From Sphingosinicella sp. BN140058 (GTDB lineage Bacteria; Pseudomonadota; Alphaproteobacteria; Sphingomonadales; Sphingomonadaceae), in NCBI RefSeq assembly GCF_004135585.1, contig NZ_CP035501.1:979001-1043000 (forward strand): 64,000 nucleotides of DNA. The letters run 5' to 3'. The translations under genes and the position numbers were made by a program. Below the pieces are notes generated by a model that was given only the letters and a program-made list of their open reading frames with translations, made no database searches and was not told the DNA's origin. Below, piece after piece: positions 1 to 64,000 of this stretch; the first letter of the stretch is position 1, and each line of letters begins with the position of its first letter.

Positions 1-225
1 CGACGTGTTTTCCGCCTACATGCTGATTTGAGACAGAAAATATCCCGCGGATGCCTCTGACACGATACACTTGATCCAAACAGTCTCCAAAATGGTTATT
101 GTCCGTCGACTCTAGACTTAATCGTTCTTGTTCGATTTTAACGCACATCCTACCATTGCTTCACTTCCGCATCGGGGGGACGACAGGCTGCTTGACGCCG
201 TCTGTCCCAAAGGGAGGGTTGGGGC
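1..225. other. Upstream region of the giant gene, no gene seen
   Basis: I find no credible coding sequence here. The first 180 bases are visibly less GC-rich than the rest of the window, as expected for a promoter region. Just before the giant gene lies a good Shine-Dalgarno run, AAGGGAGGG (about 211-219), spaced 7 bases from the ATG at 226. I could not assign a convincing -35/-10 pair. Confidence 0.4.
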
Positions 226-3200
226 ATGGTTACGTTTTCGCGACAGCCGAGTGGCGTCTATTTGGCTGCAGCGCCGGATCTTGCCAGAATAGCCTTCCTT
301 TTCAAGGATGCACAGCGGCAGGATCCAAGCTTCGACCTGAGCCAAGCGAGCTGGCTTCAGCTCAACGATGCCGGCTATTTCGCTTTCTTCGCGCCCTCCG
401 CAACGCGCGACTGGGACGGCTTCGCCGCCACTGCCCGCGCCGCGTTCGCAGCCAATTACCAGAGCCAGCTCGGCTGGTTCGGCGACGATGCGCCGGTGCT
501 GATCGCACTGGATTGGAGCGGCGGCGCTCCGGTCGTCAATCAGCCGTTCGGCCTCGCCTTTCGCCAGAGCGTCACCCTGACGGTGACCCCGAGCCTGCTC
601 GGCGGCAATCCGACGATCGGCTTCGACGATGCAAGCAGCGCGTTCCGGATCGACAACACCGACGGCACGCCGGACATCTTCGTGCTGACCGCGACCCCGC
701 CGAGCGGGAGCGCAGTGCCTTATTACAGCAGCGGCCAATATGCCGCGTTGCCGGTCACCGGTGATCTCGCCGGCACCCTTGCCTTGCCGTTCAAGCTCAC
801 CACCAACGATCTGAAGCAGTTCGAGGCGGGGATGATGTACTTCACCCCGCCGGTGGGCGGCGGCCTGATCGGCGCGCTCACTTACCCCCTGTTCCGCTCG
901 GCCGGTGCCGCCGATGCGCCATTCACCTTCCTGGTGACGCTGGACGTGCTCGCGCCGCTCGATCCGCTGCGCAGCTTCTTCCAGTTCCAGGATGCGGTGA
1001 TCGGCACCAATTACAGCAGCGTCAACGGCAAGCCCGTCTATTTTCGGCCCGGCAACGGCAGCCTCGCCACGACCGCGCGGTTCGTCTTCGCCGGCCGGCC
1101 GGTGCAATCGACCGGCGACAGCGATTATTATTATCTGACGCCGGCAGGACAATTCGGCGTCTCTCTCTCCGCCGATGAAGCGCCGCTCGATGCCGGCGCA
1201 CAAGATGCCGGAGCGGATGCGGGCACCCGATTGCTGTGCGGCCTCACCGGTACCGAATTTCTCGACGTCGCCACGGCTGGCACCGCGGACCGCCTGGAGT
1301 TCGTCCCGGCGCAACCCGCCTACCGGATCCCGACCGGCAACGACGTTGCCAACGCACCCGCCTATCTGAACGACGCGGCGACGACCTCCTACGCGCGGAT
1401 CGTCACCCAGACCGGGGCGTACGTGTCGCAGCCGCAGAGCGCGCCGCTTTATGCCCAGGCGAGCACGCAATCGGCTCTCCTTGCGGGCGAGGCGCCGCAA
1501 TCGGGCCTCAAGGTCCATCTGCTCGATTTCCTGCCGATCGATTCCTGGACCGCCGCGCAGCAATCGCCGGCGACACCGTTCGTGCCTTATGGCGGCCTTG
1601 CCTTCGCAACCGATCCCAACCTCAAGCTCGGCGACTATCTTGCGATGGAGACCGAGGCGCTGAACCCGAAGCGCTCTCGCGCCTATCTCACCGCCAAGCC
1701 GCAATCGGGCGCGGCGCTGCGCCGGCCGGTGCCGGCGGCCCTGGCCGGCGACGGCACCACGATCGCGATGACGCCGCAGGGAATGCTCGCCGGTATCTCC
1801 GGAACGCCGGCGACCTGGACCCAGCTGCAGATGGCGATCAGCGCCGCCGGCCTGCTGGCCTTCGACGACATGGGCCCGGAGATCGTCCAGGCGGTTCAGC
1901 AAAACCAGATCTTCACCGTGATCAGCGCCGATCCGGGCGCCTTGTTCGGCTTTGCCGACAGCAAGCTGACGATCGGCGACTGGACCTTCGATCTGTCCCC
2001 CGGTGGCCTCGCCGCGCCGGATGGGACCCCGCCGATCTTCCTGATGAAATTCTATCCGGATTCCTCTATCGAGGATCTGGTCGACGATATCCGGCTATGG
2101 TCGAGCCCCGACGTGTTCAACAGCGGCGACTTCACCGCCGAGGACGCGCAAACCTATCTCCAGAAATTGATCGCCGATGCCCGGAACGCGGTGTTCCCGG
2201 ACGGCGCCAGCGAGCCCGATACCGATTCGCTTTATTACAATTTCTACGAAGTCGTCACCGATCCGGCGTTCAGCGGCGTGCTGGCGGTCAATTGCAACAT
2301 GCAGCTGGAGACGCTGCCCGGCGCGATCCGCGCGGTGCTCGGCGGGATGAAGGATCCCGGAATTCCTGGCTTCCGGGTTCACCATGTCGGTGTCGCGATC
2401 AACAACACCGATCCCGATCAATCGACGCCGACGCTGGCGCAAAGCGCGACTTTCGCGCTCGTCGACTATGAGAAAGCGGAGACTGCGTCCGACGCGCTCG
2501 CGATCGACGTCGATTACGGCTTCGAGGTCGAGTTCCTCCGCGCCCTCTTCACCAATTCGGAGCTGCGCAGCTTCGCCTGTCAGCTGAACCTGACGATAAA
2601 CAGCCTGTTCGAAACCGGGGTCAACCAGGATGGCGGCGACACGGCCGCAGCCGGCGAACCGGACGCAGGCAATACGATCACAATCATCGGCTCCTACCAG
2701 GCCCACAGCACCAGCGGCGACGACAGCAATTCCGGAGAGGGGATCTACTCCTTCGTCGCGCAAGGCGAGTTCGTGTACGATTTCACCGACAAGGATGGCG
2801 AGCCGAACAACAAATATCTGAAGTCTATCACCCTCACGAAATTGCAATTCTCGTTCGACGACGAGACCCCGGTTGTGAGCGCCGACGCGAACGACTCGGT
2901 CACCACCCACATCTCGTCGCATTTCGGCATCTGGGGCTATATCGAGTTCAACGAGCTGAAAGTGCTCGACATCTTCTCGTTCGAGAAACTGGAATTCTCG
3001 GACCTCGGCATCAATGTCGGCTTCGATCTCACCATTCCGCAAGCGGGCCAGCCATCCACCGCCAATCTCGCGCTGAGCTTCTCGCCCGGCAATCTCCGGC
3101 TCGATCTCGGCGCGACCGAGAAGAAGGAGGGCGACAACAGCCTGCTCAGCCTGATCCCGTTCAAGCTCAAATCCTTCCTCTACGCGACCGGTGACGGCCA

Positions 3201-6200
3201 GAGCATCGACAGCATCGATTATTACTCGCTGTCGGACATCGCCGGCCTCAAGGAAAACGGGATCACGCTGCAGGATCGGTTCAATTACGCGTTGGTCTTC
3301 GATCTCGATCTCGGCTCATTGGGCGGCCTCGTCGGCTCGCTTTCCGCCTTCCAGTTCAGCATGGTGATCGGCTGGTTGAACCCCGCCCAGGGCGGCGGCC
3401 TCGCCTTCGGCGTGCAACTGCCCCAGGTCGACGGCAAGCTCGAGATCAAGATCCAGGGCGTGCTGACCATCTCGATTGAGCAATTCACCCTGCTCTACGC
3501 CACCGATTCCGATCCGAAGATGCTGGTACTCGGCCTGCAGGATTGCTTCATCGACGTGCTCGGCACCCGGGTGCCGCCGTCGGGAACGATCAGCATCGGC
3601 CTGTTCGCGCCGACCGAGGGCGCAGACCAGATCGGCTGGATCGGCGCCTACAACAAGGGCGAGGACGGCGGCGGCGGCGGCGACACTGGCGGTGAGGGCG
3701 GGGACGGCGGCGGCGGCGAAGGCGGCAACGACACCGGCACTCTTCTTGCCGCACGTCCGCAAAGCCGGCGCGCGGTTCAGATGTTCGAAGGCGCAGCGAA
3801 TGCGGACGAAGGCGGCGTCTTCGAGCTCAATTATGTCGGCCTGGGCCAGCGCGTCGGCCCCGATCCGACCGATCCGCCGACCAGTTACGCCGAGTTCCTA
3901 GACTACATGCAGACGACCTTCTGGGACAATCTGAAGGACAAGGAGTTCGCCGAAATCTATCACCCGAATGGACGGTGGATTTTCGTCGCCGACTTCACTC
4001 TGCTCAAGCTGATCCAGATCGGCACCGTCTTCTACGACGTCACGCCATTCTACGCTCTGCAGATCTCGCTGATCGGCGGCGCGGGCAAGGGTTTCTCGTT
4101 CGAGATTACCTACACCAAGGTCACCGACGAGATCGGCCTGTACGCGATCACCATCGCCCTGCCGGACACGCTGCGCACCTTCCAGGTCGGCGTCGCCTCG
4201 GTGACGCTGCCGACGATCAGCATCAACATCTACACCAACGGCAATTGGAAGGTCGATCTCGGCTTCCCCAACGGCGACGACTGGAGCGTCTGCTTCCGCG
4301 TCCAGGCCCAGGCCGGGCCTGTGCCGGTCACCGGATCGGGCGGCTTCTACATCGCAAGCCTCAGTTCGGCGACCGATCCCGACGTGTTCAAGGGCACGTA
4401 CGAATCGATCGCCGCCTTCGGCTTCGCGCTTCGGCTTGGCGTCGGCAAGGACTTCGTCGCCGGACCGCTCAAGGCCGGAGTCAGCGTCACCTTCTTCGGC
4501 ATCATCCAGGGCGCCGCCGGCTATCTCACCAGCGGCGGCGACATCTTCCGCACGCCGGATGCGCTGTCGCTCCAGGGACAGATCGGGATCATCGGCGAGC
4601 TCTACGGCTCCGTCGACTTCGTCATCATCAAGGCCAGCGTCAACGTGCGTCTGCAGGCCAGCATCGGCCTGATCCTGACCTACGAGCCAAAGGCGCCGGG
4701 CGGCGGCGACGGCTCGATCCTGCTCTACATCGAAGCGAGCGTCAGCGTCAGCGTCAAGGTCGAGATCAATCTGTTCCTGTTCAAGGTGACGATCAGCTTC
4801 AGCTTCAAGGCGTCGTTCCGCTTCGAATGGCAACTCGCGGGATCGAGCACTGCCAAGACAGCCCTGCTGGCAAGCTACCGCGCCGCGCGCAGGCTGGCGG
4901 CGCCGCAGCCGATCGGCCTCTGCCCCGGCCTGCCGGCGGCCCTGCCGTTGCTCTATCTGCCGGAAGTGACGGTGGTCTTCGCCAACGCCGCCGATGCCGG
5001 CCTGCCCTGGCTCGCGGTTTCGCTCGGCATCGAATATGATCCGGCGCCGCCGCAGAATCCGCCTTATTCGGCGTTCAAGCCGTTCGAGGCGGTGACCACC
5101 CAGCTCGCCACCTTCGCATTGATGCATGCGCTCGAGCTCGACAGCTATGACTCGATCGTCACGCTGGAAGACCCGGCGCCCCAGAAACCGGGCCTGCGCT
5201 CGATCGACAGCGATCCCGATCTGCTGACCGGCTGGATCGGCTATGGCGACCTGCTCGCCCAGCTCGGCAATTTCGCCGGCACGCTCGCGCAGCCCGGCGG
5301 TTCCACCCAGGCGACGGCATTCCCGATGCCGCCCTTCCTGCAGCTCGCGACCGACGGCCGCAGTGTCGGCGCCGATCCGGACGAGCTCTCCTATGTCTTC
5401 CAGTCGAAGAACCCGGTGCCGGCCAGCTACCTGCTGGAGGTCGATGCCTATTTCAATCAGCTGTTCGTCGATCAAACGCCGACTCCGCCGACGATCGGCG
5501 ACCCGACCGCCGAAACGCCGCTGCCGGTCGAGATCTTCCTCGACTATTTCAAGGGGCTGATCCGCGGCGCCGTCCATCAATTGCTGGTGACGATGCAGAA
5601 TCAGGGGCTGACCGAGGCCAAGCTCGACAGCCTGTTCAGCGCCGCCGCCGGGGCGCCGACCCCGCAATCGCAATCCCTGTTCCAGCAGCTCGCCGGGCAG
5701 ATGAGCAGCAGCATGCGCGCCGGCATTCGCCTGCCGAAGACGTCCGGCCTGACGCTTCCGGGCGGCCTGCCCGTGCAGGACACCAACCCGCTTTTCGCCT
5801 TGCTGTGGCAGGAGTTCCCGATCGGCGACTTCGCGAACGGCGCCTCCTACACGATCATCCTTTCCAATCCCTCGCTCGGATCCAGCTCCACCCCGGATGC
5901 CAGCAAGAGCTGGGCCCCCAATGCTGCGCCCTTCACGCTGACCAAGCCGAGCATATCCGCTTATTACGGCCTCACGGCCGGAGCGGTGACCCAACCCGGC
6001 GCGCCCGTGCCGATCGACTTCACCCAATTGGGGCCGCAATCGTTCGCGTTCGAGAGTGCGATCGTCTGGACGCCGGCCTCGGGCGCCGCGCTCAGCCTGC
6101 AGCCGTTCCCGCCGAGCCTGCTGCGGCTGCAGCTCGCGGAGGGTAAGGTGCCGATCGCCGCCGTCGTCGCGTCCCGCGCCGCCGACGGCCCGTATCTGCC

Positions 6201-9200
6201 CGACGGCACACCCGTGCCGGCCGGCGATGTCGCGTTCGTGACGAGTATCGGCCTCACCGTGCGCCAGATACCCGGGGCCGACGGCAAGCCGCTCGACGAC
6301 GTGTTCGCGCTGTCCGGCGCCAGCCAGTCGGACGAGGCTCTGCTCGGCCGGATCCTCGACGATCTGCGCGCCGGCGACCGCCCGATCGCCTCGATCGAAA
6401 TCCTGTATCAGCAGGCGGCGGGCGCCGCAGGCCTGTCTTCGGCGACCTGCGATCCCAATTCGGTGTTCGTCCTGCGCACCAACACCAGTTCGGTGTCACA
6501 GCCGCCGCAAGTGCAGGCAGTCCGCGAGGCAGCGCCGCTGCCGACGGGGGTGGCGGTCGGGGCCACCGCGGATCTCACCGCCGACGGCGGTTACGGCTTC
6601 CTGCAGATCGTCCAGCAGGCGACCGTGACCAACGCGTCCGGTTATTATCTGCGGTACCAGGACAGCGCCGGGGCGTCGCTGCCCGGGCCCTTGTTCGTCA
6701 AGGGCGTCGGCCAGATCACCCTGCTGCTGCGCTACACTGCGGCGGCGGAGGCGAACAGCCTCGCCTCGCCATTGGCCATCGCGCCCTATCACAATGCGGT
6801 GGTGCTGGCGAACACGCAGCCCGGCCTGGTTTATTATGCGGAAGCAACCGATCCCTCCCTGGCGATCCGCTATGCAGCGACCTCCGCAGGTACGTTCGGC
6901 GTGACCCTGTCCCGCTCCGATGCAGTGACCCAGCTCAGCGCGACGGCATCGATCGCAGCGCGCGCCAACATCGCCGAGGCCGCCCCGATCTCGCGCAGCG
7001 ACGCGATCGCCGCGGCACGGGCGTCCGGCCTCTGCGAGGATGACGAGATCCATGCGCTGCTCGGGACGCTGGGTGCTGCCCCGGCAGCCCTGAACGCCCT
7101 CTATAGCCTGGTCACCTACCGGATCGAGAAGACCGACGGCTTCATCCAGAGCTATCTGTCGGCACCGATCCAGCCGCAGCGGCCCAACGAAGGCGATCCC
7201 GACAGCGACTACCGGATCATCGCTCCCCTCTACAATGTCGCCGAAGCCAATCAGCAGTCCGGCGTCAGCGATCGCTACGCCAGCATCGCCAAGCCGTTCA
7301 CCTTGTCCTTCTTCACCAACGATGCATTCGGCAACCAAATGCCGACGCCGGGCAGCTATTCGGACACCAACCTGTATTTCGATCCGATCATCCCCCTCGA
7401 TCAGTGGACAGGGATCGTCTCCCGCTACGATTTCGCGGGCACCGGCGGGCCTGCGGCGAACCAAGTCTCGCTGACCCTGGAGCCGACGTGCACGGCGTTC
7501 ACCGACATGTCGGATGACGAGCGCGCGGCAGCCCGTGCCCACTTCCTGACCATCGGCGACCAGATCACCGGACCGGGCGTGTCCTTCTACGTCGAGACCA
7601 GTCTGGCGATCGACAAGGACGGCAATCTCGTGCCGTTCCGCCTCGGCACCGACGACAGCGCGAAGATCGTCGCCATGGTAGCGGGCCTCGCCGCCTGGCT
7701 GGCGCCGAAATCGACCGCGTCCTTCCCCGATCCGGTGCGGATCACGCTGACCGTGACAGGAAGCGGAGACTTGCCGCCGCTCTTCCCCCTGGCAATGCTG
7801 TTCGGCATCCAGCGCGATCCCGACCTGATCTCACCCTACATCAAGGACGGCGGCACGATCCTGCTGCCGTCGGCGCAGAATGTCGCGACCAGTCTGGCAC
7901 CCGAAACGGGAGAGTCCGGCAACCTTTCCGCCTTTGCGGCCGATTTCGTCGTCGCCTTTCCGGCGCAGAAGCTCGCCGTCGGGCTGACCGGCACCGACGC
8001 CGCTCAGCCGCCGGCATTGCAGTCGAGCACCTTTCGCGCCCGCAACCGGCTGCGGAGCCAGGGCTTGGCGACCGACGGTTCGACCGGCGCCGGCCCGACC
8101 GGGGCGCAGACCCTGTGGGCAGCGCAGGCGGCGATGCTCGACATCGGGATCGGCACCGCCAAGGACAGCGGCCCGCGCTATCTGTCGCCCAAGCCTCTCG
8201 ACAATGTGCTCAACACGGCCAACGTGCCGCTACCGACGCTCGCCTCGACGCTCCCGCAGCTGCCGGCGCAGCGGCTGTTCGTCGACATCGATCTAGATCA
8301 GTATAACCGTGCCTTCTTCCAGACCGTCGACACCATCCTCGGCCCGGCCTCGGCCGCTCAGGCGTTCGAGCAGGCGCGCGCGGCCTATGACGCGATCGCC
8401 CGCGGCCGGGAGACCCTCGCCCACAAATATTCGACGTACGAAGTCGACTGGCTGTTCGACCCGACCTCGCCGTTCAGCGGCAGCGATGACCAGCGGATCG
8501 TCGCCCGCGACGTGTTCGAGCAGCAGATGCGCGCTTCGCTGATGACGGCCCATGCGGTCGACACGATCGTCCAATATGATGTGGCCTGGAACCAGTCGGT
8601 GTCCCCGGCAGCGGACCAGATGATCGAATTGTTCGGCCAGGTCGAAGCGATCATCGTCGGCCGATACGCCTGGGCAGGCGCGGAGCTGACCGCGACGAGC
8701 CCGTCCGCATCCTCGCTGTCGGTCGGCGACCGGGTGCTGATGGTGTTCACCCCCGATACCGGCACCACCGCGCCTCCGGACGGCATCTACACGGTGGCCA
8801 CTGCCGATGCTGGGCAATTCACCGTCGCGACGCAGAACGGCACCGGCAAGGGCGGTTTCTCGGCGACCCGGCAGAATTCCGGTCTGTCGACCGCGCACGT
8901 GGCGATCAGCACCAGCGGCACCAGCCCGCTCACCTTCCTCTACGGCACGCCTGATGTCGCGGACCGCGCGATCGTTACGATGGATCTGCGGTTCAACATC
9001 ACCAATCTCCAATATTTCCTCGCCCCGCCCGGCGCGGAGGGTGAGGCCCGGCCGTCGCTGTGGCTGCAGCTCATCGATCCTTATGCGCCGGGCCAGCCGC
9101 CGCATATCGGGCCGGACGGCGTGCTGACCGACATTCCGGTGGTGTTCCGCCAGTATCCGACTCCGCCGACCATGGTGCGGCAGGGCTGGAGCGTGCCGGA

Positions 9201-10518
9201 CGGCACGACCGTCAGCGCCAATCCGATCGCTGCGCATTCGCAGTGGGATTATTCCTACGTCTACCAGGCGTTCCTGGCCGCGCAGGACCGGATCAACAGC
9301 GCGATCACCTACAATACGGATCTCAGCGTCGCCGCGCCTCCGTCCAACCGGGCGGTGGGCGCCGGCGGCGGTATCACGGTCTTCGACCTGTTCGGCGCGC
9401 TGGCGCGGGCAAACGCGGTGATCGATGCGATCCGCCCGGTGCTGCAGGTCCCCACCGATCCCAATTGGAAAGACGCGGTGCAGGCCCTCGCCGACTCCGT
9501 CGTCGAGGTCACGGCAAATTCTACGTGGAACCCGTTGCCGAGCGCGCTTGCGACCGCGCCCCTCACCCAGGTCACCGACAGCTATGTCATCACCGACGCA
9601 GGCGAAGGCACCACCCAGACGATCATGCTGACCTGGCCGGCCGCGCAGGGGGAATCGAGCTTCGCCGGCGTGAGCCTGTCCCTGTCCGCGCTAGATCCCG
9701 CCTCGGCAACGCTCCAGCCCTATCCGGGCCAGACCTCGACAACGTCGTCGACCGCTCTCCAGGTCGTGGTGCCCAACGCGCCGCTCGGCCGGCTCGGCGT
9801 CGTGCAGCAGGTGACCGCCAACGATCTCAACGTGCTCGCCGCCGAGAACGCGCTGGCGGCGGTTCAGGTGGAACGCAACCTGATCAGCCTCGAAGGCGCC
9901 GACCAGCAGGAATGGGAGGTCGTGCCCAAGTTCATCTACAAGACAGCCCAGGTGCGGCCGAGCCAGCCCGTGACACCGTTCATCGACGTGGTGGCGCCGA
10001 TCGATGTCGCCACCTTGCCGAACCTCGGCACCGGGCCATCCTGCCCGTCGGCCACGGCGGCGAGCCTGTGCCAGCGAGTCTACACCATCCTGGCAAACCT
10101 GCTCGCTGATCCGGAGCAATCGACGGCGCTTCTCGAGGCCTATCAGGCGGCGGGCGCGACCGCTGGAGCCTCCCGCCGGATGAAGATGAGCTGTGCTCTC
10201 CGCTTCCCGCTGGCGGCCGTCAGCGGCACCGACTTCGACGCCACGTCGCCGAGCCCGCTCGTCCCCGTGGTGATGGCGCGCAGCTTCGACATCGACGGCG
10301 GCGATCCGGCACAGCTCGGCGATTTCGCGTCGCTGTTCGCGCAGGCGATCGATGCCTGGGCGACGCAGAATGCGATCATCTACGGCAGCCAGTCGGAGCC
10401 GCCGGGCGCCAAGCTCGTGTTCGATGCCACGCTTTACGCAGCGCTGAGCGGGGTCGACACGCCGGTGCTCCGCTTCACCAGCCTCGAGCTCGCCCTCACC
10501 GACATCGACGCCGTCTGA
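226..10518 (+). CDS. Giant protein of unknown function (3430 aa)
   Basis: A single uninterrupted frame of 3430 residues, started at an ATG behind a strong AAGGGAGGG ribosome-binding site. I do not recognise the family. No signal peptide or membrane segment is apparent, so the product may be cytosolic or exported by a non-Sec route. The sequence is beta-rich. Residues about 880-1140 and 1230-1545 have long alternating hydrophobic/polar strands, vaguely like the large DUF6603-type proteins (a weak guess). A glycine-rich linker, mostly G, D and E, lies at about residues 1147-1172 (nt 3664-3741). The C-terminal half is Ala/Pro/Thr-rich with no catalytic motif I can name. Composition matches neighbouring genes, so recent transfer is not indicated. 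Three paralogous small genes follow on the same strand and are probably co-transcribed. It could be a structural, toxin-like or adhesive protein. The coding call is secure; the function is unknown. Confidence 0.9.
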   Translation: MVTFSRQPSGVYLAAAPDLARIAFLFKDAQRQDPSFDLSQASWLQLNDAGYFAFFAPSATRDWDGFAATARAAFAANYQSQLGWFGDDAPVLIALDWSGGAPVVNQPFGLAFRQSVTLTVTPSLLGGNPTIGFDDASSAFRIDNTDGTPDIFVLTATPPSGSAVPYYSSGQYAALPVTGDLAGTLALPFKLTTNDLKQFEAGMMYFTPPVGGGLIGALTYPLFRSAGAADAPFTFLVTLDVLAPLDPLRSFFQFQDAVIGTNYSSVNGKPVYFRPGNGSLATTARFVFAGRPVQSTGDSDYYYLTPAGQFGVSLSADEAPLDAGAQDAGADAGTRLLCGLTGTEFLDVATAGTADRLEFVPAQPAYRIPTGNDVANAPAYLNDAATTSYARIVTQTGAYVSQPQSAPLYAQASTQSALLAGEAPQSGLKVHLLDFLPIDSWTAAQQSPATPFVPYGGLAFATDPNLKLGDYLAMETEALNPKRSRAYLTAKPQSGAALRRPVPAALAGDGTTIAMTPQGMLAGISGTPATWTQLQMAISAAGLLAFDDMGPEIVQAVQQNQIFTVISADPGALFGFADSKLTIGDWTFDLSPGGLAAPDGTPPIFLMKFYPDSSIEDLVDDIRLWSSPDVFNSGDFTAEDAQTYLQKLIADARNAVFPDGASEPDTDSLYYNFYEVVTDPAFSGVLAVNCNMQLETLPGAIRAVLGGMKDPGIPGFRVHHVGVAINNTDPDQSTPTLAQSATFALVDYEKAETASDALAIDVDYGFEVEFLRALFTNSELRSFACQLNLTINSLFETGVNQDGGDTAAAGEPDAGNTITIIGSYQAHSTSGDDSNSGEGIYSFVAQGEFVYDFTDKDGEPNNKYLKSITLTKLQFSFDDETPVVSADANDSVTTHISSHFGIWGYIEFNELKVLDIFSFEKLEFSDLGINVGFDLTIPQAGQPSTANLALSFSPGNLRLDLGATEKKEGDNSLLSLIPFKLKSFLYATGDGQSIDSIDYYSLSDIAGLKENGITLQDRFNYALVFDLDLGSLGGLVGSLSAFQFSMVIGWLNPAQGGGLAFGVQLPQVDGKLEIKIQGVLTISIEQFTLLYATDSDPKMLVLGLQDCFIDVLGTRVPPSGTISIGLFAPTEGADQIGWIGAYNKGEDGGGGGDTGGEGGDGGGGEGGNDTGTLLAARPQSRRAVQMFEGAANADEGGVFELNYVGLGQRVGPDPTDPPTSYAEFLDYMQTTFWDNLKDKEFAEIYHPNGRWIFVADFTLLKLIQIGTVFYDVTPFYALQISLIGGAGKGFSFEITYTKVTDEIGLYAITIALPDTLRTFQVGVASVTLPTISINIYTNGNWKVDLGFPNGDDWSVCFRVQAQAGPVPVTGSGGFYIASLSSATDPDVFKGTYESIAAFGFALRLGVGKDFVAGPLKAGVSVTFFGIIQGAAGYLTSGGDIFRTPDALSLQGQIGIIGELYGSVDFVIIKASVNVRLQASIGLILTYEPKAPGGGDGSILLYIEASVSVSVKVEINLFLFKVTISFSFKASFRFEWQLAGSSTAKTALLASYRAARRLAAPQPIGLCPGLPAALPLLYLPEVTVVFANAADAGLPWLAVSLGIEYDPAPPQNPPYSAFKPFEAVTTQLATFALMHALELDSYDSIVTLEDPAPQKPGLRSIDSDPDLLTGWIGYGDLLAQLGNFAGTLAQPGGSTQATAFPMPPFLQLATDGRSVGADPDELSYVFQSKNPVPASYLLEVDAYFNQLFVDQTPTPPTIGDPTAETPLPVEIFLDYFKGLIRGAVHQLLVTMQNQGLTEAKLDSLFSAAAGAPTPQSQSLFQQLAGQMSSSMRAGIRLPKTSGLTLPGGLPVQDTNPLFALLWQEFPIGDFANGASYTIILSNPSLGSSSTPDASKSWAPNAAPFTLTKPSISAYYGLTAGAVTQPGAPVPIDFTQLGPQSFAFESAIVWTPASGAALSLQPFPPSLLRLQLAEGKVPIAAVVASRAADGPYLPDGTPVPAGDVAFVTSIGLTVRQIPGADGKPLDDVFALSGASQSDEALLGRILDDLRAGDRPIASIEILYQQAAGAAGLSSATCDPNSVFVLRTNTSSVSQPPQVQAVREAAPLPTGVAVGATADLTADGGYGFLQIVQQATVTNASGYYLRYQDSAGASLPGPLFVKGVGQITLLLRYTAAAEANSLASPLAIAPYHNAVVLANTQPGLVYYAEATDPSLAIRYAATSAGTFGVTLSRSDAVTQLSATASIAARANIAEAAPISRSDAIAAARASGLCEDDEIHALLGTLGAAPAALNALYSLVTYRIEKTDGFIQSYLSAPIQPQRPNEGDPDSDYRIIAPLYNVAEANQQSGVSDRYASIAKPFTLSFFTNDAFGNQMPTPGSYSDTNLYFDPIIPLDQWTGIVSRYDFAGTGGPAANQVSLTLEPTCTAFTDMSDDERAAARAHFLTIGDQITGPGVSFYVETSLAIDKDGNLVPFRLGTDDSAKIVAMVAGLAAWLAPKSTASFPDPVRITLTVTGSGDLPPLFPLAMLFGIQRDPDLISPYIKDGGTILLPSAQNVATSLAPETGESGNLSAFAADFVVAFPAQKLAVGLTGTDAAQPPALQSSTFRARNRLRSQGLATDGSTGAGPTGAQTLWAAQAAMLDIGIGTAKDSGPRYLSPKPLDNVLNTANVPLPTLASTLPQLPAQRLFVDIDLDQYNRAFFQTVDTILGPASAAQAFEQARAAYDAIARGRETLAHKYSTYEVDWLFDPTSPFSGSDDQRIVARDVFEQQMRASLMTAHAVDTIVQYDVAWNQSVSPAADQMIELFGQVEAIIVGRYAWAGAELTATSPSASSLSVGDRVLMVFTPDTGTTAPPDGIYTVATADAGQFTVATQNGTGKGGFSATRQNSGLSTAHVAISTSGTSPLTFLYGTPDVADRAIVTMDLRFNITNLQYFLAPPGAEGEARPSLWLQLIDPYAPGQPPHIGPDGVLTDIPVVFRQYPTPPTMVRQGWSVPDGTTVSANPIAAHSQWDYSYVYQAFLAAQDRINSAITYNTDLSVAAPPSNRAVGAGGGITVFDLFGALARANAVIDAIRPVLQVPTDPNWKDAVQALADSVVEVTANSTWNPLPSALATAPLTQVTDSYVITDAGEGTTQTIMLTWPAAQGESSFAGVSLSLSALDPASATLQPYPGQTSTTSSTALQVVVPNAPLGRLGVVQQVTANDLNVLAAENALAAVQVERNLISLEGADQQEWEVVPKFIYKTAQVRPSQPVTPFIDVVAPIDVATLPNLGTGPSCPSATAASLCQRVYTILANLLADPEQSTALLEAYQAAGATAGASRRMKMSCALRFPLAAVSGTDFDATSPSPLVPVVMARSFDIDGGDPAQLGDFASLFAQAIDAWATQNAIIYGSQSEPPGAKLVFDATLYAALSGVDTPVLRFTSLELALTDIDAV

Positions 10519-10608
10519 TCAACTGCAAGAGGAGCATGAATGGGGATTGGGAACTGACGATCGAAGACCGCGACCTTCCACAAGGATCCTTCTTTTCGGA
10601 GACATCAC

Positions 10609-11322
10609 ATGAACGACTATTCTTCGGACACGCTGAGCACTTTGGGTGCGCTGGAGCCGGTTGGTGCGACCACCACCTGGGACGGCTCGCCGACCACCAT
10701 CCAGCCGCTGAGCGACACCTTGCTGATGCCGCAGACTCCTAACGGATCGACGGTTTTCGCCTATCAGAACAAGGCGACGCAGAACAATGACGGCTCGCTC
10801 TCGCTGACCTCGGGCGGCGGCCAGCCGCAGATACTCGACGTGCCAGCCCTTCTCCAGCAGCCGACCATCCTGGTCAGCAACTGGCAGGCGAACAATCTTA
10901 CCGTCAACAATATCAGCCAGAATACGGCCACGCCGATCTGGGTCGAAGCATTCGGCCCCGGCCTGCCGGGCCAGACGCCGATCACGGTCACCAACGGCAC
11001 TCCGTTCAAGCTCAGCCCGCAGCCGAGCGCGACCTCGGTCGCGACCGGCGTCACCGCGCCGCGCAACATGCTGCTGCGCATGCAGTCCAACACCGGCGAC
11101 CTTGCAATCATCGCGGTCATCGGCGGCCCGAGCACGGGTGGCAGCAATGCCTATGTGTTCGCGCTCAACTCGTCCACTCCCGGCGAGGGCCAGGGCTATA
11201 CCAAGGCGGTGTCGGGTAATTCCTACGACTTCCAGTTCAACTGGAGCACGTCGGTGATCTACATCGCCAACATGTCTCCCTCGACCTCGGCGGCCGTCAC
11301 CCTGAACCTGATCGGTCTCTGA
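10609..11322 (+). CDS. MPQTPNGS-family protein, paralog 1 (237 aa)
   Basis: The first of three tandem paralogs behind the giant gene, with the ATG following a TTCGGAGAC ribosome-binding site. I do not recognise the family. There is no signal peptide and no membrane segment. Features shared with the next two genes, in order: a Trp-Asp/Asn-Gly near the N-terminus, the exact octapeptide MPQTPNGS, a Gly-rich turn before a Val-Pro-Ala-Leu stretch, N-W-Q-A-N-N, an AFGPG turn, IGGP, NAYV-(F/I)-A, and a C-terminal tract of short hydrophobic strands (YDFQFNWS, then VIYIANMSP). The pattern suggests an all-beta fold. The aromatic-rich, conserved polar loops could form a binding site, but this is inference. 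It starts 90 bases after the giant gene, which fits one operon. Confidence 0.85.
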   Translation: MNDYSSDTLSTLGALEPVGATTTWDGSPTTIQPLSDTLLMPQTPNGSTVFAYQNKATQNNDGSLSLTSGGGQPQILDVPALLQQPTILVSNWQANNLTVNNISQNTATPIWVEAFGPGLPGQTPITVTNGTPFKLSPQPSATSVATGVTAPRNMLLRMQSNTGDLAIIAVIGGPSTGGSNAYVFALNSSTPGEGQGYTKAVSGNSYDFQFNWSTSVIYIANMSPSTSAAVTLNLIGL

Positions 11323-11332
11323 TTGCCGCAAC

Positions 11333-11380
11333 GCCGGGCCCGGATCGATCCGGGCCCGGCTCCGTGCGGTCGGACCGCAC
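11333..11380. other. Two adjacent intercistronic hairpins
   Basis: Between paralogs 1 and 2 lies a perfect 28-base palindrome (11333-11360, arms GCCGGGCCCGGATC and its complement). A second hairpin, GTGCGGT-CGG-ACCGCAC (11364-11380), follows at once. Neither is followed by a U-tract, so they are more likely mRNA-stabilising or attenuating structures than simple terminators. They separate paralog 1 from paralog 2 and could set different expression levels. Confidence 0.6.
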
Positions 11381-11402
11381 TGTCCCGATTGGAGCAACCG
11401 CG

Positions 11403-12191
11403 ATGGCGACAGGTGAGGACGACGGACCAGGCCCCTACGCAGGCAAGGCATCGAAGCGCAGCCACCACGGACAGCGCCGCGGGAGCGATCGATGCGACGA
11501 CGACGCGCTCACCGTGCTGGGTACGGAGAATTGGAACGGTGCCCGCATCGTCTTGCAGCAGGGCCAATATGCGAGCATGCCGCAGACCCCGAACGGGTCG
11601 CTGATCCTCAGCTATCTCAACCAGGCGAAGCAGAACAACCAGGGCGAGCTGGCCCTGAGCTCGGGCGGCGGCACGCCGCAATTCCTGCCGGTGCCGGCGC
11701 TGATCCAGATGTTGAGCCTGACCGTGAACAATTGGCAGGCGAACAACATCAAGGTGACCAACACCAGCCTTGCGCCGGCGACCCCTATCATGGTCCAGGC
11801 ATTCGGGCCCGGCATCGTCGGCGCGGTGCCCGGTCCGCTGCCGCTCAATCAGGCGATCACCCTCGGGGTCACCCAGGCCGCGCAAGGGACCTCGCAGCCT
11901 CGATCGATGCTGCTGCGATTCGTCGCATCGACGGGCAACCTCAGCATCGTCGGTATCGTCGGCGGGCCGCCGAGCCAGCAGGGCGACACCAACGCCTATG
12001 TGATCGCCATCAATTCTCCCACAGGGGAGACGGGCCCGGACACCGGCAACCCGCCGCCGCCAGGTTATTATGCGACGACCGGTTCGAACCGATACGATTT
12101 CCAGTTCAACTGGAGCAGCGCGACCGTCTATGTCGTCAACCTGTCGCCGATTGCCGCTGCGACAATGTCGGCGACGATGATAGCGCTATAG
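11403..12191 (+). CDS. MPQTPNGS-family protein, paralog 2 (262 aa)
   Basis: The second tandem paralog. I start it at the ATG at 11403, which has GGAG six bases upstream. An in-frame ATG at 11364 lies inside the intercistronic hairpins and is less likely. The core is the same as in its neighbours: W-N-G, MPQTPNGS, the SGGG turn, VPAL, N-W-Q-A-N-N, AFGPG, GGPP, NAYVIAINS, YDFQFNWS, and a closing run of hydrophobic strands. The N-terminal 40 residues are unrelated to paralog 1 and rich in charged and His/Arg residues. A PPPPG insertion lies before the last strands. Function is unknown. Tandem duplication with conserved core motifs and divergent tails suggests related but specialised roles. Confidence 0.85.
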   Translation: MATGEDDGPGPYAGKASKRSHHGQRRGSDRCDDDALTVLGTENWNGARIVLQQGQYASMPQTPNGSLILSYLNQAKQNNQGELALSSGGGTPQFLPVPALIQMLSLTVNNWQANNIKVTNTSLAPATPIMVQAFGPGIVGAVPGPLPLNQAITLGVTQAAQGTSQPRSMLLRFVASTGNLSIVGIVGGPPSQQGDTNAYVIAINSPTGETGPDTGNPPPPGYYATTGSNRYDFQFNWSSATVYVVNLSPIAAATMSATMIAL

Positions 12192-12209
12192 CATCGAAGG
12201 CGGTTCGAC

Positions 12210-13001
12210 ATGCCGTCACGCCGGGACGTATTGACGCACCTCGTCTGCGAAACGGCGGGCGAAGGCGCGGCCTCGAACCCGGCTTATGCGCTTCTCGGCC
12301 GGCCGGAGAGCACCGCGCCCTGGGACGGCGACCCGGTGACCCTCCAACAATATGACAGCGTGTCGATGCCGCAGACGCCGAACGGATCGATGATGCTGGC
12401 CTATATCAACCGATCGCTGCGCAATAGCGAGGGCAAGCTCGCTTGGACCAGCGGATCGAGCGCGCCGACCATCCTCGTCGCCCCGGCCCTCGCCCTTGCC
12501 CCGACCGTGCTGGTCGATAATTGGCAAGGCAACAATCTTACCCTCACCAACATCAGCGTCGGTTCCGATACGCCGATCGGCGTCGAGGCATTCGGGCCTG
12601 GCATCGGCCCCACTCCGGAAACGCTGCCGATCGGACCTCCGGGCGTTCAGATCGCCGCGGGCCAGGCCGCGCAAGGGGCCACGACCGGCGGCTACATGCA
12701 ATTGGGCTTCCAGCAGGAGGACGGCAATCCGGCGATGTTCGGCTTCATCGGCGGCCCTGCCGGCAGCGACGGCAACAACGCCTACGTGATCGCGATCAAC
12801 TCCCCGCTTGGTAACAGCGGACCGGGAACGCCCAACCCGGCGCCCCCGGGCTATTTCGCGACATCGGCCGGCAACGCGTGGTCCTACGAGCTGAAGTGGC
12901 CGAGTTCGGTGCTTTACGTCGCCAACTTCGGCGCAGCGACCCTCGTCCCGCCAAGCATGATCGCGGCGACCATGCCGACGATCACGCTGATCCGTTTGTG
13001 A
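12210..13001 (+). CDS. MPQTPNGS-family protein, paralog 3 (263 aa)
   Basis: The third tandem paralog, only 18 bases after paralog 2, with GAAGGCGG upstream of its ATG, so it is almost certainly co-transcribed. It keeps W-D-G, MPQTPNGS, N-W-Q-G-N-N, EAFGPG, IGGP, NAYVIAINSP and a PAPPGY segment close to paralog 2. It is the most divergent member: the SGGG turn becomes SGSS, and the YDFQFNWS strand becomes WSYELKWPSS. It resembles paralog 2 more than paralog 1. No signal peptide or known catalytic motif is visible. Function unknown. Confidence 0.85.
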   Translation: MPSRRDVLTHLVCETAGEGAASNPAYALLGRPESTAPWDGDPVTLQQYDSVSMPQTPNGSMMLAYINRSLRNSEGKLAWTSGSSAPTILVAPALALAPTVLVDNWQGNNLTLTNISVGSDTPIGVEAFGPGIGPTPETLPIGPPGVQIAAGQAAQGATTGGYMQLGFQQEDGNPAMFGFIGGPAGSDGNNAYVIAINSPLGNSGPGTPNPAPPGYFATSAGNAWSYELKWPSSVLYVANFGAATLVPPSMIAATMPTITLIRL

Positions 13002-13176
13002 GGCGGCGCGCAGCCCATCGCAGCCGTGCCACGACTCATCTGTGCCCGATGCGGAGATGAGCCTGGATGACGGAGCAACCTCCGCATCGAGCCGTTTCTT
13101 GTCCGTCAATGCGGCCGGAACGCGGGCCTAGCGCCCGCCGTCTGCCGCGAACCTGAACCACGGATGGAGTGAAGAC

Positions 13177-13611
13177 ATGAAAGCTGCTGCTTTCACGATG
13201 GCGCTGCTGCTCAGCGGTGCCGCCCTGGCCCAGACCAATGGCACCGACACAAGCGCGACCACGAACGCGGACACCAGCTGGCAGACCGGGGCGACGGCCG
13301 CAGACGCTGCGCCGACGGGCGACATGAGCATGCAGACCGCGCCGATGGAAACCAGCGTAGCCGCAGCCGGCCAGATGGTGGAACCGCACAATGCGAACCC
13401 GGAACGGGACGCCCGCGGCATTCGCGTGATTTCGGCGGCCGCTATGGTGCCGGCGGGCTATAACGGCACCAGCACCGGTACCGCGATGGGCGGCCCGCTG
13501 CTCGACCCCGCCACCGGCCAAACGGTCGGCGATCAGCAATCCTATCCCGCCTGCTCGTCTGCCGTAACCGACAAATGCGTGCAGACGTACGAACGCGGCC
13601 GCAAATCCTGA
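13177..13611 (+). CDS. Small secreted hypothetical protein (144 aa)
   Basis: The N-terminus is a clear Sec signal peptide (MKAAAF, a hydrophobic stretch, cleavage after Ala-Leu-Ala). A Thr/Ala/Met-rich low-complexity region follows. The C-terminal segment contains a Pro-Ala-Cys...Asp-Lys-Cys-Val-Gln-Thr-Tyr-Glu-Arg-Gly pattern, where the two cysteines could form a disulfide. I believe similar C-terminal tails occur in conserved sphingomonad proteins, but I cannot name a family. It is probably periplasmic. It lies 175 bases after the last MPQTPNGS paralog and ends at a strong hairpin, so it may be the last gene of that unit or stand alone. Confidence 0.75.
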   Translation: MKAAAFTMALLLSGAALAQTNGTDTSATTNADTSWQTGATAADAAPTGDMSMQTAPMETSVAAAGQMVEPHNANPERDARGIRVISAAAMVPAGYNGTSTGTAMGGPLLDPATGQTVGDQQSYPACSSAVTDKCVQTYERGRKS

Positions 13612-13628
13612 TCGACCTCTAAAGAAGA

Positions 13629-13669
13629 GCCTGCTCCGCCGGACTTTCCAGCGGAGCAGGCCTTTCGCT
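13629..13669 (+). terminator. Rho-independent-like terminator
   Basis: An 11-bp perfect stem, GCCTGCTCCGC / GCGGAGCAGGC, with an 11-base loop, is followed by CTTTCGCTC. It lies just downstream of the small secreted protein gene and ends the upstream transcription unit. The U-tract is short. Confidence 0.75.
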
Positions 13670-13695
13670 CCCGTCACGGCACGCCACCTCCCGCA

Positions 13696-13713
13696 CCGTA
13701 ACAATCCGGTCAT
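13696..13713 (+). promoter_or_regulatory. Possible PHO-box-like site before the PhoX-type gene
   Basis: CCGTAAC-AATC-CGGTCAT has the 7-4-7 layout of a PhoB binding site. The second half matches CTGTCAT at six of seven positions; the first half is weak (four of seven). Its place 33-50 bases before a phosphatase-type gene is what makes it worth listing. Confidence 0.25.
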
Positions 13714-13745
13714 GCAGCCACGCCAGAGGCTAGGTAGGAGGCTGC

Positions 13746-15116
13746 ATGCAGATTGCCCGTCGTGACTTCGCCCGTCTTGGCCTCGCTTCCCTGGCATTTA
13801 CCGGCCTCGCCCGCGCCGCCGTGCGGGACGAGGGGTATGAGAGCGAGGTCGCCGGCTACGGTCCGCTCGTCCCCGATCGTGCCGGTCTGCTCGACCTGCC
13901 GAAGGGCTTTTCCTACCGGGTGATTTCGTCGGCCGGCGAGAGGATGGACGACGGCTTCGTCACGCCCGACAAATTCGACGGAATGGCCTGTTTCGCGCTC
14001 GACGGCGGCAAGGTCGCCCTCGTCCGCAATCACGAGCTCAGTCCCGGCGACACAGCCCTCGGGCCGACAGGCGGGCTGGCGCGGCTCGAAGCGGCGCTCG
14101 CCGCCAGACCGTTCTTCGGGCGCGATGCCGACGGTCGGCCGCTGCCGGGCGGCACCTCGACGATCGTCTACGATCCGAAACGGGGGAAGCGCAGCACTGT
14201 CCATCTCAGCCTGGCGGGAACCGCGGTCAATTGCGCCGGCGGAGCGACGCCGTGGGGAAGCTGGCTCAGCTGCGAGGAAACCAACCTCAAGGCGCCCGAG
14301 GTCGACCGCACGCATGGCTGGGTGTTCGAAGTGCCGGCCGATGCACGCGCGCTCGTGGATCCGGTGCCGCTCACCGGCCTCGGCCGGTACCGCCATGAGG
14401 CGGCGGCGGTCGATCCGCGCACCGGCATCGTCTATCTTACCGAGGATCGCGAAGACGGGCTCTTCTACCGCTTCCTCCCGAACCGGAAAGGCGCCCTGGT
14501 CGAGGGCGGTCGCCTGCAGGCGCTGGCCTTTGCGGACGCACCGCAAGACAGCCGTAACTGGCAGAGCAAGCTCTTCGCGCCGCGCAGCAGCCGCCCGGTC
14601 CGCTGGCTCGATCTCGAAGAAACCGACAGCCCGAAGGACGATCTGCGCCAACGCGGCGCCGCCGCCGGCGCGGCAATCTTCGCACGTGGTGAAGGCATCC
14701 ATCTCGGCCGCGGCGAGCTGTTCTTCACCTGCACTTCGGGCGGCGCGGCCAGGATCGGCCAGATCATGTGCTACCGGCCCAGCGAGCACGAGGGCGGACC
14801 GGGCGAACGCAGCGCGCCCGGAATGCTGCAGCTCTTCCTCGAATCCACCCGCTCGACGGTGATGGATTATGGCGACAATCTCACCGTCTCGCCCTGGAAC
14901 CACCTGATCGTGTGCGAGGATCGAGACAGCAGCGACCGCAATTACCTGCGTGGCGTCACCCCCGACGGCCAGGTCTACACGATCGCCCGGCTGCTTGCCG
15001 AAACCGAGCTTGCCGGCGCCTGCTTCGCACCGGACGGACGCACCCTGTTCGTCAATGCCTATCGTCCCGGTAAAACGCTGGCGATCACCGGCCCCTGGGA
15101 GACGGTGCGCGCCTGA
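13746..15116 (+). CDS. PhoX-family (DUF839) Tat-exported phosphatase-like protein (456 aa)
   Basis: Resembles the DUF839/PhoX family: calcium-dependent, often iron-binding beta-propeller enzymes that release phosphate from organic esters outside the cytoplasm. The N-terminus has a twin-arginine-type signal (ARRDFARLGLASLAF, then Ala-Arg-Ala). Conserved family features include the VRNHE segment near residue 95, GTSTI, WGSWLSCEE near residue 175, RHEAAAVDP, YLTEDR, and LTVSPWNHLIVCEDR near the end. The ATG at 13746 follows TAGGAGG with good spacing. It converges on the phytase gene, which supports a shared role in phosphorus supply. Family assignment is fairly sure; phosphatase activity is inferred, because some DUF839 members are uncharacterised. 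Confidence 0.8.
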   Translation: MQIARRDFARLGLASLAFTGLARAAVRDEGYESEVAGYGPLVPDRAGLLDLPKGFSYRVISSAGERMDDGFVTPDKFDGMACFALDGGKVALVRNHELSPGDTALGPTGGLARLEAALAARPFFGRDADGRPLPGGTSTIVYDPKRGKRSTVHLSLAGTAVNCAGGATPWGSWLSCEETNLKAPEVDRTHGWVFEVPADARALVDPVPLTGLGRYRHEAAAVDPRTGIVYLTEDREDGLFYRFLPNRKGALVEGGRLQALAFADAPQDSRNWQSKLFAPRSSRPVRWLDLEETDSPKDDLRQRGAAAGAAIFARGEGIHLGRGELFFTCTSGGAARIGQIMCYRPSEHEGGPGERSAPGMLQLFLESTRSTVMDYGDNLTVSPWNHLIVCEDRDSSDRNYLRGVTPDGQVYTIARLLAETELAGACFAPDGRTLFVNAYRPGKTLAITGPWETVRA

Positions 15117-15131
15117 CCGGCAGGCGCGCAC
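15105..15131. terminator. Bidirectional hairpin between convergent genes
   Basis: A perfect 11-bp stem, GTGCGCGCCTG / CAGGCGCGCAC, with a five-base loop ACCGG, sits in the 21-base gap between the PhoX-type gene and the convergent phytase gene. The PhoX stop codon lies inside the stem. It probably terminates or stabilises both transcripts, although no long U-tract follows. Confidence 0.6.
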
Positions 15132-15137
15132 GACCGC

Positions 15138-16226
15138 TCAGTCGGGGAGGCCGAGTGCCCTGGCGATCGCCGACCAGGGCACCAGCTTGAAATTCTGCGC
15201 GGCGGGAGCGTTGGCGCCATCCTGGGCGACGAACAGGCCGCCGGGGTAAGCAGGGCCGAAATCGCCCAGAGCGAGATCGATGCCGTCCGTTTCTTCGGTC
15301 GATCCGAACGTCCCCGGCGCAATCCGGAAACGTCCGACATAGGAATCATCCTCGAGCCGGTAGAGCGTGTAGGCATTGTCGCCCTGGCTCGAGACGACGA
15401 CATAGCCGCCACGGTCGCCGATCGGCGCCAGCGCCACGCCTTCGGCATCGGCGACGATGTTGCGACCGTCCGCAGCGGCGATCCTGACCAGGCTGGTCGA
15501 TCCACCGGCGGCGGCGTCGAAGCGCCAGAGGCCGACATCCTCCTCCGCGACATAGAGACGCCCGGTGCGCTCGTCGGCGGCGCAGCCTTCCGACTGCGTG
15601 CCGAGCTTCATCGATCGAACGATCGTCGCAGTCGGCGCCGCGCCTTGAAGATCGAGCCGGACCTGGTTGATCGTGCCGTCCTTCAGCACCGCGAAGGCAT
15701 AGAGGCCGGCCGCATCGCGGAACAGGCAAATGCCATAGGCTTCGCCCGCTCCCGCCTCGACCTTGCCGAGCGAGGTCAGCCTGGCCGTCGCGGGATCGAG
15801 CGAGAAGAGCGCGATCCGCGCCGCAGCCGGATCATTGCGGTCACTCGCCGCAACGAGAATGCCACGGCTGCCGCCGATCGTCACGTCGGCACGAAGATCG
15901 ACGTTGTTGACGAGACCGGCATCGCTGAAGTCGCGGACCTTGCCGTCGAGCCCGTAGACATAGACTCCCGCCTTCTTGTCGGTGCCGACGATCAGGCTGG
16001 CGGCGGGATCTGCCGGATTGCGCCAGATGGCGGGATCGTCGGCGGCATCGGCGGCGGCGGTGCCGACCGGTGCGGTCTCCCCGGCGGCCTGCACCGTCAC
16101 CGCCGGCGCGGCATTGGCAATGCGCTGCGCAATCGGAACTTCCGCAGGTGAAGCGGCACATCCGCCCGCCAGCAGCGCTCCAAGCGCCGTCACGGAACTG
16201 AAACAAGATCGAAAAGAGGCGGTCAC
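15138..16226 (-). CDS. Beta-propeller 3-phytase, lipoprotein (362 aa)
   Basis: Beta-propeller phytases release phosphate from inositol hexakisphosphate using calcium. Family hallmarks are present: D-A-A-D-D-P-A-I-W near residue 60, then GTDKKAGVYVYGLDG, VDLR, a Y-G-I-C-L segment, EGCAADERTGRLYVAEED, ADAEGVAL, and QGDNAYTLYR near the C-terminus. The N-terminus has a signal peptide ending in LLAGGC, a good lipobox, so the enzyme is probably anchored to a membrane. It is divergent from the TonB receptor gene and convergent with the PhoX-type gene. Length is usual for the family. Confidence 0.9.
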   Translation of the reverse strand: MTASFRSCFSSVTALGALLAGGCAASPAEVPIAQRIANAAPAVTVQAAGETAPVGTAAADAADDPAIWRNPADPAASLIVGTDKKAGVYVYGLDGKVRDFSDAGLVNNVDLRADVTIGGSRGILVAASDRNDPAAARIALFSLDPATARLTSLGKVEAGAGEAYGICLFRDAAGLYAFAVLKDGTINQVRLDLQGAAPTATIVRSMKLGTQSEGCAADERTGRLYVAEEDVGLWRFDAAAGGSTSLVRIAAADGRNIVADAEGVALAPIGDRGGYVVVSSQGDNAYTLYRLEDDSYVGRFRIAPGTFGSTEETDGIDLALGDFGPAYPGGLFVAQDGANAPAAQNFKLVPWSAIARALGLPD

Positions 16227-16251
16227 AGGCGGCTCCTAAAGGCGTGTCGAG

Positions 16252-16272
16252 AGCCGGTTACCCCGGCTTTTT
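16252..16272 (+). terminator. Terminator-like hairpin in the TonB-receptor leader
   Basis: AGCCGG-TTACC-CCGGCT followed by TTTT has the form of an intrinsic terminator oriented rightward. It lies 36 bases upstream of the TonB receptor ATG and just right of the phytase start, with no rightward gene before it. It could end a short leader RNA (attenuation) or stop antisense transcription. Confidence 0.45.
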
Positions 16273-16307
16273 GTCAGATCCATTACACACATCGCCTTGG
16301 GGGCATC

Positions 16308-19079
16308 ATGAAACTGAAACTGTTCTGTCTCGCCGGCTGCGCATTGTCCGCGCTCGCCGCTCCGGCTCTTGCCGCGAACGACGAAGTCGCCGCCGCTGCG
16401 GCAGGTTCGGAAACGACCGCGGATGCCGTGGTCGAGGCAGACATCGCCGCCGCCGATGATGCCGGCGAAGCCCTGGTCATCACCGGCCGCCGCCCGATCG
16501 CCGAATCCGAGGCTGCAGCGCTTGCCGTGCAGCGCAATTCGGATTCGCTCGTCACCGTGGCCGCTTCGGACTCGGTCGGTCGCCTCCCCGATCAGAACAT
16601 CGCCCAGGCCGCCGGCCGCCTTCCCGGCGTCGCCGTGCAGCGCGACCAGGGGCAGGCCCGCTACATCAGCCTGCGCGGCGCGCCGATCAACTGGACCACC
16701 CTGTCGATCGACGGCATTTCGATCGTCAGCCCGGAAGGCCGCGACACGCGCTACGACAGCATCCCCTCGGCGATCGCCTCGCAGATCGTCGTTCGCAAGG
16801 CCGTGACCCCCGACATGACCGGCGAGACCGTCGCCGGCAATGTCGACGTCAAGACCCGGTCGGCGTTCGATTATCCCGGCTTCCATGTCGCCGGCAAACT
16901 CGGCGGCGGCTATGTCGAACTGGGCGATCGCCAGGAATATGAGGGACAGCTCGTCCTCTCCAACCGATTCGACACCGGCATCGGCGAAATCGGCATGCTC
17001 GTGTCCGGAAGCTACTATCAGCGCGACATGGTCACCGACAATTTCGAGACGGACTGGGAACAGGTCAGCCAGGATCGGCAGCCCGGCAATGCGGATCGGA
17101 TCTGGGGCCGCGAGACGGAGAACAAGCTCTACCGCCTGACCCGGAAGAATTATTCCTATTCGGGGCGGCTCGACTGGAAGCCGACCGAAGGCCATCGCAT
17201 CTTCCTGCAATCGATCTTCACCGCCTTCACCGACGACGAAGCGCGTGACAATTACATCTTCGACCTCGACGACCGCCAGAGCGACCTTACCCGTCCGGCG
17301 AGCCCCGCCTGTACGGTGGCGCCGGCGAGTTCCGCCACCAACAGCGGCTATGCGGACATCTGCATCGGCAACACGCCGCTGAAGGGCAGCGTCTACGGCA
17401 TCGACATCAACCAGCGCGCCACCCTGCGTGCGTTCGAACAGTCGATCTTCACCAACACGCTCGGCGGCGACCACGAATTCGGCGCCGACAACGAATGGGC
17501 GCTCGGCTGGCGGCTGAACTATACCCGGGCCAAGGACGATCGCTCGGTGGTCGGCGAAGCGCGCTACGACAGCCCGTCGACGCGCACGGCGCGGCCGACC
17601 GTGGCCTATGATTTCACCGATCCGCAGCTCGCCCGTGTGCAATTGTTCCGCACGCTGAGCAGCGGCGGCCTGTTCAGCGCCGGCGCTCCCGTGACCGCGA
17701 TCGACGATTTCAGCCGCACCCTGACGTCGCTGACCTCGAGCGACTTCGTCGACGTCACCAAGGCCTATACCGCCAAAATCGATCTCTCCCGCCAGCTCCC
17801 CTTGTTCGGCGGCGAGGGCCGGATCACCATCGGCGGCCAGTTCGATCAGCGCACCAAGGAAGCGAACGAAGCGCAATTGTCGATCACCGGCGCCCAGGCG
17901 GCCACGCTCGGCATCCCGACCAGCTTCGCGCCGGTGTCGCTCGACACGCCGTTCAAGGGCGAAATCCCGCTCGGCTACACGTTCCGCTATTTCGACATCG
18001 ACGCGATGCGCGACAATGTGAAGCTGGCCGATACGATCGCCGACTACGTGCCGCTGCTCGCCAATTTCTACAATGTGCGCGAGCAGATCTTCGCCGGCTA
18101 CGCGATGGGCCGGATCGGCTACGATTGGGGCAGCGTTCTCGGCGGCGTGCGGGTCGAGCATGTCAAGAATCGCGGCCGCGCGTTCGTGACCCTCGGCGGC
18201 GCATCCACCCCGATCGAGGTCGAGAACGATTACACCCTGCTCTTCCCCAGCCTGCACCTGAACTTCGACGTCGCCGCCGACAAGAAGCTGCGCCTGTCGT
18301 TCAACAGCGGCGCGGCGCGGCCGGACTATGATCAGCTGCGGCCCAACTTCACCTACGACGATGCCAATCAGACGGTGTCGGGCGGCAATCCGGAGGCCAA
18401 ACCAGAACGCGCCTACGGGATCGACACCTATTTCGAATGGTACATGCAGCCGCAGGGCTATTTCATGCTCGGCGCCTTCTACAAGAAGGTGAAGGACGTG
18501 CTGTTCGACGACACCCGCACCTTCGGGCTGGACGTGCTCAACAGCGGCGGGGTCGATCGCTCGCAATATACGTTCGGCACCATCACCAACGGCGGCAGCG
18601 GCCACATCTATGGGTTCGAAGGTGCGATCCAGCAGCAGCTCGAGCCGTATACGGAGCAGCTTGGCCTGCCCTCGTGGCTGGGCGGCTTCGGCGTGTCGGC
18701 GAACGTCACCTTGAACTGGAGCAAGGCGGAAACGCCGGACGGCGGGCACGTGCAACTGCCGGGCACATCGGACGTCGTGTTCAACATCGGCGGCTATTAC
18801 GAGAAATACGGGCTCTCCCTGCGCCTTAACTATCAGAAGCGCACCGAATGGCTCGACGCACTCGGCGCCGATGCCGACGGCGGCAACCAATTCTGGGCGA
18901 GCGACGACGAGCTCGATTTCTCCGCCCGTTACGCGGTGACTCCGAACTTCGAAGTCTATGTCGATGCGTCCAACCTGCTGAACGGCGCCGGTCGCCGCTA
19001 CGTGCGGGAATCGTTCTACTCGCTGGAATGGGAGCGGTTCGGTCGTCGCTTCACCGGCGGCGTTCGCTTCAACTTCTGA
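16308..19079 (+). CDS. TonB-dependent outer-membrane receptor (923 aa)
   Basis: Outer-membrane transporter driven by TonB-ExbBD. It has a Sec signal peptide (MKLKLFCLAGCALSALAAPALA), a TonB-box-like segment (EALVITGRR), a plug domain (DSVGRLPDQNIAQAAGRLPGV, then YISLRG, about residues 60-190) and a long beta-barrel ending in the typical terminal aromatic strand GGVRFNF. Length is normal. It is divergent from a phytase gene. Receptor-phytase pairs are known from Caulobacter and sphingomonads, so phytate, inositol phosphates or metal-phytate complexes are plausible substrates; that is inference from context. The ATG follows a GGGGGC stretch. Confidence 0.9.
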   Translation: MKLKLFCLAGCALSALAAPALAANDEVAAAAAGSETTADAVVEADIAAADDAGEALVITGRRPIAESEAAALAVQRNSDSLVTVAASDSVGRLPDQNIAQAAGRLPGVAVQRDQGQARYISLRGAPINWTTLSIDGISIVSPEGRDTRYDSIPSAIASQIVVRKAVTPDMTGETVAGNVDVKTRSAFDYPGFHVAGKLGGGYVELGDRQEYEGQLVLSNRFDTGIGEIGMLVSGSYYQRDMVTDNFETDWEQVSQDRQPGNADRIWGRETENKLYRLTRKNYSYSGRLDWKPTEGHRIFLQSIFTAFTDDEARDNYIFDLDDRQSDLTRPASPACTVAPASSATNSGYADICIGNTPLKGSVYGIDINQRATLRAFEQSIFTNTLGGDHEFGADNEWALGWRLNYTRAKDDRSVVGEARYDSPSTRTARPTVAYDFTDPQLARVQLFRTLSSGGLFSAGAPVTAIDDFSRTLTSLTSSDFVDVTKAYTAKIDLSRQLPLFGGEGRITIGGQFDQRTKEANEAQLSITGAQAATLGIPTSFAPVSLDTPFKGEIPLGYTFRYFDIDAMRDNVKLADTIADYVPLLANFYNVREQIFAGYAMGRIGYDWGSVLGGVRVEHVKNRGRAFVTLGGASTPIEVENDYTLLFPSLHLNFDVAADKKLRLSFNSGAARPDYDQLRPNFTYDDANQTVSGGNPEAKPERAYGIDTYFEWYMQPQGYFMLGAFYKKVKDVLFDDTRTFGLDVLNSGGVDRSQYTFGTITNGGSGHIYGFEGAIQQQLEPYTEQLGLPSWLGGFGVSANVTLNWSKAETPDGGHVQLPGTSDVVFNIGGYYEKYGLSLRLNYQKRTEWLDALGADADGGNQFWASDDELDFSARYAVTPNFEVYVDASNLLNGAGRRYVRESFYSLEWERFGRRFTGGVRFNF

Positions 19080-19158
19080 CCGGGGCAGCCCGGCCTTGCC
19101 GGCATTGTCCGCAACGGCGATCCGGGTCAGTATGCGCTGACCTGGATCGGAGGATTCG

Positions 19159-19395
19159 ATGGACACGGCGAATGGGCTCAGCCCGGCGGAGAAGCGGAGC
19201 TTGCGGACCATCGCCTTCGCCCTCGATCGATATGAGCCGTTCGTCGCCCATTCCGTGCCCGAACGAACGCTTCGCCACCTTCTGGACGAGGGCCTGGCCA
19301 GCGAAGGGCCGAGCTCTCGCCCGGCGGTGGGGGAGAAGGGCTACAAGCTGACCGATCGCGGCTGGGATACCGTTCGCCAGGTCTGGACGCGCTGA
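19159..19395 (+). CDS. Small hypothetical protein (78 aa)
   Basis: A short ORF with a strong ribosome-binding site (GGAGG, six bases before the ATG). The product is soluble, with a helical charged N-terminal half and a C-terminal segment (EKGYKLTDRGWDTVRQ) that looks like the wing of a winged-helix or a small DNA-binding fold. The similarity is weak. It sits between the TonB receptor and the YcaQ-like gene on the same strand. No function can be assigned. Confidence 0.6.
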   Translation: MDTANGLSPAEKRSLRTIAFALDRYEPFVAHSVPERTLRHLLDEGLASEGPSSRPAVGEKGYKLTDRGWDTVRQVWTR

Positions 19396-19512
19396 AATGC
19401 ACCCGAGGGATGCGCCTTACGGTTTGACGCCGTATCTCGCATAATCCTGCGGATGCGGGTTTGCTCCCGCCTCGGTTGCACGACCCGGGGGGTCTCTGCC
19501 ATCCGTGGCGAC

Positions 19513-20679
19513 ATGGCTTCGATCGACACCATCTCGCTCCCGACGGCCCGGCGCATAGCCCTTGCCGCCCAGGGCTTCGGGGCTCCCCGTCCCGCAAAGG
19601 TCGGCCCGCGCGACCTCGCCCGCACCGTCGAGCGCCTGTCGCTCCACCAGATCGACAGTGTCAACGTGGTCGCACGCGCCCATTATCTGCCAGCATTCTC
19701 GCGGCTCGGCTGCTACGATCGAGACCTGCTCGATCGTGCCGCCTGGGGTGCGAAGCGGGAGCGCAGGCTGTTCGAATATTGGGCACACGAAGCAAGCCTG
19801 CTGCCCCTGTCCCTGCAGCCGCTGCTGCGCTGGCGGATGGCCGCCGCCGACCGCGGCGAGTCCGGCTGGAAGAGCATGCGCAGCTTCGCGCGCGAGCGTC
19901 GTGCCGAGGCCGAGGCGGTGCTCGCCCGGATCCGGAGCGAAGGGCCGCTGGCCGCCTCGGATTTCGACAATGGCAAGGGGCGTGGCGGTTGGTGGGAATG
20001 GGGCGAGGGCAAGGTGGCCCTCGAATGGCTGTTCTGGGCCGGCCACGTCACCACGCGCACGCGCCGCGGCAATTTCGAGCGAGTCTATGATCTTCCGGAA
20101 CGCGTGATTCCGGCGGCGATCCTGACGATGGAGACGCCGAGCGAAGCCGAAGCGCAGCGGCAGTTGATCGAGCGATCTGCGCGTGCCCTCGGCATCGCGA
20201 CCGCGGGAGATCTACGCGACTATTTCCGGTTGAGCCCCGAAACCGGCCGCCCCGCCGTCGCCGCCCTGGTCGACGAGGGGACATTACAGCCGGTGACGGT
20301 CGCCGGTTGGCGCCAGCCTGCCTTTCTCCACAAGGATGCGCGGCGTCCCCGACGGATCGAGGGCCAGGCGCTGCTCGCGCCTTTCGATCCGCTGGTCTGG
20401 GAACGCGCCCGGACCGAGCGTCTGTTCGGGTTTCGCTATCGGATCGAAATCTACACGCCCGCGGAGAAGCGGGTGCACGGCTATTACGTGCTGCCCTTCC
20501 TGATGGATGAGCAACTGGTCGCGCGGGTCGACCTCAAGTCCGATCGTCAGGGCTCGCGGCTGCTCGTCCGCAAGATCAGCCTCGAGCCCGGCGCCCCCGC
20601 CGAAACCGGTGCGCGGCTCGAGGCGGAGCTTCGGCTGATGGCCGAATGGCTCGGACTGGAGAGCGTCGTCACGGGCTGA
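19513..20679 (+). CDS. ycaQ: YcaQ/AlkX-like winged-helix DNA glycosylase (388 aa)
   Basis: Belongs to the HTH_42 family of winged-helix DNA glycosylases (AlkZ/YcaQ), which remove alkylated bases or unhook interstrand crosslinks. The catalytic-site tripeptide Gln-Ile-Asp (LHQIDSVNVV, about residues 38-47) has the Q-x-D form I associate with YcaQ (AlkX) rather than the Q-x-Q of AlkZ. Other family segments are R-A-H-Y-L-P, FEYWAHEASLLP, the W-E-W-G-E-G-K...A-L-E-W-L-F segment, and a C-terminal L-L-A-P-F-D-P-L-V-W-(D/E)-R motif. I prefer the ATG at 19513, since the homologous region begins there. An upstream in-frame start at 19453 would add 20 residues of poor quality. It is probably cytoplasmic and monocistronic. 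Confidence 0.85.
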   Translation: MASIDTISLPTARRIALAAQGFGAPRPAKVGPRDLARTVERLSLHQIDSVNVVARAHYLPAFSRLGCYDRDLLDRAAWGAKRERRLFEYWAHEASLLPLSLQPLLRWRMAAADRGESGWKSMRSFARERRAEAEAVLARIRSEGPLAASDFDNGKGRGGWWEWGEGKVALEWLFWAGHVTTRTRRGNFERVYDLPERVIPAAILTMETPSEAEAQRQLIERSARALGIATAGDLRDYFRLSPETGRPAVAALVDEGTLQPVTVAGWRQPAFLHKDARRPRRIEGQALLAPFDPLVWERARTERLFGFRYRIEIYTPAEKRVHGYYVLPFLMDEQLVARVDLKSDRQGSRLLVRKISLEPGAPAETGARLEAELRLMAEWLGLESVVTG

Positions 20680-20701
20680 TCGATCTCCCGATCCCGACTT
20701 T

Positions 20702-20818
20702 GTTGCACCTGCGAAAAGAAAAAGTTTTTTTATGCAACCAACTGCGCGGGAGGATGTTCTACGGCGCGACGGGCGGCCCACCAGAGGGGCGGCGTCCGAA
20801 CCAACTGGAGTAGAACAT
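20702..20818 (+). promoter_or_regulatory. Repeat-rich leader of the outer-membrane protein gene
   Basis: Two inverted repeats and one direct repeat are packed before the start codon. ATGTTCTAC (20754-20762) is complementary to GTAGAACAT (20810-20818), which covers the end of the ribosome-binding site and the start codon. AACCAACTG occurs at 20736-20744 and again at 20799-20807. GTTGCA/TGCAAC (20702-20707, 20733-20738) flanks an A-run and T-run. The second stem would hide the start codon, so translational control is possible. Confidence 0.4.
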
Positions 20819-21386
20819 GAAGAAATTGCTTCTCGCCGCCATGTGCGCGGTCGCCATCCCGGCTGCGGCTTCGGCGCAGGACGTCGCGTCGGACGAAGCC
20901 GCGCCCGACGGCAGCCCGGCCTTCGGCATCGAGCCCTATGTCGGCGTGCTCGGCGGCTATCATGATTTCGATCGCCGCAGCGAGTTCGGCAGCCTGCCCG
21001 GTGACAGCGGCCCCGAAGGCGCCCTGGTCAGCGGCATCGGCGGCGTGAACGTGCCGCTCGGGCCCGTCTTCGTCGGCGTCGAAGGCAATGCCTCCAAGGG
21101 CGTCAGCGGTGACATCGATTGGGAATATGGCGTCCGCGGCCGTCTGGGCGTGCGGGCCGGCGACAGCGGCATGATCTTCGCCTCGGGCGGCTATCAGTGG
21201 GTCGAGGGCAAGCGCGGCTACAGCGACCAGAAGGATTGGGTCTATGGTCTCGGCGTCGAAGTCGGCCCCAAGGACATCGGCCTCGGCGGAATCACCGGCA
21301 ACAGCGGCGTGCGGCTTCGCCTGCAGGCCGAGACGTATGACTTCGACAGCATCCGGCCGATGGCCGGCGTCGTCTTCCACTTCTAA
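20817..21386 (+). CDS. Outer-membrane beta-barrel protein, opacity-like (189 aa)
   Basis: The signal peptide is clear (MKKLLLAAMCAVAIPAAASAQ, cleavage after Ala-Ser-Ala). The mature part of about 168 residues has the alternating strands of an eight-stranded barrel, with a terminal Phe (VVFHF) as used by the BAM machinery. It resembles the small OmpA/opacity-type porin-like proteins of sphingomonads; cargo or role is unknown. Codon use is normal. The start codon lies within a leader hairpin (see the leader entry). Confidence 0.8.
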   Translation: MKKLLLAAMCAVAIPAAASAQDVASDEAAPDGSPAFGIEPYVGVLGGYHDFDRRSEFGSLPGDSGPEGALVSGIGGVNVPLGPVFVGVEGNASKGVSGDIDWEYGVRGRLGVRAGDSGMIFASGGYQWVEGKRGYSDQKDWVYGLGVEVGPKDIGLGGITGNSGVRLRLQAETYDFDSIRPMAGVVFHF

Positions 21387-21433
21387 GACGCGCGAGGCGG
21401 CGCGACGCGCGCCCTCGATCGTGTGAACAGGGA

Positions 21434-21460
21434 GGCCGAAGCGTTCGCGCTTCGGCCTTC
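21434..21460. terminator. Bidirectional terminator
   Basis: A perfect 10-bp stem, GGCCGAAGCG / CGCTTCGGCC, closed by a TTCG tetraloop (21434-21457), lies between the convergent barrel and DoxX genes. The DoxX stop codon overlaps its edge. Flanking T/C-rich bases are modest, but the stem is very stable. Confidence 0.7.
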
Positions 21461-21881
21461 ACCGTTTCTCGAGCCGGTGATCGATCGCGTAGCGTCCGGC
21501 GCCGAGTGTTGCGAACAGGAGACCCAGGAAAACGAGGATCAAGGCGGGCCACCAACCCGGAAAATCCTGCTCCCAATGCACCATCGCGCAAGCGATCACG
21601 AAAACGAAGGTGGTTATCAGGCCCGCCCATCGGGTGAGGAGGCCGAAAACGAGCAGGATCCCGCAGCCGAATTGCGCATAGACGCACAACGGCGCCATCA
21701 GCGACGGCGCGGCAAAGCCGAAGCGGGCGAGGAACGTCTCGAACTCCGCCATGCGTTCGGCGCTGAACACATTGTCGTGGCTTTGCCAGATCAGGAACGC
21801 GCCGGTCACCAGCCTCAGCAACAGCAGCCCTGCATCGCCGAAGCGTGCCAGCGGCGTGAGCAGCAGCAGATCGTTGCGCAT
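21459..21881 (-). CDS. DoxX-family membrane protein (140 aa)
   Basis: A four-helix inner-membrane protein of the DoxX family. Visible features are LLLRLVTGAFLIWQSHDNV in the first helix region, FLARFGF-A-P, VYAQFGCGILLVFGLLTRWAG in the second and third helices, and a Trp-rich loop (HWEQDFPGWWPA) before the last helix. DoxX proteins have been linked to quinone or thiol redox chemistry, but most members are uncharacterised. The gene is monocistronic and convergent with the barrel gene. Confidence 0.8.
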   Translation of the reverse strand: MRNDLLLLTPLARFGDAGLLLLRLVTGAFLIWQSHDNVFSAERMAEFETFLARFGFAAPSLMAPLCVYAQFGCGILLVFGLLTRWAGLITTFVFVIACAMVHWEQDFPGWWPALILVFLGLLFATLGAGRYAIDHRLEKR

Positions 21882-21962
21882 GATCCCCTTTCCCTGATGA
21901 GTCGCTGTCGCTTCCGATGACGAGCGCCTTCGTGTTAACAGATTTACCGAGTGTCCGTGCGA

Positions 21963-24011
21963 TCAGAAGCGGCGTGCACGAGGCGTCGGCGCGCTGAGAT
22001 CGACGGCTTCGGTGAACTCCAGGCCGGCGCGGCCATCCTTTGTCCAGCGCACGAGCACGGGGACGAAACGCGCGTCCGATATCTCCACCCGCAGCGCGGC
22101 GCCGATGGTCAGCGCGACATCGAACCCGTCGATCATCAGCCCCTTCGCGGAGATATCGCGGATCCGGGCCTGGTGGAAACGGCCGCCAAGTTCCAACCGA
22201 GTCGAGCGCAGCAATTTCTGACGCGTAAGACGGCTGGTCTTGAGCCCGACGGCACTGGCCTCGCCGCTCTTCGCAAGCGATGCGGCGACCGTCTCGCCAT
22301 CGACAGGACGGCCGTAAACGAAACCCTGAATGTGCGAGCAGCCGAGCCGCGCGATCAGTTCGATCTCGTCCTGGGTCTCGACGCCCTCCGCCGTCGTCTC
22401 GAGGCGCAATGTGTCGGCGATCGCGACCACCGCGCGGATGATCGCCGCATTGCGCGGATCCAGCGCTGCGCCTCTGACGAAGGACTGATCGATCTTGATC
22501 TTGTCGAACGGCGCCTTTTTCAAATAGGCGAGAGACGAATAGCCGGTGCCGAAATCGTCCAGCACCAGGCGCAGACCCATCTGCTTCAGGCCGCGGAGCA
22601 TCCGCTCCGTTGAGCTGTCCTCGTTGAGGAAGATGCTCTCGGTGATCTCGAGTTCCAGGAGATCGGGATCCAGCCCGGAGCTGGCGAGCGCGCTGGCGAC
22701 GATCGCAGGCAACGCCTGTCGGGCGAACTGCACCGGCGAGACGTTGATCGCGATGCGCACCGGCCGCGGCCATCGCGCCGCAGTTGCGCAGGCGGTGCGG
22801 AGCACCCATTCGCCGATCGGATCGATCAGCCCGGAATCCTCGGCAATCGGAATGAATTCGGCCGGAGACACCGGTCCGAGCCGCGGATGATTCCAGCGCA
22901 GCAGCGCTTCGTAGCCGACTACCGCCTTGGTGGCGGTGCTGACCACCGGCTGGTAGGCGATCCACAATTCGCCGCGATCGAGCGCCTGACGAAGATCGTC
23001 CTCCAGTATCTTGCGGGTTTGCGCCTGCCGCAGCAATTCGGCGCGGAAGAAGCTGTGCCGCCCCCTTCCTTCCGCCTTCGCGTCATAGAGCGAAAGATCG
23101 GCATTGCGGATCAGGATCTCGGAATCGCTGCCGTCGTCCGGCGCCACCGCAATGCCGACCGAGCAGCCGATCGAGATGTTGCTGCCGCTGATGAAATATG
23201 GCTGGGACAGCGACGAGATGATGCGATGGGCGAGGTCTTCCAGGTCCGAGCGATTGCCGTAATTGGTGACGATCACCTGGAATTCGTCGCCCCCCAGGCG
23301 GCCGACCAGTCCCTTGTCGGCAACGCAGCTTTCCAGCCGCTGCGCGACGACCTTGAGCAGCGCGTCGCCGGTCTGGTGACCTAGCGTGTCGTTGACCGCC
23401 TTGAAGCGATCGAGATCCAGCATGAACAGCGCCACGGGTCGGTGGTTGCGCTCGAGCTGAAGGATGATCTGATCGAGCGACGTCCGCATCCGCGCACGGT
23501 TGGCAAGCCCGGTAAGGGAATCGGAAAGGGCCAGCCGCTTGATCTCGGCGTCGGATCGTCTTTCCGCCGTCAGATCGGCGCCATGACCGACGAAGCCGCG
23601 AAATTGTCCGAGTTCGTCGATGTGGGGACGGCCGGAGATCGTCCAGATCCGCTCGGTACCCCCGGTTCGGGTACGCACCTCGAACCCCGCAAACGAGGTT
23701 CGTGCGGTGAGATGGAAATTGAGCGTTCGTTCGGATCCATCCAGCGCATCGCTGACCTCGAACAGGTCGATCAGCAGCCGGCCTACCGCCGGCTGCTCCG
23801 TCTCGTCCAGGAAGCGCGCCGCCTTGTCCGAAAGATAGACGAGCCGACCGGCGCGATCGGTTTCCCAGAACCAGCCGCTGCCCTGCGCCTCGAAGCTGCT
23901 GACGAGCCGTACCGCAAGCTCCGGATCGAGGCGTTCGGCGAGCGCACGCGACGCCGGATCGGCTGGGCGTCCTCCTCGACCGAATCCATTCACCAGCCGC
24001 GTCAGGCTCAT
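21963..24011 (-). CDS. PAS-GGDEF-EAL-PilZ cyclic-di-GMP protein (682 aa)
   Basis: A soluble cyclic-di-GMP protein with four modules in order: PAS (about residues 25-145), GGDEF (about 160-320), EAL (about 330-575) and PilZ (about 595-675). The GGDEF motif is intact (RLGGDEF) and so is the EAL site (YEALLRW, plus LEITES and DDFGTGYSSL), so both synthesis and breakdown are possible in principle. The C-terminal segment carries RDISAKG, matching the D-x-S-x-x-G half of a PilZ site. The Arg motif before it is less clear (RQKLLRSTR). I start at the ATG at 24011 (SLTRLV...); an upstream start would add 39 residues of unlikely composition. Confidence 0.9.
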   Translation of the reverse strand: MSLTRLVNGFGRGGRPADPASRALAERLDPELAVRLVSSFEAQGSGWFWETDRAGRLVYLSDKAARFLDETEQPAVGRLLIDLFEVSDALDGSERTLNFHLTARTSFAGFEVRTRTGGTERIWTISGRPHIDELGQFRGFVGHGADLTAERRSDAEIKRLALSDSLTGLANRARMRTSLDQIILQLERNHRPVALFMLDLDRFKAVNDTLGHQTGDALLKVVAQRLESCVADKGLVGRLGGDEFQVIVTNYGNRSDLEDLAHRIISSLSQPYFISGSNISIGCSVGIAVAPDDGSDSEILIRNADLSLYDAKAEGRGRHSFFRAELLRQAQTRKILEDDLRQALDRGELWIAYQPVVSTATKAVVGYEALLRWNHPRLGPVSPAEFIPIAEDSGLIDPIGEWVLRTACATAARWPRPVRIAINVSPVQFARQALPAIVASALASSGLDPDLLELEITESIFLNEDSSTERMLRGLKQMGLRLVLDDFGTGYSSLAYLKKAPFDKIKIDQSFVRGAALDPRNAAIIRAVVAIADTLRLETTAEGVETQDEIELIARLGCSHIQGFVYGRPVDGETVAASLAKSGEASAVGLKTSRLTRQKLLRSTRLELGGRFHQARIRDISAKGLMIDGFDVALTIGAALRVEISDARFVPVLVRWTKDGRAGLEFTEAVDLSAPTPRARRF

Positions 24012-24137
24012 TGCTACGCTCGATAACCGGGGTTGAAAAAGTCTCTCAGCGTGAAGGCGGCCAACCGGTGGCGGCCGCGCAATGCCTTTTTGCCATCCCG
24101 ACCTTCCCAAACAATTAACCGCGATCACGCGGCCCGA

Positions 24138-24284
24138 TCAGCGCAGATAATGGAGGGCGAGCAGGATACCGAGCAGCAGGGCCGCCGCGGCACCGAGAAA
24201 TCCCCAATCCATGCGCTGCGCCCACGCCGCCACCCGGTGACGGTGCGAGTCCGAAAGGCCAAGCCGGCGCAGGATCCTCTCCAC
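24138..24284 (-). CDS. Possible small membrane protein (48 aa)
   Basis: A short ORF opens at GTG (24284), right after an in-frame stop, and ends with TGA at 24138. It reads as a charged amphipathic N-terminus (VERILRRLGLSDSHRHR) followed by a single strong transmembrane helix (FLGAAAALLLGILLALHYLR). The hydrophobic helix followed by a basic end is typical of real small membrane proteins, but the Shine-Dalgarno is weak. An internal ATG would give only 24 residues. No homolog is recognised. Confidence 0.35.
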   Translation of the reverse strand: MERILRRLGLSDSHRHRVAAWAQRMDWGFLGAAAALLLGILLALHYLR

Positions 24285-24358
24285 CGGTCAAATCGCTTCG
24301 CCGCTTCCGCGACGAAGCGCCGGCGGACCAACGGACGTCAGCGTCCGCTTATGGGACC

Positions 24359-24385
24359 GGAGCCGGCAAGTTCCTCGCCGGCTCC
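24359..24385. terminator. Stable hairpin downstream of the DUF805 gene
   Basis: A perfect 9-bp stem, GGAGCCGGC / GCCGGCTCC, with a nine-base loop lies 11 bases past the leftward DUF805 stop. A second smaller hairpin, CGGACG-TCAG-CGTCCG (24332-24347), follows. There is no U-tract, so this may be Rho-assisted. Confidence 0.4.
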
Positions 24386-24396
24386 ACCCCGGTAGA

Positions 24397-24792
24397 TCAG
24401 AAGACGGCGGCAGCACTTTCGGCGTCGAAACCCTTGGGATCCGCCCCGAAGCGATTCGGGCCACGCGTGCCTTCCATGACCGTGAAGACGAGCAGGACCA
24501 GGCCGCCGATGAGAGGAATGATGGATATCAGCACCCACCAGCCGGAACGGTCGGTATCATGAAGCCGCCGTACGGAGACCGCCAACGCGGGAACAAAGAA
24601 CACCAGTATTAGCAGCGCGGACAGCGGCCCATAGACTCCGCCCACCGCACCCGACATGCCCAGCACGCCTTCGACGATGATGGCCGCGACCAGGCACACG
24701 ACATAGAGCAAGACAAAGCTCCAATATTCCTTTCGGCGCGACCGGCCGTTGAAATCAGCAAACTTCTTGAACGGCAGCGTAGCCCATTCCAT
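24397..24792 (-). CDS. DUF805 inner-membrane protein (131 aa)
   Basis: A DUF805 family member, small inner-membrane proteins of the YhaH type. Family marks are the N-terminal FADFNGRSRRKEYW segment, three to four transmembrane helices, and the R-R-L-H-D-T-D-R-S-G-W-W loop before the last helices. The C-terminus ends in an N-R-F-G-x-D-P segment typical of the family. Molecular role is unknown. A GGGGGA stretch precedes the ATG. Confidence 0.85.
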   Translation of the reverse strand: MEWATLPFKKFADFNGRSRRKEYWSFVLLYVVCLVAAIIVEGVLGMSGAVGGVYGPLSALLILVFFVPALAVSVRRLHDTDRSGWWVLISIIPLIGGLVLLVFTVMEGTRGPNRFGADPKGFDAESAAAVF

Positions 24793-24987
24793 GGCATTCC
24801 CCCTTGGTTGCTCATTGGCGAAACGATCCTACTCCGAACATGCGGCAATGGCAAAATGCTTAGGGCTTCGCTGCGACGCGGCGGGAGGGAGGCATCGGGA
24901 GGGGGGTACGGGTCGGCGCCTGCACGAGATTGAACGCGATCCGGCCTTCGGACATTGAAGCATCAGCGCCATACAACGGATCCGATC

Positions 24988-25971
24988 GTGCATAACCATC
25001 TCCCCGACGCCGATCTCGCCCACAGCCACCGGTTCGGCCAGGAGGACACTCGGCGCAGCGAGCGCCGCACGCTGCTCGTCGTCGGCCTGACGGTGGTGAT
25101 GATGCTCGCGGAGATCATCGGCGGCGCGCTCACCGGCTCGATGGCGCTCCTAGCCGACGGCTGGCACATGGGAAGCCACGCGGCGGCGATCGGCCTCGCC
25201 GCATTCGCCTACCGCTTCGCGCGTCGCCACGCGCACGATCGGCGGTTCAGCTTCGGCACCGGCAAGGTCGGCCCGCTTGCCGGTTTCGCCAGCGCCATCG
25301 TGCTCGGCCTGATCGCGCTGGCAATGGCGTACGAATCCGCACAGCGCCTGCTGACGCCGCTGCGCATCGAATATTCGGAAGCGATGATCGTCGCCGCGAT
25401 CGGCCTGATCGTCAATCTCGCCAGCGCAGCCCTGCTCGGCGGCGATCACCACCACCACGACTCCGGCGAAGTTGGGGAAGAAGATCACGATCATCACGAT
25501 TACGGCGAGCCCGGCCACCACCACCACGATCACAATCTCCGTGCCGCCTACGTCCACGTCCTGGCCGACGCAATGACCTCGCTGCTCGCAATCCTGGCGC
25601 TCGCGGGCGGAAGCTGGCTTGGACTGTTCTGGCTGGATCCGGTGATCGGAATCGTCGGCGCGGGCGTGATCCTGTGGTGGTCGTGGGGGCTGATCCGCGG
25701 CTCGGGCCGGGTGCTGCTCGATGTCGAGGCGAGCCAGCGGACCGCGGACCGCATTCGCGCCAAGCTCGAAGCCGATGCCGACAACCGCATCATCGATCTG
25801 CACCTGTGGCAGGTCGGAACCGGCCATCTTGCCCTGATCGTGTCGGTGCTGACTCACCATCCACGACCGCCTGCACACTACAAGGCCTTGCTGAGGAACA
25901 TCGATCACCTCGCGCACGTCACGATCGAGGTCGTCCCGTGCGAGGTTCGTGAGGTCGCCGTGCATGGCTGA
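24988..25971 (+). CDS. dmeF: DmeF-like cation diffusion facilitator (327 aa)
   Basis: An inner-membrane exporter of divalent metals (Co, Ni, Zn) in the CDF family. Six transmembrane helices are visible. The metal-binding pairs have the H-x-x-x-D type: A-D-G-W-H-M near residue 60 and H-V-L-A-D in the fifth helix. Between helices IV and V is a long His/Asp/Glu-rich loop (DHHHHDSG...EDHDHHDYG...GHHHHDH), the probable metal sensor or collector. The C-terminal cytoplasmic domain (about residue 245 on) is present. I choose the GTG at 24988, because the N-terminus MHNHLPDADLAHSHRF then aligns with the usual DmeF start. A TTG at 24955 is possible but less likely. No DmeR-like regulator is adjacent. 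Confidence 0.85.
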   Translation: MHNHLPDADLAHSHRFGQEDTRRSERRTLLVVGLTVVMMLAEIIGGALTGSMALLADGWHMGSHAAAIGLAAFAYRFARRHAHDRRFSFGTGKVGPLAGFASAIVLGLIALAMAYESAQRLLTPLRIEYSEAMIVAAIGLIVNLASAALLGGDHHHHDSGEVGEEDHDHHDYGEPGHHHHDHNLRAAYVHVLADAMTSLLAILALAGGSWLGLFWLDPVIGIVGAGVILWWSWGLIRGSGRVLLDVEASQRTADRIRAKLEADADNRIIDLHLWQVGTGHLALIVSVLTHHPRPPAHYKALLRNIDHLAHVTIEVVPCEVREVAVHG

Positions 25972-26067
25972 GACGGGCGCCTCGCCGGTCGGCGGCGCTT
26001 TTCGTCGCAAGGCGTAGCGCGGGACATTGCCCGCAAGGCGAAGTGCTGCCTGCCCGCTCCGGCACAT

Positions 26068-26101
26068 CCGGTACCCGAGCCAGAATCGAACTTCGGGCCG
26101 G
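26068..26101. terminator. Hairpin between convergent dmeF and regulator genes
   Basis: CCGG-TA-CCCGA ... TCGGG-CCGG forms a nine-pair stem with a two-base bulge and a 14-base loop. It lies in the 133-base gap between two convergent genes. The loop happens to contain a sequence like a tRNA T-loop, but no cloverleaf can be built. Confidence 0.4.
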
Positions 26102-26104
26102 GGC

Positions 26105-26845
26105 TTATTCCGTCCCGAAACCTTCCGCCGAGGCTCGCCCGATCAGCGCCAGCACATTGTCGATCAGCAGCCGCATCGCCCGATCGGCTGCGTCCGCATC
26201 GTGTGCGGCGATGGCGCGCAGCACGTCGCCATGTTCCTTGAGATTGGCGGTGCCGCCGTAGCGATTGGTGAACGCGATCGAACGGCTGAGCGCGGTCCGG
26301 ATCAGCTCCTCGAACTGCAGGTAGAACGGGTTGCCGGCGGCGCCGAGGATGGCGATGTGGAAATCGATGTCGGCGTCGAGCGCGCTGCCGACGCCGTTTT
26401 CGGCCGCCGCCATCGTTTCGAGCCCTTCGGCGATCCGGGCGATTGCGGCATCGGACCCGTTGATCGCCGCGAGCCGCGCGGCGGTCGGCTCGATCGCGAG
26501 CCGGAGCTCGGTGAAATGCTTGAGCAGCTCGAGCGAGAATTCACGCTGAAGCAGCCAGCGCAGCACGTCGGGATCGAGCAAATTCCAGCGCTCGCGCGGC
26601 TCGATCACGGTGCCGACGCGGCGGCGCGCGCTCAGCAGGCCCTTGGCGGTGAGCATCTTCACCGCTTCGCGGGTTACCGAGCGGCTGAGGCCGTGCTGCT
26701 TGGCGAGCTCGAACTCGGTCGGGAACGGCCCTTCGAAGCGTTCTCCGACGATCGCCTGGCCAAGCGTTTCGCGCAGTTCGTGGGTGAGATTGCGGCTAGC
26801 GGGCCTGCGCCCGCGCCGCGGATCCCGTGCGAGCGCCTCGCTCAT
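26105..26845 (-). CDS. GntR/FadR-family transcriptional regulator (246 aa)
   Basis: Two domains are visible: an N-terminal winged helix (LTHELRETLGQAIVGERF, then FPTEFELAKQHGLSRSVTREAVKML, about residues 18-85) and a C-terminal all-helical FCD ligand domain with its metal-site residues (DIDFHIAIL and the final H-x-x-x-x-x-A helices). The WNLLDPDVLRWL linker is typical of the sugar-acid group (DgoR-like). I start at the ATG at 26845, because a 23-codon leader ORF ends in ATGA exactly there. The longest frame would begin inside the likely operator. It is divergent from the fucosidase gene and probably regulates the neighbouring glycoside hydrolase genes in response to a sugar or sugar acid. Confidence 0.85.
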   Translation of the reverse strand: MSEALARDPRRGRRPASRNLTHELRETLGQAIVGERFEGPFPTEFELAKQHGLSRSVTREAVKMLTAKGLLSARRRVGTVIEPRERWNLLDPDVLRWLLQREFSLELLKHFTELRLAIEPTAARLAAINGSDAAIARIAEGLETMAAAENGVGSALDADIDFHIAILGAAGNPFYLQFEELIRTALSRSIAFTNRYGGTANLKEHGDVLRAIAAHDADAADRAMRLLIDNVLALIGRASAEGFGTE

Positions 26846-26913
26846 GCGGGCACCGCCGGCCGCGTCGCCGATGGCGCCGCCGAACATTCTTCCGCCCGAG
26901 GACTGACCCTCAT
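26842..26913 (-). CDS. Leader ORF coupled to the GntR/FadR-family gene (23 aa)
   Basis: ATG at 26913 has the best Shine-Dalgarno in this stretch (AGAGAGGA, seven bases upstream). It encodes 23 residues (starting MRVSPRAEEC) and stops at TGA, which overlaps the regulator ATG as ATGA. The arrangement is that of a translationally coupled leader. The peptide itself may have no function. Confidence 0.45.
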   Translation of the reverse strand: MRVSPRAEECSAAPSATRPAVPA

Positions 26914-26935
26914 CGCGACATCCTCTCTTTTGACT

Positions 26936-26949
26936 TGTTATCGTTAACA
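26936..26949. promoter_or_regulatory. Candidate GntR operator
   Basis: TGTTA-TCGT-TAACA is a perfect 5-4-5 inverted repeat in the divergent gap between the FadR-type regulator and the fucosidase gene. It lies 23 bases upstream of the leader ORF and 64 bases before the fucosidase start. It stands out as AT-rich in a GC-rich background. Confidence 0.45.
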
Positions 26950-27012
26950 TAGATTGCAATGGCTTGGCTTCGCAACAGTAAAGCGGCGATCAACCGTGAC
27001 ATGGAGCCGGCG

Positions 27013-28626
27013 ATGCTTTCCCGACGTGACCTCCTTCGCAGCGGCGCGGCGACCGCGATGCTGGCGCCGTCCATCGGCAGCGCGTCGCCGCCGATCACCG
27101 CCGATTGGCAGGCGCTGGCGGCCGCCTATCGCACTCCCGACTGGTTCAGGGACGCCAAGTTCGGGATCTGGTCGCACTGGGGCCCGCAATGCGTGCCGGA
27201 GTTCGGCGACTGGTATGGGCGCCAGATGTATATCCAGGGCAACCGCTTCTACGATCACCACCTTCGCACCTACGGCCATCCCTCGAAAATCGGCTTCATC
27301 GATCTGATCGGCAAGTGGCGGGCAGAAGCCTGGCAGCCCGAGGCTCTGATGGCGCTCTATCGCAAGGCAGGCGCGCGCTACTTCATGTCGATGGCCAATC
27401 ACCACGACAACCTCGACAATTTCGACAGCGCCCACCACGCCTGGAACAGCCTGCGGGTAGGACCGAAGCGTGACATCGTCGGCACCTGGGCGCGGATCGC
27501 ACGCGAAGCCGGCATGCGCTTCGCGGTCAGCAATCACAGCAGCCATGCCTGGCATTGGTGGCAGACCGCTTATGGCTACGACGCGGAAGGGCCGATGAAG
27601 GGAGTCCGGTACGATGCCTTTCGCCTCCGCAAGGCGGATGGCCGCGGTACCTTCTGGGAGGGGCTGGATCCGCAAGAGCTCTACACCGGCCCCGCCTTCG
27701 CGCCGCCCGGGGGGATCGACAGCATCGCCGACATGAACGCCTGGCACGATGCGCGCGATGGCCAGTGGATGGAGCACGCACCGGCTCAGAACCCGGCGTT
27801 CGTCGCCAAATGGCTGCTCCGCCAGCAGGATCTGGTCGCCAAATACCGGCCCGACATGGTCTATTTCGACGATTACCGGCTCCCTTTCGGGCAGACCGGG
27901 ATCGATGCCGCAGCCGATTACTACAATCGCAGCCTGGACTGGCATGGCAAGATCGACGTCGTGCTCACCGCCAAGCGGCTGTCGCCCTTCCAGCGCCATG
28001 CCATCGTCGAGGATGTCGAGCGCGGCTTCATGGCGGACATCCAGCCGCTGCCGTGGCAGACCGACACCTGCATCGGCAGTTGGCATTACGACCGGCCGCT
28101 CTACGAGCGCAAAGGCTATATGAGCGCCAAGAGCGTGGTCCAGCGCCTGTGCGACGTCGTTTCCAAGAACGGCAATCTGATGTTGTCGATTCCCCAGCGC
28201 GGCGACGGCTCGATCGACGAGGAGGAAGAAAGGATCCTCGGCGATCTCGCCGGCTGGTTCGCCCTGAACGGCGATGCGATCTACGGCACGCGGCCGTGGC
28301 GCAGCTTCGGCGAAGGTCCGACCAAGCCGCCGGTCGGCATGCAGAACGAAGGCGAGGCCAAGCCCTTCACCGCCGAGGATGTGCGCTTCACCGTCGGGCG
28401 CGGCGTGCTCAACGCCTTCTTCCTCGATTGGCCGGAAGGCGACCGCGCAATCGCCTCGCTCGGCGGCCGTGCCCTCCCGGAGGCGGTGATCGAGCGGGTG
28501 GAGACGATGGACGGGCGGCCGCTGACGTTCCGGCGCGAGGCGGATGCGCTGAGGCTCACCATTCCGGAACACCGCCCCGGCGACTTCGTCCCCGGCATCC
28601 GCGTCTACGGCCGCGGCCTGACATAG
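27013..28626 (+). CDS. GH29 alpha-L-fucosidase, Tat-exported (537 aa)
   Basis: Hydrolyses terminal alpha-L-fucosyl residues. GH29 features are K-F-G-I-W-S-H-W-G-P-Q near residue 45, W-Y-G-R-Q-M-Y, H-H-D-N-L-D-N-F-D-S near residue 128, and the nucleophile segment MVYFDDYRLPFG with Asp near residue 286. A C-terminal beta domain follows from about residue 430. The N-terminus MLSRRDLLRSGAA is a twin-arginine signal. I start at 27013 because GGAG lies six bases before it and the signal begins there; ATG 27001 is four codons upstream. With the GH35, GH74 and esterase genes nearby, the substrate is probably the fucose of xyloglucan side chains. Confidence 0.85.
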   Translation: MLSRRDLLRSGAATAMLAPSIGSASPPITADWQALAAAYRTPDWFRDAKFGIWSHWGPQCVPEFGDWYGRQMYIQGNRFYDHHLRTYGHPSKIGFIDLIGKWRAEAWQPEALMALYRKAGARYFMSMANHHDNLDNFDSAHHAWNSLRVGPKRDIVGTWARIAREAGMRFAVSNHSSHAWHWWQTAYGYDAEGPMKGVRYDAFRLRKADGRGTFWEGLDPQELYTGPAFAPPGGIDSIADMNAWHDARDGQWMEHAPAQNPAFVAKWLLRQQDLVAKYRPDMVYFDDYRLPFGQTGIDAAADYYNRSLDWHGKIDVVLTAKRLSPFQRHAIVEDVERGFMADIQPLPWQTDTCIGSWHYDRPLYERKGYMSAKSVVQRLCDVVSKNGNLMLSIPQRGDGSIDEEEERILGDLAGWFALNGDAIYGTRPWRSFGEGPTKPPVGMQNEGEAKPFTAEDVRFTVGRGVLNAFFLDWPEGDRAIASLGGRALPEAVIERVETMDGRPLTFRREADALRLTIPEHRPGDFVPGIRVYGRGLT

Positions 28627-28653
28627 CCGCAGCCGGACACGTCCGCGTGAGGA

Positions 28654-30309
28654 TCAGTTGCGCGTGGTGCCGAGCGCCACCCGAAGCAACATCGGGGTTC
28701 CGGTGAAATTGATGCCGTAATCGGTCTGATCGCCATTCAGCACCCGGCGCATCTGCCATTGGCCGTCGGGTGCGAAACTGCCTTCCTCGACCCTCAACAC
28801 CGCTCCGCTCTCGCCTGCCGCCGCCTTGTCGAGGCCGAAGCGGACCCGCACGTCGCTGCCGGCAATGATGAACTCGTCGGGTCCTGTCTGCGCCGCGACC
28901 ATGCCGCCGACCGGCTTGCCCTTGGTCGGATGCGGATCGGCTTTCAGCCAGGGCGCGTCGCGCTCGCCGAATTCCCAAAGCTCGAACTGGGCGGTGATCC
29001 GCCAGCGTCCGAGCACGCCCGACTGATCCGCCGAGTCCGCGCCCTTGGCGACGCCCCAGGTCGGGCTGGTGCTGGCGATGCGCGCCCATTGCCGAGCGAT
29101 CGGAGCGAACAGGCGATATTTGGAGCCGAACGCTTCGAGCGTCTCCTCGTCGAGCACCTTCGCGCCGAGCGGGTAGTTGGAATAGCCGCTCGCATCCATG
29201 CCGAACGGCGCGAAGCCGATCCCGCCACGCCCGAGGGTCGGCCAGAAGAAGCGCGCATACTCCGCGGCATTGCCGATCTCGGGAACCAGCAGCGCATTGT
29301 CGGCCCGGGCATAATGGTCGAGATAGGCGATCACCGCCTTCTGATCGCGATTGTAGATATCGGGCGCCGTCGCATCGACGCTGGGCGCTGCCGCCTTCCA
29401 GATGTCGATCACGTTCCATTGCGGGCCGCCGGTCGCCGAGTTGGCGGCGGACTTCGCGTCGAACGGATCACCGAGCGATGCATTGACGTACATCGGCAAC
29501 GGCTTCACCCGCTTCCCGGCCGCCGCGATTTCGTCGACATAGCGCGCCATGTGCCAGGTCGTGAACGCCTGCTCGTCGAGGCCTTCCCCGAACAGCTGAC
29601 GCCACGTTCCCGGACGCTTGCCGAGCTTCTTCACCAGTTCGGCGGGAACCTGCCCTTCGAACAGCTTCCGCGGCTCCGGGGCGTGGTCGCGCATCAGGCC
29701 GTAGCTGCCGAGCTCGTTTTCGGGCTGGACCATGATCACCGTATTCTGCGGATCATTGTCCTTCAGATACTGCATCAGCCGGACGAAGGCCTTCTTGTCG
29801 GCTTCTAGATTGGTACGCGAGTGCGGGGACAGCACGTAATGCGGGCTGCCGTCGGCCTTGATCATGTGCGGAAAGCGCTTCGGATCGGTCTTCACCCACA
29901 TCGGCGCATAGCTCGCGCCGGTATTCTTCCAGGTCGCGAACCAGAGCAGAACGAGGCGGACGTCGTTCTGCCTCGCTTCGCGCAGCAGCACGTCGAGCCA
30001 GGAGAAATCGAATTGCCCCTCCTTGGGCTCGATCTGCTCCCAGGCCACCGGAATTTCGAGCGTGTTGGCATGGATCCGGCGGATCACCGGCCACACTGTT
30101 GGCAGCATGGCCGGGTAGTTGCTGCTGTTGTGCGCCTGGGCTCCAAGCATCAGATACGGCGCGCCGTCGACGATCAGCGCATGCTTGCCGTTGCGAGTCT
30201 CGATCCGGGGAGTCGAGCGATCCTGGGCGGCCGCGGGGCTGGCGGCGGCGAGGATCGCCAATGCCGCGGCGGCCCTAATCCATCGAGACGATCGCGTCGG
30301 CATTCTCAT
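28654..30309 (-). CDS. GH35 beta-galactosidase with DUF5597-type C-terminus (551 aa)
   Basis: A secreted beta-galactosidase-type enzyme. The signal peptide is clear (hydrophobic run ending Ala-Ala-Ala-Gln). The catalytic barrel contains the GAQAHNSSNYP segment near residue 57, E-I-P-V-A-W-E-Q-I-E-P-x-E-G-Q-F-D-F near residue 87, the acid/base in V-Q-P-E-N-E-L-G-S-Y, and the nucleophile in L-L-V-P-E-I-G. The last 150 or so residues look like the beta domain (DUF5597) usual in this GH35 subgroup. It is convergent with the fucosidase gene and divergent from the esterase gene. Removing galactose from xyloglucan side chains would fit the locus. Confidence 0.85.
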   Translation of the reverse strand: MRMPTRSSRWIRAAAALAILAAASPAAAQDRSTPRIETRNGKHALIVDGAPYLMLGAQAHNSSNYPAMLPTVWPVIRRIHANTLEIPVAWEQIEPKEGQFDFSWLDVLLREARQNDVRLVLLWFATWKNTGASYAPMWVKTDPKRFPHMIKADGSPHYVLSPHSRTNLEADKKAFVRLMQYLKDNDPQNTVIMVQPENELGSYGLMRDHAPEPRKLFEGQVPAELVKKLGKRPGTWRQLFGEGLDEQAFTTWHMARYVDEIAAAGKRVKPLPMYVNASLGDPFDAKSAANSATGGPQWNVIDIWKAAAPSVDATAPDIYNRDQKAVIAYLDHYARADNALLVPEIGNAAEYARFFWPTLGRGGIGFAPFGMDASGYSNYPLGAKVLDEETLEAFGSKYRLFAPIARQWARIASTSPTWGVAKGADSADQSGVLGRWRITAQFELWEFGERDAPWLKADPHPTKGKPVGGMVAAQTGPDEFIIAGSDVRVRFGLDKAAAGESGAVLRVEEGSFAPDGQWQMRRVLNGDQTDYGINFTGTPMLLRVALGTTRN

Positions 30310-30481
30310 CCTCCCTGGCAGATCGCGCCCCGCTGGTGTTCACGTGGTTGGAGCGCCCATATCCACGGCGGTATCAAAGTCGCCGGATCGCGCAAACCTT
30401 TTTATCTTATTTATTCTGGCCAGCGTCCCGACAGGCGTTTAGGTGTTCATTGTGGAGCGATCGCAGCGAAGGAGAGCAAGC

Positions 30482-31267
30482 GTGCGGTGGAAAGCGATTG
30501 TGTTGACGGCCTTTTTCCTCCCGTCGGTGGCGTGCAGCCAGGCGCAGAGCGAGCCCACCGCCGAGCAACGCGCGCGCTGGGCCAAGGAAGCCGAGGAACG
30601 GACCCACAGCGACTGGGCCTATCTTGCCCGCTATCGCGACGCCAATGCCGCCTTGACGCTCGGCGCCGGCCAGCAACGGGTCGTCTTCCTCGGCGATTCT
30701 ATCACCGAAGGCTGGGTGTCGAAGATGCCCGCCTTCTTCACACCGGGCCGGATCGGCCGCGGCATCAGTGGCCAGACGACGCCGCAGATGCTGGTGCGGA
30801 TGCGTCAGGACGTGATCGCGCTGAAGCCGCGGGTCGTCCACATCATGGCCGGGACCAACGACGTCGCCGGCAACACCGGGACCACGAGCGACGCACAGAT
30901 CCAGGACAATATCCGATCGATGACCGAGCTTGCCCAGGCGCACGGCATCCGCGTGGTGCTCGCGTCGATCCCGCCGGCCGCGGATTTTCCGTGGAAGCCC
31001 GGCCTGAATCCGGGCGTTCGCATCGAGCGGCTCAATCGCTGGATCAAGGCCTATGCCCGACGCGCCGGCGCGGTCTATGCCGATTACTGGAGCGCCACCC
31101 GCAGCGGCCTCGGCTTCCGCGACGGCCTTGCGTATGACGGCGTTCACCCGACCGAGGCCGGCTACGCGGCGTTCGCGCCGATTGCGGATGCGGCCATCCG
31201 CAAGGCGCTCACCCTCCCCGCGGCCGGCACCGCCGCCGCCTGCGCACGCGCTTCCGACCCCTGCTGA
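30482..31267 (+). CDS. SGNH/GDSL esterase, exported (261 aa)
   Basis: An exported SGNH hydrolase, probably a carbohydrate acetyl-esterase. Conserved blocks are visible: GDSITEGW (nucleophile Ser), G-I-S-G-Q-T-T (block II Gly), G-T-N-D-V (block III Asn), and D-G-V-H-P-T-E-A-G-Y (Asp/His). The N-terminus is hydrophobic and ends in PSVAC-SQ, a possible but atypical lipobox. The start is GTG 30482, with AAGGAG seven bases upstream; a longer frame from 30443 lacks a ribosome-binding site. It is followed five bases later by the GH74 gene, so the two form an operon. Galactosyl residues in plant xyloglucan are often acetylated, which would explain the pairing. Confidence 0.85.
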   Translation: MRWKAIVLTAFFLPSVACSQAQSEPTAEQRARWAKEAEERTHSDWAYLARYRDANAALTLGAGQQRVVFLGDSITEGWVSKMPAFFTPGRIGRGISGQTTPQMLVRMRQDVIALKPRVVHIMAGTNDVAGNTGTTSDAQIQDNIRSMTELAQAHGIRVVLASIPPAADFPWKPGLNPGVRIERLNRWIKAYARRAGAVYADYWSATRSGLGFRDGLAYDGVHPTEAGYAAFAPIADAAIRKALTLPAAGTAAACARASDPC

Positions 31268-31272
31268 CGACG

Positions 31273-33519
31273 ATGCGTTCGGGATCGATGGTTCGGTGCC
31301 TGATCGCCGGCGTCGCGATCGTGCTCGCCATGCCCGGCTCGAGCGCAACTGCGGCATCGGGCACCACCGCCTATCAGTGGCGCAACGTCAAGGTCGGCGC
31401 CGGCGGCTTCGCCCCGAACATCGTCTTCAGCCGCGCGGAGAAGGGCCTCGCCTACCTTCGCACCGATATGGGCGGCGCCTATCGCTGGGACGATGCGGCG
31501 CGGACATGGCTGCCGCTGCAGGACGGCAATGCGGTGGGCAGCTATATGGGCATCGAGAGCATCGCCGCCGATCCGATCGATCCCGAGAAGGTCTATCTCG
31601 CCGCCGGCATGGGCCATTGGGGCGACGCGGCGATCTGGCGCTCGGCCGACCGGGGCAAGACCTGGGAGATCGTGCCGGTGCCGTTCAAGATGGGCGGCAA
31701 CGAGGACGGCCGAGGGCTCGGTGAGCGGCTCGCAATCGATCCCCACCGCACCTCCAGCCTGCTGTTCGGCTCGCGCCACGACGGGCTGTGGCGCAGCGAC
31801 GACGCGGGACGCCGCTGGGCGAAGGTGACGGGCTTCCCGCATCCGGGTCTCGGCGCGCCGAGCGCGCGGCGCGAGACCCACGCCGGCATCGCGTTCGTCG
31901 TCTTCGATCTCGCGTCACGAAACGTCTTTGCCGGCGTAGCCGATCCGGGTGCCGCCGGCATCTACCGCTCCGCCGACGGGGGCCAAAGCTGGCAGCGCGT
32001 CGCCGGCGGCCCGCCAGAGGGCATGCTGCCGGTCAAGGCCGACATCGCGTATGGCAGGCTCTTCGTCGCCTGCTCGACCGGAATCGGCCCCAACGGCATC
32101 GCCGGCGGCTTGGTGTGGACGTTCGATCTGGCGACCGCCGGCTGGCGCGACATCACGCCGGACCGCAGCGCCTCTGCCGAAGGCGGCTATATGGGGCTGA
32201 GCGCCGATCCGCGGCGTGCCGGCCGGCTCGCCGTGTCGAGCGTCGATCGCTGGCACGCGGGCGACACCATCTGGCTCAGCGAGGATGACGGGCGGAGCTG
32301 GACCAGCCTGCGGGAGCGCAGCCGCCGCGACATCGCCGAGACGCCCTGGCTCGCCTGGGGCAAGGCCGAAGCCGAGTTCGGCCACTGGACCGCCGGCCTT
32401 GCCATCGATCCGTTCGATGGCGGGACCCTCGCCTACACCACCGGAGCGACCGTCTACCGCAACAGACAGGCGAGCAGCGGCGCAGGCACGATGACGTGGC
32501 GCCCATGGGTAAACGGCATCGAGCAGACTGCGGTGATCACTTTGATCAGCCCTACCGGCGGTGCGCCGCTGATCTCGGGCTTCGGCGATCTCGCCGGCTT
32601 TGTCCACGAGCGGCTCGACGTCGCGCCGCGGGCGATGCACCTCGTCCCCCGGCTGACCAATACCAACAATCTCGATTATGCCGGCCTGAAGCCGCAGGTG
32701 GTCGTGCGGAGCGGCACGCTCCACGCCGAACAGCCGCAGAGCGGCGCCTCGCTCGGCGTTTCCGAGGATGGCGGCCGCACCTGGGAGCCCCTTCGCGTTC
32801 CGCCGATCGCGGTCGGCGCCGAGCCGCCGCGCCGCTACGATCTTCGCGGCGACGCGCCGATCGACGTCGCCGCGGACGGTTCGACCTTCATTGTCGGCAC
32901 GCCGATCGCGATGGTCACCAGCGATCGCGGCCGCACCTGGGCGGCGGCGTCGGGCCTCCCGCCCGGGGCACGGGCGATCGCCGACAAGGCCGATCCGAAG
33001 CTCTTTTACGCCATCGATTTCGCCGGCGGACGGATCTTCGTCAGCCGCGATGCCGGCCGCAGCTTCGTGCCGGCGCCGGCACGCGGCCTGCCCGCCGACC
33101 TCGGCCACGCGCGCATTCGCGGCCGCGAGGATCAATGGCCGATGGTCGCGGTTCCGGGCCGCGCCGGTGCGCTCTGGTTCAATCTGGGCGGACGGCTGTG
33201 GCGCAGCGACGACGCGGGCGGCAGCTTCCGTGCGGCGACGCGTGCCGGGATGGTCGTGGAAAAATTCGGGCTCGGCCGTGCGGCCGAGGGCGCACAGGAT
33301 CCCGCTTTGTACGCGATCGGCGCCAATCATGGCCGTCGCGGCATCTGGCGCTCACTCGACGGCGGCGCATCGTGGACCCGGATCAACGATGACGCCCATC
33401 AATGGGGCCTGCGCTTCCGCGCCATTTCGGGCGATCCGCGCCGCTTCGGGCGGGTCTACGTGGCCACCGACGGCCGCGGCATCGTCTGGGGCGAGCCGGC
33501 ACGATCCGGACGAGACTGA
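31273..33519 (+). CDS. GH74 xyloglucan-type endoglucanase (748 aa)
   Basis: GH74 enzymes cut the xyloglucan backbone with two seven-bladed beta-propellers. The frame shows repeated BNR-type blades (S-x-D-x-G-x-x-[54 protein letters not shown]). The conserved catalytic aspartates are recognisable: [12 protein letters not shown] with Asp about residue 65, and [13 protein letters not shown] in the second propeller. A signal peptide is present (MPGSSATAA). It starts five bases after the esterase stop. Length (748 aa) suits a catalytic module without added CBM. An in-frame ATG at 31288 is an alternative start. Confidence 0.88.
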
Positions 33520-33578
33520 CGGCCTGCCCTTGCCACCTCGGCATCGCCGCTCTACCCCTTGGCGAAAAGGAGCGTTGG

Positions 33579-35858
<2,280 letters not shown>

Positions 35859-35864
35859 GTAATG

Positions 35865-35972
35865 GCCCTCACCCTCCCACCCGGCTGACGCCGGGCGGGC
35901 CCCTCCCTCTCCCCTGCAGGGAGAGGTGTTTGCGCGTTCCCTCTCCTATTTGGGGAGTGGGAGGGTGAGGGC
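35865..35972. repeat. Palindromic repeat element 1 (operon-internal)
   Basis: A 108-base element bounded by perfect 16-base inverted arms: GCCCTCACCCTCCCAC (35865-35880) and its complement (35957-35972). An inner palindrome CCTCTCCC-CTGCA-GGGAGAGG lies at 35906-35926. The right arm supplies GGGAGG, the ribosome-binding site of the SDR gene that starts one base later. Its sequence style (CCCTCC...GGGAGAGG) is shared with element 2, which suggests one family of mobile palindromes. Confidence 0.75.
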
Positions 35973-35973
35973 G

Positions 35974-36747
35974 GTGAGGCTCCTCAACCACCATGCCCTG
36001 ATTACCGGCGGCGGCACCGGCATCGGCGCCGCGATCGCCGCCGCGCTCGCAGCGGAAGGCGCCAGTCTCACCCTCGTCGGCCGCCGGTCGGACCGACTTG
36101 AGGCGACGGCCGACTCGCTCCGCAGCACCGGAGCCTACGTCGCGACCGCCGCCGCCGACGTCACCCTGCGCACGCAGGTCGACCGCGCTTTCGCTGCGGC
36201 GCGCGAGGCCCATGGCCCGGTCACCATCCTGGTCAACAATGCCGGTGCGGTACAGGTGGCACCCTTCGCCAGGCTCAGCGAAGAATCCTGGCGCGGCGCG
36301 CTGGCGGTGAACCTCGATGCCCTCTTCTTCTGCTGCCAGGCGGCGCTCGAGGACGTGAAGGCGGCGCAGAACGGCCGCATCGTCACCATCGCCTCGACGG
36401 CGGGGCTCAAGGGCTATGCCTATACCGCGCCCTATGTCGCCGCGAAGCACGGCGCCGTCGGCCTTATGCGTGCGCTCGCGACCGAATTTGCGGCAACCGG
36501 ACTGACCGCAAATGCGGTCTGCCCCGGCTTCACCGCCACCGACATCGTCGAAGAGGCCGTCGCCAACATCGCCGGCAAGACCGGGCGCAGCCCCGATCAG
36601 GCACGCGCGGAGCTGACCCGGTTCAACCCGCAGGGCCGGCTGGTCACGCCCGAGGAAGTCGCTGCCGCGGTGCTCTGGCTGTGCCTGCCGACGAGCGGCT
36701 CGATCAATGGCCAGACGATCGCGGTCGCCGGGGGAGAAGTGATGTGA
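35974..36747 (+). CDS. SDR oxidoreductase (3-hydroxyacyl-CoA dehydrogenase-like) (257 aa)
   Basis: A classical short-chain dehydrogenase/reductase. It has the NAD(P) motif TGGGTGIG, the N-N-A-G motif, the catalytic Ser (IVTIASTAG), Y-x-x-x-K (YVAAKHG), and the C-terminal P-G-F-T-A-T-D segment. In this operon it probably oxidises a 3-hydroxyacyl-CoA in a beta-oxidation-like step. I start at GTG 35974, nine bases after GGGAGG inside the repeat element. A GTG at 35965 is the alternative. It overlaps the next gene by four bases (GTGA). Confidence 0.82.
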
Positions 36748-37559
36748 GTTTCGATCCGGCCAGATTCGCCCCGGCGCACTTTCTGTGGACGTTCGACGCG
36801 GGGGTGGCGACGATCACGCTCAACCGGCCCGAGCGCAAGAATCCGCTCACCTTCGAGAGCTATGCCGAGCTTCGCGACACCTTCCGGGCGCTGGTCCCCG
36901 CCCGGGACGTCAGGGCCGTGGTGATCGCCGGCGCCGGCGGCAATTTCAGCTCTGGCGGCGATGTCCATGAGATCATCGGTCCGCTGACGGAGATGGCGAT
37001 CCCGGAGTTGCTGGATTTCACCCGCATGACCGGCGACCTCGTCAAGGCGATGCGCGCCTGTCCACAACCGATCGTCGCGGCCGCCGACGGCATCTGCGTC
37101 GGCGCCGGTGCGATCGTCGCGATGGCCTCGGACCTCCGTCTCGCCACCCCGGAGACGAAGACCGCCTTTCTGTTCACCCGAGTCGGCCTCGCCGGCTGCG
37201 ACATGGGCGCCTGCGCGATCCTGCCGCGCATCATCGGCCAGGGCCGTGCGAGCGAATTGCTGTTCACGGGGCGGGTAATGACCGCCGAGGAAGGCGAGCG
37301 CTGGGGCTTCTTCAACCGGCTGGTGCCGCGCGATTGCTTGCTCGAAGAGGCGGGCACCGTCGCGCGAAGCCTCGCCGCCGGCCCGAGCTTCGCCCACGGC
37401 ATCACCAAGACCCAGCTCAACCTCGAATGGAATGTCAGCCTGGAAACGGCGATCGAGATGGAAGCCCAGGCGCAGGCGATCTGCATGGCCACCAACGACT
37501 TCCGCCGCGCCTTCGAAGCCTTCGCGGCGAAACGAAATCCGGAGTTCCGGGGTGATTGA
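36744..37559 (+). CDS. Enoyl-CoA hydratase/isomerase-family protein (271 aa)
   Basis: A crotonase-fold protein. The oxyanion-hole segments are [15 protein letters not shown] (about residues 62-76) and [29 protein letters not shown] and the [11 protein letters not shown] segment follow. It starts at GTG 36744, overlapping the SDR stop, with GGGGGAGAAG upstream. In a CoA-dependent aromatic pathway it would hydrate or cleave a ring-derived enoyl-CoA. Family assignment is secure; the exact substrate is unknown. Confidence 0.85.
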
Positions 37560-37568
37560 TGTCCTGAG

Positions 37569-37714
37569 ATCACCCCTCCCTTCAAGGGAGGGGAAGGGGG
37601 TGGGTCAGCACCGAGGCGGCTCGATGCCGCCGAGGGGCTATGGGCGTCCTGACCCCCATCGAGGGGGTTCGGGCGCAACCCACCCCCAGCCCCTCCCTCG
37701 AAGGGAGAGGTGAC
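37569..37714. repeat. Palindromic repeat element 2 (operon-internal)
   Basis: A 146-base element with imperfect 37-base inverted arms (37569-37605 and 37678-37714), differing at about six positions. Each arm contains its own small palindrome (CTCCCTTC-AAGGGAGGGG type). The centre holds GGCGGC-TCGAT-GCCGCC and CCCCC-ATCGA-GGGGG. The right end supplies GGGAGAGG, the ribosome-binding site of the acyl-CoA dehydrogenase gene. It looks like a REP/MITE-type element rather than a terminator. Confidence 0.75.
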
Positions 37715-37718
37715 CCAA

Positions 37719-38891
37719 ATGAGGGCAGACCGATCCTTCCTCGACTGGCCGTTCTTCGACGATGCGCACCGCGCGCTGGGGCAAGAGCTCGAGGGCTGGT
37801 GCGCGGCCGAACTCGGCGACGAGGGCGAGGCGGCCGACGTCGACTCCGCCTGCCGCGGCCTCGTTGCCAAGCTCGGGGCGGCCGGGTGGCTGCGCTACTG
37901 CGTTCCCGCCGCTCAAGGCGGGATGCACGAGCAGCTCGACGTGCGCTCGCTTGCCTTGATCCGCGAAACGCTGGCGCGCCATTCCGGGCTCGCCGACTTT
38001 GCGTTCGCGATGCAGGGGCTCGGATCGGGCACGATCAGCCTGTTCGGCACGGACGCGCAGAAGAGCGCCTATCTCCCTGCCGTGGCGCGGGGAGACAAGA
38101 TCGCGGCGTTCGCCCTGACCGAACCCGAATCCGGCTCCGATGTCGCCGCGATCGAAACGGCAGCGACCGCGACGAAGGACGGCTGGATCGTCGACGGTGC
38201 CAAGACCTTCATCTCCAACGGCGGCATCGCCGATTATTATGTCCTGTTCGCCCGCACCGGAGAAGCGCCCGGCGCCAAAGGCATTTCCGCCTTCCTGGTC
38301 GATCGCGACAGTCCTGGCCTCGACGACAGCGAGCGGATCGACGTCATCGCACCGCACCCGCTGGCCACCCTGCGCTTCTCGGCGATGCCCCTGCCCGCCG
38401 AAGCGCTGCTCGGGGAGCTTGGCCGAGGCTTCGCGCAGGCGATGGCGACACTCGACATTTTCCGCACCACCGTTGGCGCGGCGGCGCTCGGCTTCGCCCG
38501 GCGCGCCCTTGCCGAGGCGACCATGCGAGCGTTGTCGCGGCGGCTCGGCGGCGGCATGCTCGCCGACAACCCGATCACCCAATCGAAGCTCGCCGAGATG
38601 GTGCTCGACGTCGAGACCTCCGCCTTGCTCGTCTATCGCGCCGCCTGGCTGCGCGACGTTCGGCAACAGCGCAACAGCCGCGAAGCGGCTCTGGCCAAGC
38701 TCCACGCAACCGACAGCGCGCAGGCGGTGATCGACAAGGCGGTGCAGATCTTCGGCGGCCTGGGCGTCACGCGCGGCAACCCGGTCGAGCGTCTCTACCG
38801 CGAGATCCGGGCGCTGCGCATCTACGAAGGCGCATCGGAAGTGCAGAAGATCGTGATCGCGCGCGCTCATCTTGCGGAGCATCGGCCATGA
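37719..38891 (+). CDS. Acyl-CoA dehydrogenase-family protein (390 aa)
   Basis: An FAD-dependent acyl-CoA dehydrogenase. Recognisable parts are [12 protein letters not shown] (the FAD/substrate loop, about residue 130), [13 protein letters not shown], the [12 protein letters not shown] helices, and the C-terminal [22 protein letters not shown]...Y-E-G-A-S-E-V-Q-K. The usual catalytic Glu region lies near YEGASE. I prefer ATG 37719, eight bases after GGGAGAGG. GTG 37710 would leave no ribosome-binding site. The stop overlaps the RidA start as ATGA. Confidence 0.87.
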
Positions 38892-39280
38892 AGACTCTCC
38901 TGCCCCCCGGCTGGCCGCGGCCCAAGGGCTATTCCAACGGGATCTCGACGCGGGGGCGGTTGATCTTCACCGCGGGCGTCGTCGGCTGGGATTCGGCGGA
39001 ACGCTTCGCCGCCCACGATCTCGCCGGACAGTTCGCCCAGGTGCTGCGCAACACGCTCGCCATCCTCGCCGAAGACGGCGCGCGGGCCGAACATGTCGTT
39101 CGGATGACCTGCTACATCACCAGCTGCGAGGATTACCGCCAGAGCCTGCCGGCGATCGGCGCTGCCTGGCGCGACATCATGGGCAAGCATTATCCTGCGA
39201 TGGCGGTCGTCCAAGTCTCTCGCCTCGTCGAGGATTATGCCCGGATCGAGATCGAGACGATCGCGGTGGTGCCCGACTGA
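38888..39280 (+). CDS. RidA/YjgF-family protein (130 aa)
   Basis: RidA-family proteins hydrolyse reactive enamines/imines to ketones and ammonia. The fold features are visible: [28 protein letters not shown], the R-M-T-C-Y-I-T strand, Y-P-A-M-A-V-V-Q-V, and V-E-I-E-type final strands. The canonical catalytic Arg of strict RidA is not obvious (VVQVSRLV), so it may be an Rid-subfamily member. Its position between the dehydrogenase and the CoA ligase, with ATGA overlaps at both ends, suggests a dedicated step. If the substrate is anthranilate, de-amination of a ring-reduced enamine would be logical. Confidence 0.82.
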
Positions 39281-40887
39281 TGGCGCCGACGGCGCATCTC
39301 GACACGTTCGTGCGGGATCGCCTGCCGCCACCGGAGCATCAGCCCGACTTCCTGTTCACGCTGCCCGAGCTTCGCTATCCCGAGCGCCTCAACGCCGCGG
39401 TGACGCTGATCGCCAGCGGCGCCGACGACGCAGTCGCGGTGGTGAACGACCAGGGCGCGTGGACCTATGGCGACATGCGCAGGCTCTCCGATCGCATCGC
39501 CCGGCTGCTGGTGGAAGAGGAAGGGCTGGTTCCGGGCAATCGCGTCCTCCTGCGCGGCCCCAATGGCGCAATGCTCTTCGCCTGCTGGCTCGGCGTGCTC
39601 AAGGCCGGCGGCATCGTCGTCGCCACCATGCCGATCCTGCGTCCGGGCGAGTTGCGAACCATCCTGGAGCGCGCCCGGATCAGCCACGCCATCGTCGATG
39701 CGCATTGCCTCGACGACTTCGCCGCGGCTGCGGATCACAATGATGTGCTACGCTCCACGCTCGTCTACCAGGGCGATCACGGAGGCGGCCCGTTCGAGGC
39801 CCGGCTGGCGCAGGCCGCATCCGGCTTCGAGGCCGTCGGCACCTGGCGGGACGACGTTGCCCTGATCGCCTTCACCTCGGGAACCACCGGCAAGCCCAAG
39901 GGCTGCATCCACTTTCACCGCGATATCCTGGCATCGGCGGACAGCTTCGCACGGCACATCCTGCAGCCACGCCCCCAGGATCGCTGGGCCTGCTCGGCAC
40001 CGATCGCCTTCACGTTCGGCCTCGGCATGCTGCTGATCTTCCCTTGGCGCTTCGGCGGCACCGCGGTGACGATCGGCCAACCGAGCCCCGCTGCCATGCT
40101 CGAAGCGATCGAACGGCACCGTGTCACCACGCTTGCGACGGCCCCGACCGCCTACAAGGCGATGCTCGGCCTGCCGGGCGGGCGGCGGCTATCGTCGCTT
40201 CGCACCTGCGTCTCGGCCGGCGAGCATCTTCCTGCCGCCACTTCGGACGCCTGGCACGCAGCGACCGGCCTTCGCATCGTCGACGGCATCGGCGCCACCG
40301 AGATGATGCATGTCTTCATCTCCGCAGCGGGAGACGCGATCCGTGCAGGCGCGACCGGCAAGGCGGTGCCGGGCTACCAGGCCTGCGTGCTCGATCCCGA
40401 CGGACGGCCGCTTGCGGCGGGAACCGGCAGGCTCGCGGTCAAGGGCCCGACCGGCTGCCGCTACCTCGACGACGACCGTCAACGCCTGTACGTGCAGGAC
40501 GGCTGGAACGTCACCGGCGACACCTACCGGACCGACGAAGACGGCTACTTCTGGTACATCGCGCGATCCGACGACATGATCGTCTCGGCCGGCTACAATA
40601 TCGGCGCACCGGAGGTCGAGAATGCGCTCTATGCGCATCCCGCGGTGCAGGAATGCGCAGTGATCGGCGTACCATGCGAGGAGCGCGGCCAGAAGGTGAA
40701 GGCGTTCGTCGTCGTTGCGCCGGGCCACCACGCCGGAGCGGATCTCGCCGCCGCGCTGCAGGCCCATGTCAAGGCGACGATCGCGCCCTACAAATATCCC
40801 CGCGAGATCGCCTTCGTCACAGGACTGCCGAAAACCGCGACCGGCAAGCTCCAGCGCTTCCAGCTCCGGAGTCTCAACGAAGGCTGA
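39280..40887 (+). CDS. Benzoate/2-aminobenzoate-CoA ligase-type enzyme (535 aa)
   Basis: An adenylate-forming CoA ligase. The P-loop motif is T-S-G-T-T-G-K-P-K-G-C near residue 200, directly followed by I-H-F-H-R-D. Other motifs are G-A-T-E-M-M-H-V-F-I-S-A near residue 345, the T-G-D-T-Y motif, R-S-D-D-M-I, and the C-terminal P-K-T-A-T-G-K-L-Q-R. The H-F-H-R-D and E-M-x-H-x-F-I-S-A segments are like 2-aminobenzoate-CoA ligases. The ATG at 39280 overlaps the RidA stop (TGATG). It is the last gene of the operon and abuts the convergent SleB gene with no gap. It activates an aromatic acid for the monooxygenase-reductase. Confidence 0.87.
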   Translation: MAPTAHLDTFVRDRLPPPEHQPDFLFTLPELRYPERLNAAVTLIASGADDAVAVVNDQGAWTYGDMRRLSDRIARLLVEEEGLVPGNRVLLRGPNGAMLFACWLGVLKAGGIVVATMPILRPGELRTILERARISHAIVDAHCLDDFAAAADHNDVLRSTLVYQGDHGGGPFEARLAQAASGFEAVGTWRDDVALIAFTSGTTGKPKGCIHFHRDILASADSFARHILQPRPQDRWACSAPIAFTFGLGMLLIFPWRFGGTAVTIGQPSPAAMLEAIERHRVTTLATAPTAYKAMLGLPGGRRLSSLRTCVSAGEHLPAATSDAWHAATGLRIVDGIGATEMMHVFISAAGDAIRAGATGKAVPGYQACVLDPDGRPLAAGTGRLAVKGPTGCRYLDDDRQRLYVQDGWNVTGDTYRTDEDGYFWYIARSDDMIVSAGYNIGAPEVENALYAHPAVQECAVIGVPCEERGQKVKAFVVVAPGHHAGADLAAALQAHVKATIAPYKYPREIAFVTGLPKTATGKLQRFQLRSLNEG

Positions 40888-42105
40888 TCAGCAGGCCTGG
40901 GGTTGGGCTGTCCCCTGCGTGGCGCTCGGCAGCTTTCGGACGCCCTCGAGGCATTTCGGTGCCGCGGGTGCAGCCTCGGCCTTTGCCGGAGCTGTTGCGG
41001 CTGCCGGCTTCCCGCCGGTGGGGGGCGAAGGCAGCCCGGACAAGGCCCAGTGCAGGCTCGCGCTTGCGGGCTCGCCGCCGCGGGCGAGTGCGGCGTCGGT
41101 CGCGGCCTCGCGAGTCATCGGCTCATAGCGGCGAATAACCTGGCGCTTGCTGATGTCCGAGGTCAGCGATCCCGTCGCAGACGCGGGAACCACACCCGGC
41201 GGAAGCTCCCCCTTGGCGGCCGCCTCAGCGGCAGCGAGCGCCGCGGCTTCGTCGGTGGTCGGCTCGACCGCCCCGGCGAGGCTCGACGGATCGGAAGTCA
41301 GATGCCGCATCAGCGCGATCTGCGGCTCGAGCCCCGCGGCACGGAAGCGGAAGGCGGGCGGGCGGCCCCAGCCACCTTCCCAGCGGTAGAAAATGTGGGT
41401 GCCGACATTGGCAAGCTTGGTCAGGCTTGAGCTCCAATAGGGCACGACCCAGTTGGTGTGATAATGGGTCGCCCAGCCGACCGGCGCATACACCTTGCCC
41501 GCAAGCGCCTCCTCGGCGACCTTCCGCGCACGGGCCCATAGCACGGCCATCGGAGTCCGCCGGATCGCACCGTCGCAGGTGAAGGTGAACTGGCAACCGG
41601 TCGCACGCTCCGAACCCTGAAACACGACGCCGCAAACGGTACGCGGATAGGCCGGGTGACGGACCCGGTTCAGCACCACCTGTGCGACTGCACGCTGGCC
41701 GTCCACCGGCTCCGTCGCGGCTTCGTAATAGACGGCGGCAGTCAGGCATTCGAGGGCGCGCAGCCGGTCGACGGGGGTTGCGAAGCTGACGCCGAAGGGT
41801 CGCGCCGCGGGGTTAGGCAGGGTGGAGACCGGAACCGCGGAGTTGATCGCTAGCGCATCCTGCGGCGCGACGTCACGGAACCGCATCGGCTCCGGCTCGG
41901 GCGGGACGCCGAGCCCCGGAATGTGCGGCTTCGCGCCTGGAATGCTGGCGTGCGGAACGTTGCGCGTCTGCTCGGCCGGGGTGAGGCTAAATCCCGCGAT
42001 GAGCCAAAGAAGAGCGGCGAGTGCGAGCAGAATCGCCGCCGGCCAGGCCCGCTTCGAAGAAGCTGGTACCTCGAGGGCAGGCAATGCGGCAGTCGACGAC
42101 AGCAT
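40888..42105 (-). CDS. SleB-type cell-wall hydrolase, membrane-anchored (405 aa)
   Basis: Carries a Hydrolase_2 (SleB/CwlJ) domain, a peptidoglycan lytic amidase/transglycosylase-like fold. The catalytic-domain pattern is L-T-A-A-V-Y-Y-E-A-A-x-E-P-V-D-G-Q-R-A-V-A-Q-V-V-L-N-R-V-R-H-P (about residues 125-155), with G-V-V-F-Q-G and C-Q-F-T-F-T-C-D-G. An N-terminal transmembrane helix (AWPAAILLALAALLWLIAGF) likely anchors it, facing the periplasm. The C-terminal 120 residues are a Pro/Ala-rich disordered tail, longer than the domain needs. It converges on the CoA ligase gene; the stops are adjacent as TGATCA. Confidence 0.85.
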   Translation of the reverse strand: MLSSTAALPALEVPASSKRAWPAAILLALAALLWLIAGFSLTPAEQTRNVPHASIPGAKPHIPGLGVPPEPEPMRFRDVAPQDALAINSAVPVSTLPNPAARPFGVSFATPVDRLRALECLTAAVYYEAATEPVDGQRAVAQVVLNRVRHPAYPRTVCGVVFQGSERATGCQFTFTCDGAIRRTPMAVLWARARKVAEEALAGKVYAPVGWATHYHTNWVVPYWSSSLTKLANVGTHIFYRWEGGWGRPPAFRFRAAGLEPQIALMRHLTSDPSSLAGAVEPTTDEAAALAAAEAAAKGELPPGVVPASATGSLTSDISKRQVIRRYEPMTREAATDAALARGGEPASASLHWALSGLPSPPTGGKPAAATAPAKAEAAPAAPKCLEGVRKLPSATQGTAQPQAC

Positions 42106-42289
42106 CCACTACTCCAGAAAGGTCGGGCCCTTTAGTCCCCGCATCTGCAGGTGGCAAGCCTGGCCGCGGCGCAACAGCTTCGCGCCAAAGCCGCAGACTC
42201 GGACAAATCCACACCCGCTGAAGCCAGGAAAATGGGCGGGCGCCCTTCCTTTTGCAACCGTGCCGGGACAAACCGACGTCAGGCTTCGA
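42106..42289. other. Intergenic stretch between tgt and the SleB gene
   Basis: A 184-base gap with no credible ORF or RNA gene. A GGGCGCCCGCCC-ATTTT arrangement read leftward (about 42229-42249) could be a weak terminator for tgt. I see no other organised structure. Confidence 0.4.
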
Positions 42290-43420
42290 TCAGCGGCGGA
42301 GATAGCGCGCGCGGAAATCGTCGGCGAAAGGGGTCAGTCGCTGCTCTGCGATCGCGCCGCGAAGATCCGCCATCAAGGCCTGGTAGAAATGGATGTTGTG
42401 CTCGGTCATCAGCATGGCGCCGAGGATTTCGCCGGCCCGGACGAGATGATGGATATAGGCGCGCGACCAGGTATCGCAGACCGGGCAGCCGCATTCGGGA
42501 TCGAGCGGGGTCTCGTCCTCGCCGAAGCGGGCATTCTTGATGTTGATCGGTCCGCTGCGGGTGAAGGCCTGGCCGGTGCGGCCGGACCGCGTCGGCAGCA
42601 CGCAATCGAACATGTCGATCCCACGCTCGACCGCGCCGACGATGTCGTCGGGCTTGCCGACGCCCATCAGGTAGCGCGGACGGTCCGCCGGCAGCATTGG
42701 CGCGGCGAAATCGAGGGTGCGGAACATGATCTCCTGACCCTCGCCGACGGCAAGGCCGCCGACGGCATAGCCATCGAAGCCGATCTCGATCAGCTTCTCG
42801 GCCGAGATCTTGCGGAGATCCTCCTCCATCGCACCCTGCTGAATCCCGAACAGGGCGGCGCGCGCGGCATGGTCCTCGCCCGAATCGAACCCGTCGCGCG
42901 AGCGTCTGGCCCAGCGCATCGAGCGCTCCATCGACGCCGCCGCCTCGTCGCGGGTCGCCGGATAGGAGGTGCATTCGTCGAACGCCATGACGATATCGCT
43001 GCCGAGCAGGCGCTGGATCTCCATCGATCGCTCGGGCGTGATCATGTGGGCGGAGCCGTCGAGATGACTCTTGAAGCGGACTCCGTCCTCGCTCTTCTTG
43101 GTGAGTTCGGACAGGCTCATCACCTGATAGCCGCCGCTGTCGGTCAGGATCGGACGGTCCCATTTCATGAAGTTGTGGAGGCCGCCGAGCCGCGCGACCC
43201 GCTCCGCGCCGGGCCGCAGCATCAGGTGATAGGTGTTGCCGAGGATGATGTCGGCGCCCGCAGCACGGACGTCGGCCGGCTTCATCGCCTTGACGGTGGC
43301 CGCCGTGCCGACCGGCATGAAGGCGGGCGTGCGGATTTCGCCGCGCAGCATCGAGATTTTACCGGTGCGGGCGGCGCCGTCGGTCGCGGCGATCGAGAAG
43401 GAAAAGCGGGATGTGGTCAC
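42290..43420 (-). CDS. tgt: tRNA-guanine transglycosylase (376 aa)
   Basis: Exchanges guanine-34 for preQ1 in tRNAs with GUN anticodons, leading to queuosine. The catalytic Asp lies in L-T-D-S-G-G-Y-Q (Asp 94), the second active-site segment is F-D-C-V-L-P-T-R, and the zinc site reads C-G-C-P-V-C followed by H-H. Length is standard for bacterial Tgt. No queA or other queuosine gene is adjacent. Start ATG at 43420. Cytoplasmic. Confidence 0.97.
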
Positions 43421-43476
43421 GGGGAATGGGCCTTAGGCGGGGCGGCAACCGCGTTCAACCCGGCCCCGCCGAACGG

Positions 43477-45507
43477 TCAATCGTCGAGCATCTCGCGAAC
43501 CTTGGCGGCGAGCGCCTGATAGGTGAAGGGTTTGGGCAGCAGATCGACGCCGCTCTCCAGCCGACCGTCGCGAACGATGACGTCGCGCGGGTAGCCCGAC
43601 ATGTAGAGGATGCGCAGGCCCGGCGAGAACACCTGGGCGCGCTCGGCGAGTTCGCGGCCTGTCATGCCGGGCATGATCACGTCGGTCAGCACCAAGGCGA
43701 TAGACTTGCCGCTATGACGCAGCACATCCATGGCATGGTGAGCATCCCGCGCCTCGAGCACGGCATAGCCGAGCTCGGTCAGGCTCTCGACCGCATAGGC
43801 CCGGACGTCCTCATCGTCCTCGACGACCAGAATGGTCTCGCTCAGCCGGCCCTGTCTTGCCTCGGGCGCCGGCTGCTCCTCCCCATCGCCATGGGCACCG
43901 TGCAGCCGCGGCAACAGGATGCGGATCGTCGTACCCTCGCCGACCACCGAACGGATCTCGACGTCGCCGCCGGACTGGTGAACGAAGCCATAGACCATCG
44001 ACAGGCCGAGTCCGGTGCCTTTGCCGACCTCCTTGGTGGTGAAGAAGGGATCGAAGGCGCGCCCGATGGTGGCCTCGTCCATCCCCGATCCGGTGTCGGT
44101 GATTGAGATGGCGACATATTCGCCCGCGTCGATCGCCATGTGCGCCGCCGGAGCCATCACGCGCTCGTTGGCGGCGACGATGGTCAGCCGGCCGCTGCCG
44201 TCCATGGCATCTCGCGCGTTCACGACGAGGTTCAGGATCGCGTTTTCAAGCTGATTGGCGTCGACTTCGACCCGCCACAGATCGGGCGCAATCCGGGTAC
44301 CGAAAAGTATCCGCTCGCCGAGGGTCCGCGTGAGCAGATCGTTCATGCCCTCGAGCAAGCGCCCGAGATGAACGCGCTTGGGATCGAGCGGCTGCCGGCG
44401 CGAAAAGGCGAGCAGCCGCTGGGTGAGCGACGCCGCGCGTTCCGAGCTCTTGAGAGCATTGCCGAGCGCGCGGGAGATCCGGTCGTCCGCCTCCGGGCTC
44501 ATGCGGCGCATCGCCATGTCGAGATTGCCGATGATCACCGTCAGCAGATTGTTGAAATCGTGGGCGATGCCACCGGTCAGCTGCCCCACCGCCTCCATCT
44601 TCTGGGACTGGCGGAGCGCATCCTCGGCCTCCTTGCGGCTGGCAATCTCCTCTTCGACACGGGCTTCGAGCGTCTCGTTGAGCTCTCGGAGCTGCTCCTG
44701 GGCGCGTCGCGACTCGGTGATGTCGTAGATGACGCCGACGTGGCGCATGCCGGCGCCCTCATTGTCGCGGATTGCCTCGCCGCGCCGCGCAATCCAGCGA
44801 TATTCCCGATCGTCGGCACGGCGAATGCGGATCTCGGCATATTCAACCGCCGAGCCGGGATGATCCTCGGCGTCGAGCAATTCACCCTGCTCGACGCAGG
44901 CGTTGATGGTGGCAACGGGGAGCACGGCCGCGGAATGGAGGCCCAACAGGCGGCAGAATTGTTCCGAGACGGAGGCCGTGCCGAAGCCTGGAACGTGCTC
45001 GAACGTGCCGACTCCGCCGGCGCTCTGTGCAATGCGAAGCCGCTCTTCGATCCGCCGGCGCGCGGTGACGTCGATCAGGATCCCAGAGAAGCGGATCGGA
45101 CGCTCATTGGCATCATAATGACAGCGGCCGTGCGCCTCAACCCAGCGCACGACGCCGTCATCGCCGATCAGGCGATAGGTCTTGAGAAAGACTTCGGCGC
45201 CATGGAGCATGCCGGCGACGGCGATACGGATACGGGGCGCGTCGCTCGGGTCGATGGCTGCGAAGAACGTCTCGGTCGGCAGCCCTGCGGCGGCCCGATC
45301 GGCATCGACCCCATAGAGCGCTGCCAGCCGCGGATCGAAGTAGAGCAGACGGGCCTCTATGTCCCAATCCCAGGCTCCGGCGGCGCCTGCCGCCGCCAAC
45401 GACACGTTCAGCCTCTCGCCAAGATCGGCCAGCATGCCGGGCTCGCGGAGTCCGCTCGCCGCGGCCGCCCCGAACAGGGTGGTGAGGCCGGGCCCGGATT
45501 CAGCCAA
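43477..45507 (-). CDS. PAS-PAS hybrid histidine kinase with C-terminal receiver (676 aa)
   Basis: A soluble hybrid sensor kinase: two PAS/PAC domains (about residues 35-150 and 160-270), a coiled-coil linker, a HisKA domain with the phospho-acceptor in [11 protein letters not shown] (His 316), an HATPase ([23 protein letters not shown]) and a receiver (phospho-Asp in [10 protein letters not shown]). No transmembrane helix. The likely start is TTG 45507, overlapping the CheC stop by eight bases with GACGAAG upstream, so it is the last gene of the chemotaxis-like operon. An internal ATG at 45435 is an alternative. It may phosphorylate the stand-alone receiver of the same operon. Confidence 0.87.
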
Positions 45508-46162
45508 GCGCTTCGTCCCCGCCGGCAGGCGCCTCGCCGACCACTTCGACGATGAACTGGCCGAGCAGGTCCTTGAGGGTGGTCAGCGACGGCATGTCCA
45601 TCATCATCGCGATGTAGCCGCGCAGGTCGCGCTCGCGCACCGAGAAGTTGATGTACAGGAACAGCACCAGGCCCTCTTCGCCGCTGTCCGGCTCACACTC
45701 GAACAGGTCGCGCCCCGGGCCTCTGCACACCACGGGTATGGACATGGTGAGCGGGCGTCGCAGCATGTTCGCCATCGTCGCCAGGCACCCGTTGAGGATG
45801 ACGTTGCCGGTCTCGGCAAGCGCTTCGTCCTCGATTGCGACGACATCCTCGGGCGACATTTCGTCGCCCGTGACGGCACGGACCAATTCCAGGCTGTTGT
45901 CTTCGGGAAAGATCAGCATCGCACGACCGGAGAAGGCCCCCGCGAAGCTTTGCCGCACCGCGACGAGATCGTTGCTTTCTCTCTGCCCGAGCAGGCTTGC
46001 GGCGCGCTCGCGGGTGACGATCTCGACCGCGGGTACGGACAGCAGAACCTGCTTTCCCACCATCTTGCGGAGCGAGGCGGCAGCGCGGCTGACCCCGATG
46101 TTGACGATTTCGGTGAGCGCGTCCTGCTCGAGCTCGGTCAGCTCGATGCCGCTCACGATCAC
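45500..46162 (-). CDS. cheC: CheC-like CheY-phosphatase (220 aa)
   Basis: A CheC/CheX/FliY-family phosphatase that removes phosphate from CheY. Both E-x-x-N active motifs are visible: A-L-T-E-I-V-N-I-G near residue 15 and A-L-A-E-T-G-N-V near residue 115. The later Pro of the second motif region is present. No CheD is encoded alongside. It overlaps the receiver gene by four bases (ATGA) and the hybrid kinase gene by eight. Length is near normal. Confidence 0.85.
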   Translation of the reverse strand: MIVSGIELTELEQDALTEIVNIGVSRAAASLRKMVGKQVLLSVPAVEIVTRERAASLLGQRESNDLVAVRQSFAGAFSGRAMLIFPEDNSLELVRAVTGDEMSPEDVVAIEDEALAETGNVILNGCLATMANMLRRPLTMSIPVVCRGPGRDLFECEPDSGEEGLVLFLYINFSVRERDLRGYIAMMMDMPSLTTLKDLLGQFIVEVVGEAPAGGDEALG

Positions 46163-46542
46163 TTACCCGCCGACTTGAGACGCAGCGCCGCCCCGGAGAT
46201 GAAGCCCTGCAGCCCCTCCGATGTCAGCGGCTTGGCGACGAACGAGGCGTTGAGCGCCCGCGCCCGCGCGATGATCTCGTCCTGAATGTTGGCGGTGATG
46301 ATGGCGATCGGCATGTTGGGGTACGCCTCCCGCAGTTCCGCGGCGAGCGCCAGCCCATCCTTGTCTTCCATGTTGAAGTCGATCAGGGCGATGTCGACCT
46401 CTTCCGCAGCGACGACCTCCAGAGCTTGCGCCGCGTTCGCAGCTTCGATGCGCCGCCATTCCGGCTGGAGCTGGGTCAACGCCTTGCCGGCATTGATCCG
46501 CGCAAGCTTGCTGTCATCGACGACGAGAACGTTTACGGCCAT
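46159..46542 (-). CDS. Single-domain response regulator, CheY-like (127 aa)
   Basis: A stand-alone receiver. The acidic pair is DD at residues 9-10, the phospho-acceptor is Asp 55 (ALIDFNM), the Thr is in I-I-T-A-N, and the Lys in V-A-K-P-L. The NANI-type region and the C-terminal helix look normal. I start at ATG 46542; a GTG five codons upstream is less likely. It may be the output of the CheA encoded just upstream and a target of the CheC encoded just downstream. Confidence 0.88.
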   Translation of the reverse strand: MAVNVLVVDDSKLARINAGKALTQLQPEWRRIEAANAAQALEVVAAEEVDIALIDFNMEDKDGLALAAELREAYPNMPIAIITANIQDEIIARARALNASFVAKPLTSEGLQGFISGAALRLKSAGK

Positions 46543-46643
46543 GGAGTCTTTCTGCACCAGATTGGAAGGACCGGTCCAGCCAAGGCCGAGCCGATCCGCT
46601 TCCTAATGCAGATGCGTAGTGCAATGCGATGGGAAAATGGACT

Positions 46644-46898
46644 TTATCCCGTATCACTGGGCGCCGCGGCTTCGCTCAGGAGCGGGAGCACCCAGTCCGC
46701 GATGAAACCGCAGGGCTTGCCTTGAACCGGGACACCCGACGCCATCAGCGCCTGAAGCAAGGCGGTGTGGAGATGCTCACAGGCATCCAGATCGACTCGG
46801 ACGCCCGGCACCGACAAATGGCCGAGCAGGGCCTCGGCCTCCTCGATACCGCAGCGACCCTCGAAATGAATGACGCCGTCACGAAGCGCGATGCTCAT
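46644..46898 (-). CDS. STAS-domain protein (84 aa)
   Basis: A very small STAS-like protein (anti-sigma-factor-antagonist fold). It has a first strand I-H-F-E-G-R-C, V-D-L-D-A-C-E-H-L-H-T-A-L-L-Q-A-L-M-A (the usual helix 2 region with the phospho-site position) and a hydrophobic C-terminal helix. The canonical Ser/Thr before the helix is Thr in HLHT. Its ATG overlaps the CheA stop (ATGA). Such STAS proteins occur in some alphaproteobacterial che operons. Function there is not well defined. Confidence 0.75.
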   Translation of the reverse strand: MSIALRDGVIHFEGRCGIEEAEALLGHLSVPGVRVDLDACEHLHTALLQALMASGVPVQGKPCGFIADWVLPLLSEAAAPSDTG

Positions 46899-48853
46899 CC
46901 GATCACCTCCGCCAGATCGAGAACCAGGATGACGCTGCCGTCGCCGAGCAACGTCGTTCCCGAGACAAAGGGCAGATTGGCGAGAAGACCGGTCATCGGC
47001 CGCAGGATCACGTCAATCCTGTCTCCGAAGTCATCGACCGCTAGGCCGACCTGCCCCTGTCCCGTATTCGCGACCAAGACCTTGAGATCGCTCCCGGATT
47101 CTTCGGCCGGGAGGCCGAGCAGTTCGGCAAGCGAGAGCAAGGGCAATGTACGGTTGCGCAGCACGAACGCGCGCCCGACGCCGACCGGCCTCACCGCATC
47201 GCGTTGGATGCGGATCGTCTCGGCCACGCCATCGATCGGCACGGCGAAGCCTTCTCCGCCGCAGCGGACGACGAGGATCGTCGTCAGCGCGGCCGTTGCC
47301 GGCAAGCGGAGGGTCACCGTCGTTCCGGTTCCCATCTTACTCGCCACCGACACACGCCCGCCCAGCGACTCGATCGCGGCGCGAACCGCGTCCATGCCGA
47401 CGCCGCGGCCTGAGATATCGGTCACATCCGCCGCGGTCGAGAAACCCGGCGCGAAGATAAGCTGCAGGGCGGCGGCATCATCTAGCGCATCGGCCTCTGC
47501 TAGCGAAACCAGCGCACGCTCTGCCGCGACCCGCCGCAGCCGCTCCGGATCGATGCCGGCGCCGTCGTCGGTCACTTCGATGACGATCTGATCCCCGGCA
47601 TTGCGCGCCACGAGGCCAAGCCGTGCGCGCGGCGCCTTGCCTGCCTCGGCGCGGGCTTCGGCGGTTTCGATACCGTGATCTATCGCATTGCGCACAAGGT
47701 GAAGCAGCGGTTCGAAAAGGGCATCGGCAAGCGCCTTGTCGACCCGCGTTTCCTCGCCGGTAACAACGAGTTCGAGATCGCGGTGGAGCCGATCGCCAAT
47801 CTCCCGGACCATGCGGGAAATCCGCCGGAACAGCCGGGTCATAGCGACGAGACGGACCCGCATCACGGTTCCGTGCATGTCGGCAACGAGCCGATCCGTG
47901 GCTGCCGCGACCGTGCGCATCGCCGGGGCAAGGGTCACGGGATCGGCGCCGCGTTCAAGTTCGGCGGCGAGATGGCCGAACCTGTTCTTGGCGACGACGA
48001 GTTCCCCGATCAGATCGAGCAGGCGATCGATCTGCCCCGTTTCCACCCGGAGCGTCCGTTCGCCGCCGTCCGCAGCGGGCACCGCGGCTTCGAGATCCGG
48101 GACGGCAGCGGCTCTCCGGGGCGCGACATCGAAGATCTCGACCTGATCCGGCAGGAACCTGAACAGCTGACGAAGCGCGTCGGCCGATCCGGTGCAAAGC
48201 GCTTCGATCTCCAGGTTGCAAAGATAAGGATCGAAGTCGGCGAGCGCTGGCCAGGAATCTCGGGCCTCCACACGCAGTGCGATCAGACCCGGAATGGACG
48301 CGACCAGAGCGAGGGGGTCATCCCCGGCGAAGAAGCAATCGGGGCGCGGCGTGTAGCGCAGCGCCGCGAGATCATGTTCGCCCGTTGCCGCTATTTGCGA
48401 ATCGCAATCGGCGAGCAGCCCTACGAGCCAGCGTGGCCTGTCGTCCGCACTCGCGGCCGAACGCGGAGCGGCATTTCTCCCCACGCGCGCCGCGAGCTGG
48501 TTGGCGAGCCGAGCCGCTTCCTCCTGCGCGTCCGGCGGCAGGGTTCCGGAGGCTTCAAGGGCATCCAACCACCGATCGCAGCAATCCAGACAGGCGAGCA
48601 GCGCACGGATCGCTGAGTCGTCGAGCGACGCAGCCCGTGCAGCCCCAAGCAAATCCTCGGCGGCGTGGAGCATAGCCGCCATCGGTGCCAGATCGAAGAT
48701 CGCGACCGAGCCCTTCAGCGTATGGACGGCACGGAAAGCGCTGTCGATGCGCGTGCGGACCTCCTGCCCGGCCTCGAGCGCAAGCAGATCCTCCGTCGCG
48801 CGCGCGATAAGCTCGCGCCCTTCCATCAGGAATTGCTCGAACAGCTCGTCCAT
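46895..48853 (-). CDS. cheA: Chemotaxis histidine kinase CheA (652 aa)
   Basis: CheA with P1 HPt (phospho-His 44 in A-V-H-T-L-K-G), a divergent central segment instead of a typical P2, a P3 dimerisation region (about 270-330), a P4 ATPase (H-L-V-R-N-A-I-D-H-G, D-D-G-A-G-I-D, G-R-G-V-G-M-D) and a P5 CheW-like domain at the C-terminus. ATG 48853 overlaps the CheR stop as TGATG. It receives signals from the soluble MCP through the triple CheW and phosphorylates CheB and the receiver. Confidence 0.93.
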   Translation of the reverse strand: MDELFEQFLMEGRELIARATEDLLALEAGQEVRTRIDSAFRAVHTLKGSVAIFDLAPMAAMLHAAEDLLGAARAASLDDSAIRALLACLDCCDRWLDALEASGTLPPDAQEEAARLANQLAARVGRNAAPRSAASADDRPRWLVGLLADCDSQIAATGEHDLAALRYTPRPDCFFAGDDPLALVASIPGLIALRVEARDSWPALADFDPYLCNLEIEALCTGSADALRQLFRFLPDQVEIFDVAPRRAAAVPDLEAAVPAADGGERTLRVETGQIDRLLDLIGELVVAKNRFGHLAAELERGADPVTLAPAMRTVAAATDRLVADMHGTVMRVRLVAMTRLFRRISRMVREIGDRLHRDLELVVTGEETRVDKALADALFEPLLHLVRNAIDHGIETAEARAEAGKAPRARLGLVARNAGDQIVIEVTDDGAGIDPERLRRVAAERALVSLAEADALDDAAALQLIFAPGFSTAADVTDISGRGVGMDAVRAAIESLGGRVSVASKMGTGTTVTLRLPATAALTTILVVRCGGEGFAVPIDGVAETIRIQRDAVRPVGVGRAFVLRNRTLPLLSLAELLGLPAEESGSDLKVLVANTGQGQVGLAVDDFGDRIDVILRPMTGLLANLPFVSGTTLLGDGSVILVLDLAEVIG

Positions 48854-49686
48854 CAACTGCGCCTGTAGACGATCGCATCGTCGAATCGGCGCATCTCGAA
48901 GGCATCGGAGATCCGGCTCATCGACTCGGTATGGCCAAGGCAGAGGTAACCGCCGGGATTGAGTGCCTCATAGAGATGCGCGGCCGCGGTCCGTCGTGAT
49001 TCCTCATCGAAATAGATGAGGAGATTGCGGCAGAAGATGACGTCGAACCTGCCCTGGGTCAGCACGGACGCACGATCGTTGAGGTTGGTGGCGGTGAACT
49101 TCACCGATTCCTTGAGATCCTGGATGATTTCCCGCCTGCCGCGCACCTCCGGCTCGAAATAAGCATCGAGGACTTCCTGCGGCAGCTTCGCAATCGAGCG
49201 ATTGGTGTAGCGGCCGCGAAGCGCTGCAGCGATCGCCTGGGTGTCGATGTCCGAGCCGACGATCTCGATATTGTAGACGTCGACCATCGCCCAATTCTCC
49301 AGCAGCCACAGCGCGATCGAATAGGGCTCCTCGCCGGTCGAGCAGGGCAGCGACCAGATCCGGACGAGATCGCCGGGCCGATGGCTGCGGACCACCTCGG
49401 GCAGGATCGAGCGGCTGAGGCAGCGCAGTTGATGCTCTTCGCGGTAGAAATAGGTCTCGTTGACGGTGAAGCTGTTGATCAGCGACTGCGCCTCGCCGGG
49501 GTCGGATCGCAGCCGCACCTGATAATCGGCGAAGTCGCGGCTTCCGGTCGCGTCCATGCGCTCGGCGATGCGGCGATCGATATAATAACGCTTCTTCTCC
49601 TCGAAGAGCATCCCGGTGCGCTTGTAGACGAACTCGGAAAGCGCGTTGAGCTCCACCGGCGTCAGTACGGGCGCTTCCCCCGTCAT
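48853..49686 (-). CDS. cheR: Chemoreceptor methyltransferase CheR (277 aa)
   Basis: An S-adenosylmethionine-dependent glutamate methyltransferase that modifies chemoreceptors. An N-terminal helical domain with F-T-V-N-E-T-Y-F-Y-R-E is followed by the SAM motif W-S-L-P-C-S-T-G-E-E-P-Y-S. Further motifs are G-S-D-I-D, F-D-V-I-F-C-R-N-L-L-I-Y-F and G-G-Y-L-C-L-G-H-T-E-S. Overlaps CheB (ATGA) and CheA (TGATG). No C-terminal pentapeptide-binding extension is obvious. Confidence 0.94.
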   Translation of the reverse strand: MTGEAPVLTPVELNALSEFVYKRTGMLFEEKKRYYIDRRIAERMDATGSRDFADYQVRLRSDPGEAQSLINSFTVNETYFYREEHQLRCLSRSILPEVVRSHRPGDLVRIWSLPCSTGEEPYSIALWLLENWAMVDVYNIEIVGSDIDTQAIAAALRGRYTNRSIAKLPQEVLDAYFEPEVRGRREIIQDLKESVKFTATNLNDRASVLTQGRFDVIFCRNLLIYFDEESRRTAAAHLYEALNPGGYLCLGHTESMSRISDAFEMRRFDDAIVYRRS

Positions 49687-50786
49687 CGGGATCGCACCGT
49701 GTCGACCAGATGCTTGCCGAGCATGTCGAGCGGCGCAACGATGTCGGCGCCGCCCGCTCTCACCAGCTCGCCGGGCATTCCCCAGACGACCGCGCTCTCC
49801 TCCGCCTCGGCGAGCGTGCGCCCGCCCTGCGCCCTGAGCGCGGTCATGGCCGCCGCGCCGTCATTGCCCATGCCGGTCATCAGCACGCCGACGAGCCGGT
49901 CGGCAGGCACCGCGGCGAGTGCGCTCCGCACCAGCCGATCGACGCTCGGATGCCAGCGATGGCCCGGATCCGACGGTGCCGCGGCCGCGATCAGGCCTCG
50001 ACCCTGCCGCCGCACGATCATATCGGCATCGCCGCGGGCGATATAGATGTGTCCGCTTTGGATCTGCGTGGGTGCCAACACTTCAGTCACCGGCAGCGCA
50101 CAAATGGTATCGAGACGCCGCGCCAGTGCGCCGGTGAAAGAGGCGGGCATGTGCTGGGCGACCAGGATCGGCCAGGAAAAGTCCGGTGGCAATGTGGTGA
50201 GCAGGGCATCGAGGGCCTGCGGACCTCCGGTCGAGGTGCCGACCAGCACCAGCCCCTCGGCCGTCTTTCCGCCGGGAACCGCCCTGGGGACGGGCCTCGG
50301 CGGCACCGGCGAAGGCGCCTCGCGCGGGGGCGTCCAGCGGGCCAGCCCGGTCCTGGCGCGGACTCGGTCGCGCAGGCGAAGACTCGGCTTCAGCCGGGCG
50401 GCGGCGGCGGCGCGGACCTTCTCGACCAGACGGGGCGCAAGCGTGTCGATCGCCAGCGAAACCGCGCCTTCCGGCTTGGGAATGAAATCGACCGCGCCCA
50501 GATGGAGCGCCTCCATTGTTTCGGCCGCACCCTCATCAGTCATCGAAGAGAACATCACCACCGGGCAGGGCCGCTCGATCATGATCCGATCGAGACAGGT
50601 CAGGCCGTCCATGCGGGGCATGTTGATGTCGAGCGTGACGACATCGGGCGCGAAGGTCGGGAGCAACTCGATCGCCTCGGCGCCGTCCCGCGCCATGCCG
50701 ACGACGAAGTCGCCTTCCGCCTCGAAGATGCTTCCGAGCAGACGCCGCATCAGCGGCGAATCATCGACGATCAGCAGCCGGATCAT
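49683..50786 (-). CDS. cheB: Chemoreceptor methylesterase CheB (367 aa)
   Basis: A receiver domain (phospho-Asp 53 in TLDINMPRMD, Lys in I-P-K-P) is joined by a Pro-rich linker to the methylesterase. The triad is visible: Ser in G-T-S-T-G-G-P, His in A-Q-H-M-P, Asp in G-M-G-N-D-G-A. It demethylates or deamidates chemoreceptors and is activated by CheA. Overlaps the CheW gene (ATGA) and the CheR gene (ATGA). Confidence 0.94.
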   Translation of the reverse strand: MIRLLIVDDSPLMRRLLGSIFEAEGDFVVGMARDGAEAIELLPTFAPDVVTLDINMPRMDGLTCLDRIMIERPCPVVMFSSMTDEGAAETMEALHLGAVDFIPKPEGAVSLAIDTLAPRLVEKVRAAAAARLKPSLRLRDRVRARTGLARWTPPREAPSPVPPRPVPRAVPGGKTAEGLVLVGTSTGGPQALDALLTTLPPDFSWPILVAQHMPASFTGALARRLDTICALPVTEVLAPTQIQSGHIYIARGDADMIVRRQGRGLIAAAAPSDPGHRWHPSVDRLVRSALAAVPADRLVGVLMTGMGNDGAAAMTALRAQGGRTLAEAEESAVVWGMPGELVRAGGADIVAPLDMLGKHLVDTVRSR

Positions 50787-52174
50787 GAAGGAGTCACGGC
50801 GCCCTTCCGCATTTCCGCGAGAAGATCCTGCTCGGCCTTTTCGAGCAGTTCCTGCGGATCCACCATCAGCACCATCCGGCCTTCCGCCTCGATATTGGCA
50901 ATGCGATCGATGATCCGGCCCGACCCGATCTCCGGCGCGGCGCGAATATGATCCCGTTGGACCCGAAGCACTTCGGAAACATCGTCGACGACGAAGCCGG
51001 CCTCGGTGTCGCCGATGCGGACGATGACGATACGGCCGCGCGTCTCGGCTTGCCCTGCAGCCTCGAACCGCCGCCGCTGATCGATGATCGGGACGATCTT
51101 GCCGCGCAGGTTCAGGATGCCTTCGACGAACGCGGGCGCCTTCGGCAGCCGCGTCAGCCGCTCCGGCACGCGGACGACTTCGACCACGCTGTCGATCGGC
51201 AGCCCGTAGGCTTCGTCGCCGAGCGTGAAGACGACGAACTGTTCGACGGCACCTTTCTCCGCCTCGGCCATATCAACCTCCTCCTCGACCGGCGAATCGC
51301 GCAGACGGTTCGCAGCCGACTCTTTCAAAAGATGCTCGGCCGACAGGATCGAGATCAGCCTCTTGCCGCCTTCCAGTCGCCCGATTGCCCGCACCTGCGC
51401 CTCCTGACGGCCACGCGTCAGCACCGGCGGTACCGGATCGACGTCCGCGTCCGGCAGGCGGACGATGGCCTTCACCCGATCGACGATCAGCCCCGCACGC
51501 GTACCGCCCAGCGCCGCGACGACGACGCGGCGCTCGTCGGAGGGCCGCGCCTGTAGTCCAAGCAGCACCGGTAGCCAGAGCAGCGGCAGCAGCCGATTTC
51601 GCACCGTGATCACGCCCGCCATCGCGGCATCGGTCTCCGGAACGGCAGCGATCGTGTCGGGCAGCGCGATGACTTCGAACACGCTCTCCAGAGGCAGCGC
51701 GAACTCCTGTTCGGCGATCTCGAAGCTGAAAAAGGCGCGCTCCGCAACCGGGGGGACGGCAGCAACCGCAGCCGCCGCGTGCCGCGCCGACCGGCGGCCG
51801 CCTCCCCGCGCTTCCGAAAAGGCACCGTCCAGCAGCGGACCGAGGTCGAGCAGGCGTATCGAGTCGTCGCCGGCACGTGCGCTTTCCAGCGGCACCAGCG
51901 CCGAGACATGATCGACGAACAGGCCGACCGGCGAGCCCCCCCCGAGCACGATCACCCTTTCCCCGCGCCGGGCGTCGGCGCTGCCGAGCAAGGCCGCGAG
52001 CGAGACGATCGGAATGACTGCGCCGCGCAGGTTGGCGATTCCTGCCAGGCTCGGCGGCGCGAGCGGCACCCGCGACACTGCCGGGGCACGGATCACTTCG
52101 GCGATCTCGCCCGCCGGAATGGCCAGGCGCTCGCCTGCGACGACGAAGGTCAGAGCCTGGGCGCCGGTCGCCAT
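50783..52174 (-). CDS. cheW: Triple CheW-domain adaptor protein (463 aa)
   Basis: Three CheW domains lie in one chain (about residues 5-115, 145-285 and 308-450). Each shows the strand pair and the V-x-L-x-(G/V)-x-x-L-P-I-x-x-x-x-I/V-x-E-V pattern, followed by N-L-R-G-x-x-(I/V)-P or a degenerate form (V-R-N-R-L-L-P in the second). Normal CheW is single-domain, about 160 aa. It links MCP to CheA; three domains could scaffold a larger or mixed array. The third domain is the most canonical (ILNLRGKIVPIIDQRRRF). ATG 52174 lies just after the MCP stop. Confidence 0.9.
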   Translation of the reverse strand: MATGAQALTFVVAGERLAIPAGEIAEVIRAPAVSRVPLAPPSLAGIANLRGAVIPIVSLAALLGSADARRGERVIVLGGGSPVGLFVDHVSALVPLESARAGDDSIRLLDLGPLLDGAFSEARGGGRRSARHAAAAVAAVPPVAERAFFSFEIAEQEFALPLESVFEVIALPDTIAAVPETDAAMAGVITVRNRLLPLLWLPVLLGLQARPSDERRVVVAALGGTRAGLIVDRVKAIVRLPDADVDPVPPVLTRGRQEAQVRAIGRLEGGKRLISILSAEHLLKESAANRLRDSPVEEEVDMAEAEKGAVEQFVVFTLGDEAYGLPIDSVVEVVRVPERLTRLPKAPAFVEGILNLRGKIVPIIDQRRRFEAAGQAETRGRIVIVRIGDTEAGFVVDDVSEVLRVQRDHIRAAPEIGSGRIIDRIANIEAEGRMVLMVDPQELLEKAEQDLLAEMRKGAVTPS

Positions 52175-52176
52175 CC

Positions 52177-54147
52177 TCAGCGGCCGGATCGATTGAGCTC
52201 GTCGGCGAGAGAGGCGATATCCTCGATCGCCGCGGCAAGATCCTCGGCGCCATGCGCCTGCTGCCGGGCGGCGGCGGCGGCCTGCGCGGCGGCCGATGAC
52301 GATTGTTCGGCCACCGCGGCGATCTGGCGGGTGCCGCTGACCACGTCCTGTACCGCGCGAAGGATCGTGTCGGTGCGGCCCACGATCGCCGCCCCGCCGG
52401 CGCCGAGGGTGCCGACTTGATCCTCCATCGCCGCCAGGCGCTCGGAGATGAGCGCGTTGCGACCGCTCTCGCTCTCGGCGACCGAAGCAATCTGCTCGAG
52501 ATCGCGCCGGATCGCGCCGATCTGGTCGCGCATGGTCTCGACCATGTCACGGGCGCGTCCCGCATTGGCAGCCGATTCCCGTGCGAGCGCGCGAATGTCG
52601 CCGGAGACGATCGCGAAACCCGCCCCGGCGTCGCCGGCACGCGCCGCTTCGACCGAGCCGCTGACCGCCAGCATGTTGGTCTGCAGCGCGAGCAACGTGA
52701 CGTTCTCGATCATCTTTTCGACACGACGGCAGGATTGATCGAGCCCGGTTACCAGCGCCCCCACGTCCTGCGTTTCTCGCAGAGCGGCCGCCACCCCGTC
52801 GATCAAACCCTCGACTTCCTGGCGACTGCCGGCGAGCGAGGCCCCCATTGCGCCGGCGCGGTCGACGGCTTCCTGCGCCCGCTCGCGGCTCGCCTCCGCG
52901 GTGCGCTCGATCTGGTTCATCGCGCCGGTCGCCTGCAAGGTCGTCGCCCCCTGGATCTCGGCGCCGCGGCTGATCTGCTCGACCGCGGCCATGATCTGCG
53001 TGGCGGCGCCCGAGAGTTCCTGCACCGTCGCCGAAAGCTCCTCGGCGGCCGAGGCGATCTGTTCGGTTTCGGCGCTGCTGCCCGTGCCCGCCTGCAGCAC
53101 CGACGCCAGTTCGGCGAGCGCGTGCGCCGCCTGCTGGCTTTGATCGACCGACTGGGTTTGCTGGTCGATCGCGCGCTGCGCCTCGGCTGCGGCGGCCGCC
53201 TGCTCTTCCGCAGCGCTCGCGACCTGCTCGGCCGCCCGCTGCGCCTCGCGCGCGGCGCCTTCCGCCTCCACGGCCGAAATGAGGATCGCCTGAGCCCCGG
53301 CGGCGAGCTGCGCCATGTCCGTGCGGATCACGCCCAGTCGCTCGGTGGCTGCGGTGCCGGCGTCGATCTGCGCCGTGGCCGCAGCCGATGCGGCCTGGAT
53401 CCGGGCGGCGACATCGCGCACCGACGATGCGATTTCACCCGCTGCGTCGCGAATCTCGGACGCGCTCTGCTCCGAACTCTCGGCAAGCGCCCGAACTTCG
53501 TCGGCCACCACCGCAAAGCCGCGGCCATGCTCGCCGGCTCGCGCCGCCTCGATCGCGGCGTTGAGGGCGAGAAGGTTGGTCTGATCGGCAACTTCGCTGA
53601 CCGTTTCCGTGATCGCGCCGATCTGTCCGGCCTGGCGCTCGAGCGTTTCGGCGAGATCGGCCGAGGCGCGCTGGCGTGTCGCATTGGCGCGGATTGCGAC
53701 CGTGGATTCGAGAATCGCGGCCGAGCTTTCGGCGATCACGGTCTGCAGAGCGTCGGCGCTACGCTGGGCCGCTTCGGCATCGGCGCGCGCGCCCGCGAAC
53801 TCCGCGCTGAGATGTGTCACCGCCGCGAGCGACTGGGACGACGCGCCTGCGGCCTCCTCGGCGCCGCTCGCAATCTGCTCCATTGCCCGGCGCAGTTGCT
53901 CGGCGGCTGCAGACGCCTCGGTGATGCCGCTGGCCAGTTCCTCGCTTGCCGCACCGATCCGCTCGGCGGCGAGCTGACGGCGATCGCTCGGCGCAGCCCG
54001 CGACCCCCGCGCCCTCGGAGCCGCACGTGCCGGCTCCGCTGCAGGCTGCGACAAGGCCGCGGACGTCGCCGCCTGCGGTTCTTGTGCGGCGGCGGCACGC
54101 TTGCGCCGCCCTCGTCCTGCCACTTGCGAGGTCTTGACCAATGCCAC
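52177..54147 (-). CDS. Soluble MCP with two signalling tips (656 aa)
   Basis: A methyl-accepting protein without transmembrane segments or a recognisable ligand domain. It begins with a basic, Ala/Pro-rich tail. It has two tip segments: residues about 182-224 ([19 protein letters not shown]) and about 480-522 ([19 protein letters not shown]). The first is canonical; the second has lost several consensus positions. Long heptad helices fill the rest. It is first in the operon, so it is probably the dedicated receptor. It is likely cytoplasmic. Confidence 0.88.
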
Positions 54148-54284
54148 CGCTCATTCTCCCTGAAGCCGCGTCGGCGGTTCCCGATGCATCGCGAGATCCG
54201 GCCGAAGCACCGTCTATGCCGAAAGCCTGGAGATTAGCCACCCTGCAGCTGCCGCACGGCCGTGGCGATGCGCAGGCGATCCGA

Positions 54285-54623
54285 TCAGCCGGCGTCTTCG
54301 TCCGGGTCGGTCCGGGACGCGGCGATGGCGGCGCTCTCTTTCTTGAGCGGGCCCGATACCGGGCAAACCTGCTGAAGATAGGAATTCAGCGTGTTGGCCA
54401 CGCTTTCCGGCACCAGTCGATAGTGAACGAACTGACCTTTCTTCTCGCTGGTGACGAGCCCCGCATTTTCGAGAACCGAGAGATGCTGCGAAACTGCCGA
54501 CTTCGAGATATCGAAGCGGGCGGCGATCTCACCCGCCGTCAGATCGGCGTGAGCAAGATAGGCAAGGATCTTCCGGCGAACGGTCGAGGAGAGGGCTTCG
54601 AAAACACGCTGCATGCGGCTCAT
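54285..54623 (-). CDS. ArsR-family transcriptional regulator (112 aa)
   Basis: A small winged-helix repressor (HTH_20/ArsR-type). It has an N-terminal helix with V-F-E-A-L-S-S-T-V-R-R-K-I-L-A-Y-L, the recognition helix in I-S-K-S-A-V-S-Q-H-L-S-V-L, and the wing V-T-S-E-K-K-G-Q-F-V-H-Y-R-L. No metal-binding cysteine pair is visible in the DNA-binding helix; a single Cys lies near residue 87. It is divergent from a desaturase with operator-like palindromes in the gap, so it probably represses itself and the desaturase, perhaps in response to a lipid signal. Confidence 0.88.
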   Translation of the reverse strand: MSRMQRVFEALSSTVRRKILAYLAHADLTAGEIAARFDISKSAVSQHLSVLENAGLVTSEKKGQFVHYRLVPESVANTLNSYLQQVCPVSGPLKKESAAIAASRTDPDEDAG

Positions 54624-54633
54624 TTAAGGATTG

Positions 54634-54684
54634 ACTTAATCACTTGCAAGCTCGAGAGGTGCAGTGATTAAGTTATCACTTAAT
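54634..54684. promoter_or_regulatory. ArsR-type operator cluster
   Basis: ATTAAGT-TATC-ACTTAAT (54667-54684) is a perfect 7-4-7 palindrome. ACTTAATCACT (54634-54644) and its exact complement AGTGATTAAGT (54663-54673) form a second, spaced inverted pair of 11 bases. These lie between the divergent ArsR and desaturase genes. The right-hand palindrome is 16 bases before the desaturase ATG. Confidence 0.65.
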
Positions 54685-54700
54685 TTCTTAGGAGCTTGCG

Positions 54701-55648
54701 ATGGATGAATCGAACGATCCTCATGCCGTGAACTCGCTTGTCGCTGAGGATGCCGATGCATCGGCCGGGATGGTGCGCTGGGATCCGCTTCACTCGTTAT
54801 GGAACGGCACCATGTTGCTCGCGACCTTGGCGCTCGCGCTGCCGCTGTTCACCTGGGGCGCATTCCTGATGTTCCTGCTGACCACCGGGGCCGGCCTGCT
54901 GCTCGGCCACTCCGTCGGCTTCCACCGGCGCCTGATCCACGGCAGCTTCGAATGCCCGCTCTGGCTCGAGCGCATCCTTGTCTGGGTCGGTACCGCGGTG
55001 GGGATCAGCGGACCCTTCTGGATGGTGCGGACACACGATCTGCGGGACTGGGCGCAGCGCCAGCCGGTCTGCCACGATTATCTTGCGCATCGCCGGCCGA
55101 TGCTGATCGACGCCTGGTGGCAGATGCACTGCCGGCTGCAACTGGCGCAGCCGCCCCGCTTCGACCTCGGCCGGATCGGACGCGATTCCTTCTATGTCTT
55201 TCTGGAGCGGACCTGGATGCTGCAGCAGGTGCCGATCGCCTTCCTTCTCTTCGTCGCGGGCGGCTGGAGTTGGGTGGCCTGGGGCATCTGCGCCCGGATC
55301 ACCGCGTCGGTAACGGGCCACTGGTTCGTCGGCCATCTTGCCCACCGCATCGGGCCGCAGACCTGGCTCGTCGACGATGCCGGCGTCCAGGCCCACGACG
55401 TGCCCTGGGCCGCGATCCCGACAATGGGCGAGGCATGGCACAACAACCATCATGCCTTTCCCGACTCGGCGCGGATCGGCCTGTACCCGGGGCAGAGCGA
55501 CTGGGCCTACCGCTTCATCCTTCTGCTCCAGGCGCTCGGCCTCGCCCGGTCGATCCGCACCCCGGAACCCCTCGCCACCCGCAAGGCTCTGACGCCGGCG
55601 GCGCCCACCGCAACGGTGCAGGATCACGCGCAGCTCTCCGCATCATGA
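54701..55648 (+). CDS. Acyl-CoA/fatty-acid desaturase (315 aa)
   Basis: A membrane di-iron desaturase that introduces a double bond into a fatty acyl chain, altering membrane fluidity. Histidine boxes are G-H-S-V-G-F-H-R (box 1), a variant box 2 (R-T-H-D-L-R-D-W, not the usual H-x-x-H-H) and E-A-W-H-N-N-H-H-A-F-P (box 3). Several transmembrane helices are visible. ATG follows AGGAG. It is likely repressed by the adjacent ArsR-type protein. I recall similar proteobacterial desaturases carrying H-D-L-R-D-W, but the altered second box deserves attention. Confidence 0.85.
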   Translation: MDESNDPHAVNSLVAEDADASAGMVRWDPLHSLWNGTMLLATLALALPLFTWGAFLMFLLTTGAGLLLGHSVGFHRRLIHGSFECPLWLERILVWVGTAVGISGPFWMVRTHDLRDWAQRQPVCHDYLAHRRPMLIDAWWQMHCRLQLAQPPRFDLGRIGRDSFYVFLERTWMLQQVPIAFLLFVAGGWSWVAWGICARITASVTGHWFVGHLAHRIGPQTWLVDDAGVQAHDVPWAAIPTMGEAWHNNHHAFPDSARIGLYPGQSDWAYRFILLLQALGLARSIRTPEPLATRKALTPAAPTATVQDHAQLSAS

Positions 55649-55742
55649 CTCCGCCAACGGACGCGCGTCTTCCTTCAAGACTGCTTGATCGCGCCCCCAC
55701 TTGATTGCCAGAAGAGGCGCGAGGGAGAGAGATGTGGGTAAG

Positions 55743-56987
55743 ATGGCGGGGCGCACACCGGTTCTGTTGGGGCTGCTGCTCGCCGGCGCCGTGCCCGCGC
55801 AGGCGGCCGGGCGCTGCTGGCTGCCGACCTGGGCGAGTGCGCAGCAGGTGCCGGAGGAGCGCAACGCCCTCCCCGCCGCGGATCTTACCGATGCCACCTT
55901 GCGTCAGATCGTCCGCGTCAGCGTCGGCGGCGAAGCCGTTCGGGTCCGTATCTCCAATCTCCATGGCACGGCGCCGCTGTTGATCGGCGCGGCCCATGTC
56001 GCGCTCAGCGCGGACCCGGCGAGCCCGCGCCTCCAGCCGGGCGGAATGGTGTTGCGGTTCGCCGGGCGCAGCACGATCACTATTCCGGCAGGCGCCGAAT
56101 ATCTGTCTGATCCGGTCGATCTCGCGGTTCCGTCCCTCGCGCATCTCGCCGTCTCGCTCTTCCTGCCGCAGGCGCCGGCGCAGCAGACGAGTCACCCCGG
56201 CTCGCGGGCGACATCGTATCTCGCCCGCGGCAACGCGGCCGGAGCGGCCGACCTCCCCGGCGCGAAGAGCGTCACCCATTGGTATCAGCTTGCCGCCGTC
56301 GAGGTTGATGCACGGCCGGGATCGTCGGCAATCGTCACGCTCGGCGACTCGATCACCGACGGCTATGGCGTCCAGCCGGACACCGATCTGCGCTGGCCGG
56401 ACCATCTCGCCCGGCGCCTGCAGCAGAAACACGGCCGCGTCGCGGTCCTGAACCACGGCATCGGTGGCAACCGATTGCTCGCCGACGGCCTCGGCCCCAA
56501 CGCGATGGCGCGGTTCGAGCGCGCCATCGCGCAGCCGGGGGTCAGCCACGTGGTCGTACTCGAGGGCGTCAACGATCTCGGCACGCTCGGTCGGGACGGC
56601 GGCGATGCCGCTGCCTATCGAGACCTCGCCGATCGCATGATCGTCGCTTATTCGCAAATCGTGGCAACCGCGCGGGCCCGCGGCGTTCGCGCGATCGGCG
56701 CCACCATCATGCCCTATGGCGGCTCGGACTATTACCGATCCACCGCCGCAAGCGAGGCGGCGCGTCAGGCGGTGAACGACTGGATTCGCCGCCACTTCGA
56801 CGCGGTAATCGATTTCGACAAGGTCATGCGCGATCCGGCCGATCCGCTGCGCCTCCGACCCGATCTCGATTCCGGCGACCACCTTCATCCCTCCCTGGCC
56901 GGCTACAAGGCGATGGCGGAGGCGGTGCCTCTGGACCTGTTCGGCAAGGCAGGATCGCAGCCGAGCTGCCGTCAGACGGCCGAGTGA
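55743..56987 (+). CDS. SGNH-type secreted hydrolase (414 aa)
   Basis: A secreted SGNH hydrolase with an extra N-terminal beta domain (about residues 30-190). Conserved blocks are G-D-S-I-T-D-G-Y-G, G-I-G-G-N-R, E-G-V-N-D-L-G, and D-H-L-H-P-S-L-A-G-Y. The signal peptide is clear (GLLLAGAVPAQAA). It resembles the XynE/rhamnogalacturonan acetylesterase-like group, so an acetylated plant glycan is a fair guess. I start at ATG 55743; the longer frame has no ribosome-binding site and no signal at its start. It is monocistronic, convergent with the DUF486 gene. Confidence 0.85.
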   Translation: MAGRTPVLLGLLLAGAVPAQAAGRCWLPTWASAQQVPEERNALPAADLTDATLRQIVRVSVGGEAVRVRISNLHGTAPLLIGAAHVALSADPASPRLQPGGMVLRFAGRSTITIPAGAEYLSDPVDLAVPSLAHLAVSLFLPQAPAQQTSHPGSRATSYLARGNAAGAADLPGAKSVTHWYQLAAVEVDARPGSSAIVTLGDSITDGYGVQPDTDLRWPDHLARRLQQKHGRVAVLNHGIGGNRLLADGLGPNAMARFERAIAQPGVSHVVVLEGVNDLGTLGRDGGDAAAYRDLADRMIVAYSQIVATARARGVRAIGATIMPYGGSDYYRSTAASEAARQAVNDWIRRHFDAVIDFDKVMRDPADPLRLRPDLDSGDHLHPSLAGYKAMAEAVPLDLFGKAGSQPSCRQTAE

Positions 56988-56990
56988 CGT

Positions 56991-57326
56991 CTATTTGCCG
57001 GTGAACAGAAAGCCGACCGCCGCCATGATGCAGAGAAAGGCGGCGGCGTGGCGCCAGTGGAGCGGCTCGCCGAGGAACAGCACCATGAAACCGCCGAAGA
57101 TGATCAAGGCGATCGCCTCCTGGGTGATCTTGAGCTGCGCCGCCGACCAGCCGCCGGCATAGCCGATCCGGTTCGCCGGTACCGCAAGGCAATATTCGAC
57201 CAGGGCGAGGCCCCAGCTGATCAGGATGACGAGCAGGATCGGCTTGTCCATGCCGCCGCGCAGGTGCCAGTACCAGGCGGCGGTCATGAAAACGTTGGAG
57301 AGAATGAGCAGCAGGATCGTCGGCAT
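56991..57326 (-). CDS. DUF486 (DMT-like) membrane protein (111 aa)
   Basis: A small four-helix inner-membrane protein of the DUF486 family. Key segments are L-I-L-S-N-V-F-M-T-A-A-W-Y-W-H-L, an I-S-W-G-L-A-L-V-E-Y-C-L-A-V-P-A-N-R-I-G helix, and L-K-I-T-Q-E-A-I-A-L-I-I-F-G-G-F-M. Distantly related to small multidrug-type transporters; substrate unknown. ATG 57326 is the natural start of a longer frame. Confidence 0.85.
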   Translation of the reverse strand: MPTILLLILSNVFMTAAWYWHLRGGMDKPILLVILISWGLALVEYCLAVPANRIGYAGGWSAAQLKITQEAIALIIFGGFMVLFLGEPLHWRHAAAFLCIMAAVGFLFTGK

Positions 57327-57358
57327 GGCCTGGGCATGCCACGCCGCGGCCGATGCCG

Positions 57359-57841
57359 CTAGCGCGGGACGGCGTAGCGTTTTGCGATCAGCGCGATCGG
57401 GATGCCGACCAGGATGCAGTGCGAGAACAAGGCATTGGCGATTCCGTAGAGCGTGTTCGGCAGCGGCAGTTCCGGGAAACGCAGCGGGCGCACGATCCAG
57501 TACATGATGATCCACAGCAGGAAGCCGTAGGCGATCCCCGCCACGATCGGGTGGCGCATCAGCGCCGGGATCCGCGGCGCGATCAGCACATAAGCCGCGG
57601 CCATGCAGGCCATGATCGCATAATGGACCGCAAGACCGACTGCGGCCCAGCCCGGCGTCGCCGTCGGCGCGTCTCCGAACGGGCCGCTGGCGACGAAGCG
57701 GAGCACCTGCAGCGGGGTCATGCCGGCCACCCCGGCGAAGACGAAGGCGGAAAGGATGTCGAGCGTACCCGCGACCAACGTCGCGATGATGATCGGGCGG
57801 CCAGCGCCCACCAGATATTTGTTCATCGCCTGCTCGCCCAT
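57359..57841 (-). CDS. Hypothetical four-helix membrane protein (160 aa)
   Basis: Four or five hydrophobic segments and short loops make this an inner-membrane protein. The sequence includes G-T-L-D-I-L-S-A-F-V-F-A-G near the start, an L-A-V-H-Y-A-I-M helix, and Y-G-F-L-L-W-I-I-M-Y-W-I-V. I do not recognise a family. It ends 32 bases before the DUF486 gene, so the two are likely co-transcribed. Confidence 0.7.
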   Translation of the reverse strand: MGEQAMNKYLVGAGRPIIIATLVAGTLDILSAFVFAGVAGMTPLQVLRFVASGPFGDAPTATPGWAAVGLAVHYAIMACMAAAYVLIAPRIPALMRHPIVAGIAYGFLLWIIMYWIVRPLRFPELPLPNTLYGIANALFSHCILVGIPIALIAKRYAVPR

Positions 57842-57902
57842 CAGATCCTCCCTTGCGCCTTGCTCTGGAATGGTGGCGCAACCCGCGCCGAGACTTCAGC
57901 GA

Positions 57903-58526
57903 TCAACTCCCTCCGCGCTGCGGCGCATCGGCAAGTGGGAATCCTCGTTCTGCCTGTCGGTGTACGGACCGTGCGCGGACTTTGGCCCAGTCGCTCTTGA
58001 GCAGGCCGAAGCGAAGCAAGGTGACCCGGCGGCCGGTCGCTTCCGCCCGAATTTCGTCCCGAAGGCGCCCCTCCAACTGCATTCGCGTTCCCAACCAGCC
58101 TGCGACGACCGTGTTCGTCTCTGCAACCAGAGCGATTACCTTCTCGAGGCCACCCGACGAAAATGCCCAGTCCACGATCGCTCGCGCCGTTTCGGCAGCC
58201 ACCGCCTGTTCCAGCGCCTCAGCCTCTCCGACAACCAGGGTGATGGTGAGGGTCAGGTGCCGCCAATCCACCTTGAGAGTGTAGAAGCCGAGCGCCGCGC
58301 CGTCTTCGTTCCGGACGATCGCCAGCGCGAACGACTCGCGGTTGTCGAAGCCGGCGAGGAAGGCACGGGCGCCGCGCTCGCCGACATCTCGGGCGGACTG
58401 GGCAAGCCCGCCCGCCACCCGCTCGTCGGCCAGCCAGCGCCGCAGCGCCGGTAGTTCCTTGTCCGCAAGCGGCCGCAACGTGAAGCGGCCGGTATGGATC
58501 GTTCCGGGCGATCGCCTGCCGATCAT
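57903..58526 (-). CDS. GNAT-family N-acetyltransferase (207 aa)
   Basis: A RimJ/RimL-type GNAT protein. It has an N-terminal L-R-P-L-x-x-x-E-L-P-A-L strand-helix, the A-L-G-F-Y-T-L-K strand, an ITLVVGEAEALEQAVAAE region with the CoA-binding beta4-alpha3, and E-T-N-T-V-V-A-G-W-L in place of the common E-N-x-x-S-x-x-x. The start ATG overlaps the stop of the large RTX/cadherin gene upstream (ATGA), so it is likely translated with it. Target protein or metabolite unknown. Confidence 0.8.
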   Translation of the reverse strand: MIGRRSPGTIHTGRFTLRPLADKELPALRRWLADERVAGGLAQSARDVGERGARAFLAGFDNRESFALAIVRNEDGAALGFYTLKVDWRHLTLTITLVVGEAEALEQAVAAETARAIVDWAFSSGGLEKVIALVAETNTVVAGWLGTRMQLEGRLRDEIRAEATGRRVTLLRFGLLKSDWAKVRARSVHRQAERGFPLADAPQRGGS

Positions 58527-61500
58527 GCGAAATGGAAGCTCGAGGAGTCGAAGGCGAGCGTGCCGGCACCGCTATAGGCTGCGACGAAGCCGAACGTCGC
58601 AAGGTCGCTGACGGCGATTTCGTCGTTCCAATCCACTGCCTCGAACCGGATGTCGCCGTTGGGGAGCCGGGAGGCAGTGGCACCCCACAGGGAAGCCAGG
58701 TTCAGTTCGACCCCGTCAGGCACGTCGAGCACGACGCTCCAATCATCGATCGGCGCCTGAGATATGTTGCGGATCGTCGCCGATTGGACGAGCATCCCTC
58801 CCCACGAGATCGTCGAAGCGGCAGTCAGGCGTGCGTCGCCTGCATCCGCGATGTTCGGCGCCGGATCCCGATCGAAGATCGTGAAGCCGAAATCGCTTGC
58901 CTTGAATGCGGCTCCATCGACCCGCAAGGTCAAGTAGAAGGTGTCGCCAGCCTTGAGGTCCGGCTGATAGCCGGTTCCGACCGTCGAGAAGACCAAACCG
59001 TCGCCGCCAGCGATCAGCGTTTGATTGGTAGGCCCGTTGAAGCCGGAGATCCAGCCGCCGGCAACGGCGCCTGCGCCATCGTAATCGGCGACGATGTCCC
59101 ACATTTTCAGGTGACCATCGACGATAGCATCGGGTTGCACAGTGTAGCGGAAGGTGACGTTATACCCCCCGCCCCAGCGAGGATCGTACCAGCTGTTGAC
59201 GCTGTGGAAGTTGAAGCCCCCGTTGCTGCCGTGGTTGCCGCCGCTGACGGCGATCGCAAGATCGTCGAACACGCTCGCCTGTCCATCACTCGCGGTAATC
59301 CGAACCGAAAGCGGCGCGGCTCCGGCCGGCGGAGTGCCTCTGAGGGTACCGGTAGCCGGGTCGAAGGTCAGCCAATTCGGCAGGGCGTTGCCGTCGGAGA
59401 GCCGTGCCGAAAGCATCAGAGGATCCCCGTCAGCGTCTCTGAAGCTGCCCGCCGGCACTTGGTAGATTGCGGCCGCGCCGCTGGTCCAGCTCTGGTCCGC
59501 CAGCGCCGCCGTCAGCACGGGAGCGTCATTGACGTTCGCTATCGCGACCGCGACATCGACCGAGCTGTGGCTCCCGGACGGATCGGCAACGGCAACGCGT
59601 AGAATGTGGGTCCCGACATCGTTGTCGCCCGGGCTCCGTGCCGTCGAGATCCGGCCTTGCGCATCGACGACGAAGAGGCCGTCGCGATTGCCGTCTACGA
59701 TCGAGAAGAGCAGCGTGTCGCCATCGACGTCGCTCGCGGCGATCTGCGCGACGATGGCTGGAGCAGCATCTTCCGCCGTGCTCAGGCTGCTGTCGGCTGC
59801 GAGAATTGCCGTCGGCACATCATTTGCACCGGTCACCGTGATCGAAAGGGTCGACGTCGACGCGGCGCCATGCTCGTCGACCACGTGATAATCGGCAACC
59901 ACCAAATGGGTCTGCCCGGCGGCGAGCGCCTGATAAGCGGCGTCCGCCGGATCGAAGCTCCAGTCTCCCTGCCCGGTCAGCGCGAGCCCGGCCACCGGCG
60001 TGAGCAGCGAAAAGGTGAGCGTGGCATCGCGATCCTGATCGACCGCCTGCAAGGCGCCGCTGACGGGAGCATGGTCCTCCACCGCCTCGGCGCTTGCCGG
60101 TTGCGCGACCGGAACGTCGTTGACGTTGATGACGTCGACAACGATGTCGGCGATCGCCGTTCCGCCCTGCGCATCCGAAACCTGCAGCTGGAGCGTGTGG
60201 AGACCAACATCGGCGTCAGTAGACGGCCGAGTCGTCGTGAGACCACCGGACGGATCGATCCTGAACAATCCACCATCGTTGCCGCTGACGATCGTGAACA
60301 CCAGCGTGTCCCCGTCGGCATCGAAGGCGCCCCAGCCGGCGATCACCGCGGGGGCGGAATCCTCGAACAGCTGAATGACCTCTGCCGGAACCGCAGTGAA
60401 AGCAGGAACGTCGTTGGTTCCGCTCACCGTAATCAGGACCGCAGACGTCACCTGCACGCCCAGGGGATCAGAAACAGAATAGGGCAAGGTGATCACACGC
60501 GTCTCGCCGGCACCGAGATCCTGATAGGCGGGGTCCGAGGGATCGAAGCTCCAGCTTCCGTCTGCCTCCAGCACGAAGCCCGCAGCCTCACCCGCCGCGC
60601 TGAATACGAGCCCTCCGTTGCCATCACCATCGCTGGCAGCGAGTTGGCCGGTTACGACCGCGCCGTCCTCCACGGCTGCAATGCTGTCGCCGGCAGTCTC
60701 CGGCGCATCGTTCGTCCCGACGATTACGACCGGAACGACCAGGCTCGCGCTCCCGCCATGTCCATCGCTGATCTCGATCCGCAGTTGCAATGCGCCGACA
60801 TCCGCATCTCCCGCAGGCCGGACAGTCCGCACGACGCCGCCCGCGTCGATCGTGAACAGCCCTGCTTCATTGCCTTCGATGATGCTGTAGTGAAGCGGAT
60901 CGCCATCCGGATCTACGGCCCCGACAGTCACCACGGCCTGCGCCGGAGCGTCTTCGGTAACCTCCAGCACCGCAGGCAACGCGCCGACGCGAGGAGCATC
61001 GTTGACGGCGGCAAGCGCCACTTGAATCTTGCCGATGCTCCAGCCGCCATTCGGATCGGCAATTTGGTAGCTGATCGTCGCAACACCGGTGAAATCGGCG
61101 TCCGGACGGAAATGAACGTTGCCGTCGAGACCGATCCAGGCGCTTCCTCCGGTCGTCCCGCTGATCCCAGTGATGTGCATCGGGTCACCGTCTGCATCCG
61201 ACAGCTGGGCGAGCAGAGTGCCGAGCGGGATGCTGAACAGTTGATCCTCAATGCCGCTCAGCGACAGGGTCGCCGCAACGGGGTTTCGGTTCGGCGCTGT
61301 CAGGTCCAGCACGGGCGCACCCGCGCCCTCGCCGAGAAAGCGAAGCTGCTCCACGCCGATGAGCGTATCGAGCCCCTCGACGCCGGCGAGATCGCTGACC
61401 GTCACGGTGCCGTCCAAGGCGATCTCGATATCGTAGTCCGACCTCAGTCCTGCATAGACGGCGGTATCCCGTCCCACGCCACCCTCGATGTGGTCGTCGC

Positions 61501-64000
61501 CGCCGCCTCCGCGCAGAACATCATTGCCTTCGTCTCCAGCAATGAAATCAGGCGAGGCAAAACCGTTGATCGTATCCGCCATCGTCGTCGACTCGTTGCG
61601 CAGCACGATCTGCTGTACGTCGGACCAACTCAGCCGATCGCCGCCCGCGAAGACGAAGGTCTCGATCTTTGCCATCGCGGTCGAGAACTGGCCCTCGACG
61701 GTGAGGGCGAGCCGATCGAGGCCCATGACTTCGATCAGCAGGTCGCCGCCAGCGGCCCCCGTTCGGCTGAAGAACACGTCCGAGACCCCGACGCCAGGGC
61801 CGAACTGCACGATGTCCGTGCCCCCGGCATCGCGTACGCGATCTTCATCATAGGCACGATCGAACAGATAGATGTCGTCGCCGGGGCCGCCGACCAGCAT
61901 ATCGCTGCCGGCGCCTCCATCCAACGTTCCCCCCCCTGTATCGCCGACGATCACATTGTCGCCGTCGAAGTCGATGCCCTCGACCAGCCGGTATAGCTCC
62001 TGCCAAGTCATGACGAGTCCACTGCCGAACTCGAACATGGTGACGGTTGCCCCGCCGTCGTCTTCCGGCGCCGAAGTGCGCGTGACGAATTGGTTTTCGA
62101 TCGTCAGCCGCTCTCCCGTCGCCCGGTTGAGGATGATGAGGTCCGTCCCCGACTCGCTGCGGAACAGGCCGATGTCCTGCGGCCCGTTCATGTCATCGAG
62201 CACGACCCGATTGCCGTCCCACACCGACACCGTACCGGTTGCCGCGCTGAAATGATCGTCCCCGTCCTCTGCGCCCCAAAGGAAGGTTGCGGACGCGCCG
62301 ACGGCGATCACGCGATCCTCGCCGCCCAGGCTGTCGATGGTGCCATTGCCGTCGACGTAGAGGGTTTCCGAACCGTCCGTCGGCGCGACGAAGAGCAGAC
62401 TTGGATCGAAATAGAGCAAATTCGGATCGGGAAGAACCGGTATCGTCTCGGGATCGATGTCCTCGATCAGCGCCTGCACGTCCGCCCAGGACAACAGCGT
62501 GCCATCGTCGAGGACGAAGGCGGTGACGACTGCCTCGAGCCGGCTGGTGTCGTCGGGATCCCCCGATCCTGCGAACTGGTTGTGAATGATGACCCGATCG
62601 CCGGTGTCGCGGAAGATCACGACCAGATCCTCGCTGGCGCCGTCTCGGGCAAAGATCAGGTCCGCGGTCTGTTCCGCGCCTTCCAGGACGAGCGTGTTGC
62701 CAGTCCAGTCGCGCCCGGTCGCGTCGCCGCCGATCAGAGTGTCGAACATCCAGTCGGAGAAGCGGTCGGCCCCGTCTCCGCGCCCGATCACCAAGGTGAC
62801 GCCTCCCGACGAACTGGTGATCTCGTCATTGCCTGCGCCTGGCTCCACCGTGTCGCCCGAATAGACCCACAGAGACTCCGTCGGGTCCTGGAACAGCAAG
62901 GTGCGGCCATCGATGAAGCCGATCGAGACCAGGGCCTCACGGGCGATCCGGATCGTGTCCGGCGCATCGGCGAAGCCGATGACGAGCATTCTTGGATCAT
63001 CTTCGGCAAGGCGGAAGGTGAGATCCTCGAGCGTTGCCGCCGGCAGCATCTCGATTCCGTAGCGGGTGCCTTCCTTCCACTCGGGGATGACCTCATCATG
63101 GCCGTCGCCGACCCCGAACCTGATCGTGTCCGTGCCGCCCCGCCCGACGATGAGGTCGTCGCCCGTGCCGGGGACGAAGACGTCGTTGGTCGTGTTGCCG
63201 TCCTCGTCCGATCCGGTGAGTGCATCATCCCCAGCAGTGCCCGTGGTTCGTCCGGGGATCAGCAGGCCAAGCTCGTGATCGTAAAAGATCCGGGTGCCGT
63301 CTTCGAAGATGATGTCGACGATCGAAAGCCGGCCGGCATCCGCGACCGCAGCGAGCTGCGGCGCGTTGTTGATCCAGGCACCATGGAGGAAGGTGACGGA
63401 GCTCCCGTCGGGCAATTCGAACCGGAGATGGTCGCCCTTGACGCCACCCGCTTCCGAGACCGGGCGGATGCGAAGTGTTTCGGGAGTCGCACCGCGTACG
63501 TAAAGATCGACGCTGTCCCAGCTGTCCGCGGAATAGACGATATCGTCGCCGCCACCTGTCGCGAGCACGACGGCACCACCCGAATGGATTGCCACCACAT
63601 CGTTGCCGGGACCCGCATCGACGATCGTATCGATACCGAGGCCGACGATGGTGTCGTCGCCGCCTGTCCGGTCGGCATCGAGGACTTGTTGCCGGACCTC
63701 GCGGCTGCTCAGGCTGGTTCCATCCGCAAAGTCGAACCGCTCGATCATGTAATAATGACTGCCCGGATCGGCGGGATGGCCGTCGAACGGCGTGCGATCG
63801 ATCAGCAGCGTCTCGCCCGTGGCGACGATCGTCACCAGGATCGAGTGCGGATCGCCGGATGCGCGCGTGAAGGTCACGTCGTCTCGGCTAAGATCCTTGA
63901 ACGTGACGACGTCGATGTCGCGGCCCCAGGAATAATCTTCTTCCTGATCGTATCCGAAGTCACGAATGACGTCGTGGCCATAGCCGATGCCGAAAACGTA
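58523..64000 (-). CDS. Giant RTX/cadherin/VCBS surface protein with CBM2-like C-terminus (partial)
   Basis: The frame is open through the window edge (no start before 64000), giving at least 1825 residues. In order from the N-terminal side: several haemolysin-type calcium-binding and related modules (G-G-x-G-x-D and A-G-x-D-D-I-Y-L-F, for example near 61890-61960 and 61480-61560), then a series of cadherin/VCBS-like repeats (A-x-D-x-D-G-D and N-D-A-P motifs, about 59450-61250), a putative-Ig/He_PIG-like domain (P-N-W-L-T-F-D-P-A-T-G-T-L-R-G-T-P), and a C-terminal region of about 240 residues with two CBM2-like beta-sandwiches (R-N-I-S-Q-A-P-I-D-D-W-S-V-V-L-D-V). It is probably exported by a type I system and acts as an adhesin. 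The last gene of its unit is a GNAT. Confidence 0.88.
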   Translation of the reverse strand, partial: YVFGIGYGHDVIRDFGYDQEEDYSWGRDIDVVTFKDLSRDDVTFTRASGDPHSILVTIVATGETLLIDRTPFDGHPADPGSHYYMIERFDFADGTSLSSREVRQQVLDADRTGGDDTIVGLGIDTIVDAGPGNDVVAIHSGGAVVLATGGGDDIVYSADSWDSVDLYVRGATPETLRIRPVSEAGGVKGDHLRFELPDGSSVTFLHGAWINNAPQLAAVADAGRLSIVDIIFEDGTRIFYDHELGLLIPGRTTGTAGDDALTGSDEDGNTTNDVFVPGTGDDLIVGRGGTDTIRFGVGDGHDEVIPEWKEGTRYGIEMLPAATLEDLTFRLAEDDPRMLVIGFADAPDTIRIAREALVSIGFIDGRTLLFQDPTESLWVYSGDTVEPGAGNDEITSSSGGVTLVIGRGDGADRFSDWMFDTLIGGDATGRDWTGNTLVLEGAEQTADLIFARDGASEDLVVIFRDTGDRVIIHNQFAGSGDPDDTSRLEAVVTAFVLDDGTLLSWADVQALIEDIDPETIPVLPDPNLLYFDPSLLFVAPTDGSETLYVDGNGTIDSLGGEDRVIAVGASATFLWGAEDGDDHFSAATGTVSVWDGNRVVLDDMNGPQDIGLFRSESGTDLIILNRATGERLTIENQFVTRTSAPEDDGGATVTMFEFGSGLVMTWQELYRLVEGIDFDGDNVIVGDTGGGTLDGGAGSDMLVGGPGDDIYLFDRAYDEDRVRDAGGTDIVQFGPGVGVSDVFFSRTGAAGGDLLIEVMGLDRLALTVEGQFSTAMAKIETFVFAGGDRLSWSDVQQIVLRNESTTMADTINGFASPDFIAGDEGNDVLRGGGGDDHIEGGVGRDTAVYAGLRSDYDIEIALDGTVTVSDLAGVEGLDTLIGVEQLRFLGEGAGAPVLDLTAPNRNPVAATLSLSGIEDQLFSIPLGTLLAQLSDADGDPMHITGISGTTGGSAWIGLDGNVHFRPDADFTGVATISYQIADPNGGWSIGKIQVALAAVNDAPRVGALPAVLEVTEDAPAQAVVTVGAVDPDGDPLHYSIIEGNEAGLFTIDAGGVVRTVRPAGDADVGALQLRIEISDGHGGSASLVVPVVIVGTNDAPETAGDSIAAVEDGAVVTGQLAASDGDGNGGLVFSAAGEAAGFVLEADGSWSFDPSDPAYQDLGAGETRVITLPYSVSDPLGVQVTSAVLITVSGTNDVPAFTAVPAEVIQLFEDSAPAVIAGWGAFDADGDTLVFTIVSGNDGGLFRIDPSGGLTTTRPSTDADVGLHTLQLQVSDAQGGTAIADIVVDVINVNDVPVAQPASAEAVEDHAPVSGALQAVDQDRDATLTFSLLTPVAGLALTGQGDWSFDPADAAYQALAAGQTHLVVADYHVVDEHGAASTSTLSITVTGANDVPTAILAADSSLSTAEDAAPAIVAQIAASDVDGDTLLFSIVDGNRDGLFVVDAQGRISTARSPGDNDVGTHILRVAVADPSGSHSSVDVAVAIANVNDAPVLTAALADQSWTSGAAAIYQVPAGSFRDADGDPLMLSARLSDGNALPNWLTFDPATGTLRGTPPAGAAPLSVRITASDGQASVFDDLAIAVSGGNHGSNGGFNFHSVNSWYDPRWGGGYNVTFRYTVQPDAIVDGHLKMWDIVADYDGAGAVAGGWISGFNGPTNQTLIAGGDGLVFSTVGTGYQPDLKAGDTFYLTLRVDGAAFKASDFGFTIFDRDPAPNIADAGDARLTAASTISWGGMLVQSATIRNISQAPIDDWSVVLDVPDGVELNLASLWGATASRLPNGDIRFEAVDWNDEIAVSDLATFGFVAAYSGAGTLAFDSSSFHFA

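What the first reader, a model, noticed from the sequence alone, without database searches (positions are those of the whole stretch)
226..13001. Giant 3430-aa orphan protein followed by three tandem paralogs
One of the longest genes expected in such a genome is followed on the same strand, with only short gaps, by three duplicated genes that I cannot place in any family. None has a recognised enzyme, toxin or secretion motif. A giant plus a small paralog set is the layout of self-contained assemblies: a scaffold or shell with subunits, a large effector with immunity or binding partners, or a large carrier with client proteins. The giant has beta-rich repeats and a Gly/Asp/Glu linker (about residues 1147-1172), and the paralogs look like compact beta-sandwich proteins. 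That combination is suggestive but unproven.
Basis: partly seen in the sequence, partly recalled or inferred. Interest (0 to 1): 0.75.

Follow-up and report, generated by a model that had tools for sequence, protein, structure and literature searches.

The report
Giant protein with three constant partners
A 3,430-residue bacterial protein of unknown function appears to travel between distant bacteria as one unit with three small sister proteins, and it looks like a fused, enzyme-free version of a much wider two-part giant system.

Summary
A 3,430-aa ORF is followed on the same strand by three paralogs. The giant is not an orphan: relatives of similar length at 34-73% identity occur in several phyla. 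In 12 of 12 close loci whose contig continues past the giant, paralogs follow directly: three in 11, four in one. In Mesorhizobium the giant is in 4 of 146 genomes and three full paralogs are in the same 4. Trees indicate transfer between phyla.

A wider superfamily has the giant as two genes in 54 of 65 loci. The window's version has no enzyme there. AlphaFold gives paralog 1 two tandem beta-sandwiches (pLDDT 92) and the giant's middle long amphipathic strands resembling large beta-barrels. No Pfam, NCBIfam, PHROG or PADLOC family matches the giant or the paralogs tested. Function is unproven; my best guess is a beta-shell scaffold with three binding satellites acting between organisms.

The parts
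226..10518 (+). giant gene, 3430 aa, predicted 361 kDa, pI 4.3, no signal peptide seen by eye
   Evidence: homologs; no Pfam/NCBIfam/PHROG family
226..3663 (+). N-half, residues 1-1146: corresponds to a separate protein, mostly about 1,000-1,300 aa, in 54 of 65 loci of the wide superfamily
3664..3804 (+). low-confidence Gly/Asp/Glu-rich joint, residues 1147-1193: where the giant is two genes elsewhere
   Evidence: pLDDT under 50 at residues 1148-1190; split-gene ends map here
3805..4935 (+). core, residues 1194-1570, the part found in most distant loci; six long amphipathic antiparallel strands (1394-1538)
4936..10518 (+). C-terminal part, residues 1571-3430, conserved to near the end; LysM domains occur in some distant relatives, none found in the window
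10609..11322 (+). paralog 1, 237 aa, two tandem beta-sandwich domains (about 20-118 and 120-237)
11333..11360 (+). strong hairpin between paralogs 1 and 2 (12-bp stem), function unknown
   Evidence: 61 nt folded: -42.2 kcal/mol, z -5.6; not listed as a T-tailed terminator
11364..12191 (+). paralog 2; true start uncertain, homology from about 11523
12210..13001 (+). paralog 3, 263 aa

Best explanation
The four genes are one horizontally transferred unit. Shown: in the close family the giant and (almost always) three paralogs occur together and are inherited together. Shown: the giant corresponds to two proteins that are separate in most loci of the wider superfamily, joined here by a linker that the model leaves unstructured. 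Predicted: strands from the end of the first half and the start of the second lie together in a long-stranded amphipathic beta-sheet or barrel-like shell. Inferred: the two halves form a large shell or scaffold; in the wider superfamily the enzyme gene at the joint (MBL-like or DNase I-like) is a cargo or partner; the window's lineage has a sealed joint and no enzyme there. Inferred: the three paralogs are non-catalytic satellites that bind the giant in fixed number and supply surface or ligand binding. Most likely role, inferred from sporadic transfer between mostly environmental bacteria and from the HINT, LamG, fn3 and LysM domains of the wider systems: an assembly used on or against other organisms, exported or released by an unknown route.
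For: Linkage: paralogs directly downstream in 12 of 12 close loci (three in 11, four in L018); a whole-genome search finds paralogs in 12 of 32 genomes, all with a giant of at least 43% identity (best segment): three in 10, four in one, two matches in one fragmented assembly. Mesorhizobium: giant in 4 of 146 genomes, three full paralogs in the same 4 (1/C(146,4) = 5.5e-8, not corrected for relatedness). Transfer: Sphingomonas giants fall in two places, the window beside Pseudolabrys (97/95) and two others beside a Thermoanaerobaculia sequence (100/99); identities of giant core and paralogs correlate (r 0.89, 0.90, 0.85 over 66 pairs of related loci). Two-part correspondence: 54 of 65 wide loci have N and C matches on separate ORFs, 2 on one ORF, 9 show the C half only; N matches end at model positions 541-557 in 52 of 54, C matches begin at 570-579 in 44 of 54, i.e. 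about residues 1142-1175 and 1191-1200. Enzymes at the joint: MBL-like in 15 and DNase I-like in 12 of the 54; DNase I by profile E 2.8e-9 with conserved motifs. Structure. Wide-system domains: HINT, LamG, fn3, LysM.
Against: Nothing shows that the proteins bind each other, or where they are. No signal peptide by eye and no known secretion domain. The giant model has pTM 0.61 and covers only residues 600-1600; amphipathic long strands match many barrels. The close family has no enzyme, so a role inferred from the wide systems may not carry over; half of the split loci (27 of 54) have neither enzyme type at the joint. No immunity gene is recognised. A paralog (P0030) on an 8.4-Mb Bradyrhizobium contig has no giant in the list, and 9 of the 16 distinct longest-contig lengths of at least 15 kb for paralogs other than the window's own have no match among giants, so paralogs without giants are not excluded.
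Confidence: 0.4

Rival explanations
1. Lipid-handling protein: the long amphipathic strands form a hydrophobic groove or barrel that carries or bridges lipids, as in LptD, ApoB or bridge-like lipid transfer proteins, with the paralogs as adaptors.
Confidence: 0.2
2. Outer-membrane beta-barrel channel or adhesin with periplasmic or surface partners.
Against: No signal peptide by eye; distant relatives occur in monoderm lineages (8 Bacillota and 2 Actinomycetota loci; plasmids of Lysinibacillus, Paenibacillus and Embleya).
Confidence: 0.1
3. Intracellular defence (anti-phage) system spread by transfer.
For: Sporadic; MBL- and DNase-like enzymes in the wide systems; a weak PADLOC match of one MBL-like protein to LmuA (E 2.4e-6).
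Against: The giant, paralogs 1 and 3, one DNase-like protein, one N-half and one HINT protein give no PADLOC match; HINT/LamG/LysM domains are, to my knowledge, atypical for it.
Confidence: 0.12
4. Phage-tail-derived particle component (eCIS- or GTA-like).
For: No signal peptide by eye; LysM in 6 and Phage_BR0599 in 1 of 14 giants scanned (12 C-giants of wide loci plus L016 and L023); BR0599 also in P0166.
Against: No PHROG family; no phage record matches; one viral contig only; I recognised no tail, sheath or baseplate set in the neighbour clusters (judged from printed sequence starts, not by profile).
Confidence: 0.08
5. Adjacency without function: the giant and the small genes merely sit side by side.
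For: Operon transcription was not tested; promoter- and terminator-like sites are no more frequent than in shuffles.
Against: Conserved order and presence in 12 of 12 loci over three phyla, co-distribution in Mesorhizobium.
Confidence: 0.03

Closest known systems
Wide superfamily of split giants (no description found; seen here in Mucilaginibacter, Pseudomonas, Xanthomonas, Lachnospiraceae, Nostoc and others)
   Same: Homologous over much of the giant, with the same order of N-half, core and C-part and a similar C-terminal end
   Different: Two genes in 54 of 65 loci; an enzyme or small protein often lies between them; LysM in some C-giants; none of the 20 distant genomes checked (17 wide, plus L016, L020, L023) has this paralog family
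Polymorphic toxin systems (PMC3482391, passages read)
   Same: In the wide systems: different enzymes at a fixed position, HINT, LamG and LysM domains, sporadic distribution
   Different: No recognised secretion domain or immunity gene; the enzyme gene is at a central joint; the window's version has none
SID1/SIDT extracellular region and ColG collagen-binding (PPC-like) domains
   Different: No sequence match in the PDB; 6-8% identity in these rows; fold resemblance only
Outer-membrane porins (CymA, OccK/OprD), LptD, ApoB-100
   Same: Long amphipathic antiparallel strands
   Different: No signal peptide by eye, monoderm relatives, low TM-scores

Membership tests
Polymorphic toxin system | toxin domain in the polypeptide or operon | tested here: not met
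   no toxin or enzyme family in giant or paralogs
Polymorphic toxin system | neighbouring immunity gene | tested here: inconclusive
   no family match for the paralogs; an unknown immunity family cannot be excluded
Polymorphic toxin system | secretion or trafficking domain | tested here: not met
   no Pfam/NCBIfam domain in the giant; HINT/LamG/LysM only in wide relatives
Rhs/YD-repeat or Tc-type cocoon | RHS/YD repeats | tested here: not met
   Pfam gives 0 families at E<=1 for the giant
Outer-membrane beta-barrel protein | signal peptide and diderm host range | tested here: not met
   N-terminus read by eye, no predictor run; Bacillota and Actinomycetota relatives
Outer-membrane beta-barrel protein | closed transmembrane barrel | tested here: inconclusive
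   barrel-like matches, model pTM 0.61
Bridge-like lipid transfer protein | hydrophobic inner face of a beta groove | not testable with these tools
   model coordinates not available; sequence alternation only
Anti-phage defence system | match to a known defence family | tested here: not met
   PADLOC: none for giant and paralogs 1 and 3; paralog 2 not scanned there
eCIS / phage tail | sheath, tube and baseplate genes | tested here: inconclusive
   no PHROG match and none recognised in neighbour clusters, but no dedicated profile search was run

The most novel reading that the evidence does not exclude
A new class of mobile giant protein machine, found here in at least ten bacterial phyla: two large beta-rich halves that jointly build one shell, with an interchangeable hydrolase often encoded exactly at the joint, and small satellite proteins. 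The window holds a derived, sealed form with a fixed set of three satellites.
Probability: 0.35. Interest if true: 0.85.

Novelty: categorically new. Interest (0 to 1): 0.62.

Why it matters
A protein of 3,400 residues that keeps about half of its sequence between phyla, and moves together with a fixed small partner set, must be under strong functional constraint, yet no family model or paper found here describes it. The three-partner rule and the fused joint give direct, cheap tests (pull-down, deletion in a soil Mesorhizobium). The wider superfamily, with different hydrolases at one fixed joint, may be an unrecognised kind of delivery, surface or defence machine.

Tried and rejected
Family libraries: Pfam, NCBIfam, PHROGs and PADLOC gave nothing usable for the giant or the paralogs tested. 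PDB by sequence: two chance-level rows for the giant (E 0.72, 0.81) and none for the paralogs. Rfam: 0 matches in 1-14000. Phage records: no match; IMG/VR: 1 distant locus; BFVD: only weak matches for the giant slice. A link of the upstream small proteins of L016/L020 to the paralogs was weak (hhalign E 0.0037, probability 8.9): a lead, not a result. Integration signals: one tRNA-Thr about 4 kb upstream, GC content of the unit (0.63-0.68) within the range of the window (0.63-0.71), the two flanking genes on different contigs in the same-genus genome G015; no conclusion. Literature: eight searches ran and found no description; listings were seen, and passages of PMC12419801 and PMC3482391, none of which describes this family. 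bioRxiv and most subscription papers are not held. Chance adjacency was rejected.

Mended on checking: identity range (34-73%, not 39-73%), MBL members matching Pfam (three of four), LysM count wording, number of literature searches, and the joint counts (recounted).

Full report
What is in the window. The four ORFs are as described: 226-10518, 10609-11322, 11364-12191 and 12210-13001, all on the + strand. The window lies at 979001-1043000 of a 5.72-Mb contig of a 6.07-Mb genome. The next likely gene upstream is on the other strand (L005 16319-17833); downstream follow a 144-aa ORF and a PhoX-family gene. The start of paralog 2 is uncertain: homology begins near 11523, well inside the ORF. A strong hairpin lies between paralogs 1 and 2.

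Not an orphan. Searching 5.8 billion proteins gave 116 homologs of the giant, many of about 3,300-3,520 aa at 34-73% identity, with names pointing to Sphingomonas, Mesorhizobium, Pseudolabrys, Labrys, Minicystis, Sulfidibacter, Terracidiphilus, Longimicrobium and others (only the 2529 candidates sharing most words were scored). An alignment of 19 has 51% mean column identity with many invariant positions. The paralog search gave 67 homologs, two of them the window's own. No Pfam, NCBIfam or PHROG family matched, nor did any of 63 paralogs scanned against Pfam beyond weak scores (best E 0.014).

A fixed unit. The genome-contig scan confirmed 83 loci and kept 80, L009-L088. In L009-L023 the giant runs through the joint as one ORF, at 32-61% identity (L022 is cut by its contig end). 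With the window, 12 close loci have a contig that runs past the giant: window, L009-L015, L017, L018, L019 and L021. All 12 have paralogs directly downstream on the same strand: three in 11, four in L018 (L019's contig ends right after its third; spacing; L017 has a 1.1-kb gap between the first two). Not counted among these 12: L022, whose contig ends in the giant, though its genome has two paralog matches on another contig; L023, whose contig ends just after the giant and whose genome has none; and L016 and L020 (36-37% identity), which have none anywhere but carry one and two other small genes upstream with only a weak resemblance to the paralogs. Searched whole, 12 of 32 genomes have the paralogs and 20 (L016, L020, L023 and 17 distant loci) have none. 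In Mesorhizobium, 4 of 146 genomes have the giant and the same 4 have three full paralogs; a fifth (G999) has only a C-terminal remnant, 30-44 residues to most queries. In broader samples the paralogs are in 1 of 60 relatives, 1 of 385 class genomes and 1 of 397 order genomes around Mesorhizobium, each time the reference genome itself; the giant's slice is in 4 of 385 class genomes, three of them distant matches in another family. In a Mesorhizobium without the unit (L118), sequence matching L010 starts at L010:22832, about 170 bp past the third paralog, at 95% identity over 5.9 kb: there the right edge of the unit is close to its last gene. The left edge was not found.

Against strict linkage: P0030 lies on an 8.4-Mb Bradyrhizobium contig for which one search lists no giant. 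Of 16 distinct longest-contig lengths of at least 15 kb among paralog hits other than the window's own, 7 recur among giant hits and 9 do not. Contig length is only a proxy and one search scored a limited candidate set, so this is unresolved.

Transfer. In the core tree the window pairs with Pseudolabrys (97/95) inside a group with Mesorhizobium (100/100), while two other Sphingomonas join a Thermoanaerobaculia sequence (100/99). The paralog tree shows position-by-position orthology inside the window's group and largely inside a second, mainly acidobacterial one, but the Minicystis copies cluster together and the positions do not unite across groups: three copies were kept or re-created, not simply inherited as three ancestral clades. 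Giant-core and paralog identities correlate (r 0.89, 0.90, 0.85 over 66 pairs); pairs are not independent.

The joint. In 54 of 65 wide loci (L024-L088) the N and C matches lie on separate ORFs, in 2 on one ORF, and in 9 only the C half was found. N matches end at model positions 541-557 in 52 of 54 and C matches begin at 570-579 in 44 of 54, that is, about residues 1142-1175 and 1191-1200 of the giant. In 15 of the 54 an MBL-like gene lies between the halves and in 12 a DNase I-like gene; the other 27 have small proteins, other ORFs or nothing there. The MBL-like cluster covers 20 loci in all; of four members scanned, three touch Pfam Lactamase_B (one above the cut-off) and one, L088, does not. 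A profile of 9 DNase-like proteins matches DNase I at E 2.8e-9 and keeps motifs that I recall as typical of the endonuclease/exonuclease/phosphatase fold. Upstream genes of some wide loci carry HINT, LamG and fn3. LysM is in 6 of 14 giants scanned (12 wide C-giants plus L016 and L023), and in those of L026 and L063 but not L088. The phyla include Bacillota and Actinomycetota.

Mechanism. Shown: unit, transfer, two-part correspondence, folds at the stated confidence. Inferred: a shell or scaffold with three satellites, used between organisms. I hold the functional part at about 0.4; rivals are listed. Novelty is judged as classification: no known family was matched and no paper was found in the searches named.

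Noticed in passing
L024-L088: A wide superfamily of split giants with an MBL-like or DNase I-like gene at the joint in 27 of 54 split loci, in at least ten phyla including Lachnospiraceae of the Bacillota; no description found.
   Followed up: partly
L037:7146-8645; N-termini of C-giants in L042, L052, L083: At or near the same joint some loci carry a region with a 'GHQ/GHY' motif that looks enzyme-like (read by eye; the L037 protein has no Pfam match).
   Followed up: no
L029 6062-9082, and upstream genes of L030, L036, L037, L046: Small proteins of about 215-300 aa, with two similar halves by eye, occur in tandem sets (three in L029) beside split giants; not found by the paralog profile; some have signal-peptide-like starts by eye.
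   Followed up: partly
window 11333-11360: 12-bp-stem hairpin between paralogs 1 and 2, z -5.6, no T tail.
   Followed up: partly
L005 16319-17833 (upstream neighbour): The gene just upstream has a second copy 99% identical at 441219-442730 of the same contig.
   Followed up: no
L117 9257-9388: A short remnant of a paralog C-terminus in a Mesorhizobium genome without the giant, possible decay of the unit.
   Followed up: partly
L013 20245-22549: The three Minicystis paralogs cluster together rather than with their positional counterparts elsewhere: gene conversion or separate triplication.
   Followed up: no
window 13746-15116 and 15138-16226: PhoX-family gene (Pfam E 3e-78) next to the unit, with an opposite-strand ORF after it that reads like a phytase by eye; no sign that either belongs to the unit.
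   Followed up: no
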